Part shown: one piece after another, positions 1 through 64,000 of the stretch | Numbering within the stretch: position 1 is the first letter of the stretch | Layout of the letters: each line of letters opens with the position of its first letter | NCBI GenBank assembly: GCA_020724545.1 | Contig: DYGR01000003.1 | Location: 1 to 64,000, forward strand | DNA from: Candidatus Methanoperedens nitratireducens | Lineage (GTDB): Archaea; Halobacteriota; Methanosarcinia; Methanosarcinales; Methanoperedenaceae | Direction of reading: 5' to 3' | DNA length: 64,000 nt | Translations under genes and position numbers: made by a program | The notes under the pieces: generated by a model | Database searches by the model: none | Told to the model about the DNA's origin: nothing | The model's input: the letters and a program-made list of their open reading frames with translations, nothing else

Positions 1-569
1 TGGAAAGAGGTTGCTAAGGGCTAGATGGATAGTCTCAGAATTATGCAACCGCATACGAGCGCAGATTAATCATTCCCGAAAAGTAATTAATGTATATAAA
101 TTATAAATCTTTTATCTGCGTTTATCTGCGTTCATCTGCGGTTTAATTATCTATAAAACCCTGGTAACTTTTTATTCTTATCCGATTCCTCTGATCTGCG
201 TTCATTTGCGGTTCGTTTTCATGACCACTTCGGAACTTGATTATAAAAACTCGGCTATAAGCTATTGCAAAAGGAATTAATGGATGGGCTCGAATATAGC
301 AAAACCAATAAGAGCCCATGTAATGATTTTCATATAATTCATTATTGTAATGCACCTCGCCACTATAACTATTGCTACGCTGATTTATATGTGTATTTTC
401 GGCGCCCGAAACCGATTGTGTATAATGTTGTGGGTTTGTGCCGTGTACCTGCCAAGGTCAATCTTAATCTCAATAATATAGCGGGCACATGGAGCGACCC
501 CAACGTCGGATATGAAGATTGGAGCGATGCAAACCCAGCTGTTATGCGATGGCTTGGCGTTTCCATAGT
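1..569. other. Non-coding flank, no gene recognised
   Basis: No reading frame here resembles a known protein. Both strands have open frames of 60-140 codons, but they overlap each other and lack credible ribosome sites. The stretch lies downstream of the gas-vesicle operon. It holds short tandem repeats near 111-213 and two copies of a CGCTCCA motif (about 491-540, read on the minus strand). It may be eroded intergenic DNA. Confidence 0.5.
111..213. repeat. Extragenic 10-bp repeat cluster (TTYATCTGCG)
   Basis: The unit TTTATCTGCG occurs at 111-120 and 121-130, followed by TTCATCTGCG at 131-140. A second group, GATCTGCG then TTCATTTGCG, lies at 193-210. Repeats of this wording are scattered between genes in many archaeal and bacterial genomes. 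No function is visible. Confidence 0.6.
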
Positions 570-1505
570 TCATAAATATTTTTTAATTTTTGGCGCAAAG
601 ACTTTCTTGAACTTCAATAATCTCTCTATCGACCAATCTTTAATTTCTTCAAGTGCCTTTTCATCTTCTTCAATACTTCCGAGTCTATAAATGGCAATTC
701 TTGAAGCACGTTTACTATCAAGACGTTCCCATTCGAGTGGTTCGCCAAATTCCTTTTCGAGTTCATCTTTAAGTTCAAGCAGTTTGTCAAATAGTTCTTT
801 GTTTAATTTAGAGTCCCCTCTGTCTATGTATATTTCCGCACGAACACGGCCGCCCTGAGCGAAACTATTGCTGTAAATAACGCCTTGTATGCCAGAAGAG
901 AATGAATACCAATTTTGAGGCTTTCCCTTCTGTGCATTTGTAAAATTCTTTGCACGCAACGCATCAATTAAACTCTGGAAATATGTCCGGTACGCCTCTC
1001 TCTTTTCTGATGTTTGTGTTGCAGAAGTGATATTTGTTTTTCTCCACTCATTAGGAAATGCGACCAATTTGAAATTATAGGCGGGTCTTGAATTATCAAT
1101 TTGAATAACCTCTATTACAACACCGTAAAAATCAATATTCTCAGTAGTATTTTGATTCAGCCAGTCTAATGTCTGCCTATGCTCTTCTCTCAATTTTTCT
1201 GCAATCCAAACAACAGCGGACGAATCGTAGCCGGCTGCATACGTTAATAACTGACCCAAATGCTTGTGATCGGTTCTCCCAAATTGGTTTTCTATGACTA
1301 CCAACCGATTACGGCCAATGTCTCTAGCTAAAATGTCCAGGGAAAAGTCACCTACGTCAGCTTCTCTTTTTTCCAACTCCAATTCCATTTCTAGGACGTT
1401 ACCAAGGGCAGCAAGATTATTGCATAGCCAAACTGTAAATTCTGATGTCTCGTTTTTCCAGATCTCCTTTATGTCAACTTTCTTCAAAATACCAAAGTCT
1501 GTCAT
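570..1505 (-). CDS. DUF4268-type PD-(D/E)XK nuclease-like protein
   Basis: The N-terminal half has the layout of a PD-(D/E)XK fold: Asp57 in a GDFSLDIL strand, then Glu72-Asn-Gln74 in VVIENQFG, then a conserved HLGQLLTYA helix. The usual catalytic Lys is replaced by Gln74, a known variant. The C-terminal half matches the DUF4268 type seen in restriction-like proteins. Substrate is unknown. The ATG at 1505 overlaps the TGA of the preceding gas-vesicle gene (TGATG) and has GGAG seven bases upstream, so it is probably translationally coupled to the gvp operon. A start two codons upstream is possible. It could act as a stand-alone defence nuclease or be a chance passenger. Confidence 0.75.
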   Translation of the reverse strand: MTDFGILKKVDIKEIWKNETSEFTVWLCNNLAALGNVLEMELELEKREADVGDFSLDILARDIGRNRLVVIENQFGRTDHKHLGQLLTYAAGYDSSAVVWIAEKLREEHRQTLDWLNQNTTENIDFYGVVIEVIQIDNSRPAYNFKLVAFPNEWRKTNITSATQTSEKREAYRTYFQSLIDALRAKNFTNAQKGKPQNWYSFSSGIQGVIYSNSFAQGGRVRAEIYIDRGDSKLNKELFDKLLELKDELEKEFGEPLEWERLDSKRASRIAIYRLGSIEEDEKALEEIKDWSIERLLKFKKVFAPKIKKYL

Positions 1506-2095
1506 CAGCATCTCTCCTTCAGTAAAACCTGTGCTATGATTTCTTTTTCAAGCCTCTTTCCAGAAACTTTCTCAATCGCTTCCTTAAGCCCCATTATATC
1601 TGATACATAAATACGCACAACTTCGCCGCCGTATTGCAGAATGAGCACATTGCGCTCCTTATTGAAGTGAGTCTGCGCCTTTAACATGCAAGCCTCAATC
1701 CTGTCTATGGAGGTCTCAAAAAGCATCTCCTCCCTCAACAGGAAAAGCCTCTTATTCGTAAGGTACCAGAAGCCAGGTCTCCACGTGTTAATAATTCCCT
1801 GGCTGTACCAGATAGAACCAAATGTCTTTAAAATGATGTCCTCGCCTTCCATAAGCTGCACTGATGTCTTTGCTATGTTGTTAGCATACCACTCCCTTGT
1901 ATTTTTGTCCCATGCTTCCATCATCCCGTAGTCGATCATGGTCTCTATGCTTGCAAGTGCAGCTTTCAGGCTTATTCCAATAAGAGGTACGCCTGCAACA
2001 GATATGATCAAATCCGCATTCAATATGAGCCCCTTGTTCAGCAGCCTGTCCAGCAAATCCACCAGGTCGTTCTCCCGTTCAGGCTTCACTTTCAA
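1505..2095 (-). CDS. GvpJ/GvpA-family protein fused to a GRAM/PH-like domain
   Basis: Residues 9-60 are a gas-vesicle structural domain of the A/J/M family (LLDRLLNKGLILNADLIISV, then GISLKAALASIETM). Residues 82-175 form a second domain with a YLTNKRLFLLR strand typical of GRAM or bacterial PH domains, which bind membranes or proteins. Ordinary GvpJ and GvpM lack this extension. It is the last recognisable gvp gene in the operon. Its start overlaps the GvpL stop by four bases, and its stop overlaps the nuclease start. It may be a minor structural or tip protein with a docking domain. The fusion is seen directly; the role is inference. Confidence 0.8.
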   Translation of the reverse strand: MKVKPERENDLVDLLDRLLNKGLILNADLIISVAGVPLIGISLKAALASIETMIDYGMMEAWDKNTREWYANNIAKTSVQLMEGEDIILKTFGSIWYSQGIINTWRPGFWYLTNKRLFLLREEMLFETSIDRIEACMLKAQTHFNKERNVLILQYGGEVVRIYVSDIMGLKEAIEKVSGKRLEKEIIAQVLLKERC

Positions 2096-2865
2096 ATCTC
2101 CTTCAACTCAACAAAACTGAATGGCGCCCAGGGTCCGGTGAAGCGAACAGCAAACCCATCACGTTTATTAATCTCATCCAGCACCTCGCCGAGCTTTTCA
2201 ACTTTGTCTTCATGGACTAAGCAGGAAAGTCTTACGATAAGTTTTTTATCCTTATATTTTTCAGGCACCTGCAAGGTATTCTCCTCAACCTTTGATTCTT
2301 CAACTTGTTCTCTTATCCTGGAGCCGAACTCACTTGCAAGCTTAGATATCCCTGCTGAAATCACATCCTTTACTTTCAGTTCAAACCGCTTCTGAAGCAG
2401 ATAGGCTGCTCCTTTTGACATTTTTTCCATCTTCTCTTCCTGATCCGTACTCATGAGCATCTCTTTTAACTTTTCATGATCGCAGAAGATCTGCACCGAG
2501 TACTCTGCCTTATTCTCAACCCTCTCAAGCTCCCCCTTGAGTTTCTCATAACTCCCACCCAGCCAATCTTTGACTGCATCATCATTCCCCCTGATTATGG
2601 CATCGAAGGAAAATGGTAGAACAGTGCCGAATTTTTTAGTAGCATGGTCAATTACATAATTATGCGCAAGTATCCACTCCTTTACCTTTTCGTTATCCTT
2701 TGTCTCATAGGGTTTTGCTTCGCATGAGTGAACAACTGCAGCAATATCCTTATGGGGAATTGTATATACCTCATTGTCCTCTATACCAATATTATCAAAA
2801 AATAACTCAGCGCCGCTGTTGATAATGCAATACAGGTATCTCCCCTTCCATATTTCCTCGCTCAT
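2092..2865 (-). CDS. gvpL: Gas vesicle protein GvpL/GvpF family
   Basis: This 257-residue protein has the GvpF/GvpL N-terminus (RYLYCIINSG) and the typical middle section. Near the end is the conserved FTGPWAPFSFVEL motif, which matches the second family member encoded at 5462-6109. GvpF/L proteins are minor components that bind GvpA during nucleation of the vesicle. Its start overlaps the GvpK stop by four bases and its stop overlaps the next start. The name GvpL rather than GvpF is chosen only because it is the longer and more distal copy. Confidence 0.9.
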   Translation of the reverse strand: MSEEIWKGRYLYCIINSGAELFFDNIGIEDNEVYTIPHKDIAAVVHSCEAKPYETKDNEKVKEWILAHNYVIDHATKKFGTVLPFSFDAIIRGNDDAVKDWLGGSYEKLKGELERVENKAEYSVQIFCDHEKLKEMLMSTDQEEKMEKMSKGAAYLLQKRFELKVKDVISAGISKLASEFGSRIREQVEESKVEENTLQVPEKYKDKKLIVRLSCLVHEDKVEKLGEVLDEINKRDGFAVRFTGPWAPFSFVELKEI

Positions 2866-3179
2866 ACCTTTTTGACCTCCTCAGCCAACCTTTCTGGATT
2901 CAGGAATTTGTCTATTACCTTATCAGCTACCTGATCAAGCCCATCCCGCACTGAGTTCACGGCTTCCTCGAGGTCATTGTCCTTCTTTATGTTTTCGAGT
3001 GCCTCATTCAGGTCTGACAATGCCATGCCAAGCCTCTCGATCTCCTGATCGCTCAGCCTTCCACCTTCCATTCTTCGTATAGCCTGCCGTTCGAGCACCT
3101 CCTGTATAATCTCCACGAGCGCCACAACCAGTCCGAGCAGACCCTGTTTAAGATTGTCCTCATCGATGTTAACCGGCAT
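2862..3179 (-). CDS. gvpK: Gas vesicle protein GvpK
   Basis: The 105-residue protein carries the GvpK pattern: NLKQGLLGLVVALVEIIQEV, then LERQAIRRMEGGRLSDQEIE, then a helical C-terminus. GvpK is a small accessory protein of vesicle assembly found in nearly all gvp clusters. The gene overlaps the Hsp20-type gene upstream by 11 bases and the GvpL gene by four, so it sits firmly within the operon. Confidence 0.93.
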   Translation of the reverse strand: MPVNIDEDNLKQGLLGLVVALVEIIQEVLERQAIRRMEGGRLSDQEIERLGMALSDLNEALENIKKDNDLEEAVNSVRDGLDQVADKVIDKFLNPERLAEEVKKV

Positions 3180-3792
3180 TGCCTTCCCTTTCTATCTTAA
3201 GCTGCAATATGCCGTTATTATAGGTTCTCTCAATAATTGATTTCGGAACAGACGGCAGTCTGATCGTTTTGCAATATTTCCCGGCAGAAATTTCAAGTGC
3301 ATCACCTTTTAGTTTTGTTTCTATGTCTTTTTCCTCTATACCTGGAAGTTCCGCTATCACCGAAATGTAATCCTTTTCCTCAAAAATGTCAATAATTGGC
3401 TCCCCCGCATCAGTTTCTACTCTTTCCTCCTCTGGCTCCTTTTTCAAACTTTTTGGCTTTATACCTTTTCGCTCTGTAAGGGGTCTTATAGATATTCCGT
3501 AGTTCACCCTGGGCTTTATGCTCCAGCCAGATTCTAACCTGTGCTCGATCTCTGCATCTGTCTGTGCGATCCTCCTCCTGAATTCCGGAGAGGACTTTTC
3601 AAGAGCTCTGACAATCCCGCCCAGGCCCGGGATTAACTGCCCCACAACGCTTTCTATCGTTCTGGTCTCTCCCCCTTTTCCTTTCATTTCAAGCTTCTCT
3701 ATTTTTTTTTCAAGCTTTCTAATTTTATCATCATAGTCAACTCTTTTCTCTTTAGTTTCTTTCTTGTTTTTCTCAATATCCATGATATTCAC
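3169..3792 (-). CDS. gvpH: GvpH, Hsp20-type gas vesicle chaperone
   Basis: Residues 1-35 are a charged coiled coil. Residues 45-110 contain the GvpH-like segment ending NYGISIRPL. Residues 128-205 are an alpha-crystallin/Hsp20 domain (EPIIDIFEEKDYISVIAELP, GNAG end) with the conserved NGILQLKI strand. GvpH in haloarchaea is a chaperone that keeps GvpA and its partners soluble. The gene overlaps its neighbours by four and 11 bases. It lacks an obvious C-terminal IxI tail, as is usual for GvpH. Confidence 0.88.
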   Translation of the reverse strand: MNIMDIEKNKKETKEKRVDYDDKIRKLEKKIEKLEMKGKGGETRTIESVVGQLIPGLGGIVRALEKSSPEFRRRIAQTDAEIEHRLESGWSIKPRVNYGISIRPLTERKGIKPKSLKKEPEEERVETDAGEPIIDIFEEKDYISVIAELPGIEEKDIETKLKGDALEISAGKYCKTIRLPSVPKSIIERTYNNGILQLKIEREGNAG

Positions 3793-4097
3793 CTTCCTGC
3801 CTTCCTGAGCTGTACCTCCAGTACACCGTTCCTGTATGTTTTTTCAATAACATCGAGCCTTATATTATCATCAACCATGTGCAGTTCGGTTGTAATCCTT
3901 ATAATATCCTCTTCCTCAGTGACGTCTACATGCAGGCTGTTCTCCCCGGCATCCAATTTTCTCGACATCACAAGCGGACTTATCCAGCCGCATATCGGGC
4001 AGCACTGTGCGAATAGCACGTCCTTTTCCACAAGATAGTGACATGCAGGACAGCGGTAATGAAATGCCTTTTCCTCTTTACTGACCTTTTTTATCAC
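3789..4097 (-). CDS. Small zinc-ribbon plus short Hsp20-like protein
   Basis: Residues 15-41 hold two Cys pairs (CPACH and CCPICG), a zinc-ribbon layout. Residues 50-100 look like the second half of an Hsp20 fold, ending in YRNGVLEVQL, close to the matching strand of the neighbouring GvpH (NGILQLKI). It may have arisen from a GvpH duplication that lost its front and gained a metal site. It overlaps the genes on both sides by four bases. Function is unknown; a vesicle-assembly chaperone or redox sensor is plausible. Confidence 0.75.
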   Translation of the reverse strand: MIKKVSKEEKAFHYRCPACHYLVEKDVLFAQCCPICGWISPLVMSRKLDAGENSLHVDVTEEEDIIRITTELHMVDDNIRLDVIEKTYRNGVLEVQLRKAGR

Positions 4098-4435
4098 GCC
4101 ATGTCGGTCTTCAGTTGGGGATTTTCCAGTCCGGATACGGGGCAGCCGTCTTCGATTAATAAATGTCCCTCCCTCCGATTTACATATTCAGTCTTTGCCT
4201 TTATTCTGTCAGCCTCTCTCCATCCTGCAGCGTTTAAGTTTGTCCCGGATGGAAAATCAAGACCATACAGTGCCGCTGTCTCAAATGAGGCTAAAGCAGC
4301 CCTTATCTTGATGCCAAGAAGTTCAGTGCCGGCAACGGAGACAGAAATATCAGCGTTGATTACAAGACCCCTGTCCAGTATCCGCTCTACCGCATCGGCA
4401 AGACCTCCAGAACCTTCAGGTATTAATCCTGTCAT
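4094..4435 (-). CDS. gvpJ: Gas vesicle protein GvpJ
   Basis: Residues 11-60 form a GvpA-family domain (LADAVERILDRGLVINADIS, GTELLGIKIRAALASFETA). The C-terminal extension of about 50 residues is polar, as in GvpJ/GvpM rather than GvpA. Such proteins are minor parts thought to shape the vesicle tips and nucleate assembly. The start overlaps the preceding basic-protein gene by four bases. GvpJ is preferred over GvpM because of its length (113 residues). Confidence 0.88.
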   Translation of the reverse strand: MTGLIPEGSGGLADAVERILDRGLVINADISVSVAGTELLGIKIRAALASFETAALYGLDFPSGTNLNAAGWREADRIKAKTEYVNRREGHLLIEDGCPVSGLENPQLKTDMA

Positions 4436-4803
4436 GTTTTATCCTCCCTTTCAAGTCTTTTCCATATATTGCCGTATATTCTCTTTGCTGGTTTAACTAT
4501 GGAATATTTAGGTTTTAATGGAAGGGTAGAATGCGTCACTCCGTATTCTCGTGACTTTGGTTTATCCCCTATAGCAACCGCGCTCGGATTGAGATTTGGC
4601 ATTCTACCTGCTTTTTTAGCGCTCATTAAAGCCTGATTGCTTTTAACTTTTAGTTTATATCTTTCTCTCTGCTGAAATAAATTTATTCTGGCTTTGTCAC
4701 GCCACTGCTCCATTTTTTGTATCGTCCTTTGCAAAAAGTTCCTTTTTTTTCTCCTTATCGTATCGTATCTTCCAACAGGGGCTCTTCCAATTGAATCAAC
4801 CAT
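4432..4803 (-). CDS. Small very basic protein, GvpI-like by position
   Basis: This 123-residue protein is rich in Lys and Arg and has no hydrophobic core or known domain. In haloarchaea the gvp cluster also includes a small basic protein, GvpI, so the resemblance is by size, charge and position only. The ATG at 4803 is preferred: AGGAGGTG lies six bases upstream, and the ATG overlaps the TAA of the preceding mini-ORF (TAATG). An in-frame GTG three codons earlier would fall within that ribosome site. Confidence 0.7.
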   Translation of the reverse strand: MVDSIGRAPVGRYDTIRRKKRNFLQRTIQKMEQWRDKARINLFQQRERYKLKVKSNQALMSAKKAGRMPNLNPSAVAIGDKPKSREYGVTHSTLPLKPKYSIVKPAKRIYGNIWKRLEREDKT

Positions 4804-4901
4804 TATGAACACCTCCTTATTTGTCTATGCCCCTTTTGATCCCTGATATCTTTTGATAATTTTTCCATTATCTTTTTATATTCTTCTTTTACATCTGTCA
4901 T
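4803..4901 (-). CDS. Mini-ORF of 32 residues between gvp genes
   Basis: It encodes MTDVKEEYKKIMEKLSKDIR and a further 12 mostly polar residues. The ATG at 4901 has AAAGGTGAG just upstream. The TAA stop overlaps the next ATG (TAATG), a layout typical of real coupled genes. The frame starts inside the tail of the preceding gene. There is no recognisable domain; the product would be a charged helix. It may instead be a leader that only couples translation. Confidence 0.4.
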   Translation of the reverse strand: MTDVKEEYKKIMEKLSKDIRDQKGHRQIRRCS

Positions 4902-5178
4902 TTATCTCACCTTTTTTTCTTTTAGTTGATCGGACATGAGTCAAGGGGCGCGGACGGGGGTGAAAACCCCTTCTAAAAGGAAAATCATTCTCCCCGATTC
5001 CCAGCCTCACAGTATAACCATATGCAGCCTTTGAATTGAAGGGTCCTTCAAGCTCTCCGGATGCGGTTCTCACGTTCTCTTTTTTGCTCTCCATCTCCTC
5101 AAGAAGTTTCAAAAAGTCCCGGAGATTTTCTGCAAACACCTGCGCTGGTGAATTTTTCAATTCCATTTTTTCTTTCAT
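4876..5178 (-). CDS. GvpH N-terminal-like short protein
   Basis: Residues 10-65 resemble the front part of GvpH: a helix (FAENLRDFLKLLEEMESKKE) followed by a Gly-Tyr strand (AAYGYTVRLGIGENDFPF). The equivalent NYGISIRPL strand is in the full GvpH at 3169-3792. The Hsp20 domain is absent. The last 30 residues are Arg/Pro-rich and look like read-through of non-coding DNA, so this could be a truncated gene copy. It overlaps the GvpG stop by four bases. Confidence 0.6.
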   Translation of the reverse strand: MKEKMELKNSPAQVFAENLRDFLKLLEEMESKKENVRTASGELEGPFNSKAAYGYTVRLGIGENDFPFRRGFHPRPRPLTHVRSTKRKKGEINDRCKRRI

Positions 5179-5462
5179 CTCGCTCCCAGTATATCGGTTC
5201 TTACGCTAAGATTCATCTCAGCCCCCCGTTCTGCAAGTTTAAGTTCCTGCAACAGCTTCGCATTTGTCTTCTCGTATTCGTCCGTGGTTATTTCCCCAAA
5301 CTCGAAAATCAACCTATTCTCTTTTATCTTATTCTTTATCTTATCAGGATTGTACAGTTCCCTGTATGCGAAATCCTTTATCTGTTCAAGCGTCCAGATA
5401 AGATCCAATCCAGGTATCGAGATACCAAGTCCCCGAAGCAAAAGATCATCGATTATGAACAT
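5175..5462 (-). CDS. gvpG: Gas vesicle protein GvpG
   Basis: The 95-residue protein matches GvpG: hydrophobic start (MFIIDDLLLRGLGI), then WTLEQIKDFAYREL, then a helical Glu-rich end with the EITTDEYEK motif. GvpG is a small accessory protein that binds GvpF and the other minor vesicle proteins. The start shares one base with the stop of the GvpF gene, and the stop overlaps the next start by four. Confidence 0.92.
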   Translation of the reverse strand: MFIIDDLLLRGLGISIPGLDLIWTLEQIKDFAYRELYNPDKIKNKIKENRLIFEFGEITTDEYEKTNAKLLQELKLAERGAEMNLSVRTDILGAR

Positions 5463-6109
5463 TACCGAAACCCTCCCTTTCGTCTGGACAGGATCTGGAT
5501 ATCCACGAAATTATATGGAGGCCAGGGGCCACTGTACTGGATTTTAATATCAGGGTATTTATTTCCAAGCTGCTCTACCTCGCCAGAAAAATCGTTTATT
5601 TTATCTCTGTCAACAAGGAACGAGGCATTCAGAACTAAGCGGTCGCTGAACAGCTTGAGTTCTTTTGATTGGACAGCTTTCTTTTTAAGAGCTTCAAGGA
5701 AATCCGATTTGCATTTTTCTTTTCCATCCAATTGCAAAGCTTCTTTTGGCAGGAATACCTTGATCCCGAGTTCTACTCGATTATCAACTTCAGACATGGC
5801 TTTCTTCATGGCTTTATATCCGGCGCTCATCGCTACCATAAGCAGTTTCTTGTTTTTGAACACCATGCCGTATGCCACAGGAAGCACACTGTGCTCACGC
5901 ATTACTAACTCTACAACCTTTCTGTGAAGTTCAACTTCTTCATCGCCTACATCATATTTTTTTACCGCAGCGTTGCTCACCACAGGCGCAAAATCCTTAT
6001 ACTCTAAAGTGTAAACTTCCTCTCCTCCAAATCCAATGTTCCCAAAGCTCTTTTTTTCACCTGGGGATCTAATCATGCAATAGACATATCTCCCGCTCTC
6101 CTCATTCAT
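5462..6109 (-). CDS. gvpF: Gas vesicle protein GvpF/GvpL family
   Basis: It is a 215-residue member of the GvpF/L family, with the RYVYCMIRSPG start and the QYSGPWPPYNFVDI motif near the end. The middle EHSVLPVAYGMVF strand is also typical. It is shorter than the second copy at 2092-2865. GvpF binds GvpA and is needed for vesicle nucleation. The gene overlaps the upstream regulator gene by four bases and abuts gvpG, the usual F-G order. Confidence 0.9.
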   Translation of the reverse strand: MNEESGRYVYCMIRSPGEKKSFGNIGFGGEEVYTLEYKDFAPVVSNAAVKKYDVGDEEVELHRKVVELVMREHSVLPVAYGMVFKNKKLLMVAMSAGYKAMKKAMSEVDNRVELGIKVFLPKEALQLDGKEKCKSDFLEALKKKAVQSKELKLFSDRLVLNASFLVDRDKINDFSGEVEQLGNKYPDIKIQYSGPWPPYNFVDIQILSRRKGGFR

Positions 6110-6969
6110 GCCGTATTCGCCTCTAAACTTCTGGATTTCAAAAAGTCAGTCAGGAATTCATTTGCTAAACTGTGCTCTTCAAGTATGCGCAGAATATTTG
6201 CTTCTCTGCCCTTTACTGGTTTATAGACCTTCTTTTTAATGCTGCATTCGCATTCCAGGAGCCCTTCTTTCTTTAACCTGTGCAGAAGTGGGTATACAGT
6301 TCCCGGACTCAGCAGGACATTGAAATTCCTGTGGACTATATCCACTATATCTGTACCGCACATGGGTTTGCTGGCAATCATTGCAAGAACAACTACGTCC
6401 AGGTACTCCTTGACGAATCGCTCGATCGTGGCATCAGTTACATCCACATTTTCCCCGGATAGAACTGTGATATCCGGAGTATTGAGAATGAGCCTGTCGT
6501 GGCTTGCAGCAAGTTTCTGGATTCTTTCAGGTGGAAAGCGGGAAATGTTATACATGCATAACGCAATATTATTTTTATTTTCAGTCAGGAATTTCTCCAA
6601 TCTTTGATGAACCCAGAGATCTTCATCCATTTTAGACGGGTTCATCAAATTCTCATGCCTACCATCAATAGAACTCATATCCATGATTATCCTGAGCTTG
6701 CCGCCCATTGTTTTCAGGATGTCTATATTTTCCGGACTAATAACCGACAGGTTAGTGTTTTTTTCAAACATGTTCATTATTAACTCAGGCTGCTCGCCGG
6801 TTATATACAACAGATGCTCGTCATCACCGGACATGGCAAAGAAGGACGATTGGACGGCATATCTGTTCATATGCGAAGTGTACAGGAACAATATGTGCTT
6901 GCTCTGAGCCAGCGACCCTGTTAAAATTGCATCTATGCCCGCAGGTACCGTTAATGCATTTTTATTCAA
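6106..6969 (-). CDS. PadR-type regulator with DcmR-like (MEDS) sensory domain
   Basis: Residues 1-180 resemble the MEDS sensory domain of DcmR-type archaeal regulators, a P-loop-like fold without an obvious Walker A. Residues 185-265 are a PadR winged helix: MCGTDIVDIVHRNFNVLLSP, then GTVYPLLHRLKKEGLLE. PadR proteins usually repress. It sits inside the gvp operon between gvpO and gvpF, where haloarchaeal clusters have separate gvpDE regulators. It is therefore likely to control the operon, possibly through the repeated sites at 9759-9810. A second PadR gene at 12716-13126 shares the YELxxGTxYPxLxxLKxEG pattern. Confidence 0.85.
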   Translation of the reverse strand: MNKNALTVPAGIDAILTGSLAQSKHILFLYTSHMNRYAVQSSFFAMSGDDEHLLYITGEQPELIMNMFEKNTNLSVISPENIDILKTMGGKLRIIMDMSSIDGRHENLMNPSKMDEDLWVHQRLEKFLTENKNNIALCMYNISRFPPERIQKLAASHDRLILNTPDITVLSGENVDVTDATIERFVKEYLDVVVLAMIASKPMCGTDIVDIVHRNFNVLLSPGTVYPLLHRLKKEGLLECECSIKKKVYKPVKGREANILRILEEHSLANEFLTDFLKSRSLEANTA

Positions 6970-6975
6970 TCAGTA

Positions 6976-7245
6976 TCACACCTCTTCTTCCACAACCATG
7001 TCTCCACGGTGGCGCATCCCGACCCGTCTGTATCCTGTAAACTCCAGATCTTTTGTAAGCTTGAGTTCGTACGTGTTGAGAATGTCCTGGGTATCAGGAA
7101 CTGCCTTTCTCTCAAGCACTTCGACCAGTACCTTCCATTCTTCGCCTTCTTTCATCACGCCTGTAATGCTCTCTGGTTTCTTGTTCAAAATGCTCCCTAT
7201 CAGGACAGACGCTTGCTGGCATATTTCTTTTATATTTTTTGCCAT
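6976..7245 (-). CDS. gvpO: Gas vesicle protein GvpO
   Basis: The 89-residue protein fits the GvpO family: a helical start followed by EEWKVLVEVLERKAVPDTQD, then YELKLTKDLEFTGYRRVGM. GvpO is an essential accessory protein in archaeal and actinobacterial clusters. AGGAG lies upstream of the ATG. The regulator gene follows after six bases. The 108 bases between it and gvpN hold a fragment of an open frame with a similar EWKGKTIEVLL stretch but no start codon. Confidence 0.9.
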   Translation of the reverse strand: MAKNIKEICQQASVLIGSILNKKPESITGVMKEGEEWKVLVEVLERKAVPDTQDILNTYELKLTKDLEFTGYRRVGMRHRGDMVVEEEV

Positions 7246-7353
7246 ATTAAATTCTCCTATGGAATGTAGACACTTGCATCTTTTTCAGAGAGGAGCACTT
7301 CTATGGTCTTTCCTTTCCATTCACCGATTCCTTGACTTTTACCATATCTCCTC

Positions 7354-8376
7354 TTATGCCAGCGCCGCAAGGGCGTCTTTCACCAGATTTTGTTTCTCCA
7401 GCAGGTCAAGCGGAGAGCAGGTTTTTGCTGCTATTACGTCGATGCAGAGCTGCTCGAAATTTGTATCACCTGAACCATTTGAAGCTGCCAGTCCCTTGCC
7501 TATCATTATGCATGCTCTTGTTCCAGGTTTCTGGGCATCTGGCAGTTTCTCTCTCAAGGATCTGACAATACTCACTATCTTTTTGACATCATGTATCGGC
7601 AAGCCGGTATGTTCATGGACGATCCTTACCTCCGTATCAAAACTGTAGTAGTCCATGTATATGCTCACAAGCCTGTCAAGCAGAGCATCCTGGGGTCTGT
7701 GGACTCCTGCATATTCAATGGAATTACTGGTCAGTATCGCTTTGAAATCCGGATGAACCTCAATGTATCTTTCCTCCCCGAACTTGGTGGGAAGTTCAAG
7801 TATCCCTTCTTCAAAAACTGACAGCAGGATATTGTTTGCCTGGGGTTTTGTACGGGAAAACTCATTATATACAAGCGTGTAGCCGTGTTTGCATGCGATG
7901 GCAAGGGGATTATCAACCCAGTCTGCCTTCAGTATATCGCTGCTTTTAAATACATTGTGAATATACTTATCCCTCAGACTTTCCTGCTCTATCTGCGAGT
8001 ATCCGCCTATCAGTTCTGTGGTCGTGACCGATTCATCACCGTTGATCCACACCACAGGTCTTCCCCGTTCTTTTGCTGTATGCATTGCCAGACTTGTCTT
8101 TCCGCAGCCTGTTGGTCCTATCAGGTGCACAGGGTAGCCGGTCGCAAGCCACTGTTTTATCCTCTCGCCCAGCTTTTTTACATCGGGTGCATCAACGAAG
8201 TGATCAACCTCAGGCACAAGATAGGCTGCCTCAATCACTTCAAGCTCTGTTCCATCCATGGACATGGTCACCTGAATCTGTGTCCCTTTGATAGTTAATT
8301 CCTCCATTTTTTCATCTTTTGTTTTGTGAACTGCCTCTCCCCTTACTTTCCTGGGATGTGTTTCTTTATATTTCAT
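7354..8376 (-). CDS. gvpN: Gas vesicle AAA ATPase GvpN
   Basis: It is an AAA+ ATPase of the MoxR-like GvpN type. Walker A is GPTGCGKT (residues 87-94 from the chosen start), followed by a Walker B-like segment (YTLVYNEFSR) and a sensor 1 region (FKAILTSNS). GvpN is thought to drive remodelling during vesicle growth. The ATG at 8376 has GAGG four bases upstream. An upstream GTG at 8412 would add 12 residues. A strong hairpin with a T-run (8415-8450) separates it from the GvpC-like gene, so expression may be set separately. Confidence 0.93.
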   Translation of the reverse strand: MKYKETHPRKVRGEAVHKTKDEKMEELTIKGTQIQVTMSMDGTELEVIEAAYLVPEVDHFVDAPDVKKLGERIKQWLATGYPVHLIGPTGCGKTSLAMHTAKERGRPVVWINGDESVTTTELIGGYSQIEQESLRDKYIHNVFKSSDILKADWVDNPLAIACKHGYTLVYNEFSRTKPQANNILLSVFEEGILELPTKFGEERYIEVHPDFKAILTSNSIEYAGVHRPQDALLDRLVSIYMDYYSFDTEVRIVHEHTGLPIHDVKKIVSIVRSLREKLPDAQKPGTRACIMIGKGLAASNGSGDTNFEQLCIDVIAAKTCSPLDLLEKQNLVKDALAALA

Positions 8377-8411
8377 ATCTCCTCTTTTCGTAACGAAACT
8401 CGATACATGCA

Positions 8412-8450
8412 CACATAAAAAAAATCTCTACTATGGTTTAACCATAGTAG
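8412..8450 (-). terminator. Hairpin plus T8, terminator or attenuator
   Basis: An 11-bp perfect inverted repeat (CTACTATGGTT / AACCATAGTAG, 8428-8450) overlaps the TAA of the GvpC-like gene. On the minus strand it is followed by AGA and eight Ts. This layout could end or reduce transcription after the abundant gvpA-gvpC messages, leaving less for gvpN onwards. It could also be an mRNA-stabilising 3' hairpin. Confidence 0.65.
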
Positions 8451-9133
8451 AAATCTTTTATATAGTTTGTAGTCTCGTTCTGGTATTCTTTGAACCTGGT
8501 TTCCATATTCTCGATACCTTTTTGTATCACTTTGACACCGCTGTGCATCTCGTTTACGCCCTTTTGGAGCTCATCGGTTTTTTTATCGATAGAAGTTTGC
8601 AACTCTTTGATGCCCTTGTGCATCTCTTTAACTCCCATCCCCATCTTTGCTGCGGCTTTTTCATTCTCTTTTATCTGTGCGCCAATGCTTTTCTTAATCT
8701 CATGTGCTCCCTTGCGTATCTCATCAACACCTTTTTGCATCTCCATGGCTTTATTATCCATGTAAGACCGCATATCTTTGATACCATTCTGTATCTCTTT
8801 GACACCTGTCCCGATCACTGCGACTGCCTCTTCATTCTCTTTTATCTGTGCATCTATGGCAGCACGCTTTGCGAGCACACCCTTCTTTCCGATGCTTGGT
8901 TTGGGTTTATCTTTAACAGGTACTTCCATCCTGGGCGCTTCTTCAACTTCAGGTGTTTCTACCTCAGGTTTCGGTATTTCTTTTGCACTTGCTTTCTCTT
9001 CTGCCTTGATTATAGCCTCTGCTAAGTGAACTTTGGTTCCTATGCCGAGCGTCTCTATGCCAAGCTTTTCTGCCATTCCTTCTAATTCCCTGCGCGTGTG
9101 GTTGGCAGCCACCTCTTCTGCTGTCTCTGTCAT
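8438..9133 (-). CDS. GvpC-like repeat protein with SAP-like N-terminus
   Basis: Residues 12-45 look like a SAP/Rho-N helix pair (RRELEGMAEKLGIETLGI). Residues 50-80 are a Pro/Glu linker. Residues 92-210 contain two 57-residue repeats, beginning DAQIKENE at 94 and GAQIKENE at 151. Each repeat holds two G-V-x-E-[IM] helical sub-repeats, and the whole region is probably coiled coil. Its place directly after gvpA and its repetitive helical nature match GvpC, the outer clamp protein. Sequence identity with known GvpC is not claimed. Start ATG at 9133; the stop lies in the hairpin at 8428-8450. Confidence 0.65.
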   Translation of the reverse strand: MTETAEEVAANHTRRELEGMAEKLGIETLGIGTKVHLAEAIIKAEEKASAKEIPKPEVETPEVEEAPRMEVPVKDKPKPSIGKKGVLAKRAAIDAQIKENEEAVAVIGTGVKEIQNGIKDMRSYMDNKAMEMQKGVDEIRKGAHEIKKSIGAQIKENEKAAAKMGMGVKEMHKGIKELQTSIDKKTDELQKGVNEMHSGVKVIQKGIENMETRFKEYQNETTNYIKDFYYG

Positions 9134-9166
9134 AATTTCATACTCCTAAAAATATAGGAGACCTGC

Positions 9167-9394
9167 TTATGCAGGAACTCCTGATGATGCGCCTATAGCA
9201 GCCTGCTCTACTTTCGTTATCTCTTCGGCATAGTGCAGGAATGTATCCACAGATGCGACAACAACTCTTGCCTCAACGGTCAGGATCTCTATCCCGACAA
9301 GGGATACTCTTGCCCATACATCCACGACTACGCCTTTGTCCAGAATCCTGTCAAGCACTTCTGCCAGACTGGATGATTCAGGTCCATGTGCCAT
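9167..9394 (-). CDS. gvpA: Major gas vesicle protein GvpA, copy 1
   Basis: This 75-residue protein has the full GvpA layout: [20 protein letters not shown], then [19 protein letters not shown] and [11 protein letters not shown]. GvpA polymerises into the rib-like vesicle wall. It differs from the upstream copy only at residue 2 and near the C-terminus (GASSGVPA against GAAPGVSA). A GGAGG ribosome site precedes the ATG. The spacing from the upstream copy is 40 bases. Confidence 0.96.
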
Positions 9395-9434
9395 TTTATT
9401 TCCTCCTTGTTTTATTCAGGTTCAGGAATCCTGC

Positions 9435-9662
9435 TTATGCAGAAACACCTGGTGCTGCGCCTATAGCAGCCTGTTCTACTTTCGTTATCTCTTCAGCATA
9501 GTGCAGGAATGTATCTACAGATGCAACAACTACTCTTGCCTCAACAGTCAGAATCTCTATCCCGACAAGGGATACTCTTGCCCATACATCCACTACTACG
9601 CCTTTGTCCAGAATCCTGTCAAGCACTTCTGCCAGACTGGATGATTCAGGTCCATGTGTCAT
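9435..9662 (-). CDS. gvpA: Major gas vesicle protein GvpA, copy 2 (promoter-proximal)
   Basis: This is the first gene of the gvp operon, nearly identical to the copy at 9167-9394 in both protein and DNA, so the pair is a recent tandem duplication or is kept alike by conversion. GvpA is the main wall protein. AGAGGTG lies eight bases before the ATG. The likely TATA box at 9741-9750 would give a leader of about 50 bases. Confidence 0.96.
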
Positions 9663-9740
9663 TTTATTTCACCTCTTATTTTATTTCTTTCTCCCGATGA
9701 TATCGAGGAGTGTGATGCAATTACAACTTTAGTTTCTGGC

Positions 9741-9750
9741 ATAAAATAAC
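9741..9750 (-). promoter_or_regulatory. Candidate TATA box of the gvp operon
   Basis: On the minus strand GTTATTTTAT is preceded by a purine-rich GATGGAAG stretch like a BRE. It lies about 80 bases before the gvpA2 ATG, immediately downstream of the repeated TTTCAAA/TTTCGAAA sites. Start of transcription would fall near 9715. Confidence 0.45.
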
Positions 9751-9758
9751 CTTCCATC

Positions 9759-9810
9759 TTTCAAATTTTATTTCGAAACTTGTTTCAAATTCTGTTTCAA
9801 AATTCGAAAC
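9759..9810. promoter_or_regulatory. Repeated operator-like sites in the gvpA/receiver divergent region
   Basis: Four related boxes are packed in 52 bases: TTTCAAATT (9759-9767), ATTTCGAAACT (9770-9780), GTTTCAAATT (9782-9791) and GTTTCAAAATTCGAAAC (9794-9810). The last is a near-palindrome. They lie just upstream of the gvp TATA box and within 50 bases of the divergent receiver gene, so one regulator could act on both. The regulator may be the PadR/MEDS protein of the operon; this is inference. Confidence 0.55.
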
Positions 9811-9841
9811 TTAACAAATCATAAATCAAAACAATGCCATT

Positions 9842-10228
9842 GTGTTTAATATGATGAGAAGAACAAAACTTCTTATAGTAGATGATGCTCCATATGTGCT
9901 TAAAGCACTTCGGGACACGCTGGGGGCACATGGCTATGAAGTACATCAGGCAGTAAATGGAGAAGAAGCGGTGACCATGTACAGGAAAGTGATCCCTGAC
10001 GTGGTGCTTATGGACATCCTGATGCCGAAGATGGACGGTGTTAGTGCTACCAGAAGCATACTTGAGTATGATCCCCATGCAAAGATAATCGTGGTAACAG
10101 CAGTGGGAAAGCGTGGGCTTGAGAAAGATTGCATTGAAGCAGGGGCAAAGGGATTTATTATGAAGCCTTTTAAGACAAAGGATTTGATGAACACTATTAA
10201 TTCGCTGGGTAAAAATGAAAGGAATTGA
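9842..10228 (+). CDS. CheY-like response regulator
   Basis: It is a single receiver domain: Asp14-Asp15 acidic pair, phosphoacceptor Asp58 (VVLMDILMP), Thr in VVTAVG and Lys in IMKPFK. There is no output domain. An inner ATG at 9854 (MRRTK) is an equally good start. The stop overlaps the kinase start by 14 bases. It is divergent from the gvp operon and may carry a signal to buoyancy control. Confidence 0.9.
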
Positions 10229-11351
10229 AGCTGTAAGGGCATACCAGGAGGAAATTATAGAGCCCATACCGAGTTCTATTATTGTCCTGGATAAGGGGCT
10301 GAAGATATTGTATGCAAATAGGAACTACTATATAAAATCAGGTAAAAAGGAAAGGGAAGTGGTGGGTGAGCGGCTTGAGAGGTTTTTCTCTTCAATGTTG
10401 ATTGAAAAAACCAGAGTAGATGAAAAAATAAGGCAGGTATTCGATACTGGTATCCCTTTCAGCGGGGGACAGCTCAAGTACCCAGGAGGGCTATTCTTTT
10501 TTTATAAAATACACCCCCTGAAAGAAGCTGATGCAAGTATAAGAAAAGTGGTGCTTTTGATGGAGGACATTACCGAACTTACCCGACTTGAAGAAGAGCT
10601 TCGTGATTCCTATGTGAGGCTTGAGAATGCGTATGCTGAACTCAAGGAAGAGGATGAGGCAAAATCAGATTTTATCTCAACAGCCTCGCACGAGCTTCGA
10701 ACTCCTCTTACAGTGATAAACAGCTACCTTGAGATGTTCGAGGACGGCATGCTGGGTGAGCTTACAGAGAATCAGCGCGAGAAGCTTGCTATCATGCGCT
10801 CCCAGACAGACCATATGATAAGATTAGTAGAGGATATGCTTGATACCTTAAGGCTGGAGTCAAGGAAATTCAAGATTCAAAAGTATCCCCTGAGACTGGA
10901 GATGATTGCGAAAAGTGCAGTAGAGGAGGTGAGCAAGCTTGCAGACCTTAAGGAACAGATTATGTCATTAAAGATAAACGGTGGGCTGCCTGAGATCGAA
11001 GGAGATGCGCAGCGTATAAAGCAGGTATTCAACAACCTGCTCACCAATGCTATCAAATATACCCCGAACAAGGGAAGGATAGACATAGAAATAAAAGATG
11101 AGACCTGGGATTTACTTGTTTCGGTCTCAGACACGGGTGTAGGAATACCCAAAGGAGAGCAAGATAAAATATTCGAAAAATTCTATACCGTAGGTGGAAC
11201 ATCCTTTACAAGAGAATCGGAGAGAATGGGTCTCGGGCTCACAATCGCTAAAGGAATAGTGGAGGCACATGGCGGTAAAATATGGGTGGAGAGCGAATTG
11301 AATAAAGGGAGTACTTTTTATTTCACACTTCCGAAAGGTGATTATGTATAA
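10215..11351 (+). CDS. PAS-domain sensor histidine kinase
   Basis: Residues 14-120 form a PAS domain and residues 125-150 a coiled coil. A HisKA domain carries His159 ([11 protein letters not shown]), and a HATPase domain has the [13 protein letters not shown]-box and [10 protein letters not shown]. There are no membrane spans, so it senses an internal cue. It probably phosphorylates the receiver encoded just upstream. Its stop overlaps the DUF835 gene by 14 bases. Confidence 0.93.
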
Positions 11352-11982
11352 TATCTTTAAGAGAAAGCTGAAAGTGCTTCCTGTCACTGAGCCTGTAGCA
11401 AATTTCGATGGCGCAAGATTGAAAAGAGGGAGGAGCTATTTAATGAAAGAGCCAAAACCTGAGGTTGCCTTTGAGATTTTTACATCCATGGTAAAGGGCA
11501 TATGCGCAGAATGCGCTCGAACAGAAGTTTTTCCCTGCGAGAGTATAGGATGCGGAGAATGTACTTTGCTCTGCCCATGCAAACACTGCGAGCACACCAG
11601 GGCACAGGGATTGTGTTTTACAATGGACTCACCCAGAGAGACGAGGCAGATATATCTTCTGCAAATAACGCCAATTTTCTGGATAAGTAAATATGGAAAT
11701 GATTCAGTAAGTCCTTACAACCTTGAGCTGATGGCGAGCATGATATATGAGTTCCTGAGGAGAAGTAAAAACCCTGTTGTATTGCTTGATGGCGTAGAAT
11801 ACCTGATTACCATAAATGGTTTTACCCCGGTTTTAAAATTTTTACATGATATATGGGAATGGGTTATTTTATACGAGGCAATATTTATCTTGCCGGTCAG
11901 CCCTGCGGCTCTTGAGGGAAGGGAGCTTGCACTTATTGAAAGAAATATGCAGCAGGTAGATATGCCTGCATTGAATCTATAG
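11338..11982 (+). CDS. DUF835 protein with Cys-rich segment
   Basis: Residues 55-85 carry eight or so Cys in close pairs ([27 protein letters not shown]), likely a metal site. Residues 100-214 match the DUF835 pattern seen in archaeal sensor proteins ([16 protein letters not shown] and [18 protein letters not shown]). DUF835 proteins accompany archaeal kinases and KaiC-like genes; function is unknown. It is the third gene of the operon begun at 9842. It ends convergently with the gene at 12028. Confidence 0.8.
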
Positions 11983-12027
11983 TATATATTGCTATTGCAA
12001 TTAGGTACTGGTCGTACAGGTTTAAGC

Positions 12028-12723
12028 TTAATAAACCGATCCCAGTATAGAGAGGCCTTCCTTTCCCACGATTATCTGGTGTTTTTCCATACTGTGATGA
12101 GTACCGCGCATCTTTCTTATCTGGATATATCTCTTAACATTCTCTTTATCCTCGACCATCCCGAGTTCTATTATGCCGTCAGCAAGAAAATACTCCGGCC
12201 GCTCTGTACAATCAATATAATGACTATCAAAAGAGCATTTCTCTAAGATAAGAAATGAAGTCAGGTTTTTATCTCTCAGCATTGTAAAAAAGTGATACAT
12301 TTTTTTCCTAAGATTAATCTGGCTTGATACCGAATATAATGCGTTCAGTGAGTCAAGAGCAAAAACTGTAAAGCTTTCGTATTTTTCCTTATAATAATCT
12401 ACCAGACCCTCAGTGACCTTTATCATGTCGAGTTCTTCTTTTTCCCATTCAAGTCTTACATCCCTGTAATCGAAAACATGCAGTTCATCTAATTTTTTGA
12501 TTCCAAGACTTCTCATATTCCGAAGCAGGCTCTCCTCAGTCTCTTCCAGGGTCGCATACAGACCATGCTCATTGCTGCCTGCAAGATAATTAGAGACAAT
12601 ATTGAAGACAAATCCAGATTTCAAAGCCCCCTCTCTCCCGCTTACAAGTATCACTGAACCTCCTGGTATGTCATCCTCGTTATTAAATAATTTGTCCAGG
12701 CCTGTGATAGAGTTTTTAAACAT
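12028..12723 (-). CDS. KaiC-like ATPase with altered Walker A (GvpD-like)
   Basis: The fold is that of a single KaiC/RadA-type domain: SITGLDKLF start, P-loop position 29-36 reading GREGALKS, and a Walker B-like strand FTVFALDSLNAL. The P-loop has Leu in place of the invariant Gly before Lys, so ATP binding is doubtful. Haloarchaeal GvpD is a KaiC-like regulator that pairs with a DNA-binding protein. Here the gene overlaps a PadR gene by eight bases, an analogous pair. Sequence equivalence to GvpD is not shown. Confidence 0.7.
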   Translation of the reverse strand: MFKNSITGLDKLFNNEDDIPGGSVILVSGREGALKSGFVFNIVSNYLAGSNEHGLYATLEETEESLLRNMRSLGIKKLDELHVFDYRDVRLEWEKEELDMIKVTEGLVDYYKEKYESFTVFALDSLNALYSVSSQINLRKKMYHFFTMLRDKNLTSFLILEKCSFDSHYIDCTERPEYFLADGIIELGMVEDKENVKRYIQIRKMRGTHHSMEKHQIIVGKEGLSILGSVY

Positions 12724-13126
12724 AAAGAAATTCTTTCTTGATTGAATTCAAAATATACTCCTCTGCCCTGATAAATGAATCTATCTTCTCCTCGATAATC
12801 TTCTTCCCCTCTTGAGTAGATGAATATATTTTTGTTCTCATATCACCTTTCATAAATCCGATCTTTAAGATACCCTCTTCTTTAAGGGAGTATAAAAACG
12901 GGTAAATTGTTCCTTGACTTAATAAAACATTGTATTTTTTAAAAATCTCCTTTATCAGGTCGTAGCCGCACATAGGCCTTTCATATAGCAGTGAAAGTAC
13001 AATAATTTCCAGATGGCTTTTAACAATACTCTCTATATGTGGATTCGTATCTAATACTGGAAGCTCCAATTCCAGTACTTTTTGATTATCCTCTGTCATT
13101 TTTATAAATTCGGTCTCCATTTTCAT
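12716..13126 (-). CDS. PadR-family transcriptional regulator
   Basis: The 136-residue protein has a PadR winged helix: MCGYDLIKEIFKKYNVLLSQ, then GTIYPFLYSLKEEGILK. It closely parallels the PadR half of the regulator in the gvp operon (6106-6969). GGAGG lies six bases before the ATG. It is cotranscribed with the KaiC-like gene that follows. Its promoter carries the box shared with two other units (13254-13267). Confidence 0.9.
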   Translation of the reverse strand: MKMETEFIKMTEDNQKVLELELPVLDTNPHIESIVKSHLEIIVLSLLYERPMCGYDLIKEIFKKYNVLLSQGTIYPFLYSLKEEGILKIGFMKGDMRTKIYSSTQEGKKIIEEKIDSFIRAEEYILNSIKKEFLYV

Positions 13127-13244
13127 ATTTATCCTCCATTTTCTTACGACATGAGCTGGCCGCCGTGTCTAGTCCAGGCCTTGTACACCTTGCTCCTTAA
13201 GATGATATTTTATAATTATCATAATGGTGATTATACACAACTAT

Positions 13245-14015
13245 TTATATCTTGTTGCTACTGATGTCATAAAAACCCCGAAATACCACCACTATACCAA
13301 TGATATTACCTCTGTCATCTCTGATGGGGTCACTGCTGGCATTAATTAATGTTCTTCTTCCATCCTTAGCTATCAATACAGTTTGATCTGCCTCAATGAG
13401 ACCATCACCTTCCCTGGCTGGCCTCATTAGGGAATCCTGTATGCTCTGTTTTTCACTTATAATATTAAATACATCTCTCAGAGGCTTCCCTTTCGCCTCA
13501 TCAATTTTCCACCCTGTCATTGACTGTGAGACAGGATTCATGAATACAACGCAACCTTTTGAATCTGTGGCTATCACTGCATCACTGATACTCTTGAGCG
13601 TAACTGAGAACCATTCTCTGCTCTCTTTTAATTTCTTTTCCATTCTGTGTTTGAAAAGAGCGATCTCAATTGTAATGTATAATTCTCTTTCTTTGAAAGG
13701 TTTTACGATATATCCAAACGGCTCTGTTATTTTCGCCCTTTTAAATGTTTTTTCATCCGAGTAAGCACTCAGATATACAACAGGGATATTGAAACGGCTG
13801 TATATCTGCTCAGCAGCTTCAATTCCATCCATTCCGTCCTTTAGTATAATATCCATCATCACCAGATCAGGATTTGTCTCTTCCGCCTTTTTAACAGCCA
13901 TGTCCCCTGTAGATGCTATTGCAGGAACAACGTATCCCAGATTATGCAGGCATGCCCGTATATCTTCGGCAATGATGCTTTCATCCTCAACGACCAGTAT
14001 CTTTTTTTTTGTCAT
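13245..14015 (-). CDS. Response regulator with PAS domain
   Basis: Residues 1-120 are a receiver (LVVEDE start, phosphoacceptor Asp55 in LVMMDIIL, Lys in IVKPFKE). Residues 130-250 are a PAS domain (MNPVSQSMTGWKIDEAKG). There is no kinase or DNA-binding part. It overlaps the histidine kinase gene by four bases and is probably its partner. The likely output is protein-protein signalling. Confidence 0.9.
   Translation of the reverse strand: MTKKKILVVEDESIIAEDIRACLHNLGYVVPAIASTGDMAVKKAEETNPDLVMMDIILKDGMDGIEAAEQIYSRFNIPVVYLSAYSDEKTFKRAKITEPFGYIVKPFKERELYITIEIALFKHRMEKKLKESREWFSVTLKSISDAVIATDSKGCVVFMNPVSQSMTGWKIDEAKGKPLRDVFNIISEKQSIQDSLMRPAREGDGLIEADQTVLIAKDGRRTLINASSDPIRDDRGNIIGIVVVFRGFYDISSNKI
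13254..13267 (-). promoter_or_regulatory. Shared promoter box, copy 3 (ACATCAGTAGCAAC)
   Basis: On the minus strand ACATCAGTAGCAAC is followed by a TATA-like GATATAAATAG and then TTGTGTATAAT. It stands upstream of the PadR/KaiC-like operon and inside the 3' end of the receiver-PAS gene. Nearly the same 14 bases precede the genes at 17510 and 18308. Confidence 0.55.
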
Positions 14016-15808
14016 GATCTCACAGCTCTAAATTTTATATGAAATTCAGTACCTGCGCTTTGATTCAGGCTGATTTCACCTTGAAGCTGGTTCTCTACTA
14101 ATATAATAACCAGGTGCAGTCCAAACGATTTTGTTTTCCTGAAATCCAAATTTTCTGCAATCCCGACACCGTTATCACTGACTATAAGTTCGATCTCATT
14201 TACATTCAATGAGCGAAAAGTTATTTTAATCTCACCCTTTCTTCCATCTGGAAATGCATATTTTATAGAGTTTGTAACCAGTTCATTGATTATCAATCCG
14301 CATGGAATGGCTGAATCGATCCCGAGCGAAATGTCATTAACATTTATACTTGATGTGATGTTGCCTGCATTGGATTCATAGGACTGAAACAGGCCGTTTA
14401 CTATATCCCTGATATATTCATTGAGATCGATTTTTGCCAGGTCTCTGGATATATAGAGTTTCTCATGTATGAGAGACATCGACATTATCCTGTTCTGGCT
14501 TTCTTTGAACATGTCAATATATCTTTTTTCATCAATATATTCGGACTGAAGCCTTAGCAGACTTGAGATGATTTGCATATTGTTCTTAACCCTGTGATGA
14601 ATCTCCCTCAAAAGTACTTCTTTTTCTCTTAGAGATGCCTTGATTTGTTCATCTGCTTTTTTGCGCTCAGTTATGTCCCTGACAACAGAATGTACCTCCA
14701 GCTTGCCCATGTGGGCGTAAGGGATCGCCATTACCTCCACATCCACTGGTGTGCCATCGAGCCTCATGAACTTTTCCTCAATCAGCGGTACCGCCTTTCC
14801 TTCTTTCTCCATCCTGAGGCGCTCATTGACGATTTCGCGATAATCAGGGTGTATTATATCCATTAGTGGTTTTCCAATGAGTTCCTGTGGGTTTGAGGCG
14901 CCCAGAATTTTTGCTGCTGTTGTATTGACAAAAACAAGTTCATGTAAGTTGTGGACAATTGTCCCATCCGGAGAGTATTCCACAAGACGGCGGTAGCGTT
15001 CCTCGCTTTCCTTTAACGCTTTTTTATTTGTCGCAACCTGCTTTTCATAGGGCTGCTCTATTGATGATTTGAATATAGAAAAGTATAAAAAATAGAAACC
15101 CGCTGCTCTGAGCAGATGCTCTGAATAATTACTAAAAAAGTAGGCAGAATTACTAAAAACTATGATAATAAAACCGTATATCAGGCAGATCAGGTTCTTC
15201 TGTCCTGTTTCTCTGAGCCTTCCTGTATACAGGTAGCTTGCATATAGAATAATGACTCCTGCTATAAGTATCGAAGATATCATTATAGCAGAAGGGCTGC
15301 CATCCGGGTAGTACATTGCAGGTAGATTATCAGGATAAAATAATACCGTGGTAAGGAATATTACAGATAAAACGACCGCAGAAACAAACAGGACAGGCTT
15401 GTTAATCAGGCCGGGGAGCGTGTCTTTATAGATATATACACTGGCAAGGAACAGCAGGGCGGAAATGAGCATTGCCCCGCTCCAGAAAATAGCAACCTTC
15501 TGTGGGGAATTGGATGTGATAAATGCAGGCATAAATGGAAGAGAAAGCAAATGGTACAGGCCAAAAAGTCCGATAACAAGAAAAGTCATACCCATGAAAA
15601 GAGAATGGTTATCCTTATTTTTATTGTATGCAAACCATGTCATCGCAAAGATCGAGAACGACATGACAAGAGGTAAAAGCTCAGTGGTAATCTCTAAATA
15701 ATCACCAAATATACTGGAAACATTTCTAAAAGATTCAAGGATGTACCCTATTAAGAATACTGGTACAATGATTGATAATACTCTTAAAGCAAAACTCATT
15801 CCAGTCAT
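14012..15808 (-). CDS. Membrane histidine kinase (MASE3-like, PAS, HisKA_2)
   Basis: Residues 1-250 contain about seven membrane spans in a MASE3-like sensor. Residues 265-385 are a PAS domain. Residues 395-480 are a HisKA_2 domain with His404-His405 in LREIHHRVKNN. The rest is a HATPase domain (NELVTNSIKYAFP, DNGVGI). Such kinases are common in methanogens. It follows the RHH gene by one base and overlaps the receiver-PAS gene, forming a three-gene operon. Confidence 0.93.
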   Translation of the reverse strand: MTGMSFALRVLSIIVPVFLIGYILESFRNVSSIFGDYLEITTELLPLVMSFSIFAMTWFAYNKNKDNHSLFMGMTFLVIGLFGLYHLLSLPFMPAFITSNSPQKVAIFWSGAMLISALLFLASVYIYKDTLPGLINKPVLFVSAVVLSVIFLTTVLFYPDNLPAMYYPDGSPSAIMISSILIAGVIILYASYLYTGRLRETGQKNLICLIYGFIIIVFSNSAYFFSNYSEHLLRAAGFYFLYFSIFKSSIEQPYEKQVATNKKALKESEERYRRLVEYSPDGTIVHNLHELVFVNTTAAKILGASNPQELIGKPLMDIIHPDYREIVNERLRMEKEGKAVPLIEEKFMRLDGTPVDVEVMAIPYAHMGKLEVHSVVRDITERKKADEQIKASLREKEVLLREIHHRVKNNMQIISSLLRLQSEYIDEKRYIDMFKESQNRIMSMSLIHEKLYISRDLAKIDLNEYIRDIVNGLFQSYESNAGNITSSINVNDISLGIDSAIPCGLIINELVTNSIKYAFPDGRKGEIKITFRSLNVNEIELIVSDNGVGIAENLDFRKTKSFGLHLVIILVENQLQGEISLNQSAGTEFHIKFRAVRS

Positions 15809-17356
15809 TCAATTACACCTTGCTTTCTCCGGTGGATGATTGTTAACACTGCTTTTTTCAACAGCAGTTAAAAAAGCGACATAGATCTCGCAGAAGCCGT
15901 TTTTACCTGTGGCTTCGGTATATGTTTTATGGATTCTTTTTAGCTGTTCTCCGAAGGCATGCGATAGCCATCCGTTAAATATTCCCTTAATAAACGTACA
16001 ATTAGTTACATTGATAACTTCATTGCTTCTGGCAACAGGACATGATAAAATTTTGCAGTGAATTACATTTTCGCTAACAATCGAACACTTTGAGTCCTGT
16101 CCAAGAATCATACTTGTCTCTTGAAGATACCTGAAAAATGTATTTGTATCCCACTCTTTTATATTTTTGTTGTTTTCATAATTCTGTATCATCTTTTTGC
16201 CAAATTTGTTGCCGAGTGATTTTATGAATCCCTCATCAGAAGGCACATTTTTTAGCATTTCAAGCATTTCCAGAAAATCTTTATGATAATTTTCAAAAGG
16301 TATTTTTTGGGTTTTTATGTCCTCTACCATTCTTATAAGAATTTTGCCTACTTCTGATTCTTGCTTAAGAACTATAAGGTTCTCACTAATCATCGAACTG
16401 TATGTGTGCCCATTCAAGTTCAGTAACGCTACAAAAATATCGGCTAACTTTTTAATAGCTTCGTGTTCGGTGAGTCCGTGGTGTATAATTAAAGATTTTT
16501 TATTTATGTCCATATGTTTTATTAAGCCAGTATATTGATAAAGAACCTTCATTTTTTCTAAGAGCTCTTCCAGAGGAATACGGTTTATAGGGCTGCTGCA
16601 AAATCTCTCGATAGAGGATGTAATTTTGAGGTTCTCTTTTCCACAAAGAATTTCTTCAAAGAACTGTCTGGGCAATATCACCAGGTCGTAATCCATTTTA
16701 ACATAAAAATTTATAACAGTGCTCCAGAAATCGGGTTTTTTGTGCAACTCAGAAAAAGCAGCATCCATGTACCCAAAATTATCATGTATACTTTTAAGTG
16801 CCCGTTCTTTTTCTCTGCGTTCCATCTTTATTTCAAAAATGTCATTTAAAACTCTGATTTCAGATATGCTGAGGTTATATTCTTTCGCTGAGAATACAGC
16901 AATTATAGCCGCAAAAAATCTGTTAAAATAAGGATTCTTTCCAGTTATAGTGAACGTAGCCTTTTCCGGTTGCTTGTCATCTTCTGAACTGATCTTGACT
17001 GATAAGCCCCAGTAGATTTCACTACCCAATTCGCTCAAACGTTTTTCCAAAGAAGAAATAGATGATATATTATTGCCAATAATGTTGTGAACAGTCTCTT
17101 CATCCGGAAGTATGCCGGCAAGGTTTTTCAATGCCCAGACAAGAGTCGATGATGTCAGGCTTTGCTCTTTATTTAATCCAGAAATAAGCCTTTTCACAGA
17201 GTCCGGATCATGAAATGCAGCATCAGCAAGGTCAATCACCTCACGAATAACAGCACTGAGATTATCGTTGTGGATTTGTAGAAGTGGTTCGAGTTTTTTT
17301 ATATATTCCTCGTTGAGAGAAATGTTTTTTCTTAATATCATCTTACCATCATCCAA
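15809..17356 (-). CDS. Ribbon-helix-helix protein with V4R-like/methanogen output C-terminus
   Basis: Residues 7-48 look like a ribbon-helix-helix DNA-binding unit (ILRKNISLNEEYIKKL, LSAVIREVIDLAD). Residues 100-190 and 215-330 are unassigned helical regions. Residues 420-500 hold CKILSCPVARS and a following CTFIKG and CEIYV, reminiscent of V4R or methanogen output domains that bind metal or ligands. It is the first gene of the kinase operon. It is probably a sensory transcription factor, but neither part is certain. Confidence 0.6.
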   Translation of the reverse strand: MDDGKMILRKNISLNEEYIKKLEPLLQIHNDNLSAVIREVIDLADAAFHDPDSVKRLISGLNKEQSLTSSTLVWALKNLAGILPDEETVHNIIGNNISSISSLEKRLSELGSEIYWGLSVKISSEDDKQPEKATFTITGKNPYFNRFFAAIIAVFSAKEYNLSISEIRVLNDIFEIKMERREKERALKSIHDNFGYMDAAFSELHKKPDFWSTVINFYVKMDYDLVILPRQFFEEILCGKENLKITSSIERFCSSPINRIPLEELLEKMKVLYQYTGLIKHMDINKKSLIIHHGLTEHEAIKKLADIFVALLNLNGHTYSSMISENLIVLKQESEVGKILIRMVEDIKTQKIPFENYHKDFLEMLEMLKNVPSDEGFIKSLGNKFGKKMIQNYENNKNIKEWDTNTFFRYLQETSMILGQDSKCSIVSENVIHCKILSCPVARSNEVINVTNCTFIKGIFNGWLSHAFGEQLKRIHKTYTEATGKNGFCEIYVAFLTAVEKSSVNNHPPEKARCN

Positions 17357-17509
17357 CGTTTTTATTTATTAGAGCAGATAAGTCCCTATGATCATTATTA
17401 TGCTCATTATTTATAAAACTTATCCTAATCCTTTATTTGCTATCTCATGCGACTTGTTAAGATTATGTGCGGGATTGCTAACATCTGTAGCAACTACTAA
17501 TATTTTATT
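17357..17509. promoter_or_regulatory. Divergent promoter region with inverted ATGAGCAT elements
   Basis: The 153 bases between divergent genes hold ATTATTATGCTCATTAT (about 17394-17410). Its inverse, ATAATGAGCATCAT, lies at about 17519-17532, just inside the rightward frame. A TATA-like TATTTATAAAAC lies near 17406. The shared promoter box is at 17481-17494. Confidence 0.4.
17481..17494 (+). promoter_or_regulatory. Shared promoter box, copy 1 (ACATCTGTAGCAAC)
   Basis: ACATCTGTAGCAAC overlaps an inverted repeat TTGCTA-N7-TAGCAA (17475-17493). It is followed by AATATTTTATTGTG, a plausible TATA region. It precedes the KaiC-like gene whose likely starts lie at 17555-17573. Copies 2 and 3 are at 18229 and 13254 (minus strand). 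Confidence 0.55.
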
Positions 17510-17554
17510 GTGCTAATCATAATGAGCATCATAGCAAATGGACGTGATAAATTT

Positions 17555-18214
17555 ATGGAGAATGGCATATCAATGGTCAAAAGTATTGTTTATTGTGTTC
17601 AGCCGGGTGTTGAAGGTGAAATTTTTGGATTACAAACTATTTATAATGCCCTCAAATGCGGCGGAACCGGCGTTTTCGTAGTGTCAAGCACAGCTCCCGA
17701 TGCTATAAAGAGCAAGTTGAAGGAATTAGGCTGGGATATTGACCTGTATAAAAACAGGTTATTTTTTGTAGATGCATATAATCCATTAATTGGAGTTCAT
17801 TCGGAGGAAAAATACATTATCTCAAATCCAGAGATGATCAATGATTTTAGCAAAATAATAATTAATTTATTAAAACAATTACCACCGAGCACCATAGTAT
17901 TCGGATCCCTCTCAACTATAATGGATCTATGCGGTGAGGAAGAAACTATTGAATCAGTCAGGATATGGAATAAGATGGCGGCGATCTATGGTCATGTTAT
18001 GGTTTATAATTTTACGGCATGGCCATATTCTCAGGGAACTTTGAGATCCATAAAAGACGATCTGTTCAATATAGTCGTATCGATTGAGGGTTTAAATGAC
18101 AGTGTTATTTTTTGCCCGCATTTCCGTACACTTAAAGCAGAGCGGAAAAAAGAAATCTGGGAATCTATAGTCACCACAGGCGTTAATTCCACGCAGTCCG
18201 CATGTACACCCTAA
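17555..18214 (+). CDS. Degenerate KaiC-like protein without Walker A
   Basis: The strand order is that of a RecA/KaiC core (SIVYCVQPGVEGEIFGLQTI, then GVFVVSST, then STIVFGSLSTIMDL), but there is no GxxxxGK[ST]. It therefore should not hydrolyse ATP. Similar inactive KaiC-like proteins occur as signalling partners in archaea. The open frame extends to 17510. ATGs at 17522, 17555 and 17573 are candidates, and the promoter position favours the later two. It heads a run of KaiC-related genes. Confidence 0.65.
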   Translation: MENGISMVKSIVYCVQPGVEGEIFGLQTIYNALKCGGTGVFVVSSTAPDAIKSKLKELGWDIDLYKNRLFFVDAYNPLIGVHSEEKYIISNPEMINDFSKIIINLLKQLPPSTIVFGSLSTIMDLCGEEETIESVRIWNKMAAIYGHVMVYNFTAWPYSQGTLRSIKDDLFNIVVSIEGLNDSVIFCPHFRTLKAERKKEIWESIVTTGVNSTQSACTP

Positions 18215-18228
18215 CGCTATAATTGCTA

Positions 18229-18242
18229 ACATATGTAGCAAC
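18229..18242 (+). promoter_or_regulatory. Shared promoter box, copy 2 (ACATATGTAGCAAC)
   Basis: The box again overlaps TTGCTA-N7-TAGCAA and is followed by CAATATCATGTTGTGTATATTATGATAAT. That string matches the spacing and wording downstream of copy 3. It lies about 65 bases before the DUF5658 gene. Confidence 0.55.
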
Positions 18243-18307
18243 TGCCAATATCATGTTGTGTATATTATGATAATAGTAAGGATCATAAATATTCCAGGAG
18301 ACAAAGA

Positions 18308-18823
18308 ATGACAGAAAACATCCAGCAAATAAGCGTTCTGAAGCTGATTACTATCTGTGCAGAAAAGATTAACCTGCAGCATGTTCTCTATCTGCTGGCA
18401 TTTCTCATCTTTGGTATAGGCGATGGGATTACCAGTGCATATATGATTGACATGCGTGGTGTTGCTATTGAAGCTAACCCGATTATGAGATTCCTTTTCA
18501 TAACTCAGGGTTTTGAAGGCATGATACTGGCCAAGGTGTGGTTTACGTTTGCGATGCTTCTTGCAGTATATATAGTACAGTTGAGATCTCCTGCTAAAAT
18601 GTACTGGAGTGTGAACGGCTTTTTAATAGCTCTAATAATCGGAGGATCAATGGCTGTAAATGCCAATCTAAATGCTCTGGCAGGAGAAGTACCATCGGGG
18701 CCAGGTGGAATATTATTTACATACATAGTGCTGGCATTGATACTGATTGAGATAGGAGATAATGTGGATAAACGCACTGCTTACACCGGGAATATACAGC
18801 GTACAAATTATAATAAATTATAG
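18308..18823 (+). CDS. DUF5658 membrane protein
   Basis: About four hydrophobic spans are seen. The first carries the DUF5658 signature GIGDGITSAYMI, then EANPIMRFLF. Family function is unknown; it is common in archaea near signalling genes. AGGAG lies seven bases before the ATG. It starts the second KaiC-related transcription unit, followed 10 bases later by the SLOG gene. Confidence 0.85.
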   Translation: MTENIQQISVLKLITICAEKINLQHVLYLLAFLIFGIGDGITSAYMIDMRGVAIEANPIMRFLFITQGFEGMILAKVWFTFAMLLAVYIVQLRSPAKMYWSVNGFLIALIIGGSMAVNANLNALAGEVPSGPGGILFTYIVLALILIEIGDNVDKRTAYTGNIQRTNYNKL

Positions 18824-18833
18824 AGGTTTAAAT

Positions 18834-19403
18834 ATGTCAGAGGTTAAAACAGTTGCTATAACGGGAAATAGAGATATTCTGTATTCGGCCATCAAAGAGA
18901 AATTAGATGCAATCAGTGAGCTGTATCCAGGCGCTGCGTGGATTTCTGGCGGCTCGGTGGGTACAGAGCTGATTGCTGCCAAGTATGCAATGCTGAACAA
19001 AATCCCTCTGTATATGTGCCTTCCCTTTCCATTTGAGATAATGACCGCACAGTGGCTGAAAGGGTGGCAGAGTATCCTTGAGGCAACATTGAATTATGCG
19101 GAAAAAGTTTCCGTAGTTTCTGATGCGTTCTCGTTTACGGGTTATCAGGAATGCAGTGAGCGCATTGCTGGCTGTGCAGATATTGTGGTGGCTTTCAATC
19201 TCCATAGTTCTGGCAGTAGTACTGACTTTATGCAGTACGCTGAATCGATTGGCAAACAGATTGTGAATGGCTTCTCATTATCAACATTAAAGGTGGCTGA
19301 ACTTCATTCTGACCTGTGGACCCATCCTATCAAATCTGGAATCATCACCACAGATGGCATCCTGAACTCATACGAAAATGATGGTGTGCTATGGAATCAG
19401 TAA
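18834..19403 (+). CDS. SLOG-superfamily nucleotide-binding protein
   Basis: The Rossmann-like start (VAITGNRD) and ISGGSVGTELIAAKYA (residues 38-53) match the SLOG fold of the YpsA/DprA type, which binds nucleotide-derived ligands. The ATG at 18834 with GAGGT upstream is chosen over a longer frame that opens inside the previous gene. The next gene starts 13 bases before its stop. SLOG proteins often sense or make signal nucleotides; here the partner may be the adjacent KaiC-like ATPases. That is inference. Confidence 0.75.
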   Translation: MSEVKTVAITGNRDILYSAIKEKLDAISELYPGAAWISGGSVGTELIAAKYAMLNKIPLYMCLPFPFEIMTAQWLKGWQSILEATLNYAEKVSVVSDAFSFTGYQECSERIAGCADIVVAFNLHSSGSSTDFMQYAESIGKQIVNGFSLSTLKVAELHSDLWTHPIKSGIITTDGILNSYENDGVLWNQ

Positions 19404-20131
19404 CCAGACTCAGTACAGGAATAAGTGGATTGGATGAGATGTTGTATGGTGGCATCAATCATGGAAGTATTGTTGCTATGGTCGGGCCGCCCGGAAGTGG
19501 TAAGACCCTGAGTTCCCTCCAGTTTCTACATGCATCTCTGCACAGTGGCAGGACATGCCTCTATATCTCAGCAAACAGCAGTGAGAATGAGCTTGTACGG
19601 CACTCACGGTGCTATGGCTGGGATTTTGAGCCGTTCATCAAGAGTAAACAGCTCATGCTCATGCGGATACAGCCAGTTCAACTTACACAGAGTGAAGGGA
19701 GTATGCATCTTGTTTCCGACTACCTGAACAAGCTACCGCGTGTTGTAAAAGAAATTAAAATGGAGGTCGTGGTGATAGATTCTATCACAGACTTTCTCCT
19801 GCTCTGCAAGAGTGAAATAGAAAGCCGCAGCAGGCTGCTATACCTGTTTCAGATACTTAAGACCAATGGTTCTATCGCACTCATAACCGTGGAATCGGAT
19901 GTGAACTCAGACTCGACCAGACATGGTGTGGTTGAGTACCTGGCAGACGGACTTATCGTATTACGGCGGGTACAATCTACTGACCTGAGTGAGATTGTAC
20001 ATGTAATTCAGGTTGCAAAGATGCGCTGGGACAAGCACATGAGGGAGATACGGCAGTATGATTTTACGGATAAAGGAATCGTGGTGTATAACAAGTATGA
20101 AGTAATGCTTAATGATATACATGTACGGTAA
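19391..20131 (+). CDS. KaiC-like RecA-superfamily ATPase
   Basis: It is a single-domain KaiC homologue: RLSTGISGLDEMLYGGI, Walker A GPPGSGKT (residues 32-39), and Walker B VVVIDSITDFLL. The end is RQYDFTDKGIVVY. It is the only member of this gene run with an intact ATP site. It overlaps the SLOG gene by 13 bases and the next gene by up to 20. Such proteins act as ATP-driven switches in archaeal signalling. Confidence 0.9.
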   Translation: MESVTRLSTGISGLDEMLYGGINHGSIVAMVGPPGSGKTLSSLQFLHASLHSGRTCLYISANSSENELVRHSRCYGWDFEPFIKSKQLMLMRIQPVQLTQSEGSMHLVSDYLNKLPRVVKEIKMEVVVIDSITDFLLLCKSEIESRSRLLYLFQILKTNGSIALITVESDVNSDSTRHGVVEYLADGLIVLRRVQSTDLSEIVHVIQVAKMRWDKHMREIRQYDFTDKGIVVYNKYEVMLNDIHVR

Positions 20132-20840
20132 GTTGTTTGAGGATATTATATCGAGAGGAAGCATATTGCTTTCTGCTCCATTCTCTACATCCGCAGAAGA
20201 GCAACTCTACAGGACAGCTATTGAGATCTCAAAAAATACAGAGGTTCAGGGTGTGATCTGGGTCTGTTACCAGCATACACCAGAAGACATATGGAAAAAG
20301 CTGGACTCGTATGGCATCGCCACTCCAGATCTCCAGTTTATAGATATGATAAGCCATATGATGGGATTAAAACAGGAGAACAGGAATACAATCTACTGCA
20401 CGTCACCTACAGACTACGGTTGTCTCTCCCGGTTAATTGATGAACATATAGACAGTTGCGGAAGATGCCTTATTATTATGGATAATCTCAATGCAATGAT
20501 GTCGTACGATAACATACTTGAGCGGTTTATAAAGGCGCTCAGAAGCTTCAATAACAGGATACCCCAGAAGAATTCGGCTATACTATATATCGAGATTTCA
20601 GGAGCATGCGATATACGGACTGAGGTTGCCATACAGACCACGATGAACTGCGTGATACCATTAAATGGCAAAATAAAAGAAAAAAAGGATATAGAGTGGG
20701 AGAGTTTTAAGAATACTACTTGGTGGGATGTCTTTTCTCTGAATGCCCCGATTATGTTTGCAATGGTTCTCACAATGTTATTTATAGTAATATTTCTCTC
20801 ATCGTTATTGATATATTTGATCCTCCAATTCTACCGATAG
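20112..20840 (+). CDS. Membrane-anchored degenerate KaiC-like protein
   Basis: Residues 1-185 follow the KaiC/RecA strand order (ISRGSILLSAPFSTSAEEQL, then RCLIIMDNLNAMM as a Walker B remnant) but have no Walker A Lys. Residues 208-240 form one strong C-terminal membrane span. It resembles a tethered, inactive partner for the ATPase encoded just upstream. The start may be ATG 20112 or 20121. No homologue name is known to me. Confidence 0.6.
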   Translation: MIYMYGKLFEDIISRGSILLSAPFSTSAEEQLYRTAIEISKNTEVQGVIWVCYQHTPEDIWKKLDSYGIATPDLQFIDMISHMMGLKQENRNTIYCTSPTDYGCLSRLIDEHIDSCGRCLIIMDNLNAMMSYDNILERFIKALRSFNNRIPQKNSAILYIEISGACDIRTEVAIQTTMNCVIPLNGKIKEKKDIEWESFKNTTWWDVFSLNAPIMFAMVLTMLFIVIFLSSLLIYLILQFYR

Positions 20841-21051
20841 GCCCCAGGCAATCGCAAGGTTTATTACTACAGAAACATAAACATATCAATAGATAAGTGG
20901 GGAACGTTTCAACTCGTGGTGGTGCATATAGAGGAGTAATAGCTTTTCAGGGTGCAGCAATCATGTTACCCCTGTCTAAAACAATCGCTCTTGGTCTCAT
21001 CCAGCACGTAATGTAACGGTCTCGAAAATTAAAATAAAGGGGGTAAAATAA
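20841..21051 (+). promoter_or_regulatory. Long leader/promoter region of the haem-repeat protein
   Basis: The 211 bases hold a TATA-like TTTATTAC near 20861, then a GC-richer stretch with partial pairing (CAGGGT and ACCCCTG, about 20949-20983). AAAGGGGGT stands just before the ATG at 21052 as a strong ribosome site. The leader may be a structured 5' UTR; no known riboswitch was recognised. Confidence 0.35.
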
Positions 21052-22470
21052 ATGATTAGAAGAATAATATTTGCTATATTGCTATTAACAGTAGCAGCTC
21101 TGGCAGTGCTAGAGACTTCAGCAAATACCGATATTAAAGGTGACTTCGTCACACATTATGGTGTTGCAGGCACAAGGATTGATTCATGTAATACCTGTCA
21201 TACTACTAATATTCCATTTCTGAATCCATACGGTACAGATCTAAGAAACGATCCTGCGTTTGATCGAAACAATGCAACTCAGGCACTGATAAATATAGAG
21301 GAGAGGGATTCGGATGACGACACATTTAGTAACATCGATGAGATTCGTAGTCTTACCTTCCCTGGGAATGAAAGTGATTATCCAGTTACTCCAGTAGAAA
21401 CACCAGTAGAGACACCAGTGGAGACACCAGTGGAGACACCAGTGGAGACACCAGTAGAGACACCAGTAGAGACACCAGTGGAGACACCAGTAGAGACACC
21501 AGTGGAGACACCAGTAGAGACACCAGTAGAGACGCCAGTGGAGACACCAGTAGAAACGCCAGTAGAGACGCCAGTGGAGACACCAGTGGAGACACCAGTA
21601 GAGACGCCAGTAGAGACTCCAGTGGAGACCCCGATACCTACTCCAGTAATGTCCTTTGAGCTTATACCCGATAGAACAACAGAGCTTAAGGGAATGCCCA
21701 TAAACATAACTATAAGAGCTCTTAGCGACAGCGAATTGCAGACAGATTATAACAGGACAGCCAACATAACAATTACTGCAAACAACACAGACGCAGTAAC
21801 TTATCCACAAACAACAGACTTTACAGATGGAATGGCCTCTATAGAAATCAATTCAGATGTCGCTCAGTACGTAACAGTTACAGCAACAGATGAAGATATA
21901 AGTGGCAGTACAACGGTTGTGTTCGCAGACAGGGTATTTAACCTGAGCATGGGCTGGAATTTAATATCCATACCTAACTTTGCTGATCCAAGTGAAGTTG
22001 ATCAGGTATTGCAGTTTGTGGAGCACAATGGAGTTGTTGGGTATGATCCGGCGACAAAACTCTTCTCGACACCAACTGAACTGATGCCCCTGTACGGGTA
22101 TTGGATCAATGTCACAGCCGATAACCAGAGTCTCGGATTCATCGCAAGCACGGATATTACCACCGTGCCGCCGAGCAGGGATCTCTATGAGGGCTGGAAC
22201 TTGATCGGAATAAGTGCCAGCAGAAATGATCCAATTAGCATGAATGTAAGCGAGCTCTTCATGGATCTAAAGTTTGGTGCAGATCCTACACTGTGGCTGT
22301 ATACAAGCCTGGTATCCTATGATAATGACACAGTTCCAATCACATACGTGGCTGGCAGAGATTTAACAGATTCCACAAGCTTAATGCAGGGGAAAGGGTA
22401 CTGGCTGTTTATCAAGAACATACCGGTTACAGATAAGAATAATGTGCCGTGGTCAGGAAGACAGTGGTAA
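21052..22470 (+). CDS. Secreted protein with c-type haem motif and 20 PVET repeats
   Basis: Residues 1-24 are a signal peptide. A single CxxCH haem site (Cys46, Cys49, His50) follows in a [10 protein letters not shown] context. Next is an Asp-rich calcium-type loop ([14 protein letters not shown]). Residues 114-193 are 20 tandem Pro-Val-Glu-Thr units, a rigid negatively charged stalk. After it come a bacterial-Ig-like domain and two copies of a GWNLI[SG]I motif domain. There is no C-terminal anchor. It may be an extracellular electron-carrier or surface adhesin; both are inference. Confidence 0.8.
21391..21630 (+). repeat. 12-bp tandem repeat, 20 units (codes PVET)
   Basis: The unit CCAGTRGARACN is repeated 20 times without a break within the secreted-protein gene. 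Differences are mostly at third codon positions (GTA/GTG, ACA/ACG/ACT), so the array is selected for protein sequence. Copy number is likely to vary between strains. Confidence 0.95.
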
Positions 22471-22513
22471 TAGAAGAGGGATTATCCCTTTTCTATAATT
22501 TTTGGGAGTTACC

Positions 22514-23623
22514 ATGAACAAAATAATGATTGCAGTACTGATTTTTACCATTCTATTAATCCCAGGAATATCTTCAGCGCAGGATGGACGATTATCTCTA
22601 AATCCTCCACCGAGCTATTACGGAAGCATAACTGTGAATGAAGAGCCTGCGACTGCCGGGACCACCATAATTGCCAGGATAGGGGAAGAGGAGCGAGGTT
22701 CGATAACAACGACGGAATCAGGCTTTTATGGTGATGACCCGGGTGCAACAAAACTCTGGATAAGAGGCTACCAGAATGAGACCGGCTCTACAGTGACCTT
22801 CTATGTGAACGGAGTGGCTGCCCAGCAGACGGCACAGTTGCCAGGAGCTGGAGTAACACAGAGAGTGGACCTCACCTTTGTAGGTGTGCCAACACCATCA
22901 GAACCAGACGGTGGTGATTCTGGCGGAGGTGGCAGTAGTGATGGCGGAAGTGGTAGCAGTAATGGTACTGGCGGTATAACGGGGGAGCCCTCTGATAACG
23001 TCCTCAAGTATCTGACAATTTACGGGAAACTAATAGCAGATACAGATGTGCCCTATAATTTCAGCAGTGTGCCTGAACTCGGTGTATATGAAATACTTGC
23101 TACAGGTAAAGAGAATGAAAGCGACGTAGCCATACGTGTGGAACTACTAAAAGATCAATCAAAACTTGTGATAATGCCTCCTGATGGAACAGTGTACAAG
23201 AATCTAAATATCTGGGCAGGTACAGATAAGGTTAAGGAAGCTCTGATCAGGTTCAGAGTAGAGAACCCCTGGATTACATCCGAAGGTCTTGAGAGCAGCA
23301 GTGTGAGTATGTACAGATGGGACGGCAGCAAATGGGATAGGCTTGAGACCACTGAGATAACAAAAGACGCATCTTACACATATTATGAGGCAAAGACGTA
23401 TGCTTTCTCACCCTTCACAATAAGCGGATTAAAAGTAAGCGGATCAGATGGCATGGTAAGAGAGCCGGGAGTAACTCAGCCTGAAACTTCTTCAGAAGAT
23501 ACTGATCCTCTAAGGTCTAGCGGAGAACTGCCTGTAAAAGCAAAGATCAACCCTGCCATTGTAATTGGTGTGATCATTGCTTTGCTCGCTATTGCCGCTG
23601 TGCTGTACTTCAAGAGGAAATAG
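22514..23623 (+). CDS. Secreted PGF-pre-PGF domain protein
   Basis: Residues 1-22 are a signal peptide. Residues 25-125 form a beta-rich domain (VNEEPATAGTTIIARI). A Gly/Ser linker follows (about 132-160), then a PGF-pre-PGF domain with the hallmark AKTYAFSPFTISG. A membrane span lies near the end (PAIVIGVIIALLAIAAVLY), followed by FKRK. The protein is surface-exposed and anchored by the C-terminus. GGGAG precedes the chosen ATG. It sits 43 bases after the haem-repeat gene and may be cotranscribed. Confidence 0.88.
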   Translation: MNKIMIAVLIFTILLIPGISSAQDGRLSLNPPPSYYGSITVNEEPATAGTTIIARIGEEERGSITTTESGFYGDDPGATKLWIRGYQNETGSTVTFYVNGVAAQQTAQLPGAGVTQRVDLTFVGVPTPSEPDGGDSGGGGSSDGGSGSSNGTGGITGEPSDNVLKYLTIYGKLIADTDVPYNFSSVPELGVYEILATGKENESDVAIRVELLKDQSKLVIMPPDGTVYKNLNIWAGTDKVKEALIRFRVENPWITSEGLESSSVSMYRWDGSKWDRLETTEITKDASYTYYEAKTYAFSPFTISGLKVSGSDGMVREPGVTQPETSSEDTDPLRSSGELPVKAKINPAIVIGVIIALLAIAAVLYFKRK

Positions 23624-24012
23624 GCATTAAGGGATTAAAATCAGGGCATCCCTTCTCCTTTTTCTTTCGCATATAGGAACAGGGGCTGTTGCCCTGGGCG
23701 TCACGGTCCACCTGGGAGTAACACCGCCAGTAATAGGAAGCCCTGCTGTGACAGCTCTGCTCACCCAAAAAACAGAAGAGCTCTTCGGCGGGAAAAAGAT
23801 TTTTGAGTCCAACCTTCACACATCTCTCACAACTTTGTTTATATACATGACTGCTTTAAATAATACCTGTGGACTCCCCTCTCTCCACCATAACCTTTTT
23901 TTCTGTCCACCACAGAAAATAGGGGAGTCCACACCACCGTTAAAATCGATTCTGTCTCGTAAAATTTTGAAAAGCTTTAATACACACGTTACCATACGTG
24001 AACTGATTTAAA
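23624..24012. other. Intergenic region with ORF fragment and structured RNA candidate
   Basis: The first 200 bases keep an open plus-strand frame without a start codon (HIGTGAVALGVTVHLGVTPP onwards), a possible gene remnant. A TATA-like GTTTATATAC is at 23837-23846. About 25 bases downstream is a 12-bp perfect inverted repeat (23869-23880 with 23921-23932) enclosing a 7-bp hairpin. Adenylate kinase begins at 24013. Confidence 0.5.
23869..23932 (+). ncRNA. Candidate structured RNA or leader hairpin before adk
   Basis: GTGGACTCCCCT pairs perfectly with AGGGGAGTCCAC. Inside, TTTCTGT pairs with ACAGAAA. The 5' arm begins where transcription from the TATA box at 23837 should start. This could be a small RNA or the 5' UTR of the adk operon. 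No K-turn or box motif was found, so it is not called H/ACA. Confidence 0.35.
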
Positions 24013-24663
24013 ATGAATATTCTTTTACTCGGTCCCCCGGGGGCAGGAAAAGGTACGCAGGCTAAAAAAATTTCTGAGCATTACTCACTGCCGCATATCT
24101 CAACTGGTGATATACTGCGTGAGAATATACATAACAATACAAACCTTGGAATAAGAGCTAAATCCTATATGTCAAAAGGAGAACTTGTTCCTGATGAGCT
24201 TTTAATAACGATTATAAGAGACAGGCTATCAAAACCCGACTGCTCAAGAGGGTTCCTGTTAGATGGGTATCCCAGAACAGTACCTCAGGCAGATGCTCTA
24301 CAGATGATTTTGACAGAATTGAGAAGAAAGCTTGATGTCGTACTGAATATAGAGGTCGATGATGAAGAATTGATAAAACGTCTATCAGGGCGCAGGGTGT
24401 GTGCATCATGTGGTACAAGTTATCATGTGATATTCAATCCACCTGAAGATAATGGGATATGCGATATATGCAAGGGAATACTGTACCAGCGTGAGGATGA
24501 TATGCCTGATGCAATAAGGAACAGGTTAATTATATATAAAAAACAAACAGAGCCATTGATAGAATACTATGATAAAAAAGGTCTTCTCCGGGTAATAGAC
24601 GGAGGAAAGGATATTCAACAGATATTTGAAGATATTAAAAAAGTACTGAATAGATATGATTAA
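24013..24663 (+). CDS. adk: Adenylate kinase, long zinc-lid type
   Basis: It converts AMP and ATP to two ADP. The P-loop is GPPGAGKGT (about residues 7-15), the AMP site has STGDILRENI, and the lid carries four Cys (CASC and CDIC) that bind zinc. At 216 residues it is the bacterial-like long form rather than the short archaeal AdkA. It opens the classic archaeal adk-EMC3/DUF106-cmk-cbf5 operon and overlaps the next gene by eight bases. Confidence 0.96.
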   Translation: MNILLLGPPGAGKGTQAKKISEHYSLPHISTGDILRENIHNNTNLGIRAKSYMSKGELVPDELLITIIRDRLSKPDCSRGFLLDGYPRTVPQADALQMILTELRRKLDVVLNIEVDDEELIKRLSGRRVCASCGTSYHVIFNPPEDNGICDICKGILYQREDDMPDAIRNRLIIYKKQTEPLIEYYDKKGLLRVIDGGKDIQQIFEDIKKVLNRYD

Positions 24664-25252
24664 GAATATATTAAATAGAATTGTATTATATATCGGGATA
24701 TTCCTTTTGCTGGGCATAATGCTATTCCCGGATTTAAGGGATTTGATAGGCGCAGCAGTGGGAGCATTTTTGAACCCCTTACTTGCACTTCTTCCACTCC
24801 ATATAGTTATATTCGTTCTTGCTGCAATAACAGGGCTTTATGCTTCACTCATCCAGAAGTACACGATGGACTGGAGTTTGATGAGGCGTGTTCAGGAGCG
24901 GATGAAAAACATGCAAAAAGAATTCAAACAGGCACAATTAGCAAATAATGCCCAGAAGATCAAAAAACTGGAAGCACAGCGCGCTGAAATGATGGGCGAC
25001 CAGATGGAGATGATGAAACAGCAGTTCAAACCAATGCTCTATATAAGCATCATTTCAATTCCGCTGTTCTTCTGGGTATTTCTTGTTATCAGCCAGGACA
25101 CAAACGCTTCTATGGTATTTCCTTTCTGGGGAGAACAAAAATTAAACGATCCACTTCTGGGACCGTTCCAGTACTGGCTATTCTGGTATTTCATATCCTC
25201 AATTCCCATAAGCCAGATGACCAGAAAGGCATTGAATATAGGTGGTATATAA
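24656..25252 (+). CDS. EMC3/TMCO1-family (DUF106) membrane insertase-like protein
   Basis: Three membrane spans and a central coiled coil (residues 75-120, QERMKNMQKEFKQAQLANNA) match the archaeal DUF106 family. That family belongs to the Oxi1/YidC/EMC3/TMCO1 superfamily of membrane-protein insertases. The GPFQYWLFWYF region near the end is typical. It sits in its usual place between adk and cmk. Confidence 0.93.
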   Translation: MIKNILNRIVLYIGIFLLLGIMLFPDLRDLIGAAVGAFLNPLLALLPLHIVIFVLAAITGLYASLIQKYTMDWSLMRRVQERMKNMQKEFKQAQLANNAQKIKKLEAQRAEMMGDQMEMMKQQFKPMLYISIISIPLFFWVFLVISQDTNASMVFPFWGEQKLNDPLLGPFQYWLFWYFISSIPISQMTRKALNIGGI

Positions 25253-25774
25253 TTGATCATCACAATCAGCGGTCCTCCAGGCAGCGGCAAGAGCACGTTA
25301 TCCCGTAGATTATCTGTGCGGCTGGGCATGGAACATATCTCTATGGGGGATGTGTTCAGGAAATGTGCAGAAGATCGCTGCATGTGCCTTGCTGAATTCG
25401 GCATACTTGCAAAGAGCAATGGAGATATAGACAGGGAAATCGATGAGATGCAAAGAAGGATTGCAAAGGAAAAGGATAATATCATCATTGAGGGAAGGCT
25501 TTCAGGTTTTCTTGTGGATGCCGATCTGAAGGTCTGGCTCAAAGCCCCGATTGAGATAAGGGCAGAGCGTATCGCAAAGAGAGAGGGCAAACATGTTTTG
25601 ACTGCAATGGCAGAAACATCAGAAAGGGAACAGTGTGAAAGGGAGCGCTATCTTAACTATTATAATATGGATATAAAGGATATGTCAGTGTATGATCTTG
25701 TGATAGATTCCAGTAAGTGGGGACCTGAAGGTATAAGTGATATAGTGGTTAAAGCGATTGAATATCTGATATGA
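25253..25774 (+). CDS. cmk: Cytidylate kinase
   Basis: It is an archaeal-type CMP kinase: P-loop GPPGSGKST (residues 6-14), then HISMGDVFRK. It phosphorylates CMP/dCMP. Start is TTG, directly after the TAA of the preceding gene; no ATG gives the full P-loop. The stop overlaps the cbf5 ATG by four bases. Confidence 0.93.
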   Translation: MIITISGPPGSGKSTLSRRLSVRLGMEHISMGDVFRKCAEDRCMCLAEFGILAKSNGDIDREIDEMQRRIAKEKDNIIIEGRLSGFLVDADLKVWLKAPIEIRAERIAKREGKHVLTAMAETSEREQCERERYLNYYNMDIKDMSVYDLVIDSSKWGPEGISDIVVKAIEYLI

Positions 25775-26766
25775 ACCTGCTGCCTTCTGAGATAAAAAGA
25801 GAGACCCTGATAAAATCAGAGGATACTACTGATGAGAGATACGGTAAAATACCGATAGATCGGCCGATACAGGAATATATTCAGAAAGGGGTGATAAATC
25901 TTGATAAACCTGCAGGGCCGACAAGCCATGAGGTTACATCATGGGTAAGAAAAATTTTAGAAATTGATAAGGCAGGGCACAGCGGCACTCTTGATCCGGG
26001 CGTGACCGGGCTTCTTCCGATTATGCTGGGCGATGCGACAAAAGCTGTGGACGCGCTCCTTACGGCAGGCAAAGAATACATCTGCCTTATGAAACTCCAT
26101 ACCAGAGTACCTGAGAGGGAGATAGAACGAATTTTTAGTGAATTCACAGGCGAGATATACCAGATGCCCTCTATTAAATCAGCAGTAAAACGGGAAACAA
26201 GGATAAGGAACATATATTATCTTGAGTTACTTGAGATCGAGGATAAGAATACCCTTTTTAAGGTCGGGTGCGAGGCCGGGACATATATCAGGAAATTATG
26301 CCATGATATGGGGTTAGCACTCGGTACAGGCGCACATATGCAGGAGTTGCGCCGCACAAAGAGCGGTCCTTTTCGCGAGGATGGAACGATGGTCACACTT
26401 CACGACCTCAAAGACGCGTATGTTGAGTGGAAGGAGAACAACAATGAAGAGTTGTTGAGAAAGGTAATACTTCCAATGGAGATCGGGCTGTCTCACCTTC
26501 CTAAAATAGTGATACGTGATAGCGCGGTTGATGCGGTCTGCCACGGCGCAGGCCTGGCTGCTGCCGGTGTGCTCACACTTGAGAGCGGGATCGAGAGAGG
26601 AGATCCTGTGGCTGTCTTTACACAGAAAGGGGAAGCAGTATCGTTCGGCAGGGCGCAGATGAGATCCATTGAGATCTTAAAAGCAGCTACAGGGATCGTG
26701 GTAAGTACTGACAGGGTGCTTCTGGAGCCGGGGACGTATCCGAAAGGGTGGAAGGCAAAAGAATAA
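25771..26766 (+). CDS. cbf5: tRNA/rRNA pseudouridine synthase Cbf5 (TruB family)
   Basis: It has the TruB catalytic motif GHSGTLDPGVTGLLPI with the nucleophilic Asp, then the GTYIRKLCHDMG region and a C-terminal PUA domain (about residues 250-325). Cbf5 is the catalytic subunit of archaeal H/ACA ribonucleoproteins and also acts on tRNA. The N-terminal archaeal extension is present. In many archaea rpl14e and rpl34e lie between cmk and cbf5; they are missing here. Confidence 0.96.
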   Translation: MNLLPSEIKRETLIKSEDTTDERYGKIPIDRPIQEYIQKGVINLDKPAGPTSHEVTSWVRKILEIDKAGHSGTLDPGVTGLLPIMLGDATKAVDALLTAGKEYICLMKLHTRVPEREIERIFSEFTGEIYQMPSIKSAVKRETRIRNIYYLELLEIEDKNTLFKVGCEAGTYIRKLCHDMGLALGTGAHMQELRRTKSGPFREDGTMVTLHDLKDAYVEWKENNNEELLRKVILPMEIGLSHLPKIVIRDSAVDAVCHGAGLAAAGVLTLESGIERGDPVAVFTQKGEAVSFGRAQMRSIEILKAATGIVVSTDRVLLEPGTYPKGWKAKE

Positions 26767-26800
26767 GGTAACAAACAAATGAAATTAAAGGGGATTAAAC

Positions 26801-28123
26801 ATGGAAAATGCAGAATTTAAAAATTTGAATTTATCAAAAGAAATTGAAATGGCGATTACTGATATGGGTTTTGAAGAGGCCACCCCGATTCAGATCCAGT
26901 CCATTCCCTATATGTTAGAAGGAAGAGATGTGATCGGACAGGCGCAAACAGGTACAGGGAAGACTGCAGCTTTCGGAATTGCAACTTTAGAGAGTATAGA
27001 TCCGGAGAATAAGGGATTACAGGCTGTAATTTTATGTCCCACAAGAGAACTGGCAATTCAGGTAGCAGCAGAAATAAAAAGTATTTCAAAATATAAAAAG
27101 GGCATTGAGATTTTACCCATTTACGGTGGACAGCCTATAGAGCGCCAGATTAAGGCGTTAAAAAAAGGTGTACAGATTATTATTGGCACTCCTGGCCGCG
27201 TCATGGATCACATGGACCGTCGCACTTTGAAAATGGATGGCGTAAAAATAATCATACTGGATGAAGCAGATGAAATGCTGGACATGGGATTTAGAGAAGA
27301 TATTGAAACTATCCTGAGGAAAATCCCGAAGCAAAGACAAACCCTTCTCTTCTCTGCAACTATGCCCAGGGCTATTTTAGATATGACGAAAAAGTATCAG
27401 AACAACCCGCAATTGATAAAACTGGTACATAAGGAGATGACGGTTCCCGAAGTTGAACAATTTTATTTTGAAGTCAAACAGTCGGCAAAACCAGAGGCCC
27501 TGTCCCGTTTGATTGATCTTTATAATCTGAAATCATCACTGGTGTTCTGCAATACAAAAAGACGTGTGGATGAACTGGTAGAAAACCTCAAGACAAGAGG
27601 ATATCTAGCTGATGGACTGCATGGGGATATGGCGCAGAAGCAAAGAGAAAGCGTCATGTCTAGATTCAGAAGAAGGGAGATTGAGGTCTTAGTGGCAACC
27701 GATGTGGCAGCCAGGGGGCTTGATATAGGAGATATAGAGGCTGTGTTCAACTATGATATACCTGCGGATGATGAATATTATGTACACAGGATCGGAAGAA
27801 CAGCCAGGGCAGGAAAAGCCGGGCGTGCATTTGCCTTTGTGACAGGCAAGGAGGTATACAGAGTAAGGCAGATACAGCAATTCACAAAGACCAAGATCAT
27901 AGCCCAGAAAGTTCCTTCTATCAGTGACGTCGAAGAGATCAGGACAAACCTGCTTTTAGAAAAAGTTAAAGGGACTGTTGATGCCGGGCATCTGGGAGAA
28001 TACAGTAATCTGGTTGAAAAACTTATCCAGGAAGATTATACTTATATAGATGTGGCTTCTGCTCTGCTAAAGATGGTGATAGGTGAAGAAGGCAGGGAAG
28101 AGGTCAGGCAAAGAAAAGAGTGA
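26801..28123 (+). CDS. DEAD-box RNA helicase
   Basis: All core motifs are visible: Q motif (TPIQIQSIP), I (AQTGTGKT), Ia (PTRELAIQ), II (DEAD), III (SAT), and VI (HRIGRTARAG). The 440 residues make a short RhlE/DeaD-type enzyme with a small helical tail. Such helicases unwind RNA in ribosome assembly and cold adaptation. The gene follows cbf5 by 34 bases with AAAGGGG upstream. Confidence 0.95.
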   Translation: MENAEFKNLNLSKEIEMAITDMGFEEATPIQIQSIPYMLEGRDVIGQAQTGTGKTAAFGIATLESIDPENKGLQAVILCPTRELAIQVAAEIKSISKYKKGIEILPIYGGQPIERQIKALKKGVQIIIGTPGRVMDHMDRRTLKMDGVKIIILDEADEMLDMGFREDIETILRKIPKQRQTLLFSATMPRAILDMTKKYQNNPQLIKLVHKEMTVPEVEQFYFEVKQSAKPEALSRLIDLYNLKSSLVFCNTKRRVDELVENLKTRGYLADGLHGDMAQKQRESVMSRFRRREIEVLVATDVAARGLDIGDIEAVFNYDIPADDEYYVHRIGRTARAGKAGRAFAFVTGKEVYRVRQIQQFTKTKIIAQKVPSISDVEEIRTNLLLEKVKGTVDAGHLGEYSNLVEKLIQEDYTYIDVASALLKMVIGEEGREEVRQRKE

Positions 28124-28220
28124 TATCTTCGTCTGGTTATATTAACTAACAATAAATTGTAGCCTATACTACAAGTTCAGATTCCAGTATTCTTTTGTAG
28201 GGCATCCATTAATTTAGCAA

Positions 28221-28293
28221 CACCGCAAAGCACGCAAAGAGCGCAAAGCGAGAGGTGATAATGTTCTTTGCGAACTTTGCGCCCTCTGCGGTG
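28221..28293. repeat. Imperfect inverted repeat of GCAAAG type
   Basis: Two 28-base arms (28221-28248 and 28266-28293) match in inverse order at about 22 positions. They are built from ACGCAAAGAGCGCAAAG-like words. Repeats of this kind are scattered between genes in many genomes. It may serve as a terminator for the helicase message or as a dead mobile palindrome. Confidence 0.6.
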
Positions 28294-28409
28294 AGATATC
28301 TATGTTACACAAACGGGTCGTTGGATAATGATTTTAGAACAAAATCTATAGGAGCGAGGGTGATTCTTTCGAAAACTACTTAAGTTCTGTATACATAAAT
28401 GAATTTAGA

Positions 28410-28658
28410 ATGACAAATGAAGTAGCAGGTGCAAAAGAACGATTTAATATTCCTAAGGAAGTAGGTAATAATTTGGTCATGGTCGATAGAAATTTATTGG
28501 AGAGTTTAATTGAGGAAATAGAAGATAAACTAGATGAATTAGAAGCAATTACAGATCCTGAATTCATGAAAGAGGTCAGCATGAGACTCAGTGATATCGA
28601 GAGTGGAAAGATCGCAGGGCTGGATGAGGATAAGATTATTAAACTTCTCAAAGGATGA
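28410..28658 (+). CDS. Antitoxin of a RelBE/ParDE-like pair
   Basis: This 82-residue acidic helical protein is encoded immediately before a RelE-fold toxin, with stop and start overlapping as ATGA. Its middle contains EEIEDKLDELEAITDPEF, and its end GLDEDKIIKLLKG is typical of antitoxins that wrap the toxin. The N-terminus (NIPKEVGNNLVMVDRNLLE) may bind DNA. The family name is not certain. Confidence 0.8.
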   Translation: MTNEVAGAKERFNIPKEVGNNLVMVDRNLLESLIEEIEDKLDELEAITDPEFMKEVSMRLSDIESGKIAGLDEDKIIKLLKG

Positions 28659-28927
28659 ATATGGTATGGGTATTAAAAGCTCATCCACGTTTTGAGAAAG
28701 ATTTAGAGAAGTTAGGCAAAATCGATAAAGATCACCTGTCTGAACTGATTTTAAGAATAAAAGAGGACCCATATAGATTTAAACCTCTGAGAGGTTTGCC
28801 AGGGTGTTTTCGTTTAAGATTCAGCAGCTTCAGGCTTGTCTATGCGCTCAAGGACGAAACGATATGGCTCTTAATCGTGGATAAACGCAAACGAGTCTAT
28901 AGAGAACTGAGAAAAAGATTGAAATAG
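28655..28927 (+). CDS. RelE/ParE-family toxin
   Basis: The fold markers of RelE are present: AHPRFEKDLEKL start, LRGLPGCFRLRFSSFRLVYA core strands, and IVDKRKRVYREL end. Such toxins cleave ribosome-bound mRNA or block gyrase. The overlap with the antitoxin and the intact length (90 residues) indicate a working pair. It opens the defence island. Confidence 0.88.
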   Translation: MNMVWVLKAHPRFEKDLEKLGKIDKDHLSELILRIKEDPYRFKPLRGLPGCFRLRFSSFRLVYALKDETIWLLIVDKRKRVYRELRKRLK

Positions 28928-29173
28928 CTACATAGCTGCCTATTTCATGATATAATCATGAAGCTGAGGCTGATGACACAGAGGTTACAATCAAAAATTT
29001 CTTAACTATGTTTATCATGATAATGTCTATCTGTGGTGAAATATGAGTACATACATTTACAGCATCTGAATTGGCGGATGGTCTCTAAGTCAACAAAATA
29101 TTTTTAAATATTCCAGTAATAAAAGCCATTAGATATGCTTTGCAGGCCTAACAGGGAAAGGTAGAGGCTATTT
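28928..29173. other. Intergenic, promoter of the eroded nuclease gene
   Basis: The 246 bases hold no gene. A TATA-like ATATTTTTAAATATT lies at about 29098-29112, roughly 60 bases before the next ATG. AGGGAAAGGTAG precedes that start. Confidence 0.4.
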
Positions 29174-29888
29174 ATGGAAATTAACATCGAAGAACGACAT
29201 GTTACAATTGAGGCAATAGCAACTCTTGTAAATATAAAGGGAACAATGGCTGAACTTATTCTTAAACCCGCAGGAGTACCACGAGAAATCTATCATCCTT
29301 TACTTCATAAAAGAAACGAAAGTACCGGATATCAACTATCAAAGAGAGAAATTGCCCCATTGATTTTGGAAGCTGTTGAGAGACGGGCAGACGGTTCTAG
29401 AATAATACGTGCAATTATTAAAATAGCGGCAAATTGGAAAGATTTTCATCTTGCACAAAATGAGTATAACGCCAGAGCAACCGTTCAAAAGGCAAGAGAA
29501 ATCTTGAACGTAATTGAAATTATGGAGGCTAAAGAAGCTCAGGAGCAAGAGACCTCAAGAAGACAAGAAATTGAACGCATAAAGCAAGAGAAAGCTTCTC
29601 AATTTACAAAGCAATTATATCTTTTATCAATGATGTTTGATGAATTAGCTAAATTACCGGATGCTCAAAAAAGAGGTTTTCTCTTAGGGCTGGTCTGAAA
29701 ATGTGCCAAAAATTCTTAAACAAAATCCAGATAAGTCAATAATCCTGATGGATGGTTATGATTTGAGAACTGTATTATGTGGATATGTAAATCTTCAGGA
29801 GTTTTTATTTGCCAAAATAGCAAAATTAAATCTGCAGAACGAGCCGTTTTTTAGTATAGCAGATTATCTTAAAGAACGGGAAGGTTAA
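29174..29888 (+). pseudogene. Restriction-endonuclease-like gene with internal deletion
   Basis: The first 174 codons encode the N-terminal part of a PD-(D/E)XK restriction-like family (YQLSKREIAPLILEAVERRA and FHLAQNEYNARATVQKARE), ending RGFLLGLV and a stop. In another frame the sequence continues GWSENVPKILKQNPDKSIIL, MDGYDLRTVLCGYVNLQEFL and ends KEREG, the usual C-terminus of the same family. The nuclease core of roughly 100 residues between them is gone, and the junction around 29690 shifts frame. The gene is therefore dead by deletion. The family assignment rests on recall of sequence patterns. Confidence 0.7.
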
Positions 29889-29991
29889 ATTTGATATAAG
29901 AATCCTAGAGAAGAGGATGTAACATGCAAAAGTTTAAAGAACAATATATTATAGATGAAAAAGGTAAAAAGACGGCTGCAATCCTTCCAAT
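29886..29991 (+). repeat. 106-bp direct repeat, left copy
   Basis: These bases match 37157-37262 at 97 of 106 positions with no gaps. They run from the stop region of the eroded nuclease gene through the ribosome site and first 22 codons of the antitoxin gene. The two copies bracket the antitoxin-Wadjet segment. Confidence 0.92.
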
Positions 29992-30115
29992 CGAAGAGTA
30001 CGAGGAGCTTCTGGAAGACCTGCACGACCTCGCAGTTATTGCTGAACGCAGGGACGAGCCCATGGTAACCTTTGATGAACTTAAGGAAAGATTACGAAAA
30101 GATGGACTCCTATAA
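29924..30115 (+). CDS. Phd/YefM-like antitoxin
   Basis: The 63-residue protein begins MQKFKEQYIIDEKGKKTAAI, then PIEEYEELLEDLHDLAVIA, and ends in a toxin-binding tail (MVTFDELKERLRKDGLL). This is the usual short antitoxin of RelE partners in archaea. Its own toxin gene directly downstream is destroyed. GAGGATG precedes the ATG. Its first 22 codons lie in the 106-bp repeat. Confidence 0.85.
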   Translation: MQKFKEQYIIDEKGKKTAAILPIEEYEELLEDLHDLAVIAERRDEPMVTFDELKERLRKDGLL

Positions 30116-30223
30116 GATTCAATTCAAGCAATCTGCAGAACGGGATTTGCGGAACATTGATCGCCAACAATAATCATATATTACATCCGTCATAGAGAAA
30201 AAGCATATCGTGAACTACAATAA
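30102..30223 (+). pseudogene. RelE toxin remnant
   Basis: A frame opening with ATG at 30102, overlapping the antitoxin end, gives MDSYKIQFKQSAERDLRNID and stops. In the next frame IIIYYIRHREKAYRELQ follows, the last strand and tail of a RelE toxin, ending at 30223. About half of the toxin, including the middle strands, is missing. Confidence 0.75.
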
Positions 30224-30311
30224 AAATAAAATCATGAGCTGATTCCATCTACCAGAGTGAATCAGGCTCTGCTGTACCTGAAGATCCATAATATAGGCGC
30301 GATTACATACA

Positions 30312-30554
30312 ATGGAAAGATTTAGCTTGATCTCCACAATATTAATACTGCTAACAGGATGGCCTGGCATTATTACCTCGTTAGCCGTTTCTGTCGCAGG
30401 AATCATAAGGAAAAATCCAGCCTGGTTAATAGCAGGCGCCGTATTCGCCGTACCCTTCTCCTGGTATCTCAGCCAGACTCCGCTCTTTGAGCATATAGGG
30501 CTTTTCCTGGCAGGCATTGCCGTCTGGTTAGGGGTTGTTGTACTCACGCAGTAG
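30312..30554 (+). CDS. Small membrane protein upstream of jetA
   Basis: Eighty residues with two or three hydrophobic spans (LISTILILLTGWPGIITSLA, AWLIAGAVFAVPF and IGLFLAGIAVWLGVVVL). The stop is only five bases before the jetA ATG, so it is likely cotranscribed with the Wadjet genes. It is not part of the known JetABCD set. It might be a chance neighbour left inside the repeat-bounded segment. Confidence 0.6.
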   Translation: MERFSLISTILILLTGWPGIITSLAVSVAGIIRKNPAWLIAGAVFAVPFSWYLSQTPLFEHIGLFLAGIAVWLGVVVLTQ

Positions 30555-30559
30555 GCAAA

Positions 30560-32044
30560 ATGTATTTAATATGTGAAACTCATTATCCAAAAGAATTGGA
30601 AGAGCTAATGGATCACGACATTATAAAGTATCTAAGAGATCATAATCCCACTGTAAGGCTTTTAAGACGGGATAACGCGCCTCTTATCATTAGTTTTTTA
30701 TTTCAGGAATTTAAAAAGAATAACAGAATTGTCATTTCAAATACCAAGCTTATAACAGGCCTTTCAGATTATTTATATAATTTAAAACAGAGTTATGGAG
30801 AAAATGCTTACCCGGGTACAGCCCAGAATTATCTTGAGAAATGGTCAAATGACGGGTTTTTGAGAAAATATTATACCCCTAATAGTGATGAGCCGGTATT
30901 TGAGCTTACACCTGCAACAGAGAAAGCTTTGGACTGGATAAAAGATTTAGATAAAAAAGAATTTGTAGGCACAGAATCAAGATTGCTTAAGATCTTTGAT
31001 ATTCTAAAAGAGATTGTTTACAAAAGCTCTGATGATCCTGATATAAGGCTGGAGGAACTGGAGAGGCAAAAACAGGACATCGAAAGAGAGATTGAAAAAA
31101 TCCAATCTGGCAATATTGATAGACTAAATGAGACACAGATTAAAGAGCGCTTCTTTGATGTCCATGATACTGCGCGCAAGTTGCTATCTGATTTCAGGCA
31201 AATTGAATACAATTTCCGTGAGCTTGACAGGTCTGTCAGGGAAAAACAGGTAAACAGTAACCTGAAAAAAGGAAAATTATTAGAAGATATTTTTAAAGTT
31301 CAGGATTTGATCTGGGATACTGATCAGGGACGAAGTTTCAAAGCTTTCTGGGAGTTTTTGATGTCCCGCCATAAACAGGATGAACTGAGTGAACTGATTG
31401 AAGCAGTGGTTAATCTGCCTGAGATCCAAAAGGTAAAACAGGATGATTTTATAGAACGAATTAAAGTAAATTTAATAGATGCAGGAGACAAAGTAAATAA
31501 AACCAATCATCACCTGATTGAACAGCTTAGAAAATATTTAGATGATAGAGCTTATCTTGAAAATAAACGCATTGTAGAGATCATTGTGGGAATTAAATCG
31601 CTTGCCATTCAAGTAAAAGATAACCCTCCAAAAAATAGGGATTTCTTATTGCTTGATGATCGTCCCGGGATTGAACTCATAATGGAACGCCCTCTATTCA
31701 ATGTTCGCAAGAATCCTGAGATTAAGAATATGGAGTTTGAAGAAGGCTGTGCTGGTTCTATTGATACAGATGCACTGTATAAACAACTCTATATTGATCA
31801 GGAAGAATTAAAAACTAAAATACGAGAAATGCTTAAATTCAATCCCCAGGTAACATTGAAGCAGATAACAGAAATTTACCCCATAGAAAAAGGTTTATCT
31901 GAGATTATTACTTATTTTAGTATCGCTTCTAAAGACAAAAGATCCTTTATTGATGATACAGTTATAGAAAAAATAACTATATCAAATAAAGAAACAAACA
32001 GATATTTTGAAATACAAATACCTCAGGTTATATTTTGCAAATGA
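30560..32044 (+). CDS. jetA: Wadjet defence protein JetA (DUF3375)
   Basis: JetA is the kleisin-like subunit of Wadjet, an SMC-type complex that recognises and cleaves closed circular plasmid DNA. The N-terminus has the DUF3375 pattern VRLLRRDNAPLIISFLFQEF, the middle is long coiled coil (residues 160-250), and the C-terminus is a winged-helix-like part. Length (494) fits the family. An inner ATG at 30608 is a possible later start. Its TGA overlaps the jetB ATG (ATGA). Confidence 0.92.
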   Translation: MYLICETHYPKELEELMDHDIIKYLRDHNPTVRLLRRDNAPLIISFLFQEFKKNNRIVISNTKLITGLSDYLYNLKQSYGENAYPGTAQNYLEKWSNDGFLRKYYTPNSDEPVFELTPATEKALDWIKDLDKKEFVGTESRLLKIFDILKEIVYKSSDDPDIRLEELERQKQDIEREIEKIQSGNIDRLNETQIKERFFDVHDTARKLLSDFRQIEYNFRELDRSVREKQVNSNLKKGKLLEDIFKVQDLIWDTDQGRSFKAFWEFLMSRHKQDELSELIEAVVNLPEIQKVKQDDFIERIKVNLIDAGDKVNKTNHHLIEQLRKYLDDRAYLENKRIVEIIVGIKSLAIQVKDNPPKNRDFLLLDDRPGIELIMERPLFNVRKNPEIKNMEFEEGCAGSIDTDALYKQLYIDQEELKTKIREMLKFNPQVTLKQITEIYPIEKGLSEIITYFSIASKDKRSFIDDTVIEKITISNKETNRYFEIQIPQVIFCK

Positions 32045-32622
32045 CACAGAATAATATGATACCTCCCTATGCTCCTGTAATCATAAAACTCCTGCAGGGA
32101 GTAATATATAATGATGATAAAGAACTCTGGGATAATCTAGTCAGCTATCAGGTACAGATAAAAGAATATTTTGAATTGATCGGGATAGATGTTCATATCT
32201 ATGAATCAGAAGGGTTTGCTTTTTTGAAACAGAAACAATTTGATGAGGGACAGGAAATTAATTTACCCAATCTTATTGAGAAACGGCAACTGAGCTACCC
32301 TGTAACCCTGCTCTGTGTCCTGCTGGTTGAAAAATTAGTCGAATTTGATGTTACAGGAGGAGATTCTACAAGATTGATAGTTGATAAAGAAGAACTCAAA
32401 GAAATGCTGAGGATATTTCTGCCTGAGCGGACAAATGAAGCAAAGCTCTTTGACAACATTGATGCGCACATTAATAAATTAGTGGATTATGGGTTTTTGA
32501 GGAAACTCAATAATGCTGAGAGCAAATACGAAGTGAAACGGATTTTAAAAGCTAAAATTCCGGCAGATACACTTCAAGAAATAAAAAACAAATTAGAGGA
32601 ATATGCAAAATCTATTGCTTGA
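32041..32622 (+). CDS. jetB: Wadjet defence protein JetB (DUF4194)
   Basis: JetB is the small KITE-like subunit that bridges JetA and JetC. The 193 residues fit DUF4194: YAPVIIKLLQGVIYNDDKEL, then SYPVTLLCVLLVEKLVEF and a winged-helix end (VDYGFLRKLNNAESKYEV). The ATG at 32041 overlaps the jetA stop; a TTG two codons earlier is less likely. The jetC start lies 20 bases inside its end. Confidence 0.92.
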   Translation: MTQNNMIPPYAPVIIKLLQGVIYNDDKELWDNLVSYQVQIKEYFELIGIDVHIYESEGFAFLKQKQFDEGQEINLPNLIEKRQLSYPVTLLCVLLVEKLVEFDVTGGDSTRLIVDKEELKEMLRIFLPERTNEAKLFDNIDAHINKLVDYGFLRKLNNAESKYEVKRILKAKIPADTLQEIKNKLEEYAKSIA

Positions 32623-35600
32623 TCTCGCAGCCGATAATACCCGGACCGGATTTCGCCTGCAGCGCCTGGAAGTGTTGAACTGGGGAACTTTTGACCAGAA
32701 GATATGGAAAATCGAGCCCTGCGGTTACAACTCTTTGCTTACAGGCGACATCGGTTCAGGAAAATCAACATTAGTGGACGCTATTATTACTCTGTTAGTT
32801 CCCTATCAAAAAATTGTTTACAACAAAGCTGCAGGAGCGGAAAGTAAAGAAAGAACCCTTCTCTCCTATGTTAGGGGTGAGTATAAAAATCAAAAAAATG
32901 AATTGGACAATTCCTCCAAACCTGTTTTTTTAAGAGATGAGGGCGATTATTCGGTTCTACTGGCCTGTTTTTATAATGAAGGATACGGTCAAAAAATTAC
33001 ATTAGCACAGGTTTTCTGGAACAGAAACGAAAAAATAGAGAAATTTTTTGTATTATCAGGGCAGGATTTAAATATTATAGAGCATTTCAAAATTAAAAAT
33101 CAAGAAAAAGATATTTTTCCACTTAAAAAACGGTTAAAGAATTTTCCTGATACCGAAATTTTTGAAAATTTCAGTGATTACAGTTCTAAATTTCGCAATA
33201 TTTTTGGTATCAAATCTGAAAAGGCACTTGAATTGTTTTATCAAACGGTCTCAATGAAATCGGTCGGTAACCTGACCGAGTTCGTGCGAAACCACATGCT
33301 TGAAAAATCCGATGTAAAAGAAAAAATTGATGAATTAAAAAGAAACTACGAAAATCTCAGAAAATCATACGAAGCAGTTCAAAAAGCCAGAAGACAGTTG
33401 CAGCAACTGCAACCTTTAGTACAGGAAATAGATGAATTTGAAAAAACAAGCATTGAGATCAAGGATTTACAGAATTGTTTAGATTCACTGCCAGTATACT
33501 TTGCTATTCAAAAAACCAGACTTTTACAAAACGAGATTAAATCTCTCAATGAAGAACTGGGAATAATTAACAATCAGATCGAAGAGATCCGAATTGATCT
33601 TCTGCGATTAAGAAATAAGGAATCAGAAGTAAAAGTAGCTATTGATAATAATAAAGAAGGTCAGCGGCTCAAAGAAATTGAAGATGAGATCAAAAGATTT
33701 GAAGAAATCAAGCAGGCCAAATTAAATAAAGAAAATGAGTACTCGAAACTATCGGAATTATTAGGATTTCCAAAAGCAACAGATGATAGAGTATTCTATC
33801 AATCATTCCATCAGGCAATCAATATCCAGGGAAAAATACAGGGTGAAGTATCAGAGCTGATTGAAAACAGAGATAATTTAAAAATCCATCTGAATAAAAT
33901 CAATGAAACTTACAACTTTGATAGAGTAGAATTAGAATCATTAAAGCAAAGAAAGACCCAGATCCCCGAAACAAATCTAAAAATCCGTGAATTGATCCTA
34001 CGAGATCTGATATTGGATGAGGATGAATTACCTTTTATTGGTGAACTCCTTAAAGTAAAAGATAATGAAAAAGTATGGGAAGGTGCTATTGAAAGGGTTC
34101 TACATAATCTCGGATTAAGCGTGCTTGTAGCTGAAGAGCATTACAGGCGAGTAAGTAGTTATGTAGATAAAACAAATCTAAAAGGACGATTAGTATATTT
34201 CAAGGTTCCTGATTCTATCAAATATCGCACACAAAAAGAAATTTTAGAAAATTCCCTGCTCAACAAAATCGAGATCAAATCCGATACACCATTTTACGAC
34301 TGGCTTGAGAATGAATTAACAGAAGGCTTTGATTATAATTGCTGTGAGACCATTGAACAGTTTCAAAGGGAATCAAAAGCTATTACCCGGAATGGACAGA
34401 TCAAGGGCGGAAAAGCCAGGCATGAAAAAGATGACCGCAGGAGTATTTTTGACCGAAAACATTACATTCTGGGCTGGAGCAACCAGGAAAAAATAAAGGC
34501 AATTGAAAAAGAGTTATTAAATCTTGAAAACCAAATAAAAGATGTTAAGACAAAAATAAAATCAGTTGAAAGTCAGCAAAAACAACTGCAAACGAAAGGA
34601 TTTAACCTGCACGACTTCATAAGATTTAAAGACTATGTTGAAATAAACTGGCAAAAAGAAGCTACTGAGATTGAGCGGCTCAAAAAGGAAAAAGAAGAAT
34701 TAGAAAAAAGTTCAGATCAACTTCAGTCCTTAAAAAAGCAACTGGAAACGACTCAAAAAGAAATTAATGATAAGGATAACCGGCAGGGCTTAAAGCAAAG
34801 GGATAAGGGGAAAATTGAAACCACTATTACGAACTATGAGGAACAGTTAAAAGATTGCAATCAGATCTCAGATAAATTATCAATAGAGGAACAAGAAACT
34901 TTCTTCCCCGGAATTCAAGATTTCTTGCAGGAAAAAGATTTTAAAATTAAAACAATAGACAAATTACAGACTGAAACAAGGAAAAGTATTGAAGATATAA
35001 AGGAAGATAAAAACAAAACAGAGAAAAGATTGCGTGATGGCATTATTTCCAAAATGCAAAAATACAAGAATGAGTATATAGAAGAGACCGTTGAAGTAGA
35101 TGCATCCATAGAGGCTATCCCTGAGTTTCGGCAGTTTCTGAGGAAAATAGAAGAAGAAGATCTACCCAGGCACGAGAAAAAATTTAAGAATTTACTCAAT
35201 GAAGGCACCATCAACGACATTGCTATTTTCAAGAACCAGTTAGAAAGTTTTGCAAAAGATATTGTAGATAAAATAAAACAAATTAATAAATCACTGATAG
35301 AGATAGAATATAACCCTGGAACATACATCGAATTATTGGCAGATAAAGTTCAGGATATTGAAATTAGAGAATTTCAGATCCAATTGCGTAATTGTCTGGA
35401 AAATACCTTTGGTGAAACAAACCTTTATAATGAAGAAAAATTCAACCAGGTAAAATTAATTCTTGATAGATTCAACAGTGGTAGCCATGTTGATATTAAC
35501 TGGACTAATAAAGTGACGGATGTTAGGAACTGGTTTACTTTTACTGCAAGTGAAAAATGGTTAGAGGATAAATCAGAAAAAGAATTTTACAGCGATTCAT

Positions 35601-35968
35601 CAGGTAAATCAGGAGGACAAAAAGAAAAATTAGCTTATACGATTTTAGCCTCTGCACTGGCTTATCAGTTCGGTTTAGAATGGAACCAGACAAAATCAAG
35701 ATCTTTTCGGTTTGTGGTCATCGATGAGGCTTTTGGCCGGGGCTCTGATGAGAGTACCCGTTATGGTCTTGAGCTTTTCAAGAAATTAAACCTGCAGTTG
35801 CTTATCATAACTCCATTGCAAAAAATCAATATAATAGAGAACTACATCCGTTCAGTTCATTTTGTTTTAAATGAGAACGGTAATAATTCACTTGTTAAGA
35901 ACTTGACCATTCAAGAGTACCAGAGAGATAAGGAAAAATATCTTAACAGAGTTGAATCTCAACAATGA
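32603..35968 (+). CDS. jetC: Wadjet SMC-like ATPase JetC
   Basis: It is the SMC-type motor of Wadjet. Walker A is GDIGSGKS (residues 48-55). Two long coiled coils (about 260-480 and 600-800) flank a hinge-like region near 470-540. The ABC signature SGGQ starts at 1003, and Walker B FVVIDEAFGRG has Asp1041-Glu1042. All catalytic parts are intact over 1121 residues. The stop overlaps the jetD ATG (ATGA). Confidence 0.95.
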   Translation: MQNLLLDLAADNTRTGFRLQRLEVLNWGTFDQKIWKIEPCGYNSLLTGDIGSGKSTLVDAIITLLVPYQKIVYNKAAGAESKERTLLSYVRGEYKNQKNELDNSSKPVFLRDEGDYSVLLACFYNEGYGQKITLAQVFWNRNEKIEKFFVLSGQDLNIIEHFKIKNQEKDIFPLKKRLKNFPDTEIFENFSDYSSKFRNIFGIKSEKALELFYQTVSMKSVGNLTEFVRNHMLEKSDVKEKIDELKRNYENLRKSYEAVQKARRQLQQLQPLVQEIDEFEKTSIEIKDLQNCLDSLPVYFAIQKTRLLQNEIKSLNEELGIINNQIEEIRIDLLRLRNKESEVKVAIDNNKEGQRLKEIEDEIKRFEEIKQAKLNKENEYSKLSELLGFPKATDDRVFYQSFHQAINIQGKIQGEVSELIENRDNLKIHLNKINETYNFDRVELESLKQRKTQIPETNLKIRELILRDLILDEDELPFIGELLKVKDNEKVWEGAIERVLHNLGLSVLVAEEHYRRVSSYVDKTNLKGRLVYFKVPDSIKYRTQKEILENSLLNKIEIKSDTPFYDWLENELTEGFDYNCCETIEQFQRESKAITRNGQIKGGKARHEKDDRRSIFDRKHYILGWSNQEKIKAIEKELLNLENQIKDVKTKIKSVESQQKQLQTKGFNLHDFIRFKDYVEINWQKEATEIERLKKEKEELEKSSDQLQSLKKQLETTQKEINDKDNRQGLKQRDKGKIETTITNYEEQLKDCNQISDKLSIEEQETFFPGIQDFLQEKDFKIKTIDKLQTETRKSIEDIKEDKNKTEKRLRDGIISKMQKYKNEYIEETVEVDASIEAIPEFRQFLRKIEEEDLPRHEKKFKNLLNEGTINDIAIFKNQLESFAKDIVDKIKQINKSLIEIEYNPGTYIELLADKVQDIEIREFQIQLRNCLENTFGETNLYNEEKFNQVKLILDRFNSGSHVDINWTNKVTDVRNWFTFTASEKWLEDKSEKEFYSDSSGKSGGQKEKLAYTILASALAYQFGLEWNQTKSRSFRFVVIDEAFGRGSDESTRYGLELFKKLNLQLLIITPLQKINIIENYIRSVHFVLNENGNNSLVKNLTIQEYQRDKEKYLNRVESQQ

Positions 35969-37170
35969 TAACGCCTGAAGAAATAAAAAAGCAAGCCGAA
36001 CGCTGGTACAAGGATTTTTTGATTGCTTCCATAACCGGGGAAAGTTTTTTTCCGAAAGAGATCCGATTTGGCAGGATCAGATCATCCGATACGCTTGAAA
36101 GTTTTTCAAAAATCCATCAGGAGATTCAAAATTTAAGAAAAAAATCGAAGGAACAATCAGGCTACGGCTATCTGATAGAGTTTATCAAAAGAAAAGACCA
36201 AAAAATCGGTGAGCAGTTGTTCCCCAACAGGATTTATTTTGAAGATGAAAGTGATTACCTGAAGTTCATCAAAAAAGAAAAGGAATACCAGGAATTTAAA
36301 CGTGCTGTAGATCAGATCACTAACACTGTTCCAAAGCTTTATGAATGGATTTTGCTAAATCCTCTAAAAGTTATTGAACATCCTGGAAAATGGACAAATT
36401 TGATAAAAGTATGCAATTTCTTCATAACCAATCCACGGCCCAATGTTTATATCCGGGAACTGCCGTTAGAACTTCACACTAAGTTTATAGAAGAAAATAA
36501 ATTCATAGTAAGGCATCTTTTGGATTTTCTTATTGACGAATATATCAACAAAGCAGAAGTTGAATTTGAGAGAAGATTTAACCTCAAGTACAGTGAGCCT
36601 TTAATAAGGTTAAGGATTTTAGATAAAGAGATTGCGAACGAGTATTTTAGTGGATTGACCGATTTAAGCATTCCTCAATCTGATTTTAATATCCTTAGTA
36701 TTAAATGCAAAAAGATTTTTATTCTTGAAAATAAGACCAATTTCTCAAATATATTTAACTTTCTTACGTTGCCCCTCTTAAAAGATTCCATGGCTATTTT
36801 CGGAAAAGGATTTCAGCTCAATTTGTTAAAAGAAGCAAAATGGCTGAGTGATAAACAGATCATTTACTGGGGCGATATAGATACCCATGGTTTTCAGATC
36901 CTCTCACAACTTCGGTCATATTTTCCAAATACTCAATCCTTGATGATGGATTTTGAAACGTTTAATGAGTTTAAAGAATTCGCTGTAACTGGAACTGAAA
37001 CAAATATCAATCAACTTATAAATTTAACAGCAGAAGAAAATCAGCTTTTTGAATACTTGTTAGATCTAAAGGAAAAAAATCGTTTAGAGCAGGAAAAAGT
37101 CAATCATTCATTTGCTTTGAGAAAAATTGAGAAACTGATATATCGAAGCAACAGACTAAATTTGATATAA
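35965..37170 (+). CDS. jetD: Wadjet TOPRIM nuclease JetD
   Basis: JetD cleaves the plasmid DNA recognised by the JetABC motor. It has an N-terminal DUF3322-like region and a C-terminal TOPRIM domain of the DUF2220 type: Glu255 in IFILENKTNF, then Asp304 and Asp306 in YWGDIDTHGF. These acidic residues bind the metal. Its last codons (LNLI and stop) lie within the right copy of the 106-bp repeat. Length (401) is normal, so the gene appears intact. Confidence 0.95.
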   Translation: MITPEEIKKQAERWYKDFLIASITGESFFPKEIRFGRIRSSDTLESFSKIHQEIQNLRKKSKEQSGYGYLIEFIKRKDQKIGEQLFPNRIYFEDESDYLKFIKKEKEYQEFKRAVDQITNTVPKLYEWILLNPLKVIEHPGKWTNLIKVCNFFITNPRPNVYIRELPLELHTKFIEENKFIVRHLLDFLIDEYINKAEVEFERRFNLKYSEPLIRLRILDKEIANEYFSGLTDLSIPQSDFNILSIKCKKIFILENKTNFSNIFNFLTLPLLKDSMAIFGKGFQLNLLKEAKWLSDKQIIYWGDIDTHGFQILSQLRSYFPNTQSLMMDFETFNEFKEFAVTGTETNINQLINLTAEENQLFEYLLDLKEKNRLEQEKVNHSFALRKIEKLIYRSNRLNLI

Positions 37171-37262
37171 GAATATTAGAGAAGAGGATATAACATGAAA
37201 AAGTTTAAGGGACAATATATTATAGATGAAAAAGGTCATAAGATGGCTGCAATCCTTCCAAT
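37157..37262 (+). repeat. 106-bp direct repeat, right copy
   Basis: It matches 29886-29991 at 97 of 106 positions. It covers the last codons of jetD, a ribosome site, and a copy of the first 22 antitoxin codons (MKKFKGQYIIDEKGHKMAAI then LPI). Beyond 37262 the similarity ends abruptly inside the next gene. Confidence 0.92.
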
Positions 37263-38313
37263 ATTAAAAGCCGTATTTCTGGCCGCATTTGTTTCTGCGT
37301 TCGTTAATCCTGCTGCAGGTCTTGAGATAGTGGATTTTTTTTCTGATTTTACAAGCAGCGATGTTACTATTAATTCCAGCCAGGATCTCCAGGGAAGAGC
37401 GGTCTTTGAACTTTTTCATGAGGGAAATCTGGTAGAATCACACGATGTGCCTTTTAATATAAAGGCAGGAGAACCAGCAACTAAAGTCATAGTATGGCAG
37501 AAAAAACCCCGGAATGACTACTATACTGCGAAGGTGAGTATATTCGATGATAGCGAACTCCTGGACAGTAAGACCTACCAGGTATCATACGGGACTGTTT
37601 CGCTACCCGGTTTCCATGTTGTGGATTTCTCACCCTCAAACAGCGGAGCGCAGTTATTGCTGCGTCCCTTTAATCCGAGTGTTGCTGATATAAAAATAGA
37701 AATGCTTGATAATAATGATATTGTTTACACAGAGACAAGAAAGGATGTATCTCTCCTGATGAATACAGAGATCAAGACAACATGGCCGTTTCTGCTCGCA
37801 GATGATAAGGAGTATACCGTCAGAGCAAAAATTTTTACTCACAGGCTCTACGCGCCCCCGTTGATCAATACATATATAGCGTATTTTACTGCGGCAGATG
37901 ATGTTGAGATCCTGCGGGACGATGTCGAGGTTGATGAGTACGGGGCGAGCGTGACCATTCGCGGCAAATCCCGTGTGCCGTTTGACGGGGACATTATCGT
38001 GAACGCAAAGAACAGGGCGACAGGGGAGGTTCAAACATTCAATCAACGTATTGAAGAGATTCTTGTCTCAGGAAAGGAAGATACTGCAGGAGTGGTATGG
38101 GGGGGGCTTGCGCCAGGAACATATTATATTGAGATCCTGGCCGTGAATCAGGACAACAGGACACTTGATAGATATGAAACCGTTTTGCGCATTCCCGAAT
38201 ATGCCAGCGCTACAGAGACCCCACCTGCAAAAAGCACACCCGGATTTATAGCGCTCATATCTATATTGATGGTATTAGCAGCATCAAGGCGGTTAAAAAG
38301 AAAAGGTGGATAA
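37195..38313 (+). CDS. Secreted protein with PGF-CTERM-like anchor; antitoxin-derived 5' end
   Basis: The frame begins with 22 codons copied from the antitoxin gene, then runs in frame into a secreted protein. Starting instead at Met17 (37243) gives an excellent signal peptide (MAAILPILKAVFLAAFVSAF, cut after about residue 25). Several beta-sandwich repeats follow. The end is TPGFIALISILMVLAAS with RRLKRK, an archaeosortase-type anchor. It overlaps the ABC permease gene by one base, so it is probably an accessory protein of that exporter. The original start was replaced at the repeat junction. Confidence 0.75.
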   Translation: MKKFKGQYIIDEKGHKMAAILPILKAVFLAAFVSAFVNPAAGLEIVDFFSDFTSSDVTINSSQDLQGRAVFELFHEGNLVESHDVPFNIKAGEPATKVIVWQKKPRNDYYTAKVSIFDDSELLDSKTYQVSYGTVSLPGFHVVDFSPSNSGAQLLLRPFNPSVADIKIEMLDNNDIVYTETRKDVSLLMNTEIKTTWPFLLADDKEYTVRAKIFTHRLYAPPLINTYIAYFTAADDVEILRDDVEVDEYGASVTIRGKSRVPFDGDIIVNAKNRATGEVQTFNQRIEEILVSGKEDTAGVVWGGLAPGTYYIEILAVNQDNRTLDRYETVLRIPEYASATETPPAKSTPGFIALISILMVLAASRRLKRKGG

Positions 38314-39467
38314 TGTTTGATCTCATCCTCAAAAATATCACCCAGAGAAAACTCAGGACCGGATTAACAATATTCGGTATAGCACTGGGCATTTTTGCGG
38401 TTATTGTTATGGGCGGGATGTCGGAGCATTTCAACCTCACTTTTGATCGGTCTATAAGTTTGACCGCGGATAAGATCCGTGTGCTGCCTGAGGGTGGATT
38501 ATTTGGCGCCAGCCTTAATGAATCTAAAGTCAGGGACGTTAAAAGGGTTCCGGGCGTCCTGGATGCATACGGGATATTGCAGGCGCCTCTTGACCCGGAG
38601 AATATCGCATTTTTTGGCGGGAATGTGATCATTGGTATCCCTCCTGAGAAACAGCAGCTTACAATGAAAGATACAGGATTATCCCAGGGCAGGTTCCTGA
38701 CCGCAGGAGATAGTTACAGGGCTGTCATTGGCAGCAGCGTTGCCCGCGAGTTCAATCTTAATGCAGGAGATGAGCTTGAGATAAAAAGTAAACGGGTACA
38801 GCGTACCGCATCCGTAACCCGTGCCAGGAATTTTACTGTTGTGGGTGTTATGGAGTACACTGGTTCTTTTTTTGATAATAGTGTGCTGATACCCCTCAGC
38901 ACGGCTCAGAGATTCTACGGTCGGACAGGTACTGTCTCATTCATATTTGCTGTTCCGGACTCAAGCACAGACACTGAGGACCTTGCAAAAAGGATAGAGC
39001 TGAATGTTGAGAGGGTTATAACCTTTTCACCAGAAGAACTAAGAAGACAGATAGAGCAATCCCTTATCATCTTCAGCCTGATTACCATAAGTGCGGCTGT
39101 GCTTGCGGCTATAATCGGGGGACTTAGCGTTATGAACACAATGCTGATGTCGGTCTCAGAGAGGACAAAGGAGTTCGGGCTTATGAAGGCACTTGGGGCA
39201 GAGACAAAGGATATACTCTTCATAACAGTCGGAGAGGCCGCACTGATGGGAATACTTGGAGGCATCATCGGCATCATCGGGGGCGGAGCCTTTGTATATT
39301 ATTTGAATGATTATCTTGCATCCCGTGGCACTGTTCTTTTTACAATTACACCAAGACTTCTTGTGATCGCTATTGTTTTCGCTATTCTTCTCGGGATACT
39401 ATCAGGTACCTACCCGGCGTACCGGGCAGCGAAAATGAGCCCGATGGAGGCTTTGCGCTATGAGTGA
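38313..39467 (+). CDS. ABC transporter permease, MacB/FtsX type
   Basis: One N-terminal span (LTIFGIALGIFAVIVMGGMS), a large extracellular MacB-PCD domain (residues 45-240), and three C-terminal spans in an FtsX domain ending AAKMSPMEALRYE. This family exports or extracts lipoproteins or peptides. The ATPase gene overlaps its end by eight bases. Confidence 0.93.
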   Translation: MFDLILKNITQRKLRTGLTIFGIALGIFAVIVMGGMSEHFNLTFDRSISLTADKIRVLPEGGLFGASLNESKVRDVKRVPGVLDAYGILQAPLDPENIAFFGGNVIIGIPPEKQQLTMKDTGLSQGRFLTAGDSYRAVIGSSVAREFNLNAGDELEIKSKRVQRTASVTRARNFTVVGVMEYTGSFFDNSVLIPLSTAQRFYGRTGTVSFIFAVPDSSTDTEDLAKRIELNVERVITFSPEELRRQIEQSLIIFSLITISAAVLAAIIGGLSVMNTMLMSVSERTKEFGLMKALGAETKDILFITVGEAALMGILGGIIGIIGGGAFVYYLNDYLASRGTVLFTITPRLLVIAIVFAILLGILSGTYPAYRAAKMSPMEALRYE

Positions 39468-40152
39468 GCCTGTACTCCGTGTCAGAGATCTCTCAAAAAC
39501 GTATATGCAGGGTAAAATCCCGGTACATGCGCTAACCGATGTGAGTTTTGATGTGAGAAAAGGCGAGCTCTTAAGCATAGTTGGACCTTCAGGGAGTGGA
39601 AAGTCCACCCTGCTCTCCATGATAGGACTTCTTGATAAACCCACAGGCGGCAGTGTCTTTATCGATGATACTGAAGTGACAGAAGCAAAGGAGAGCGATG
39701 CCCCAAGGCTGCGCCGCGAAAAGATAGGGTTTGTGTTCCAGCATTTCAACCTTATACCCACACTTTCTGCGCTGGAGAACATTGATATTGCCATGCGCTT
39801 TGCCAGAGTCCCGAAGGATATACGAAGAGAAAGAGCAATAGAACTGCTCGCCCAGATGGGACTTGCTGAGAGAGTAAACCACAGGCCATCAGAGCTATCA
39901 GGAGGAGAGCAGCAGCGTGTGGCCATAGCCAGAGCATTAGCAAACCATCCTGCGATAATCCTTGCAGATGAACCAACCGGAGAAGTGGATACAAAGACAC
40001 GGGATATGATCGTTGGGATCCTGAAAGAACTCAGTGAAAGAGGACAGACCATACTCGTCGTGACGCACGACACAGCCGTATCACAGCAGACAGGGCGGAT
40101 AATTACCATGCGCGATGGAAGGATTGCAAGCGATGAGCAGATTATGGGGTAA
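39460..40152 (+). CDS. ABC transporter ATP-binding protein, LolD/MacB type
   Basis: Walker A GPSGSGKST, signature LSGGEQQRVAIARAL, Walker B IILADEPTGEVD and the H-loop VTHD are all intact in 230 residues. It energises the permease encoded directly upstream. It is the last gene of the surface-protein/permease/ATPase operon and is convergent with the CGGC gene. Confidence 0.96.
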   Translation: MSEPVLRVRDLSKTYMQGKIPVHALTDVSFDVRKGELLSIVGPSGSGKSTLLSMIGLLDKPTGGSVFIDDTEVTEAKESDAPRLRREKIGFVFQHFNLIPTLSALENIDIAMRFARVPKDIRRERAIELLAQMGLAERVNHRPSELSGGEQQRVAIARALANHPAIILADEPTGEVDTKTRDMIVGILKELSERGQTILVVTHDTAVSQQTGRIITMRDGRIASDEQIMG

Positions 40153-40156
40153 CGGC

Positions 40157-40669
40157 TTAATGGTGCGTTCCTTCCACAATCCTCACACCTTTTTTAAGGA
40201 TCATCTGTCTTATCCCATCCAGATGAGGACATTTAGGATAACTCGATTCCATGAGCATACATGAGCTCAGATGGATCACATCCACGCCGTGTCTGAGAAG
40301 GCTGTCCACAAGCCTGTATACCCGCCTGCCAGGGCATCCGCCGCATGTGAAGAAACCTATGATCTCGGCATCAGGGCCGTATTCACTGAAACGTATCTTT
40401 CTTTTATTGAACGCCTTAAAGCATGCCACTCCAGGGCATGTCTCACTTACGATATCACACCTGACAACAGCGATCTTCGTGGTCTTTTCATCTTTTCCCA
40501 TTAAAGCGCCAGCACGTTCTGCCGCTTCCTTCACATCCTCTATGGTCACTGTATTTTTACCTTTTTTCTCTACAGATGTCTCAATACCCATTTTCGCCAT
40601 TTTACGGACGTTTTCTGGTATTTTCTCAAGTTCTTTAGATGCACTGGATTCCCATTCCATTTTTATCAC
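40157..40669 (-). CDS. PCP_red plus CGGC domain protein
   Basis: Residues 4-55 resemble the small PCP_red domain (WESSASKELEKIPENVRKMA). Residues 60-170 are a CGGC domain with Cys-rich motifs: CDIVSETCPGVAC, then FFTCGGCPGRRV and the HLSSCM strand. CGGC proteins are thought to bind metals or act in redox chemistry. An ATG at 40660 (MEWESS) is a likely alternative start. It ends four bases beyond the convergent ABC gene. Confidence 0.85.
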   Translation of the reverse strand: MIKMEWESSASKELEKIPENVRKMAKMGIETSVEKKGKNTVTIEDVKEAAERAGALMGKDEKTTKIAVVRCDIVSETCPGVACFKAFNKRKIRFSEYGPDAEIIGFFTCGGCPGRRVYRLVDSLLRHGVDVIHLSSCMLMESSYPKCPHLDGIRQMILKKGVRIVEGTHH

Positions 40670-40674
40670 TTATG

Positions 40675-41082
40675 CTACTCTCTCATGCTTTTCCATATAT
40701 TAAAGATAAATATGAATATTGAGATTGCTTCGAGCAATCCGAATACTATTACTGTGATCTGAGCAGTATAATAATCCAACCCTCTTAGCATGGCCATTCT
40801 CATGAATGGATATGAAATAGACAATCCGATTAAACCAATATTGGCAGACCACAGATGTACATATGCAAGTTTTTCGCTGAAGAGGTGCTTACCTGTAAAG
40901 CGTGGAACAATCTCATAACTCACGCCAAAAATAAAAAATGATACCCAGCCTATCAGAGTAAAATGTGAATGCATAAAACTGTATCCAGGTCCGACAATAA
41001 TCAATATCCCCAGAACTGTGCTTATGGCAAGGTATATCAGGCTCGTTTTTATAAAAAGGGTTGAGATTCTATACATAGTCAT
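40675..41082 (-). CDS. Four-span haem-copper oxidase subunit I-like membrane protein
   Basis: Four membrane spans in 135 residues. The HSHFTLIGWVSFFIFGVSYE segment and LAYVHLWSANIGLIG recall the first helices of NnrS/cbb3-type oxidase subunit I, including His residues that could bind haem b. No copper centre is present. It lies between DUF2124 and CGGC genes, with four-base overlap to DUF2124. A small haem-binding redox or sensor protein is likely, without oxidase activity. Confidence 0.75.
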   Translation of the reverse strand: MTMYRISTLFIKTSLIYLAISTVLGILIIVGPGYSFMHSHFTLIGWVSFFIFGVSYEIVPRFTGKHLFSEKLAYVHLWSANIGLIGLSISYPFMRMAMLRGLDYYTAQITVIVFGLLEAISIFIFIFNIWKSMRE

Positions 41083-41555
41083 TTGAAGCCGTATGTTGTA
41101 ACTTCCATATCGGCATCCATAATATAATCAAAATCTATCAGTTCATCCCAGCATGCTTTCTGGAAAACTCCTCCGATGCAGACCCCAAGGATCTGCCTGG
41201 CAGGATATCCTTCTGTAATATCGTCTATCAGTTTCTTTAAGCCATCGATATCTATTCCCATCTTTGGCATTGCAAGACCTCCAAGAAGCACGACTGTATC
41301 CGAGGAGGGATCGGCTTTTTTACCGAGTTGCATTCCATAGTCTGTGAATTCTACCTGTACCGCCATATCTTTCTCCAGGTTCGGTATAAATACCATCTCT
41401 TTGCCTGCGTCGCGTAAAACAAAGCCAAGAAGCTCTGCGAACGGGTTGCACCAGCCGGGGCATCCGATGAAGGTAATTTTCTTCCTGTTGCGCATAAGCT
41501 TTCTGAATGCTGTGAGCATTCCATTGATGCCTTCTGATGTTTCGATTTGTTTCAT
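41079..41555 (-). CDS. DUF2124 protein
   Basis: The 158 residues follow the methanogen DUF2124 family: ITFIGCPGWCNPFAELLGFV, then DTVVLLGGLAMPKMGID and the ILGVCIGGVF strand. The fold is Rossmann-like, and two conserved Cys (GCPGWC) suggest redox or metal binding. Function is unknown. It forms a short operon with the membrane protein and CGGC genes downstream. Confidence 0.88.
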   Translation of the reverse strand: MKQIETSEGINGMLTAFRKLMRNRKKITFIGCPGWCNPFAELLGFVLRDAGKEMVFIPNLEKDMAVQVEFTDYGMQLGKKADPSSDTVVLLGGLAMPKMGIDIDGLKKLIDDITEGYPARQILGVCIGGVFQKACWDELIDFDYIMDADMEVTTYGFK

Positions 41556-41668
41556 GAAATCACAGAGTATGGATTGTTGAAAGAGGGATATAAGTATTTA
41601 TTTTTTCTAGAGTTGATTCCACTGGTATGGTTACATTCATTAGTCGGAAAATAGAATATTAATGCAAA

Positions 41669-42796
41669 ATGCATAATCTCTCAAATAAGAATTTGGATCC
41701 AGTGATTCAGGAACTCGTTGAAAAAATCAGCCCGTATTTTTCTGTCTATGGGATACAGCAGCAGGACAGCAGTATCTATTTCTTTGGAGTCCCGAAAGAA
41801 AATATTAGCGTTATAGAAGAAGATATGTCTGGCTCTATAGAAGTAAGCAGAGCCTATCAAAAATTATGGACTGCATTTGCCGAAAAAGGATATCAGTTTG
41901 CTATTAAATATGAGCTTGGGGAGCATATACTGATAGCCTCCCCTCTCAAGCTTCCCGCAGAGCGGCGATGGATAAATGTAGTGCTGGCCATTGCTACTTT
42001 TATCACTACAATGGTGATGGGCTCATTCCTGTTCGGTGCCGATCCGATAAGTAACCCATATGATGCTCTAAGAGGCATTCCTTTCACTATCGCGATCATG
42101 GCTGTACTGGGATCTCATGAGGCAGGACATTACATAGTCGCAAAAAAACATGGTATGCGTACATCACTACCCTATTTTATCCCGTTTCCGAGCCTGATAG
42201 GGACGATGGGGGCTGTAATCAAGCACCGAGGGCCTATACCCGATCGCAAAGCCCTCTTCGATGTGGGTGTATCAGGTCCCCTGATCGGCCTTTTTGTATC
42301 AATTATTGTTACCATTATTGGTCTTCTTCAACCTCCGATCACTCAAACCTCAGATGGTTTTCAGATTTATCTGGGTCTTCCACCCCTGTTTGAGTTTATA
42401 ACACGCATTATCACGGTTGCAGAAGCCTCGGTAATGCACCCTATTGCATTTGCCGGGTGGGTAGGGATGCTTGTGACAGCGCTAAATCTCATCCCTGCAG
42501 GACAACTGGATGGGGGGCATGTTCTTCGTGCAATGGTGGGTAACAGGTCATCCTATGTATCACTGGCTCTGCCGTTTGTACTGCTCTTCCTTGGAGCCTA
42601 CATGATGTTTATCCTGAACATAAACGGCTCTATATGGATATTCTGGGGACTCATACTCTCATTTTTTGCTGCCTCTGGCCATCCCAGACCTCTTAATGAT
42701 GAAGACCCACTTGACAGGAGAAGGATGGCTTTAGGGATAATTACCTTTGCACTGGGGCTGCTCAGTATAACACCAGTTCCTTTCCAGGTACAATAA
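41669..42796 (+). CDS. Site-2 protease family membrane metalloprotease (M50)
   Basis: About six or seven membrane spans surround the zinc motif HEAGH (in GSHEAGHYIVAKKHGM) and the second metal motif LDGGHVLRAM. Residues 1-95 are a soluble N-terminal domain. It cuts membrane proteins within the bilayer, often to release regulators. The start follows an AT-rich promoter (41590-41668). Confidence 0.93.
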   Translation: MHNLSNKNLDPVIQELVEKISPYFSVYGIQQQDSSIYFFGVPKENISVIEEDMSGSIEVSRAYQKLWTAFAEKGYQFAIKYELGEHILIASPLKLPAERRWINVVLAIATFITTMVMGSFLFGADPISNPYDALRGIPFTIAIMAVLGSHEAGHYIVAKKHGMRTSLPYFIPFPSLIGTMGAVIKHRGPIPDRKALFDVGVSGPLIGLFVSIIVTIIGLLQPPITQTSDGFQIYLGLPPLFEFITRIITVAEASVMHPIAFAGWVGMLVTALNLIPAGQLDGGHVLRAMVGNRSSYVSLALPFVLLFLGAYMMFILNINGSIWIFWGLILSFFAASGHPRPLNDEDPLDRRRMALGIITFALGLLSITPVPFQVQ

Positions 42797-42874
42797 ACCA
42801 ATGAGCACAAATTATTTATGGTAGTAATACTTTAGGGCTATAAATAATACTAGCAGTAATAATATGGTGATAAA

Positions 42875-43684
42875 ATGTTAGGCGGATTCAGTGAAGAACA
42901 GATAAAGAGATATTCACGTCATATCATCCTGCCCGAAGTAGGTGGAAAGGGCCAGAAAAAACTTCTATCCTCAAGGGTGTTATGCATAGGTGCAGGAGGA
43001 CTTGGCGCACCCATAATAGAGTACCTCGCTGCTGCGGGAGTGGGGACACTCGGGATTATCGATGACGATACTGTTGATCTGAGCAATCTTCAGAGGCAGG
43101 TCATACACGGGGGAAACGTAGGAATACACAAGGTCGAATCTGCAAGACAATTTATCAATAATCTCAATCCTGATATCGAAGTAAGAACATACGTCGAAAG
43201 ACTGAATGCTAACAACGTGGTTGATATTTTCAAGGAATACGATATAGTGGTAGATGGCTCTGATAACTTTGCAACACGATACCTTGTGAACGATGCATGT
43301 GTGCTCACAGACACGCCTCTATCCCACGGCAGCATATATCGGTTCGAAGGGCAGGTAACCACGATAATACCGCACAAAGGACCGTGCTACAGATGCCTGT
43401 TTGAACATGCGCCACCGCCTGGAATGGTACCAAGCTGCCAGGAGGCAGGGGTACTTGGCGTACTTCCAGGCATAATAGGGGTTATCCAGGCAACAGAGGT
43501 TGTGAAATACCTGCTCGGGATCGGGGAGCTGTTGATCGGGCGGCTTATATACTATGATGCCCTCAATATGGCTTTTGATGAGATTAAGATCCGGTGGAAT
43601 AAGAACTGCCCTGTATGCGGCACCGAGCCAAAGATCACCTCGATACAGGAAGAGATATACGGGGAGTCATGCAGGATATGGTGA
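42875..43684 (+). CDS. ThiF/MoeB/HesA-family adenylyltransferase
   Basis: E1-like enzyme that adenylates the C-terminus of a ubiquitin-like sulfur carrier. The ATP site is GAGGLGAPIIEYLAAAGVG, with DDDTVDLSNLQRQ after it. Zinc Cys pairs are CYRC and CPVC. The catalytic Cys is in PSCQEAGVLG. It heads a sulfur-relay operon (TusA, three DsrE-fold proteins), so it may serve thiolation of tRNA or cofactor (molybdopterin, tungstopterin or thiamine) synthesis. Confidence 0.94.
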   Translation: MLGGFSEEQIKRYSRHIILPEVGGKGQKKLLSSRVLCIGAGGLGAPIIEYLAAAGVGTLGIIDDDTVDLSNLQRQVIHGGNVGIHKVESARQFINNLNPDIEVRTYVERLNANNVVDIFKEYDIVVDGSDNFATRYLVNDACVLTDTPLSHGSIYRFEGQVTTIIPHKGPCYRCLFEHAPPPGMVPSCQEAGVLGVLPGIIGVIQATEVVKYLLGIGELLIGRLIYYDALNMAFDEIKIRWNKNCPVCGTEPKITSIQEEIYGESCRIW

Positions 43685-43688
43685 AAAA

Positions 43689-43913
43689 ATGATAGTTGAA
43701 CTGGATTTAAGAGGCGAGGTGTGCCCATACACCTTTGTAAAGACCAAGCTCAAGCTTGAAGAACTTGAGAGCGGAGAAGAACTGAATGTAATACTTGACC
43801 ATGCTCCTGCCGTGGAGAACGTACCGCGCAGCCTGAAGAATGAGGGGCATAAGATACTGGAAATAGAACAGAACGGCGATCACCTGTGGAAGGTAAGGAT
43901 ACTTAAGGCGTAG
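43689..43913 (+). CDS. TusA-family sulfurtransferase
   Basis: The 74-residue protein has the TusA hallmark LDLRGEVCPYTFVKTKLKL with the active Cys-Pro pair, followed by the second strand ELNVILDHAPAVENVPRSL. It carries persulfide sulfur between partners. The ATG at 43689 follows the ThiF stop by four bases. It is followed three bases later by a DsrE-like gene. Confidence 0.92.
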   Translation: MIVELDLRGEVCPYTFVKTKLKLEELESGEELNVILDHAPAVENVPRSLKNEGHKILEIEQNGDHLWKVRILKA

Positions 43914-43916
43914 AGC

Positions 43917-44219
43917 ATGAAGCTTGGAATACTGCTGACAACAGGCCCTGAGAATGAGAATACAAGTACAGTTATTGCCATAAGCAGGGCTGCGCGGGAA
44001 AAGGGGCATGAAGTCTCCATTTTCCTGATGTACGACGGCGTATATAACATTCATAAGAAAGAGTTCTCAGAACTGGTGGACAGGGGCGTTAACATTACCC
44101 TCTGTGCGCTTAATGCCACCCAGCGCAACATCAGTAAGATCGAGGGCATACTGTTCGGAAGCCAGTACGACAATGCATGTATAGTAAACGAGGTTGACAG
44201 GTTCATATCTTTCGGGTAG
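43917..44219 (+). CDS. DsrE/TusD-like sulfur relay protein
   Basis: It is a 100-residue DsrE-fold protein: LGILLTTGPENENTSTVIAI, then GHEVSIFLMYDGVYNIHK. The Cys in ITLCALNA near residue 67 sits where TusD/DsrE carries sulfur. It is the first of three related small proteins in a row and may assemble with them as a hexamer. Confidence 0.88.
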   Translation: MKLGILLTTGPENENTSTVIAISRAAREKGHEVSIFLMYDGVYNIHKKEFSELVDRGVNITLCALNATQRNISKIEGILFGSQYDNACIVNEVDRFISFG

Positions 44220-44222
44220 ATC

Positions 44223-44567
44223 ATGAAAAAAATTACTGTGATCGTAAGACACCTTCCGTTAAATACAAGAAGAAATGCCGAAGCGCTGAGGATGAGTGTG
44301 GGGCTCACGCTGAGGGAGGATAAGGTTACTGTTATTTTTATGGATGACGGCATTTATACCGCAACCCCCGCCAGGCCTGAGTTGATTAATTTACAGCCGC
44401 TAAATAAGGAATTTGAGGCGCTCTCATTGCTGGAATGTCCTCTTATGGCAGACAAACCATCCATGGAAAAAAGAGGAATAAAGAGCCTTATTACAAATAT
44501 AAGGGCGGCAGAGCGTGAAGAGATCGTGAGAACAATAACAGATTCAGATATTGTGATACCATTTTGA
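44223..44567 (+). CDS. DsrF/TusC-like sulfur relay protein
   Basis: The 114-residue protein has the DsrE/DsrF-type fold (KKITVIVRHLPLNTRRNAEA, then VTVIFMDDGIY), with a Cys in SLLECPLMADKPSMEKRG. It starts three bases after the previous gene. By order it corresponds to TusC or DsrF. Confidence 0.85.
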   Translation: MKKITVIVRHLPLNTRRNAEALRMSVGLTLREDKVTVIFMDDGIYTATPARPELINLQPLNKEFEALSLLECPLMADKPSMEKRGIKSLITNIRAAEREEIVRTITDSDIVIPF

Positions 44568-44578
44568 TTGGAGCTACT

Positions 44579-44824
44579 ATGAAGATACTGCATATTATCA
44601 GGAATCCAGACGACATAACCCCGATAGAGATCGCAAAAGCCCAGAGCAAAGAGCATGAAGTATCGATACTTCTACTGCACGATGCAGTTTATGCGGCTCC
44701 TGGAGCGGGGGTTTATGCCTGCGCTGGTGATGCAGAGGCAAGGGGAGTTACCGGACATGAACGTATCGGGTATGACAGGATAGTAGAGATGCTGTTTGAG
44801 TATGATAAAATCATATCGTGGTAA
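44579..44824 (+). CDS. DsrH/TusB-like sulfur relay protein
   Basis: The 81-residue protein resembles DsrH/TusB: MKILHIIRNPDDITPIEIAK, then VSILLLHDAVYAAP. The last segment (RIVEMLFEYDKIISW) ends in Trp, as in several TusB relatives. The ATG at 44579 has GGAG upstream; the open frame reaches 44564 inside the previous gene. Confidence 0.85.
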   Translation: MKILHIIRNPDDITPIEIAKAQSKEHEVSILLLHDAVYAAPGAGVYACAGDAEARGVTGHERIGYDRIVEMLFEYDKIISW

Positions 44825-44877
44825 AGTATTTTTTATCAAGACCATCCGCAGGTTAAGTACAGGGTATAAACGGTAAG

Positions 44878-46038
44878 GTGGTAAATACGCAGAGCAGTGG
44901 AATTGATCTTAAGAGCATGTTAATCTATGGAATACACGGCGCACTGGGGTTATTTACGGGCATCGGTCTGCTGATGCTGATATTGCTAATATTTGGTTTG
45001 AGTGCTGGTATCATCCCTGGTCTGATAGTGGTTTTTGTGATCTATGGTGCCTATGTTGGATACATCTTTGGCGGGCAGAGAAGTTCATCAAGGTTAGCTA
45101 AAATGGGCGTTATTGCAGGGCCTTTTTGTGGCATTGTGGCATCATTTTATCTTGATTCAGTAGTGTCCTATCCTGTCATTGTTGCCATTGCAGGTCTTAT
45201 CTTTGGTCTACCCGGGATCAAAAACATGGTTACCCTATCAGTATCCGGGGCTTCTGGCGGCGCGATAGGCTACGGGGTGTATGTTCTTGGTGAAAACATA
45301 ATATATCTTCTTAATAACAGCGGAATGAGAGGCAGTTTACTTATACCTTTTATAGCTCTTTTTTTCTTCTTACTTGCAATAGGGATCGCAGGAGCCTCGA
45401 TAGCCACAGGAATGTATTTTGCCCGGGGAACCGCATATACCAGAAGGGAGATACCCAGGTTTTTAAAGATCGCCAGGAACACAGGGATAGCTCTGACAGT
45501 TCTCGTACTGTTCTATCCCTCAATAATATTAGTAAGCATTGCACATTATGCAAGCACATCTGAATCAGTTCACATAGAGGCTGGTAATGAAAAAACCATA
45601 CTTTATGTTCCTGTTTTGCTAGATGAGAATGGAGAGGTACTGGAGATGTTTGAAAAACCCGCAATTACAGGCAATGCAACCACTGCAATAATAGATACTG
45701 ATTATGGAAAAGCCCTTAAGATAAGTGGATCAGGAGTGATCGGGATAAATATGAGACAGACGCATGGAATACCAGAGAAAACCCAGGAGGCTACTGAAAA
45801 GTTCATGAATGGATTCACAATCAGCACGAGTGATTCTACACACTATGGGGATATCAAAGGCAGTCAGACGGTAGACATATGGGTGTATTCAGAGGATGAC
45901 GGCACTGGGTTAAGTTTTTCTGTTAGCCGGGATAACGGCTGGGGAGCTGTACTATCCTTATATACAGAGGAGCACAGGAGGCTGACTGAGGGATGGCAGG
46001 TAGTCAGGCTTTCTGGTGGGACTATTATGTATGATTAG
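44878..46038 (+). CDS. Membrane protein with extracellular C-terminal domain
   Basis: Residues 15-190 contain about six membrane spans with Gly-rich helices (LFTGIGLLMLILLIFGLSAG). A further span at 205-225 leads to a polar domain of 160 residues. Start GTG at 44878 follows AAGG. It is 53 bases after the sulfur-relay operon. No family is recognised. Confidence 0.7.
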   Translation: MVNTQSSGIDLKSMLIYGIHGALGLFTGIGLLMLILLIFGLSAGIIPGLIVVFVIYGAYVGYIFGGQRSSSRLAKMGVIAGPFCGIVASFYLDSVVSYPVIVAIAGLIFGLPGIKNMVTLSVSGASGGAIGYGVYVLGENIIYLLNNSGMRGSLLIPFIALFFFLLAIGIAGASIATGMYFARGTAYTRREIPRFLKIARNTGIALTVLVLFYPSIILVSIAHYASTSESVHIEAGNEKTILYVPVLLDENGEVLEMFEKPAITGNATTAIIDTDYGKALKISGSGVIGINMRQTHGIPEKTQEATEKFMNGFTISTSDSTHYGDIKGSQTVDIWVYSEDDGTGLSFSVSRDNGWGAVLSLYTEEHRRLTEGWQVVRLSGGTIMYD

Positions 46039-46040
46039 AG

Positions 46041-46248
46041 ATGAAGCGAATTAATGTTACGGAGTGGAAATGGAGTCTTGCTCTTTGATAATGAAAGGAT
46101 TAGAGCTAAACCCGGGGATGCTGTTGTTTGCGAGCCCGGGGATGTTCACGGGGTTATTAATGATACCCGGCATGAGTTCAGGTTGGTTGTCTTCAAGACA
46201 AACTTCGTACAGAATGATACCTACTGGGAGGCAAATAAAGGATGGTGA
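46041..46248 (+). pseudogene. Cupin gene with internal deletion
   Basis: The start ATG at 46041 encodes MKRINVTEWKWSLAL and stops. In a second frame the last part of a cupin follows: GNGVLLFDNERIRAKPGDAV, then PGDVHGVINDTRHEFRLVVF. The N-terminal cupin strands with the first His motif are missing. The remaining frame (from 46054) could make a 64-residue half cupin, but no good ribosome site precedes it. Confidence 0.6.
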
Positions 46249-46308
46249 AGAATTATAAACACTGTATCCCCTCAATTTAAGTTAAATAATCTAAACAAAA
46301 AAGATATT

Positions 46309-46737
46309 ATGGAGATTATGCAGGTCACGAAAGAGAATATGGCACCTATAATTAAAATTGCACTGGGGTTAAGATGGGATAAAAATTTTGAAAAGAAATA
46401 CCTGAACAAATTGCTATCAGCCGGGGTTGTTAAAACTATTTACGATGACAATAAGTTTATGGGATATCTCTGGTTCGATGAGAGAGAAGAGAAAAATGAT
46501 ATCTTCATCAATTCAATGCAGTTGAAAAAAGAATATCAAGGTAAAGGGATAGGAACGCAGATTTTGAAATGGTTAGAGAGTTTTGCCTTGAAACGTAACA
46601 AACAATATCTAAGTCTATTGGTTCAAGTAAATAATCATAGAGCCATTAATATCTATAAACGATTCGGATTCTATGAGATAACAAGAGAGCAAGGATCGAT
46701 ATATATGGTAAAAAAAACTAGTTATATGAAAAATTAA
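46309..46737 (+). CDS. GNAT-family N-acetyltransferase
   Basis: The acetyl-CoA loop reads QGKGIGTQILKWLES, preceded by the INSMQLKKEYQ strand and followed by SLLVQVNNHRAINIYKRFGF. The 142 residues are a complete GNAT fold. Substrate is unknown; the RimI-like end pattern fits protein N-acetylation or a small molecule. A hairpin terminator follows at 46755-46784. Confidence 0.9.
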   Translation: MEIMQVTKENMAPIIKIALGLRWDKNFEKKYLNKLLSAGVVKTIYDDNKFMGYLWFDEREEKNDIFINSMQLKKEYQGKGIGTQILKWLESFALKRNKQYLSLLVQVNNHRAINIYKRFGFYEITREQGSIYMVKKTSYMKN

Positions 46738-46754
46738 TTATATTATTTAGGATT

Positions 46755-46784
46755 GGGGAGAAACGGCTATTGCTATTTCTCCCC
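46755..46784. terminator. Hairpin between convergent genes
   Basis: GGGGAGAAA pairs perfectly with TTTCTCCCC around a 12-base loop. It lies 18 bases after the GNAT stop and 36 bases before the end of the leftward small gene, so it may end both messages. Confidence 0.6.
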
Positions 46785-46820
46785 GATAATGTCCCACTCC
46801 TTTGGTTAAATAGGATTTTA

Positions 46821-47000
46821 TTAATTTTCAGAGATCAATGATACAACCCTTTCCTCATTGACCTTGTATGCCCAACCACTGAAACTGTTTATATATAATA
46901 TATCTTCATCATGCCTCTTCTCGACAATTTGGACTTCCCCTTCCTGTATATCATCCGATCCAACTTTAAATCTTACAATGTCTCCTATGGAATATGTCAT
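46821..47000 (-). CDS. Small beta-rich hypothetical protein
   Basis: From ATG 47000 (GGTGAG upstream) it encodes 59 residues beginning MTYSIGDIVRFKVGSDDIQE and ending VVSLISEN. The pattern suggests a small SH3/KOW-like barrel. The upstream region holds three palindromes (47031-47118), so it is probably under tight repression. No family is recognised. Confidence 0.6.
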   Translation of the reverse strand: MTYSIGDIVRFKVGSDDIQEGEVQIVEKRHDEDILYINSFSGWAYKVNEERVVSLISEN

Positions 47001-47030
47001 ACACTCACCGCCTTTCTCTTTACTATACAT

Positions 47031-47118
47031 TTTCTACCTTGTGTAGAAAAACCTGTCTATTTTTAGACAAGTTTTATTACTATAATTATTAATACTTAAA
47101 CCTTTCTATAATTAGAAA
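47031..47118. promoter_or_regulatory. Three TTTCTA/TGTCTA palindromes (operator array)
   Basis: Three inverted repeats stand upstream of the small gene: TTTCTAC-N5-GTAGAAA (47031-47049), TGTCTA-N4-TAGACA (47054-47069) and TTTCTA-N4-TAGAAA (47103-47118). A minus-strand TATA-like TAGTAATAAAAC lies between the second and third. They look like binding sites of one dimeric regulator, possibly the winged-helix protein encoded at 47272. Confidence 0.6.
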
Positions 47119-47271
47119 AACTTGATAAAAAATAAAATAGAGTTTAAGGTTATAGAACAATGGTTAGAAAATTTAGAGGGCGCAGGAAATCGATAGGCTC
47201 GATTAAGGTAAACATGTGAACTACTCGTGCTTTTCGGGCTGAAGCTTCCTGCTTCATCATATAATGTTAGG
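47119..47271. other. Intergenic with long-range hairpin
   Basis: GCAGGAA (about 47182-47188) can pair with TTCCTGC (about 47246-47252), with GAACTACTCGTGCTTTTCGG between. The wording resembles ends of IS200/IS605-type elements, so this may be a small transposon remnant. No gene is seen. Confidence 0.3.
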
Positions 47272-47574
47272 CTACTTCTCATCCTGCAGTGCACTCAGAT
47301 CGTTATAAAATTCTATAATTAGCTTCGCCACAGGGTTTTTTTCGTTTATGGTAAATGTCCTGATCTGTTTGCCCATTCTCTTTTCAATAACAAGATCACT
47401 TTCAACAAGTGGCTCTATTACTCTTGCTACGCTTGAGTGAGAAAGCCCTGTCTCCTTAGCAATCCCTGATAGATAGGTGAAATCACCTCTTTTCTTTATG
47501 AGATTCTCAAGTACAAGTGTCTGGGCACTTCTTCCAAATATTTTTTCAAGATTACTCATTTTCTTACTATTCAT
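47272..47574 (-). CDS. Winged-helix transcriptional regulator
   Basis: The 100 residues form a MarR/ArsR-like winged helix: ARSAQTLVLENLIKKR-like helix, then YLSGIAKETGLSHSSVARVI as recognition helix and LVIEKRMGKQIRTFTI as wing. Such short archaeal regulators act as dimers. It lies between the palindrome array and the receiver gene. Confidence 0.85.
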   Translation of the reverse strand: MNSKKMSNLEKIFGRSAQTLVLENLIKKRGDFTYLSGIAKETGLSHSSVARVIEPLVESDLVIEKRMGKQIRTFTINEKNPVAKLIIEFYNDLSALQDEK

Positions 47575-47733
47575 ATCATTGTAATATTATTATTCTTCTT
47601 AATTATGTATAACCTTTTCTTTTTTTATGCTAGTTTTACTAAAAAATAACTATATTATATATAGATAGATAACTTTAATCCCCGGCGCAGATCAATCGTA
47701 AATGCTAAGTAGAAGTTAGTTTAAACTGGAAAT

Positions 47734-48270
47734 GTGGCAAGGCAAGGTTTAGATGAGGTAAATCAAGATTTAATTGATAATCAGATACTTGAGCTTATTG
47801 AACAGAGGCCAGATATCACTGATACTGAGATTGCATTGCAACTCGATTTGAGCATAGACGAGGTAATCGACAGGATAAAGAGTTTATCAGATACGCGGGT
47901 CAAAATATTGATTGTTGATGATGATAAAGACGTAGTTACCCCGCTTAAGATGTCCCTTGAAGCAGATAACTACAGCGTAATCGAAGCTTATGCTGGCTGC
48001 GGGGCGATAGAAAAAGCGCACGGTGAGATCCCGGATCTGATCATATTAGATATAATACTCCCAGATATGGATGGCTATGAGGTATGTAACAGGCTGAGAG
48101 AAGATCCACTGACCGAATTGATCCCGATTATTATGCTGACAGGGAAGGATGATATAAGCAATAAAATAGAAGGTCTGGAGAGAGGAGCAGATGACTATAT
48201 CACAAAGCCATTTAACCTAAGTGAACTCAAGGCTAGAATTCGTACTGTCCTGCGGCGCTCCAGGGTTTAA
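47734..48270 (+). CDS. Response regulator with N-terminal helix-turn-helix
   Basis: Residues 1-52 look like an AsnC-type HTH (LIDNQILELIEQRPDITDTE, IALQLDLSIDEVI). Residues 55-175 are a receiver: VDDDKD acidic pocket, phosphoacceptor Asp in LIILDIILPDMDG, and TKPFN Lys. DNA-binding domain first and receiver last is the reverse of the common order. Start is GTG at 47734. Its stop overlaps the convergent regulator gene by four bases. Confidence 0.88.
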   Translation: MARQGLDEVNQDLIDNQILELIEQRPDITDTEIALQLDLSIDEVIDRIKSLSDTRVKILIVDDDKDVVTPLKMSLEADNYSVIEAYAGCGAIEKAHGEIPDLIILDIILPDMDGYEVCNRLREDPLTELIPIIMLTGKDDISNKIEGLERGADDYITKPFNLSELKARIRTVLRRSRV

Positions 48271-49076
48271 TCAGGTGATGTAATCTCGTATCTCTTTGCC
48301 TTTCCTCTGTAGTACTCAAATAACTCATGGCCCCAGCGAATTGCCATATCATCAGTGCCGATCAGGTCATACGCGGTATCGTATACCCCGTTGATTGTAA
48401 ATAACCCGAGTGAAAGATGATTATCGGCTACTGTAAGGGCAACTTTTAATTTTTCCTCGGTGATCAATATCTCCAGGCGGTGGTTAGAGATTGCATTTTT
48501 AATATCTTCCAGGCCTATAATATTTTCCAGTTTATTAAACATATCCCTATTTAATACAAGGCAGATACCAATATTCTTCTCAGCCGACATCCTGAATATA
48601 ACAGTATAGTCCGGGGAATATACAGGAGAGACTCTTTTGATCCACTTTGCTGTTTTTATATAACCGGTATAAACATCACGCATTTTAATAATATCCAGTG
48701 GATCTATCTGTACCACATTTGAATCCTTCAACCACCCGATCTTTTCCATAAGATGCTCTGGAATCCCGCTCAGGTCGTGCCCGAGCCAGAATCTTTCGTG
48801 CTTTTTCAAAGCTTCTGCCGCATTGTTAAAATCTATTAGTTTCAGGGTTATAATCCTGCCAGTATTTGTAAGCATATAGTTTCTAAATCTATCCTGAAAA
48901 AGAAGGTGGTTACTCTCAAGCTCTCTTAATGCATGTATGATTGTTGAAGAGCTTGTTTTTAGATTAGCTCTCAGATTGCCTGTAGATTTTTTTCCATCAA
49001 TCAGGCTTATGAGTATATTTTTTCGCAAATCAGAGCAGACGGACAGGTTGAGAATATTTTTATTATCTGTGTTCAT
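48267..49076 (-). CDS. FilR1/DUF1724-type methanogen transcription regulator
   Basis: Residues 10-85 are an ArsR-like winged helix (RKNILISLIDGKKSTGNLRA, TSSSTIIHALRELE). Residues 120-265 are the FilR1 (DUF1724) ligand domain: SGIPEHLMEKIGWLKDSNVV, then NHRLEILITEEKLK and the LGLFTINGVYDT strand. FilR-type regulators act in methanogens on methanogenesis and filament genes. It is convergent with the receiver gene. Confidence 0.9.
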   Translation of the reverse strand: MNTDNKNILNLSVCSDLRKNILISLIDGKKSTGNLRANLKTSSSTIIHALRELESNHLLFQDRFRNYMLTNTGRIITLKLIDFNNAAEALKKHERFWLGHDLSGIPEHLMEKIGWLKDSNVVQIDPLDIIKMRDVYTGYIKTAKWIKRVSPVYSPDYTVIFRMSAEKNIGICLVLNRDMFNKLENIIGLEDIKNAISNHRLEILITEEKLKVALTVADNHLSLGLFTINGVYDTAYDLIGTDDMAIRWGHELFEYYRGKAKRYEITSPD

Positions 49077-49359
49077 CTATGTTACGTCCCTTTTTCCTCT
49101 ATATTTTTCATTATTATAATAATAACTTTACATATATGGTTAGAAACTCTTAATATTGCTAAATTCAGGCAATTTTGCTTATGTATGGAAAACTTGATAT
49201 ATCTGCAAATCTTAACACAGAGTAATAGGTCGAGCACAATCATTGCCTGTTAGTATGGAACAGGCGATGTTTTGAGCAGTATAAAGAGGGATTCAAGTCC
49301 GAACCTGCCTCTGGCAGGGATTATAATTATGCAAACTGCTATTAAAAGAGGTGGATAGA

Positions 49360-50436
49360 ATGAAAAACGAAGATACGGCTGAAGAGCAACAGATAGATAG
49401 ATTAGCAGAGCCGCATCTGAGGGCTGCTGAATTAGAGACATGCTATCGAAGTATTGTTGAGAGCGCACGGGATGCTATTTTTACAATCTCGCCTGATAAT
49501 ATTGTTACGTTCCTGAACCCGGCGTTTGAGATGATTACTGATTGGCCGCGCACGCAGTGGATTGGCAAGAACTGTGAGCCTCTCATCCATCCTGATGATC
49601 TGCCCTTTTTGATGGAGATGTATCAGTGCGTCCTGAATGGAGAACTACCTCCAGGCTTTGAATCGCGCATTCTCTCAAGATCAGGTGAATATGTAACTAT
49701 GGAATTCTCAATAACACCGCAGCTTCACCATGGAGAAGTTATCGGCATCCTGAACATTTGCCGCAACATCACAGAGCACAGGAAGGTTCTGGAGAAGATA
49801 ATGAAGAGTGCAGGCACTGGAGGAACAGCACATGAACTCAACAATATACTGACGCCAATAATCCTATCTGTGCAAATATTAAAAGAGAAGTTCAAAGATG
49901 AAGAGAGCCAGAGACTGCTTGGTATACTTGAGAGAAACGCCAACAGAGGAGCAGATCTGGTAAAACAGATTAGATCATTTGCACGTGGACCTGAAGGTGA
50001 AGTCCATCTATCCTCTATTGCAATAACAGAAATGCAAAAATCAGAAGGACATTTTGAGCTTCCTGAAGGTCGTGGAGAATCGATCCTCATTGTTGACGAT
50101 GAGACCCCGATCCGTGAGATTACCAGTGCTACACTGAAGACAAACGGGTACAGAGTGCTAACAGCCAGTGACGGGGCAGAGGCCTCAACACTGTATGCAC
50201 AGAACAGAGAAGATATCATGGTTGTTCTTATGGATATGGCGATGCCTGTTATGGAAGGCCCGGAATGCATCCGGATATTGCATAAGGTTAATCCTGCTGT
50301 TAAGATCATCGCAGTCAGCGGATCAACTGATAAGAGTGAGCTTGAAGACATAGCAGACTATGTACATGCCTTTTTGCCAAAGCCTTACACTGCACAGAGA
50401 TTGCTGCACACCATACACGAGGTCATAAACCGATAA
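49360..50436 (+). CDS. PAS/HisKA/receiver hybrid lacking the ATPase domain
   Basis: Residues 25-145 are a PAS domain. A short HisKA remnant follows with the His in GTAHELNNILTP. No HATPase domain exists: about 75 residues later the chain joins a receiver with VDDETPI and phosphoacceptor Asp in VVLMDMAMP. An in-frame deletion has removed the catalytic part, so it cannot phosphorylate itself. The ATG at 49360 has GAGGTG upstream. It might still relay phosphate from another kinase. Confidence 0.82.
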   Translation: MKNEDTAEEQQIDRLAEPHLRAAELETCYRSIVESARDAIFTISPDNIVTFLNPAFEMITDWPRTQWIGKNCEPLIHPDDLPFLMEMYQCVLNGELPPGFESRILSRSGEYVTMEFSITPQLHHGEVIGILNICRNITEHRKVLEKIMKSAGTGGTAHELNNILTPIILSVQILKEKFKDEESQRLLGILERNANRGADLVKQIRSFARGPEGEVHLSSIAITEMQKSEGHFELPEGRGESILIVDDETPIREITSATLKTNGYRVLTASDGAEASTLYAQNREDIMVVLMDMAMPVMEGPECIRILHKVNPAVKIIAVSGSTDKSELEDIADYVHAFLPKPYTAQRLLHTIHEVINR

Positions 50437-50475
50437 TCCATAGATTTATTAAACTCTCCCACGTTTCGTACAGGC

Positions 50476-51708
50476 ATGGAAATACTCGCAGATATAGGAG
50501 GAAGACCAGGGCTTGATTGCCGTGGTTTTTGCAGGTACTGTTATTTTAGAGGGGTAAAAGAAAAAGAAGTCCCTGCTTTTGGGTGCAAGTACTGTCTTCC
50601 GTTTCAAAGGGGCTGTAGTTACTGCACGAAGAATGTCAGGGAGGGCTATTCTGGTTTTAAGCCAGTCTCTGTTGTAGCACAGGAGATAAACCAGGCGCTT
50701 ATTTTTAACAAGAACGTATCAAAGTTCAATATAAGCGGAGGGGGTGATGTGAGCTGCTATCCTGAGCTTAGATCCCTTGTGAAATTCCTCTCCGGGTACA
50801 AAAGGCCGATACATATAGGCTATACAAGCGGGAAAGGTCTGAATAGGGAGGATGCACTGTTTTTCATTAACCACGGTGTGAGCGAGGTAACATTCACAGT
50901 TTTTGCTACAGATCCGGAACTGCGGCAAAGGTACATGAATGATAAGACACCGCAGGATTCATTAGAAGCGCTTCGCACCCTGGCAGGAGAGTGCGATGTG
51001 TATGCTGCCGCCGTGCTTATTCCCGGTATAAATGATGGCGATGTACTTTTAAAAACATGCTCAGATCTTGAAGAGATGGGTATAAGAGGATTGATACTGA
51101 TGCGTTTTGCTAATGCATTTGATCAGGGTCTGATCCTCGGGAATGCACCTATAATTGAAGGCGTTGTACCTCATACGCTCTGTGAATTCAAAGCCATAGT
51201 TGATAATATAAACGAGAGCTTCGAATTTCGTGTTTCTGGTACGCCGTTATATGACCCGGAGACAGGCTCACCGTTTGCAATTCGAAACGAAAGCGAGGCG
51301 CTCTCAAAACTGCCTGAGATCACAAAAGAAGCTACGATAATCACGGGTGAGGCTGCATCTTCGCCCCTGAGAGAGATCTTTGATAGACTCGGGGGTCTGG
51401 TGAACATCGTGTCTGTAAAAAAGGATATAGGCTGCCTGATCACTATTGAGGATATAAAGGCACTGGACCTGAGCCAGGTAAAAGAGACGGTATTCTTTCC
51501 GGGCAGATCATTTGTTCATGATCCCGAGGTCAAGAAGATACTGTCAGGCGATGGGATAGACAGGCTGGTTCGCAGAGGGCCTGATATGCTGACTGTTGAT
51601 GGAGAGATGAGTATTTCGATGACCAGGGATGAGGTTCTGGCTAAAGAAGTGGAGGCCTTCACTGAATTCATACAGATGATAAATATACTTGGAACAAGGC
51701 CAACCTGA
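50476..51708 (+). CDS. mmp10: Methanogenesis marker protein 10 (McrA Arg methyltransferase, radical SAM)
   Basis: Mmp10 methylates an arginine of the McrA subunit of methyl-coenzyme M reductase and uses radical SAM plus cobalamin. The cluster motif is Cys15-x3-Cys19-x2-Cys22. A second Cys set at 37, 40, 47 and 50 (CKYC...GCSYC) follows. [12 protein letters not shown] and the TSGKG strands are radical SAM features. Length (410) is normal. Its presence implies Mcr, hence methane metabolism. Confidence 0.9.
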
Positions 51709-51759
51709 CGATATATTTATATGATTTAAGATAAGCAACCGGTGATTTCATGTTAAACC

Positions 51760-51805
51760 CCGCCTTCGGCGGCGCATCCCCAGGGGTCTGGGGTCGCAAC
51801 CCCAG
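51760..51805. terminator. Two strong hairpins between convergent genes
   Basis: CCGCC-TTC-GGCGG (51760-51772) and CTGGGGT-N4-ACCCCAG (51788-51805) stand between mmp10 and the leftward AhpD-like gene. They may terminate both transcripts. The GC-rich wording differs from the surrounding AT-rich DNA, so a dispersed extragenic palindrome is an alternative. Confidence 0.6.
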
Positions 51806-51835
51806 CGCCATAAGGCTAATGTTGATTTTATAGTT

Positions 51836-52276
51836 TCACCCTTCTCCTCTCTCCTCAGGAATCCCGCATACCTCGCACTCATCTTTAAGCTTCTCAGAAT
51901 CTATAGCCCTGGTACCTTCAGCAAGGACTGCGGCATTGGACAGAGAGCCTGCAATCAGTATGGCATCAAAGATCTCTTCCTTCGTTACGCCCAGCCGCCG
52001 GGCAACACGGATATGCATCTTCAGGCAGTGCTCACATCTCAGTGCGGCAGATACCCCTATTGATATCAACTCTATGGTTTTGATGTCTAACCTTTTAAAT
52101 TCCCGAAATATGGCATTATCATATATAATCTTGGTAACAAGTAATTCAGGCGATTGTTTCATAAAGTCAAGGATATACGGTATTTCGCCGTAAGCCTTCT
52201 CTACTTCCTTCAATAGCTCTTCAGCAGCTTCATCAGGCTCTTTTTTTAAAATCTTTTCAATCCCTTGTAGATCCAT
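51836..52276 (-). CDS. Carboxymuconolactone decarboxylase / AhpD-like protein
   Basis: The active motif CEHCLKMHIRVARRLG (CxxC plus His) matches the AhpD/CMD family of thiol peroxidase-type proteins. A second pair, CEVC, lies near the C-terminus. The 146 residues are a full domain. It probably acts in redox defence. Confidence 0.88.
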   Translation of the reverse strand: MDLQGIEKILKKEPDEAAEELLKEVEKAYGEIPYILDFMKQSPELLVTKIIYDNAIFREFKRLDIKTIELISIGVSAALRCEHCLKMHIRVARRLGVTKEEIFDAILIAGSLSNAAVLAEGTRAIDSEKLKDECEVCGIPEERGEG

Positions 52277-52323
52277 GTTAATGGATTCTTCAATCCTATA
52301 CTAAATAAACATTTGCATATGAA

Positions 52324-52908
52324 TTAAAAGGGCAACAATCGCTTTCCTATAACATAGATCTCAGCACTTTGCTTTCGAGTAGCCTGTGGAGAAAAGGCCT
52401 GGACTTTTACGAAATGATCACGCGCTTTGTTCAGGAAATCAGGGAACATATCTCCCTGGAAAACCTTTACCACAAATCTTCCATCTGGTTTCAGGAGCTT
52501 CCTTGCGCACTCAAGGGCGGATTCGGCAAGATCTATAGAGCGGGCATGGTCATAACTCCAGTTCCCTGAGAGACTGGGCGCAGCATCGCAGATGACCACA
52601 TCGGCGCCTTCTTTTATCTTATCTTTGATTTTCTCTACGGTACTGTCAAGCCGGATATCGCCTTTTATCGTCTCCACGCCCTCTATTTCCTCTATCGGCA
52701 GTATATCCACACCAACCACCTTGCCGCCAGAGAGTTCATGAGCTACCTGCAGCCATCCACCAGGTGCTGCGCCAAGATCAACAACAGTATCTCCTTTTTT
52801 AATAATGTTAAACCTCTCATTAATCTGCTTAAGCTTAAAAGCGGCACGGGAGCGGTACCCTTTCTCTTTTGCCTTCCTGTAATAATAATCTCTGCGGTCT
52901 CGTGGCAT
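52324..52908 (-). CDS. rlmE: 23S rRNA 2'-O-methyltransferase RlmE/FtsJ
   Basis: It methylates a ribose of 23S rRNA helix 92. The N-terminus (YYRKAKEKGYRSRAAFKLKQ) carries the catalytic Lys, the SAM loop is VDLGAAPGGWLQVA, and catalytic Asp and Lys follow in ICDAAPSLSG and FVVKVFQGD. Length 194 is typical of archaea. The start lies 11 bases from the next gene's end. Confidence 0.95.
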   Translation of the reverse strand: MPRDRRDYYYRKAKEKGYRSRAAFKLKQINERFNIIKKGDTVVDLGAAPGGWLQVAHELSGGKVVGVDILPIEEIEGVETIKGDIRLDSTVEKIKDKIKEGADVVICDAAPSLSGNWSYDHARSIDLAESALECARKLLKPDGRFVVKVFQGDMFPDFLNKARDHFVKVQAFSPQATRKQSAEIYVIGKRLLPF

Positions 52909-52919
52909 GGTAATATCAA

Positions 52920-53918
52920 CTATAGTATTTCGTCGAAAGTCTTAGATACAACTTGAAGATGCTTATGCAAAATACTATTATAATTAGGCTGCTTACTCCC
53001 CACATATACCCACTGGTCGTATATGCCTTTTCCATCTGTATTATCTATTATACTCCCTGTTATCATGTTTTTTTCAAGGGCGCACTTAAGTATCTCGATC
53101 TCTTCTCTTTTATTCACTGTTAATATTATCATCCCGCCTGGTTTTAATACTTTTACTGCTTCGCTCATCATTCTCTCCCATATGCCTCTGTTAAAGGGAT
53201 AGATCGTACCGAGCATAAACCCGGCTACCGTATCGAATGTATTCTCATGGAAGAACTGAGAGAGGCTGGTGGCATCAAGAACAATCGTCCTCTCAGGCTC
53301 AAGCACACTGTGCTCAAGCCCCTGGCATACCTGGCACTTATCAAAGTCGATCGCCACTGGGGCGTATCCCATCTCATGAAGCGGCAGGGTGGACATGCCG
53401 TTTCCGCAGCATATCTCAAGTATATCTCCCCCGAGCTTATATCTATCCAGCAGTTCCTTCAGCCTGGATCTTCTACTCTCGATATAGATCATCTCGTATG
53501 GCTCTTTTGATATATGGCAGTTCTCGCATAATTGCCTGTTTACCAGCGCCAGAGAATAATACTCAATCACTGCGCGATCAAACTCTTTATAAGTAGTTCT
53601 GTATAACCTGTTCAATCTCAGGTTCCCTGCAATGTTAGAGAACCTCCTGCTGCTCTCATTTGGTGCGGGTTTTGATGACACGATACCTGTAAAGATAGAC
53701 CAGAATCCAGGTGTATCCTCTGTCTCATGATTGTAAATAACAAGCCCGATTACATCCCCATTCTCATCCTCGATCCCGTCGATCTCATCGGGCGGGTCTT
53801 TGCTTATATTCTCTAAATAGTGTAATGATAGCGTATTATTCTTTAAGGATGCATAGCTATCCTCAACAAAATATATATTCTCCCTGTTCCCAAGACCCAG
53901 GATACCGTGGATAAGCAT
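52920..53918 (-). CDS. Class I SAM-dependent methyltransferase
   Basis: Residues 160-290 are a Rossmann methyltransferase: ILEICCGNGMSTLPLHEMGY (motif I), CQVC pair, and VKVLKPGGMIILTVNK. The first 150 residues are a separate unassigned domain (DEIDGIEDENGDVIGLVIYN). Two Cys pairs (CENC, CQVC) may bind zinc. Substrate is unknown. It probably shares a message with rlmE. Confidence 0.85.
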   Translation of the reverse strand: MLIHGILGLGNRENIYFVEDSYASLKNNTLSLHYLENISKDPPDEIDGIEDENGDVIGLVIYNHETEDTPGFWSIFTGIVSSKPAPNESSRRFSNIAGNLRLNRLYRTTYKEFDRAVIEYYSLALVNRQLCENCHISKEPYEMIYIESRRSRLKELLDRYKLGGDILEICCGNGMSTLPLHEMGYAPVAIDFDKCQVCQGLEHSVLEPERTIVLDATSLSQFFHENTFDTVAGFMLGTIYPFNRGIWERMMSEAVKVLKPGGMIILTVNKREEIEILKCALEKNMITGSIIDNTDGKGIYDQWVYVGSKQPNYNSILHKHLQVVSKTFDEIL

Positions 53919-53944
53919 TATTTTTTAATTATTTAATTTATTCT

Positions 53945-54544
53945 CTAATCGCCTTCATCAGGTTCATCCTCACGGTAGCTTGTGTCACCGATCATGGCAG
54001 CACTGATCGAATCAATACCATCAAGCCACTCAGCTACAAGCCCTTCAGGGACATCATCAAGAGCTTTTTCACTGATCTTCCCCCCAGCAAGGATATTTGC
54101 ACCGATCTCTGCTATATAACCAAGTGCAGCCCCCATATTATCCTCCTCTTCTGCCTTCACAGCGCTCTTTATCAGTTTATCAAGGGATTTCTTTTTCTCA
54201 AATGCCCCTTCTATATAGCATTCGCATGATGCAAAAACACCAATCAATGATAACTGCACGGATTCGATCATCATGTCAATATCCTCGTTTATGGGCTCAA
54301 CTTTTTTGAGGACTATTTCCTTTACTTCGTTGAGGTATTTCAGTGCATCTTCCCTGGAGAGCAGTTTCTTATCATATTTTGCTATTATCTTCAGGCATGC
54401 CAGAACCACATCATCTTCCATATATACAAAAATTGCCCCTTTGTCCTGATCATCAAGCTTAAATCCGCTCTCTTTTACTTTATTTATCCAGTTCTGCCAT
54501 CGTTCTTCAGTATAGAACTGGATTGTATACTTTGACTCCTGCAT
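53945..54544 (-). CDS. DUF2150 protein
   Basis: The 199 residues match the archaeal DUF2150 family: YTEERWQNWINKVKESGFKL, then VVLACLKIIAKYDKKLLSRE and SLIGVFASCECYIEG. The protein is mostly helical and soluble. Function is unknown. It lies between the methyltransferase and the receiver gene on the same strand. Confidence 0.88.
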   Translation of the reverse strand: MQESKYTIQFYTEERWQNWINKVKESGFKLDDQDKGAIFVYMEDDVVLACLKIIAKYDKKLLSREDALKYLNEVKEIVLKKVEPINEDIDMMIESVQLSLIGVFASCECYIEGAFEKKKSLDKLIKSAVKAEEEDNMGAALGYIAEIGANILAGGKISEKALDDVPEGLVAEWLDGIDSISAAMIGDTSYREDEPDEGD

Positions 54545-54557
54545 CGTTTCTCCATCT

Positions 54558-54974
54558 CTAATTTGTGTTTTGATTTTCGATCGTTTTAAACTCTGTTATA
54601 CCTGTCAATTTTCTCACTCTGTCTATTAATTCGTTCTTACCAAAAGGTTTTGTTATGTAGTCATCAGCCTTTAATACATGCAACCCAAGCAGTTTATCTA
54701 TGTTCTGTGCTTTCGCGGTTAGAATAGCAACAGGGATATCTGAATATTTCTCTTTGATTTTCCTGAAGATCTCCCATCCATCCATATCAGGCATCATGAT
54801 ATCAAGAAGCACAAGATCGGGCTTTGAAGCTCCGATCAGAACCAGTGCTTCCGTTCCACTCGTAGCCAGTAATGCTTTAAAACCTCCGCTCTCAAGGACT
54901 AATTTAACAAGCTCAAGCGTGTCAGGCTCATCATCCACTATAAGCACTTTTTTGGCAGGTGTATCATTATACAT
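54558..54974 (-). CDS. CheY-like response regulator
   Basis: A lone receiver: VDDEPDT acidic pocket, phosphoacceptor Asp in LVLLDIMMPDMDG, and ITKPFGK Lys. It overlaps the kinase gene by eight bases and is its likely partner. It belongs to the KaiC/Roadblock module that extends to 58911. Confidence 0.93.
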   Translation of the reverse strand: MYNDTPAKKVLIVDDEPDTLELVKLVLESGGFKALLATSGTEALVLIGASKPDLVLLDIMMPDMDGWEIFRKIKEKYSDIPVAILTAKAQNIDKLLGLHVLKADDYITKPFGKNELIDRVRKLTGITEFKTIENQNTN

Positions 54975-56091
54975 TGTATCCCCTTTTTGGTAATAAAATA
55001 TGAAAGGTGCTTCCTATATTTTTACTTTCCGCCCAGATTTTACCCAAGTGGGCTTCTACTATGTTTTTTGAGATCCAAAGACCCAATCCTGTTCCTCCAT
55101 AGTTTGGTGCATATGTTGATGTTGAATCAAGCTGATAGAACCGATCAAAGATCACCTCAAGCTTATCCCGAGGGATACCGATACCTGTATCATCGATCCT
55201 TATATGTATCCATTTATCCTCTTCTTCTGCTGTTATCTTTATTCTTCCTTTTATTGTATATTTGATTGCGTTGTCCACTATACTTGAAAATACCTGTATC
55301 AATCTGTCCCTATCACCCTCAACCGTAATCTGCTGAGGGATATCGATATCTATGGGTATGTTCTTGATTAATGCTATTTTTTTTATATCCTCTGGAACAT
55401 GGGTTATCAGGTCATAGATCGATAATGTCTGCATATACAGTTGAAGATTACTGGATTCGATGAGCGATGTATCGAGCAGTCCTCTTATTAACCTCGATAA
55501 GCGTTTTGAGTTTCTCAGGATTATCTCAAGTTTATGTTTCTGCTCTGAGGTTATATCATCCTCAAGCAAAAGCTCAGTGAATCCTATAATGGATGTAAGC
55601 GGTGTACTGAGTTCATGCGACATATTTGAGAGGAAACTATCTTTTATCTTATAAAGCTCTTTGAGCTTTGAATATGTTAACCCCAGTTCCTCATAGGAAT
55701 CTTTAAGTTCTTCTTCAAGCCTCCTCTTGTCTGACACGTCTTTCATTACGGTAATGATCTTCTCAACGTTCCCGTTCTTATCCTTGATTGGAATCCTGGA
55801 TATACTGGTGTAGATTATGTCGCCATTGTACTCGGTTTTATCCTCACTCTGGATGGTCTCTCCTGTGTTGATGATATACTCGTATTCTTTATCGATATTT
55901 TTCTCCCTGAGGTGCGGAAATATTTCAAAAAGATCTCTGTTCAGTATATCCTCCTCTTTGAGCCTTCCTCTGTTAAGATTAAGGAATTCCTTATTAACAG
56001 CAAGTATTTTCATATCTCTATCCACTACATGGATCGCAAGATTGATATTATTCAATATCTCTTCATTAATATTCGTTGATATGGACTTCAT
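54967..56091 (-). CDS. PAS-domain sensor histidine kinase
   Basis: Residues 10-130 are a PAS domain, 150-220 HisKA with His in SNMSHELSTPLTSI, and 260-370 a HATPase domain (SSIVDNAIKYTI, DDTGIGIPRDK). There are no membrane spans. It resembles the soluble kinase at 10215-11351 in design. It is probably fed by the two small membrane proteins and the KaiC protein encoded upstream; that link is inference. Confidence 0.93.
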   Translation of the reverse strand: MKSISTNINEEILNNINLAIHVVDRDMKILAVNKEFLNLNRGRLKEEDILNRDLFEIFPHLREKNIDKEYEYIINTGETIQSEDKTEYNGDIIYTSISRIPIKDKNGNVEKIITVMKDVSDKRRLEEELKDSYEELGLTYSKLKELYKIKDSFLSNMSHELSTPLTSIIGFTELLLEDDITSEQKHKLEIILRNSKRLSRLIRGLLDTSLIESSNLQLYMQTLSIYDLITHVPEDIKKIALIKNIPIDIDIPQQITVEGDRDRLIQVFSSIVDNAIKYTIKGRIKITAEEEDKWIHIRIDDTGIGIPRDKLEVIFDRFYQLDSTSTYAPNYGGTGLGLWISKNIVEAHLGKIWAESKNIGSTFHILLPKRGYNV

Positions 56092-56127
56092 ATACCATTC
56101 TCAGCTCTTTTGATGTAACTAAATCCT

Positions 56128-56448
56128 TCATCTCTTGAACCTCAGACTTACCATTTGATATTCTTTGATTAACCATCCCCAGTATTTAATTGTTGCAATA
56201 AGGCCGAGAGTTAGTCCTGCTGCAAATAGCGCATACCCCAGAAGATGCGAATATTCAAACTCTGCCAGTGATAATGTCCTTACAATAGAACCTAATAACA
56301 CAAAAGAGATACCTGCATAATAAAGATAGTAATACCTCTTCATCCCCATAACTTCGCCCAATCGTCTGCTGAGAATGCTTAGAATATAAAGAATTAATGC
56401 AAATAAAATAAATGATGCTGAATCAAGTAACTCTATACCCGTGTTCAT
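56128..56448 (-). CDS. Small 3-4 span membrane protein, KaiC-module paralogue 1
   Basis: The 106 residues contain three or four hydrophobic spans. A Tyr-rich motif MKRYYYLYYAGISFVLLG matches VRTFYYFYTIPIIILL in the protein at 56794-57093, so the two are paralogues. Location within the KaiC/kinase module suggests a role in membrane attachment or sensing. Family unknown. Confidence 0.75.
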   Translation of the reverse strand: MNTGIELLDSASFILFALILYILSILSRRLGEVMGMKRYYYLYYAGISFVLLGSIVRTLSLAEFEYSHLLGYALFAAGLTLGLIATIKYWGWLIKEYQMVSLRFKR

Positions 56449-56459
56449 CTAAGTACCCC

Positions 56460-56815
56460 GCCTCCCAATAACGTTAAATACTTTTGAAACATTATTATAC
56501 TAAGTGAAAACTGCCCTGATACCCATTGTGGAATGGCACTCTTACGGAGATAACGGTAGAAGTTCAGGATCGCAGTTGGATAATCTGAGGGATATTGCCT
56601 GATCAGGCCTGTTTTCCAGCAATGGAACGGCGGAAATGCATTTGAAGCTTCTTGATCAGGTAGGCTGCCACTCTCTTTCGAGAAAGAGGGTCTAACGCTT
56701 TGCAAGCGCGGTGTCAACCAGCCAGATGTAGCGTGTGATGATATCGAAGCCAGTTTGGAATTGAGATTGAACATAGTTACAAGCTCCAGCCCTTCAGGGC
56801 GGGGTAGTTGACTTT
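56460..56815 (-). mobile_element. IscB-type transposon relic without ORF
   Basis: The segment ends at 56781-56812 with the same sequence found upstream of the IscB fragment at 59440-59471 (first 22 bases identical). Inside are several perfect hairpins but no intact protein gene. It splits the two paralogous membrane-protein genes and supplies the last codons of the one at 56794. The left limit near 56460 is a guess. Confidence 0.6.
56580..56815 (-). ncRNA. Candidate omega RNA relic (IscB guide scaffold)
   Basis: On the minus strand the hairpins are CGCTT-N3-AAGCG (56696-56708), CTCTTTC-N2-GAAAGAG (about 56673-56688), and CCTGATCA pairing with TGATCAGG over a 60-base arm enclosing TTCCA-N4-TGGAA. 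This dense set next to an IscB-type left end fits the scaffold RNA that such elements encode upstream of iscB. Identification rests on position and structure, not on alignment. Confidence 0.45.
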
Positions 56816-57093
56816 TCACCTACCATTATTCTATACAGGTAATAACTTGCTGTAAAAGAAGCTAAAGAGCCCAGAAATCCTATCAATCCAGAGAAAGATG
56901 TATTAGAAGAGATTATATGTATTGCAGCAGTGAGAAGAATGATTATAGGGATAGTATAGAAATAATAGAAGGTTCTTACACCGAATTTCTTCTGATAAAA
57001 TTCAGCTATTGCAGTTATAAAGACTATTATGAGAATAGCTACAGTCCAGGCATATATTTCAATGATCCTCTGTATTAATATAATATCCAACAT
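56794..57093 (-). CDS. Small 3-span membrane protein, KaiC-module paralogue 2
   Basis: Three or four spans in 99 residues, with the Tyr-rich FYYFYTIPIIILL motif shared with the protein at 56128-56448. The C-terminus (GEKSTTPP) is read from the inserted transposon end, so the native tail is lost. It starts five bases after the KaiC gene's stop and is translated in the same direction. Confidence 0.75.
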   Translation of the reverse strand: MLDIILIQRIIEIYAWTVAILIIVFITAIAEFYQKKFGVRTFYYFYTIPIIILLTAAIHIISSNTSFSGLIGFLGSLASFTASYYLYRIMVGEKSTTPP

Positions 57094-57098
57094 ATTTA

Positions 57099-58541
57099 TT
57101 ATTTTTTAAAAGCCTCTACGAAAGCCTCAGAGAGCGTCTTTACCGGGCTGCCTGATAATAGTCCTGAATACTCACTGAATGGTAATTTTATCTCAACGCC
57201 CTCTTTATTGATAACGATTTCCCTGATCTCCTTGTCATGATCGCTGCCTCTCATCTTAAGTACTGATATGGCTTTTCGCATCTCGCTTCTTATTTCCACG
57301 TATCTGAGTAATATTACAGTATCCATAGTAGGGGAAACGCCTGTACCTGTAATCTGTGCTGTTCCTGTCAGGTTCGAAGCCTCGTTTGTATAGATGGCTG
57401 TAACATTTTTATTTTTCATATTGCTGATAATACCTGCCATATACTCAGGGAACTGGATATATCCCGGCATCATCCGATAAAGCTTGCCTGTGCCGTCAAA
57501 CAGCAGGCGCCTGGCATTTATTTTTTCAATAATCTCACAAAGCTGGATTGCAAGCTCGTTGGCATCAAACTCAAGAGGGGATATTATTTTGAGCAGATCC
57601 TTATCCTCATATTCTTTTAGATTCCAGCCGAACATCTTAGAATTCTCGCGTATCTGCATCGCATCCTCTTCAAATGAAACGATCACTCCAGGTTCGTTTC
57701 TTGACAGACCGTTCATAATAAACTGTGTTCCGATTGTTGTTTTACCAGTTCCGCTTGAACCTGAAATCAATATAGCTGAGCCTTGAATGAAGCCTCCACC
57801 TGTCATCTGGTCAAATCCTTTTACCCCAGTGGATATACGCTCTTTTAAGATAGATGTCCTGGCTGTCAGAGGCAATCGTGGAAATATCATGAATCCGTCT
57901 TTTGTAATTTTACATGAATGTTTTCCACTACAGAAATCCTGTCCCCTCATTTTGAGAATATTAACATGGCGCACGCTTCTATCTAAAAAAGGTTCATTGC
58001 TGATATAGATAATACCATCAACAAGATAGCTAAGAGTACTTTTAATAAGTGTATCAGCAGTAAACTCGCCTGTTAATAGAACAAGGGAATTCCATCCCTT
58101 CATAGCTGTAAAGAAATCATAGTAGAACTGACGCTGGGATTCCTCATCCAGTCCAAAAACAAGCACATTTGCAGGATCAATGACGATCCTATCAGGCTTG
58201 ACTATCTCTATGTTCCTCTCCATCTCATTTATAACAGCTTTTGAGCCTTTGCGGATTATATTGATATCAATAGGCACATACCTGACATTACCTTTCCCCA
58301 GTAATGAAATATTATAAAAGGAGAACTTGGACATGAAATTATTGATCATGGCTATAGGCTCAGAGAGCGCTGTGATATACATGCAAACCTCTTCATTCTT
58401 TGCTGCGTTAAAGAGAGATTGCATAACAAAAGTGGTTTTTCCAGTCCCCGCTGTCCCTGCTATTAATACTGCTGATGGTCTGAGGAAACCTCCGTCCAGC
58501 ACATTATCAAGACCGCTTACCCCTGTGGCAACCTGCTTCAT
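57099..58541 (-). CDS. Double-domain KaiC-like ATPase
   Basis: Two RecA-type domains in tandem: Walker A GTAGTGKT (residues 29-36) and GSSGTGKT (261-268). The domains begin TGVSGLDNVLDGG and TGVKGFDQMTGGG. Walker B strands are DRIVIDPANV and ARRLLFDGTG. The second domain lacks the Ser/Thr autophosphorylation pair usual in cyanobacterial KaiC. It follows the Roadblock gene by four bases, a common archaeal pairing for signal-dependent switches. Confidence 0.92.
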   Translation of the reverse strand: MKQVATGVSGLDNVLDGGFLRPSAVLIAGTAGTGKTTFVMQSLFNAAKNEEVCMYITALSEPIAMINNFMSKFSFYNISLLGKGNVRYVPIDINIIRKGSKAVINEMERNIEIVKPDRIVIDPANVLVFGLDEESQRQFYYDFFTAMKGWNSLVLLTGEFTADTLIKSTLSYLVDGIIYISNEPFLDRSVRHVNILKMRGQDFCSGKHSCKITKDGFMIFPRLPLTARTSILKERISTGVKGFDQMTGGGFIQGSAILISGSSGTGKTTIGTQFIMNGLSRNEPGVIVSFEEDAMQIRENSKMFGWNLKEYEDKDLLKIISPLEFDANELAIQLCEIIEKINARRLLFDGTGKLYRMMPGYIQFPEYMAGIISNMKNKNVTAIYTNEASNLTGTAQITGTGVSPTMDTVILLRYVEIRSEMRKAISVLKMRGSDHDKEIREIVINKEGVEIKLPFSEYSGLLSGSPVKTLSEAFVEAFKK

Positions 58542-58545
58542 ATAA

Positions 58546-58911
58546 TTACTCCAAGATCTCTTTTATCTTCCGGGATGCTTTGGCTACCTCAACCAGGATT
58601 AATCCAAGACCTGCATCAGGTCTGGCCATAACCAGAAGCAGCGCCTTTGATCCCGCTCCGGTTGCGATTATTTTTCCGTTTTTTGATTCCACGATAATCC
58701 TATCTGGAATACCTTTCCCAAGCTCTGCTGTTGCGGTTTCTGCCGCTCCCAGCATCGTAGCCGACATTGCTGCAAACGTCTCTGCCGGGAGTTTTCGTGA
58801 TACATTTGAGCATATAAGTAAACCATCCCTGCTTGCCACAGCCGAGGCTTCAATACCTCCGATATGTTTTAGGTCATCCAGGATATTCTCAAGCATCTCT
58901 GTTGTTGTCAT
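58546..58911 (-). CDS. Roadblock/LC7-domain protein
   Basis: The 121 residues are a complete Roadblock/LC7 domain: LENILDDLKHIGGIEASAVA, then SRDGLLICS and ATGAGSKALLLVMA. Such proteins regulate small GTPases or KaiC-like switches. The ATG at 58911 lies against the end of an IscB relic, so its native promoter has probably been displaced. It heads the KaiC/kinase module. Confidence 0.9.
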   Translation of the reverse strand: MTTTEMLENILDDLKHIGGIEASAVASRDGLLICSNVSRKLPAETFAAMSATMLGAAETATAELGKGIPDRIIVESKNGKIIATGAGSKALLLVMARPDAGLGLILVEVAKASRKIKEILE

Positions 58912-59393
58912 AGCGTTGGGATCAAGGGGTAGAGGATACCCAGCTCTTCAGGGCAGGGAGGAATCGTACCCCTTGTATTAATATATACTGGTTTTACGCT
59001 CCTGTTGTCGTGTTCAACTTCAAACATTATTCTCTGGTTGAATAACCGATAGCACTTGTTAGGTGCTGTGTTTTGTGTGAATCTTTTATTGTTTAGATCG
59101 TAGTTATGCAGCGACATTCTTTTATCCATGAATCCCCCGATTCTTGTGGCTTTTCCTTGCTCTAACAGTTTTCTTGCTTTTGCTGGTTTACACGGCATCA
59201 GAGGGTTGCCGCTCTTACTTATTACTGGAATTCTGTTGATTGCAACCTGTTCCAGTTCAGTTGAGCATCCATCGAGGTTGCAAGAAGAACTTAGTTCAGT
59301 GTTGCCACTGGACACAGCATTTAATGGTTCTGCTGAATTATTAGGGACTTGGATGTGCATCCCTGCGTTCTTGTAGTTCTTCTGCGTCTGCAT
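58908..59393 (-). pseudogene. iscB: IscB N-terminal remnant (PLMP domain)
   Basis: Residues 50-85 carry the IscB PLMP signature: VISKSGNPLMPCKPAKARKL, then LEQGKATRI. The RuvC and HNH nuclease parts that should follow are absent; after residue 85 the sequence is unrelated for 75 residues and ends at the element's right end. The gene is therefore a truncated IscB. It carries no catalytic residue. Confidence 0.65.
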
Positions 59394-59476
59394 ATTTTTA
59401 ATGCCCTCTAGTACAACTCTTAGTTGCTTCCATCATGGCAAGCTCCAGCCCTTCAGGGCGGAGAAGTTGACGTTTA
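58915..59476 (-). mobile_element. IS200/IS605-type element, IscB-bearing relic
   Basis: The left end (59440-59471) matches the relic at 56781-56812. The other end (58931-58966) has the hairpin-like CCTGCCCTGAAGAGCTGGGT wording typical of this superfamily. Between them lie about 50 bases of leader and the IscB fragment. Most of the scaffold RNA and the nuclease domains are deleted, so it cannot move unaided. Confidence 0.65.
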
Positions 59477-59653
59477 CCTGTGCTATGTTGAATGTTTACT
59501 ATCATTATAAACATAATACTTACCATTTATAAGATATTCGTCTTACTCACTCCTCAGATATAAATATGTATAGGCTGTTTGAGGCTATCTCAGTCCAAGA
59601 TAGCCGAGAGGTCTGGATAATACCTTTTTCAGTCCGGATATATTATTTATATT
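59477..59653 (-). terminator. leuS downstream region with hairpin
   Basis: GGCTATCT (59583-59590) pairs perfectly with AGATAGCC (59598-59605) around seven bases, 50-70 bases after the leuS stop. The rest is AT-rich with no gene. Confidence 0.45.
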
Positions 59654-62509
59654 CTATTCAATATATATTGCAGGTCTCATTGGAGATGCTAAACGGCTCT
59701 TTCCCTGTGGATCATATACAGGAGTATCTGCACTGTATATCTCTATATTACATTCCACGGTACGGCTCAGGAATTCCCTGGCTTCGTTTAGAGCAGAGGT
59801 CTCATCAAAATCAACCTCGATCAGGGATCTCATCAATTCAGCATCCATCCCCTGGATATCGGCTATTATTTTTTGTGCAAATTTTGGGATCTCTCTGGCA
59901 TGCACCCTCATAGCAGGATCAGCCATAGCTTCACTCATAATGGTTTTCATATCAAGGGCATCCTCTTTCTTCAGTAACAGGGCTTTTTTCAGGATCATCT
60001 TCTTCCATGATGCTGCAGTATACAGGATTATCCGCTTGGGTTTTATCTTGATCAACCTGATTATTTCCTCTATATCCTGAAGTGTACTTCCTATTATTTC
60101 TTCTGCAAGTTCAGCACCTCTATCTATAAGAGCCGGGTCTGCTCTTGGAAATTGAGCAAGAGAAATAAAATCCCTGCCCAGTTCTTCCCAGATCTCTTCA
60201 CAGATATGCGGTGTAAATGGAGCCATTAACCGAACCCAGGTATCCAGAATCTGCTCCCGTACAGCGCTTCCGCCCCGCCGCTCATACCATCTCATATCGT
60301 TCATAAGAAGATAGAAGGCATTCTGAACCGCCCTTCTTGTCTGTATTCTATTAAGTGCATCAGTGGTCTCCTGTATCCTGTACTGAAGCCTGCTTAATAT
60401 CCATTTATCAATTAATTTTAATTCGCCCGTGTCATCTGATCTGGTTATGTCATATGCCATTCTATAGAATCTCTCAACCTGTTTTCCTGTGGCTTCGGCA
60501 TCTGCCGCTCGCCAGTCGGCATCCTGTGTATGCTCAGCCGCGCTCAGGATGTAGAGGCGGGTCACGTCAGCCCCGTACTCTGCTATGGCTGATTTTAATG
60601 TGAGCAGAGGCCCTTTTGATTTGCTCATCTTCTCACCCTCCAGTGATACAAAGCCATTGATGGCTATAGCGCGGGGCCAGTATATCTGAGGGAATATTGC
60701 AACATGGTGGAAAAGGAAGAACAGGAGATGGTTGGGTATAAGATCCTTACCAGAGGAGCGAAGATCCACAGGATACCAGTACGTAAAATCGCTGCGGACC
60801 CCATTTATAATAGCAGGAGCTATCCCGGTCCCATTCACGGTGTTCTCAGGTGTGCCCTGCCCGAGCAGTACATAGTTGAAGAACTCTTCTTTTAATTGCT
60901 CAGGTTCAATTTCGGGAAGATATTTTGCAATAATATAATAATTCATGTATATTGTTGAATCTCCAAGTGATTCGATTATCCACTCAGGGTCCCATGGAAG
61001 CCTTGTACCGAGTCCTTTTCGCCGTGCGCATGCTTTATCTTTCAGCCAGTCGACCTTATTCTCAAAATCAGTCCTGAGTTCGGGCGGTATGATCTTCATG
61101 TCGCCAAGGGATTTGTAGACTTGATCTTTCCAGACAGGATCTGAATAATTTAAGAACCACTGGTTCTCAACGATCTTTACAACGATGACAGAACCGCACC
61201 TGCAGATCACAGGCTGCTCACTGAAATCATAGAACACATCGGCAATCCCCTGGTTAATGAGGTCATGCGTCAGGATGTCCTTTATCCTTGAGACCGCCAT
61301 GCCTGCATATTTTCCTGTTGTCTCTGTCAGCACTCCGCTGTGGAATTCGCGCCTGTACACAAGTTTTGTGGCCTCTTCTGCTTTTGGATCGCTCTGGTCC
61401 TTCACTTTTAGCTCATTAACCGCATCAACCGCAGGGTATTCTCCGTACCCCGGTACCTTGATCAAAGGAATAAGCGGTATAGAGGAGACATCCTCTGTTA
61501 TGCCGTATCCTGTTAGATCAGCGCCCCTGAGATCACGCAGCGCAAGATAATCATAGGGCGCATGTGCAGGAACGCTCATCACGACACCACTACCGTTCCC
61601 GGGATCTACAAAATGTGCGGGTAATATCAATACATGAGAGCCTGTAAGGGGATTTTTAACTCTTTTACCTATCAATTCCTCACCAGTGATCTCTCCCAGG
61701 AGCTCTAATCTTTTATCTGTGAATATGAGCTTTCCATATGCTTCTTCGCTCACGATCCAGGTCTCATCATTGACCTCAATCCTTACATAATGTACTTTCG
61801 GGTTTACCCAGAGGTTTGTAACGCCGAACACGGTCTCAGGGCGCAGTGTGGCGCACGGCAGTATCTCGCTGTCCAGTTTGAATTTGATCAGCGTGTACTC
61901 TATTATCGTGGCATCCTCACCGCGCAGGATATCATGATCCTCAACAGGGTTCTCATCGTTCGGGCACCATCTCACAGGATGTGCGCCTTTTACTACCCTG
62001 CTTTTTTCGTAAAGAAGGTTATACTGCCATGTAATGAACTTTTTATAATGCGGATCTGTGGTTGTGAATCTTCTTCTCCAGTCGATTGAGTATCCTATAC
62101 TCTTCATGGCAGCTTCAGCTTCTTTGCTAAAATACTCAACAATCTGCTCAGGGGTTTGAATGTTATACAGGATATCAAGCGGTACCCCGTGAAGCCTGTG
62201 GTAGACCCTTATTGTCTCAGGGTCCTTTTTCTGGATAAGTTCTGCCAGTCCAACGATCGGAGTTCCTGTGACATGGAAGCCCATAGGAAACAGCACATTG
62301 TAGCCCAGCATACGTTTATACCGCGCAACCACATCCCCGATTGTGAACGTTCTGGTATGACCTGCATGAAGGTTGCCGTTTAAGTATGGGTACGGGATAG
62401 TGATGAAGAACTTCTCCCTGTCATCTGGCTCAGCCTCGTATATCCTGGCCTCTGCCCATCTGTTCTGCCATCTCTCCTCTATTTCATGCGGGTTGTACCT
62501 TTCTTTCAT
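59654..62509 (-). CDS. leuS: Leucyl-tRNA synthetase
   Basis: It charges tRNA-Leu. The class I signatures are HAGH in YLNGNLHAGHTRTF and KMSKS in GEKMSKSKGP. The large CP1 editing domain (about residues 190-470) and archaeal-type C-terminal anticodon and extension domains are present. Met at 62509 (MKERYNPHEIEERW) matches the family start. The frame extends ten codons further to 62539. A TATA-like AAGTATAAACATA lies near 62560. Confidence 0.96.
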   Translation of the reverse strand: MKERYNPHEIEERWQNRWAEARIYEAEPDDREKFFITIPYPYLNGNLHAGHTRTFTIGDVVARYKRMLGYNVLFPMGFHVTGTPIVGLAELIQKKDPETIRVYHRLHGVPLDILYNIQTPEQIVEYFSKEAEAAMKSIGYSIDWRRRFTTTDPHYKKFITWQYNLLYEKSRVVKGAHPVRWCPNDENPVEDHDILRGEDATIIEYTLIKFKLDSEILPCATLRPETVFGVTNLWVNPKVHYVRIEVNDETWIVSEEAYGKLIFTDKRLELLGEITGEELIGKRVKNPLTGSHVLILPAHFVDPGNGSGVVMSVPAHAPYDYLALRDLRGADLTGYGITEDVSSIPLIPLIKVPGYGEYPAVDAVNELKVKDQSDPKAEEATKLVYRREFHSGVLTETTGKYAGMAVSRIKDILTHDLINQGIADVFYDFSEQPVICRCGSVIVVKIVENQWFLNYSDPVWKDQVYKSLGDMKIIPPELRTDFENKVDWLKDKACARRKGLGTRLPWDPEWIIESLGDSTIYMNYYIIAKYLPEIEPEQLKEEFFNYVLLGQGTPENTVNGTGIAPAIINGVRSDFTYWYPVDLRSSGKDLIPNHLLFFLFHHVAIFPQIYWPRAIAINGFVSLEGEKMSKSKGPLLTLKSAIAEYGADVTRLYILSAAEHTQDADWRAADAEATGKQVERFYRMAYDITRSDDTGELKLIDKWILSRLQYRIQETTDALNRIQTRRAVQNAFYLLMNDMRWYERRGGSAVREQILDTWVRLMAPFTPHICEEIWEELGRDFISLAQFPRADPALIDRGAELAEEIIGSTLQDIEEIIRLIKIKPKRIILYTAASWKKMILKKALLLKKEDALDMKTIMSEAMADPAMRVHAREIPKFAQKIIADIQGMDAELMRSLIEVDFDETSALNEAREFLSRTVECNIEIYSADTPVYDPQGKSRLASPMRPAIYIE

Positions 62510-62618
62510 TCTCACGTTTGCACTACCTATTAGCCTCATAACAAATTGTTTTGTTACTAAATATGTTTATACTTAGTTTTTGGTGATGTTATGAATAGTG
62601 CACCTCGTGCCATCAACA

Positions 62619-62744
62619 ATGGATTCAAGGATGATAAGTTTTACGGATTATGATAAAATCCAAGCGAATCTTGACGCCATGAGTGTCTTTATTACAAAAT
62701 ATGATAAATTATTTAAACTTGAAGTTCATATTGACCATCCATGA
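62619..62744 (+). CDS. Short ORF overlapping the purC start
   Basis: Forty-one codons (MDSRMISFTDYDKIQANLDA onward, ending EVHIDHP) stop at TGA inside the purC ATG (ATGA). That is the layout of a coupled gene, and the sequence has protein-like amphipathic character. No ribosome site is clear upstream. It may be a leader peptide gene, a remnant, or chance. Confidence 0.3.
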   Translation: MDSRMISFTDYDKIQANLDAMSVFITKYDKLFKLEVHIDHP

Positions 62745-63487
62745 AGTTGATAGGAAAGGGAAAATCAAAGGACATCTACCGAGCAGATAACGGCGATATA
62801 GTCTTTGAGTTCACTGACAGGGTCACTGCATTCGACGGCGTAAAGAAGGCAGAGTATGCACACAAAGGAGAGGTGTGCTGCGAGCTTGCAACTTACTGGT
62901 TCAAAATCCTTGAAAAAGAGAGCATACACACACATTTCAAAAAAAAAATAAGCACCAACAGAATTAGGGTTGCAAACCTGAATATCCTTCCTGTTGAGGT
63001 CATATGGAGGAACTATGTAGCAGGCTCGCTGTGGCGTCGTTTTGAGAGGGGCGAAATAAAACTTCCTGAAGGCACAGACGCAAGGGAAGGCGCCCCAATT
63101 CCAAACGGTATGCTTGAGTTCACTACCAAATTCGAGACGGTGGACAGACCAGTGAACACAGAGGAAATCATTAATTCGAAATGGATGACAGAAGATGAAC
63201 TGATAAATATTGGCGAGATGACACGAAAGATCAACGATATCATGTTCAAACGCCTCCTTCGCAAAGATATAATACTTGCAGATTTCAAAGTGGAGTTTGG
63301 CAAGACGCCCAAAGGTAAAATACTTCTCGCAGATGAGGTTGGGACGCCAGACGGATGCAGATTCTGGGACAAGCAGGCGTATGTCAGAGGAGAATTCCTG
63401 AGCCTAGACAAGGATGTTTTCAGGAAAAACAAAGGTGATTTATCCGCAGCCTACCTTGAAATTTTTGATAGGATTACAAAAGATTAG
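62741..63487 (+). CDS. purC: SAICAR synthetase (phosphoribosylaminoimidazole-succinocarboxamide synthase)
   Basis: It catalyses the ATP-dependent addition of aspartate to CAIR in purine synthesis. Signatures are GKSKDIYRADNGDIVFEFTD at the start, VEVIWRNYVAGSLWRR, LEFTTKFE, and ILADFKVEFG near residue 180. LLADEVGTPDGCRFWDKQAY completes the site. The 248 residues are full length. Confidence 0.96.
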   Translation: MKLIGKGKSKDIYRADNGDIVFEFTDRVTAFDGVKKAEYAHKGEVCCELATYWFKILEKESIHTHFKKKISTNRIRVANLNILPVEVIWRNYVAGSLWRRFERGEIKLPEGTDAREGAPIPNGMLEFTTKFETVDRPVNTEEIINSKWMTEDELINIGEMTRKINDIMFKRLLRKDIILADFKVEFGKTPKGKILLADEVGTPDGCRFWDKQAYVRGEFLSLDKDVFRKNKGDLSAAYLEIFDRITKD

Positions 63488-63565
63488 TAAAGCTCTCATT
63501 GGAAGACTTTTTTGTTCGCAGTAACGGAGTATACAATATAATCAGCGTTCAGATTATGTTGAAGT

Positions 63566-63865
63566 TTACATCTCTATTAAAATAAGCTCAAACTTGATAC
63601 CCATGCAGGATTGGCAGAATCCCAGGAATTCTTTAGCATTGAAAGACATCTCGTCATATAGGGATTTCGATATATAAAAAACGATATGGATCTTTCCAGG
63701 ATTTCCTGCAATTCTTTTTTTTATCTCACTGTGAAGCTCCTCAAAAAGAGACACAAGAGTCTTAAAGTTTATCCTCTTCAATACCCGGATGTACCCCACC
63801 CCCGTCTTATCTACCCAGATACGGTAATTTGCGGTTTTCCGAACAAAATCATCACATTCGTTCAT
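63566..63865 (-). CDS. Hypothetical 99-residue protein
   Basis: A mixed alpha/beta protein (YRIWVDKTGVGYIRVLKRIN, then GKIHIVFYISKSLYDEM and FELILIEM) with strand-helix order like STAS or SpoIIAA-type folds. That is a weak suggestion only. It is convergent with purC. No family is recognised. Confidence 0.6.
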   Translation of the reverse strand: MNECDDFVRKTANYRIWVDKTGVGYIRVLKRINFKTLVSLFEELHSEIKKRIAGNPGKIHIVFYISKSLYDEMSFNAKEFLGFCQSCMGIKFELILIEM

Positions 63866-64000
63866 AGTATTCCTTTATTACTTAATATCCTCAGTCATTT
63901 AACATTGATTTTTCACCGCATCTATCAATGCGAACAGGATATATATCTCTGGATATACAGGCATATTTTGTCAGTATCTAATGCAATATCCGGTCAATCA
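63866..64000. other. Window end, no gene seen
   Basis: The last 135 bases contain the likely promoter of the leftward hypothetical gene and no open frame of note. Confidence 0.4.

Follow-up and report, generated by a model that had tools for sequence, protein, structure and literature searches.

A repeat copy behind a Methanoperedens Wadjet operon is probably a rearrangement scar that placed an antitoxin gene start on an ABC exporter operon

Wadjet type I (JetABCD) is an anti-plasmid system that cuts small circular DNA, and a 7.3-kb circle is a substrate according to one report (PMC10586767). We found no literature joining Methanoperedens with Wadjet. The window analysed here, a stretch of 64,000 nucleotides from Candidatus Methanoperedens nitratireducens, carries the four genes in order, with best matches to the PADLOC models JetA1, JetB1, JetC1 and JetD1. 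It differs from known Wadjet type I loci in its archaeal host, in a small membrane-type gene without family match that precedes the operon and in a fused exporter operon that follows it. RelB/RelE-type modules (PF18506/PF05016), found as full pairs in two relatives (G025 and G026), are represented by an intact antitoxin with a deleted toxin, and by a second antitoxin start of 22 codons only that begins another gene. The exporter operon is LolCDE/MacB-like, except that its accessory protein has no family match and carries an antitoxin-derived N-terminus. On contig C56 of the same genome, a type I R-M cassette likewise lies between two direct copies of a gene, here SAM-HAT (99.87% identical over 769 bp), whereas the repeats around the Wadjet operon are 92% identical over 106 bp and their outer flanks lie in different places in the nearest relative, G015.

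The Wadjet operon and its left flank

The features of the locus are as follows.
26801..28123, + strand: DEAD-box helicase gene (PF00270, 1.1e-54), a left neighbour common to the G015 Wadjet locus
28410..28927, + strand: ParDE-type toxin-antitoxin pair (toxin matches PF05016), also a left neighbour common to the G015 Wadjet locus
29174..29888, + strand: ORFs of 174 and 61 aa that lie in separate frames, no family match
29886..29991, + strand: left repeat copy A, leader and first 22 codons of the intact antitoxin gene
29924..30115, + strand: intact RelB-like antitoxin gene, 63 aa (PF18506, 1.8e-8)
30102..30224, + strand: remnant of a relE toxin gene that retains the first and last codons, as aligned with the G025 locus
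30312..30554, + strand: small membrane-type gene, 80 aa, type judged by eye, no family match
30608..32044, + strand: jetA (PF11855, 2.2e-127; PADLOC JetA1, 1.2e-185 from residue 17); the ORF opens at 30560
32035..32622, + strand: jetB (PF13835; PADLOC JetB1, 1.7e-75)
32603..35968, + strand: jetC, SMC-like ATPase (PF13555, PF13558; PADLOC JetC1, E 0)
35965..37170, + strand: jetD nuclease (PF09983, 6.4e-47), last four codons within the right repeat copy
37157..37262, + strand: right repeat copy B, antitoxin leader and first 22 codons; probable scar joining jetD to the exporter gene
37195..38313, + strand: 372-aa fusion gene, in which 22-23 residues of antitoxin origin run in frame into an ABC exporter accessory protein
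38313..40152, + strand: ABC exporter permease and ATPase genes (MacB_PCD and FtsX, ABC_tran), one block with the fusion gene

The four jet ORFs overlap on one strand and match their families far above thresholds, which identifies a predicted Wadjet type I operon. The ATPase and nuclease are intact, with AAA_29 and SbcC_Walker_B in JetC, JetD_C and DUF3322 in JetD and no internal stops, and dN/dS against G015 is 0.05-0.13 for jetA-D. The likely start of jetA is 30608 and not 30560, because the best PADLOC model begins at residue 17 and the G015 ORF starts at the equivalent ATG. A genome search returned a single jetD. The Wadjet system itself probably retains its normal function of cleaving small DNA circles.

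In G015, jetABCD has 95.5% DNA identity over 6.6 kb and the same left neighbours, the DEAD-box helicase and ParDE genes (window 26748-28974); the match is 97% for 26748-28239, on G015 contig C3, and 98.6% for 28238-28974. The 82-aa partner of the ParDE toxin has no Pfam family and is called antitoxin by position. We found no counterpart in the G015 locus for the two ORFs at 29174..29888, possibly one broken gene, and no match in G015 for the antitoxin of copy A, whether as DNA or protein; this antitoxin is 84% identical to those of G025 and G026. Relative to the intact G025 toxin, whose family was checked (PF05016), the relE remnant has lost about 149 bp at 30169-30171, and the toxin-antitoxin pair at copy A is thus not intact although its antitoxin is whole. 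The small membrane-type gene has a 78-nt in-frame deletion relative to G015. A sequence-only reading of this stretch had listed an antitoxin, a wrecked relE, a small membrane-type gene and an intact jetABCD between the repeats; family searches and the G025 alignment show that list to be correct.

The repeat pair and the fusion gene

The direct repeats, 29886-29991 and 37157-37262, are identical at 97 of 106 bases, exactly as the sequence-only reading had placed and aligned them. They are 8.5% divergent, with a longest exact shared run of 25 bp. A DNA search of the 2.9-Mb assembly matched copy B to copy A with E = 1.1e-37 and found no third copy at E <= 0.001. Both copies begin at the same base and have unrelated left contexts. 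They were proposed to derive from the 5' end of an antitoxin gene, which our comparison supports. Their coding parts agree at 62 of 69 bases, compared with 46-61 of 69 for the antitoxins of five relatives, and A and B are mutually closest. Copy A is nearer than copy B to the antitoxins of all five relatives compared (seven have one), and five of the six coding differences between the copies lie in codons that change the residue, so copy B is drifting as an antitoxin remnant.

Copy B does span the final four jetD codons together with 22 codons of the antitoxin, as had been described; what had been overlooked is that this antitoxin ORF runs on in frame, from 37195 to 38313, as the exporter accessory gene. 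Copy B is therefore the start of a fusion gene, in which antitoxin codons 1-22 replace the native start (the G015 ortholog begins MREVNMYLNNIKSVLKAIF). From the join onward the product is 94% identical to the G015 ortholog. The accessory protein has no family match; a hydrophobic, signal-like stretch is retained in the fusion, judged by eye. The permease and ATPase hit the LolCE, LolD and MacB models with scores under the curated cut-offs. The fusion gene follows jetD on the same strand after 24 nt. In the leader shared by both copies, a candidate archaeal TATA box was rejected, since by eye its spacing from the likely ribosome-binding site was unsuitable.

Similarity to G015 breaks at the right repeat on both sides. 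On the jetD side it stops at 37140, and G015 jetABCD is followed there by a convergent HxlR gene. On the exporter side it begins at 37259, within 4 bases of the repeat end at 37262, and window 37259-40671 matches G015 contig C2 at 96%; in G015 the exporter operon lies on a contig separate from jetABCD, behind an Fe-S protein gene. The three exporter genes have intact frames and dN/dS against G015 of 0.08-0.16.

Origin of the right junction

We compared 31 genomes of the genus, one per species. The jetD-exporter join is present in this genome (G000) only and absent from the 30 others, in which its jetD, antitoxin and exporter parts match separately. Among 19 exporter loci retrieved from other genomes, eight, including that of G015, have the Fe-S protein gene in front of the exporter. 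In the remaining 11 it was not found upstream, which leaves eight loci to support the ancestral order. No antitoxin of the copy A family lies within 1.5 kb upstream at any of the 19. Names of the DEAD-box, cbf5 and asnB genes and of the HepT partner in G002 were checked by family search.

These results bear on the view that the jet segment, from antitoxin through relE and the membrane gene to jetABCD, recombined by homology, perhaps as a circle, into a resident antitoxin gene from which it could loop out again. A unit ending in a 106-bp repeat is the structure that such an insertion leaves, and the C56 R-M cassette shows a cleaner form of it in this genome. We nevertheless consider it improbable. 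Copies with 8.5% divergence and a 25-bp exact run are poor substrates for homologous recombination. In G015, jetABCD already stands next to these left neighbours, without the antitoxin. The right junction is supported as a recombination point; the repeats as the two ends of an arriving or looping cassette are not supported. The antitoxin gene proposed as a docking site was not seen in the 1.5 kb upstream of the exporter at any of the 19 loci, none of which offered an empty site with one repeat copy. The five other Wadjet loci of the genus, each confirmed to hold a full jetABCD, show no direct repeats of at least 45 bp within 19-20 kb per locus; having other flanks, they correspond only in part to the counter-case of the same flanks without a repeat. 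A scan of 10 proteins encoded between 28410 and 38313 found no integrase or transposase family, and there is no tRNA in the window that could provide an attachment site. Looping out is itself unlikely, given the 25-bp run and a 7.3-kb circle being the DNA form that Wadjet cuts (PMC10586767).

The right repeat copy is instead probably a rearrangement scar that joined jetD to an unrelated exporter operon. In this lineage, a block headed by the exporter operon would have lost its upstream Fe-S neighbour and about the first 14 codons, and would then have been joined to DNA ending in jetD and an antitoxin 5' end. As the join is in frame, the exporter accessory gene now opens with antitoxin sequence, comprising the likely ribosome-binding site, the start codon and codons 1-22; any read-through from jetABCD would then also reach the exporter operon. 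The antitoxin fragment may derive from a RelB/RelE module that lay as a second copy downstream of jetD. Alternatively, the 7.27-kb unit of antitoxin, relE, membrane gene and jetABCD may have been duplicated in tandem and the duplicate truncated. Against the scar reading, the second half of the copy B antitoxin is kept at no locus of this genome, and G015 has no copy of the antitoxin. Copy B might also be what is left, after loss of its tail, of an antitoxin-asnB arrangement that occurs in several relatives; the asnB of this genome (C12) has no antitoxin within 1.5 kb upstream.

We also sought the reciprocal product of the junction in this genome and did not find the former Fe-S neighbour of the exporter, either as DNA or in a protein search that had no positive control. 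All that was recovered was the SAM-HAT gene from further upstream, which is on C56, and, on C16, the genes that lie past HxlR in G015. Nothing linking these regions to jet or antitoxin genes was seen, and the event could therefore not be rebuilt as a single simple inversion or translocation.

The duplication alternative takes copy B to be the stub of a 7.27-kb tandem duplication that would have joined jetD to the antitoxin leader; a deletion reaching as far as the exporter gene would later have removed almost the whole second unit. The shared first base and unrelated left contexts of the copies agree with it, as do their mutual closeness and the other duplicated gene around a defence cassette, on C56. 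No trace of other second-unit parts was detected (the antitoxin was searched for, and the genome has one jetD), and the 8.5% divergence would make the event old. A separate downstream antitoxin copy is equally possible, because three other genomes have an antitoxin-type gene behind jetD. We regard the duplication as possible, if somewhat doubtful. It would account for copy B inside the scar explanation and is not separate from that explanation, and the likelihoods of the two overlap.

An assembly chimera, in which the contig joins two unlinked stretches at shared antitoxin sequence, is very improbable. The assembly consists of 88 contigs with 5.44% contamination and the join sits at a repeat; however, copies A and B are not identical (9 mismatches in 106 bases), copy B continues in frame into the exporter gene with the ORFs intact, and a search of the assembly gave neither another close match to the exporter gene (69% identity for the next best) nor any match to the Fe-S neighbour.

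With the scar as the preferred reading, the locus documents a natural fusion through which an exporter gene has come to begin with the leader and initial codons of an antitoxin. It also illustrates that an apparent island-boundary repeat can be the scar of a change in gene order, and that a single close relative can weigh heavily in such a reading. Whether the antitoxin start was kept for placing the exporter under Wadjet/antitoxin expression is a further matter. The in-frame fusion, the shared strand, the 24-nt gap and the low exporter dN/dS would fit such an adaptive capture, yet it is seen in one genome, an in-frame join has a one-in-three chance and dN/dS mostly reflects the time before the join; we think it unlikely that selection of this kind was at work.

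Antitoxin-type genes behind jetD

An antitoxin-type gene directly follows jetD on the same strand, overlapping it or within 35 nt, at four of six Methanoperedens loci: the RelB start in G000, and a nucleotidyltransferase gene with a HepT/HEPN partner in G002, G008 and G003. One of the four is the present finding, and at most three are separate cases because G008 and G003 may share descent. As contigs of named genomes gave only four loci, the tally was based on 237 genomes of the class, 16 of which have a JetD_C match. We counted the 11 near-full-model matches, six in this genus and five spread over two further genera of family f5; the five partial matches, in G006, G158, G104, G174 and G058, were not counted. 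jetABC was confirmed at all six genus loci, whereas the five from other genera were counted on the JetD_C match; the four antitoxin-type neighbours (4/11) are all in this genus. JetD relatives were also sought on viral contigs, where none of 600 pattern matches was confirmed.

That Wadjet operons in Methanoperedens tend to lie immediately ahead of toxin-antitoxin genes is a weaker lead than the scar. It might mean that the 3' edge of these operons is repeatedly joined at antitoxin genes, whose starts would act as break points and portable expression leaders, an idea that we offer as a long shot; if it held, antitoxin starts would place newly acquired operons under the control of defence genes. 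Antitoxin genes of the copy A family are broken near codon 23-27 in two genomes and fused in frame to other sequence, the 5' part here and the 3' part in G028.

Repeat copies and the fusion gene

The 106-bp repeat and the Wadjet operon are both real. The repeat, which the sequence-only reading took as the boundary of a Wadjet island, most likely marks a rearrangement scar private to the window's genome (G000), with an in-frame gene fusion. The features concerned are:

29886-29991, left repeat (copy A)
30273-37140, stretch matching the relative G015, with the small membrane-type gene and jetABCD
37157-37262, right repeat (copy B)
37195-38313 (+), fusion gene: antitoxin 5′ end joined in frame to an exporter accessory gene

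The two copies, each 106 bp long, are identical at 97 of 106 positions, the same match count as first reported, and a search of G000 found no third copy. The Wadjet operon is intact, again as claimed, and is of type I. The nine mismatches leave exact runs of 18, 0, 13, 7, 10, 1, 25, 1, 4 and 18 bases. An intact 63-aa RelB-like antitoxin starts in copy A, and a 372-aa ORF starts in copy B, which holds the leader of the antitoxin, its start codon and 22 codons; from there on the ORF encodes the accessory protein of an ABC exporter. In the 1-kb bins between 28 and 37 kb the GC content is 32-39%, against 47-48% in 38-40 kb, within the exporter genes, so composition too changes near the right join.

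Copies A and B share their first base and the sequences to their left are unrelated. In the coding part, 62 of 69 bases agree. Copy A is nearer than copy B to the antitoxin in all five relatives compared (A/B identities over 69 bases of 61/56, 55/51, 60/57, 56/51 and 50/46; G028, without the 5′ part, and G014, only 39% identical, were left out). Of the nine differences, three are in the leader and six in the coding part; because five of these six fall in residue-changing codons, copy B looks like a decaying remnant. It would derive either from a second antitoxin behind jetD or from the stub of a tandem duplication.

The antitoxin is present in seven other genomes of the genus. It lies upstream of asnB in five (G025, G026, G023, G016 and G028), sometimes with a relE or membrane-type gene between; G016 and G028 showed no relE next to the antitoxin. 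An antitoxin-relE pair precedes asnB in G025 (L036) and G026 (L035). In G025 a relative of the small membrane-type gene stands between pair and asnB; both the window and the nearest relative, G015, have that small gene before jetA. Upstream of asnB in G028 (C300, L041 97-420), an unrelated 5′ part runs in frame into the antitoxin 3′ part, which begins at about codon 27; the fusion point is close to the break position of copy B, and the ORF has no Pfam match.

Exporter loci and the nearest relative

Nineteen exporter loci, the best of many matches, were retrieved, one from each of 19 other genomes in the genus and each with about 1.5 kb of upstream sequence. A gene for a 275-aa Fe-S protein precedes the exporter in eight (G015, G009, G025, G030, G026, G006, G014 and G022) and is absent from the upstream stretch in 11; an antitoxin of the copy A/B family was found there in none. 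The proposed docking of the cassette was not borne out, as 0 of these 19 loci is an empty site with a single antitoxin copy before the exporter. Genus-wide, antitoxin matches sit on contigs other than those of the fetched exporter loci, copy B excepted. The accessory gene of G015 has a native start, MREVNMYLNNIKSVLKAIF, and its Fe-S gene had no DNA match in G000 and no protein match either, in a protein search that, run without a positive control, carries little weight. The jetD-antitoxin-exporter join was found in none of the 30 other genomes that make up the single-genus comparison set, 27 of which match parts of the query. Taken together, these gene orders, the native start and the missing matches suggest, most simply, that the join in the window is the derived state.

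G015 is nearest at the compared loci (93% identity for the JetD protein, 94-98% for the exporter proteins). In the window, the DEAD-box gene stretch (26748-28239) and the ParDE stretch (28238-28974) correspond to C3:43417-45820 of G015, and 30273-37140 matches C3:52002-58940; the right flank, 37259-40671, matches C2:376726-373315, not C3. The interval from ParDE to the membrane-type gene measures 1.3 kb in the window, with unknown ORFs, the antitoxin and a relE remnant. In G015 it is 6.2 kb long and holds four different genes, one of them SMC-like. The gene after jetD in G015 is a convergent HxlR gene. Further gene-order differences occur elsewhere in the window, in a comparison covering parts of two G015 contigs. 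Nor can G015 be taken simply as the ancestral state, since a 155-bp piece matching cbf5 precedes its DEAD-box gene while the full cbf5 lies on C2. The fragment on C3 is at L052 3265-3423; in the window, full cbf5 adjoins the DEAD-box gene.

The G015 four-gene unit next to its Wadjet operon (C3, L043 1105-7057) encodes proteins of 400, 190, 949 and 469 aa. The longest is SMC-like (PF02463) and matches LmuB and mad3 of PADLOC weakly, and the other three had no match in Pfam, PADLOC or NCBIfam. The unit is possibly an undescribed SMC-type defence system.

Against G015, dN/dS was 0.096 for jetA, 0.048 for jetB, 0.084 for jetC and 0.134 for jetD (first 390 codons); the three exporter genes gave 0.158, 0.079 and 0.081. 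These values mostly reflect history before the join, and so show intact genes but do not prove use of the fusion.

Wadjet loci and the proposed looping out

A JetD_C search of 237 genomes of the class gave matches in 16, 11 of them over nearly the whole model. All four jet genes occur in order in G015, G002 (in other surroundings), G018, G008 and G003. None of these five stretches (19-20 kb each) has a direct repeat of at least 45 bp. An antitoxin-type gene directly follows jetD in four of the six loci of the genus and in none of five in other genera. In the window it is the RelB start, and in G002, G008 and G003 a nucleotidyltransferase, taken to be an antitoxin, with a HepT or HEPN partner. 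A possible tendency of jetD to meet antitoxin-type genes is the more general lead from this locus.

The mismatches between copies A and B probably interrupt the identity too often for homologous recombination to be efficient. A looped-out circle would also measure 7.3 kb, and small circular DNA of this kind is what Wadjet cuts (PMC10586767). The suggested looping out of the Wadjet segment is disfavoured; this is an argument and not proof, because some circular plasmids carry Wadjet operons, according to the same review.

A cleaner case of defence genes between gene duplicates than the Wadjet segment lies elsewhere in G000 (C56:30946-42163, L079 5947-17164). Here a SAM-hydroxide adenosyltransferase gene occurs twice in direct orientation, the copies being 99.87% identical over 769 bp, and a type I R-M cassette of hsdR, hsdS and two hsdM genes lies between them; the fetched G015 stretches hold one copy of that gene. 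Within the cassette, 126 bp from the start of hsdR recur as a second copy, 77% identical.
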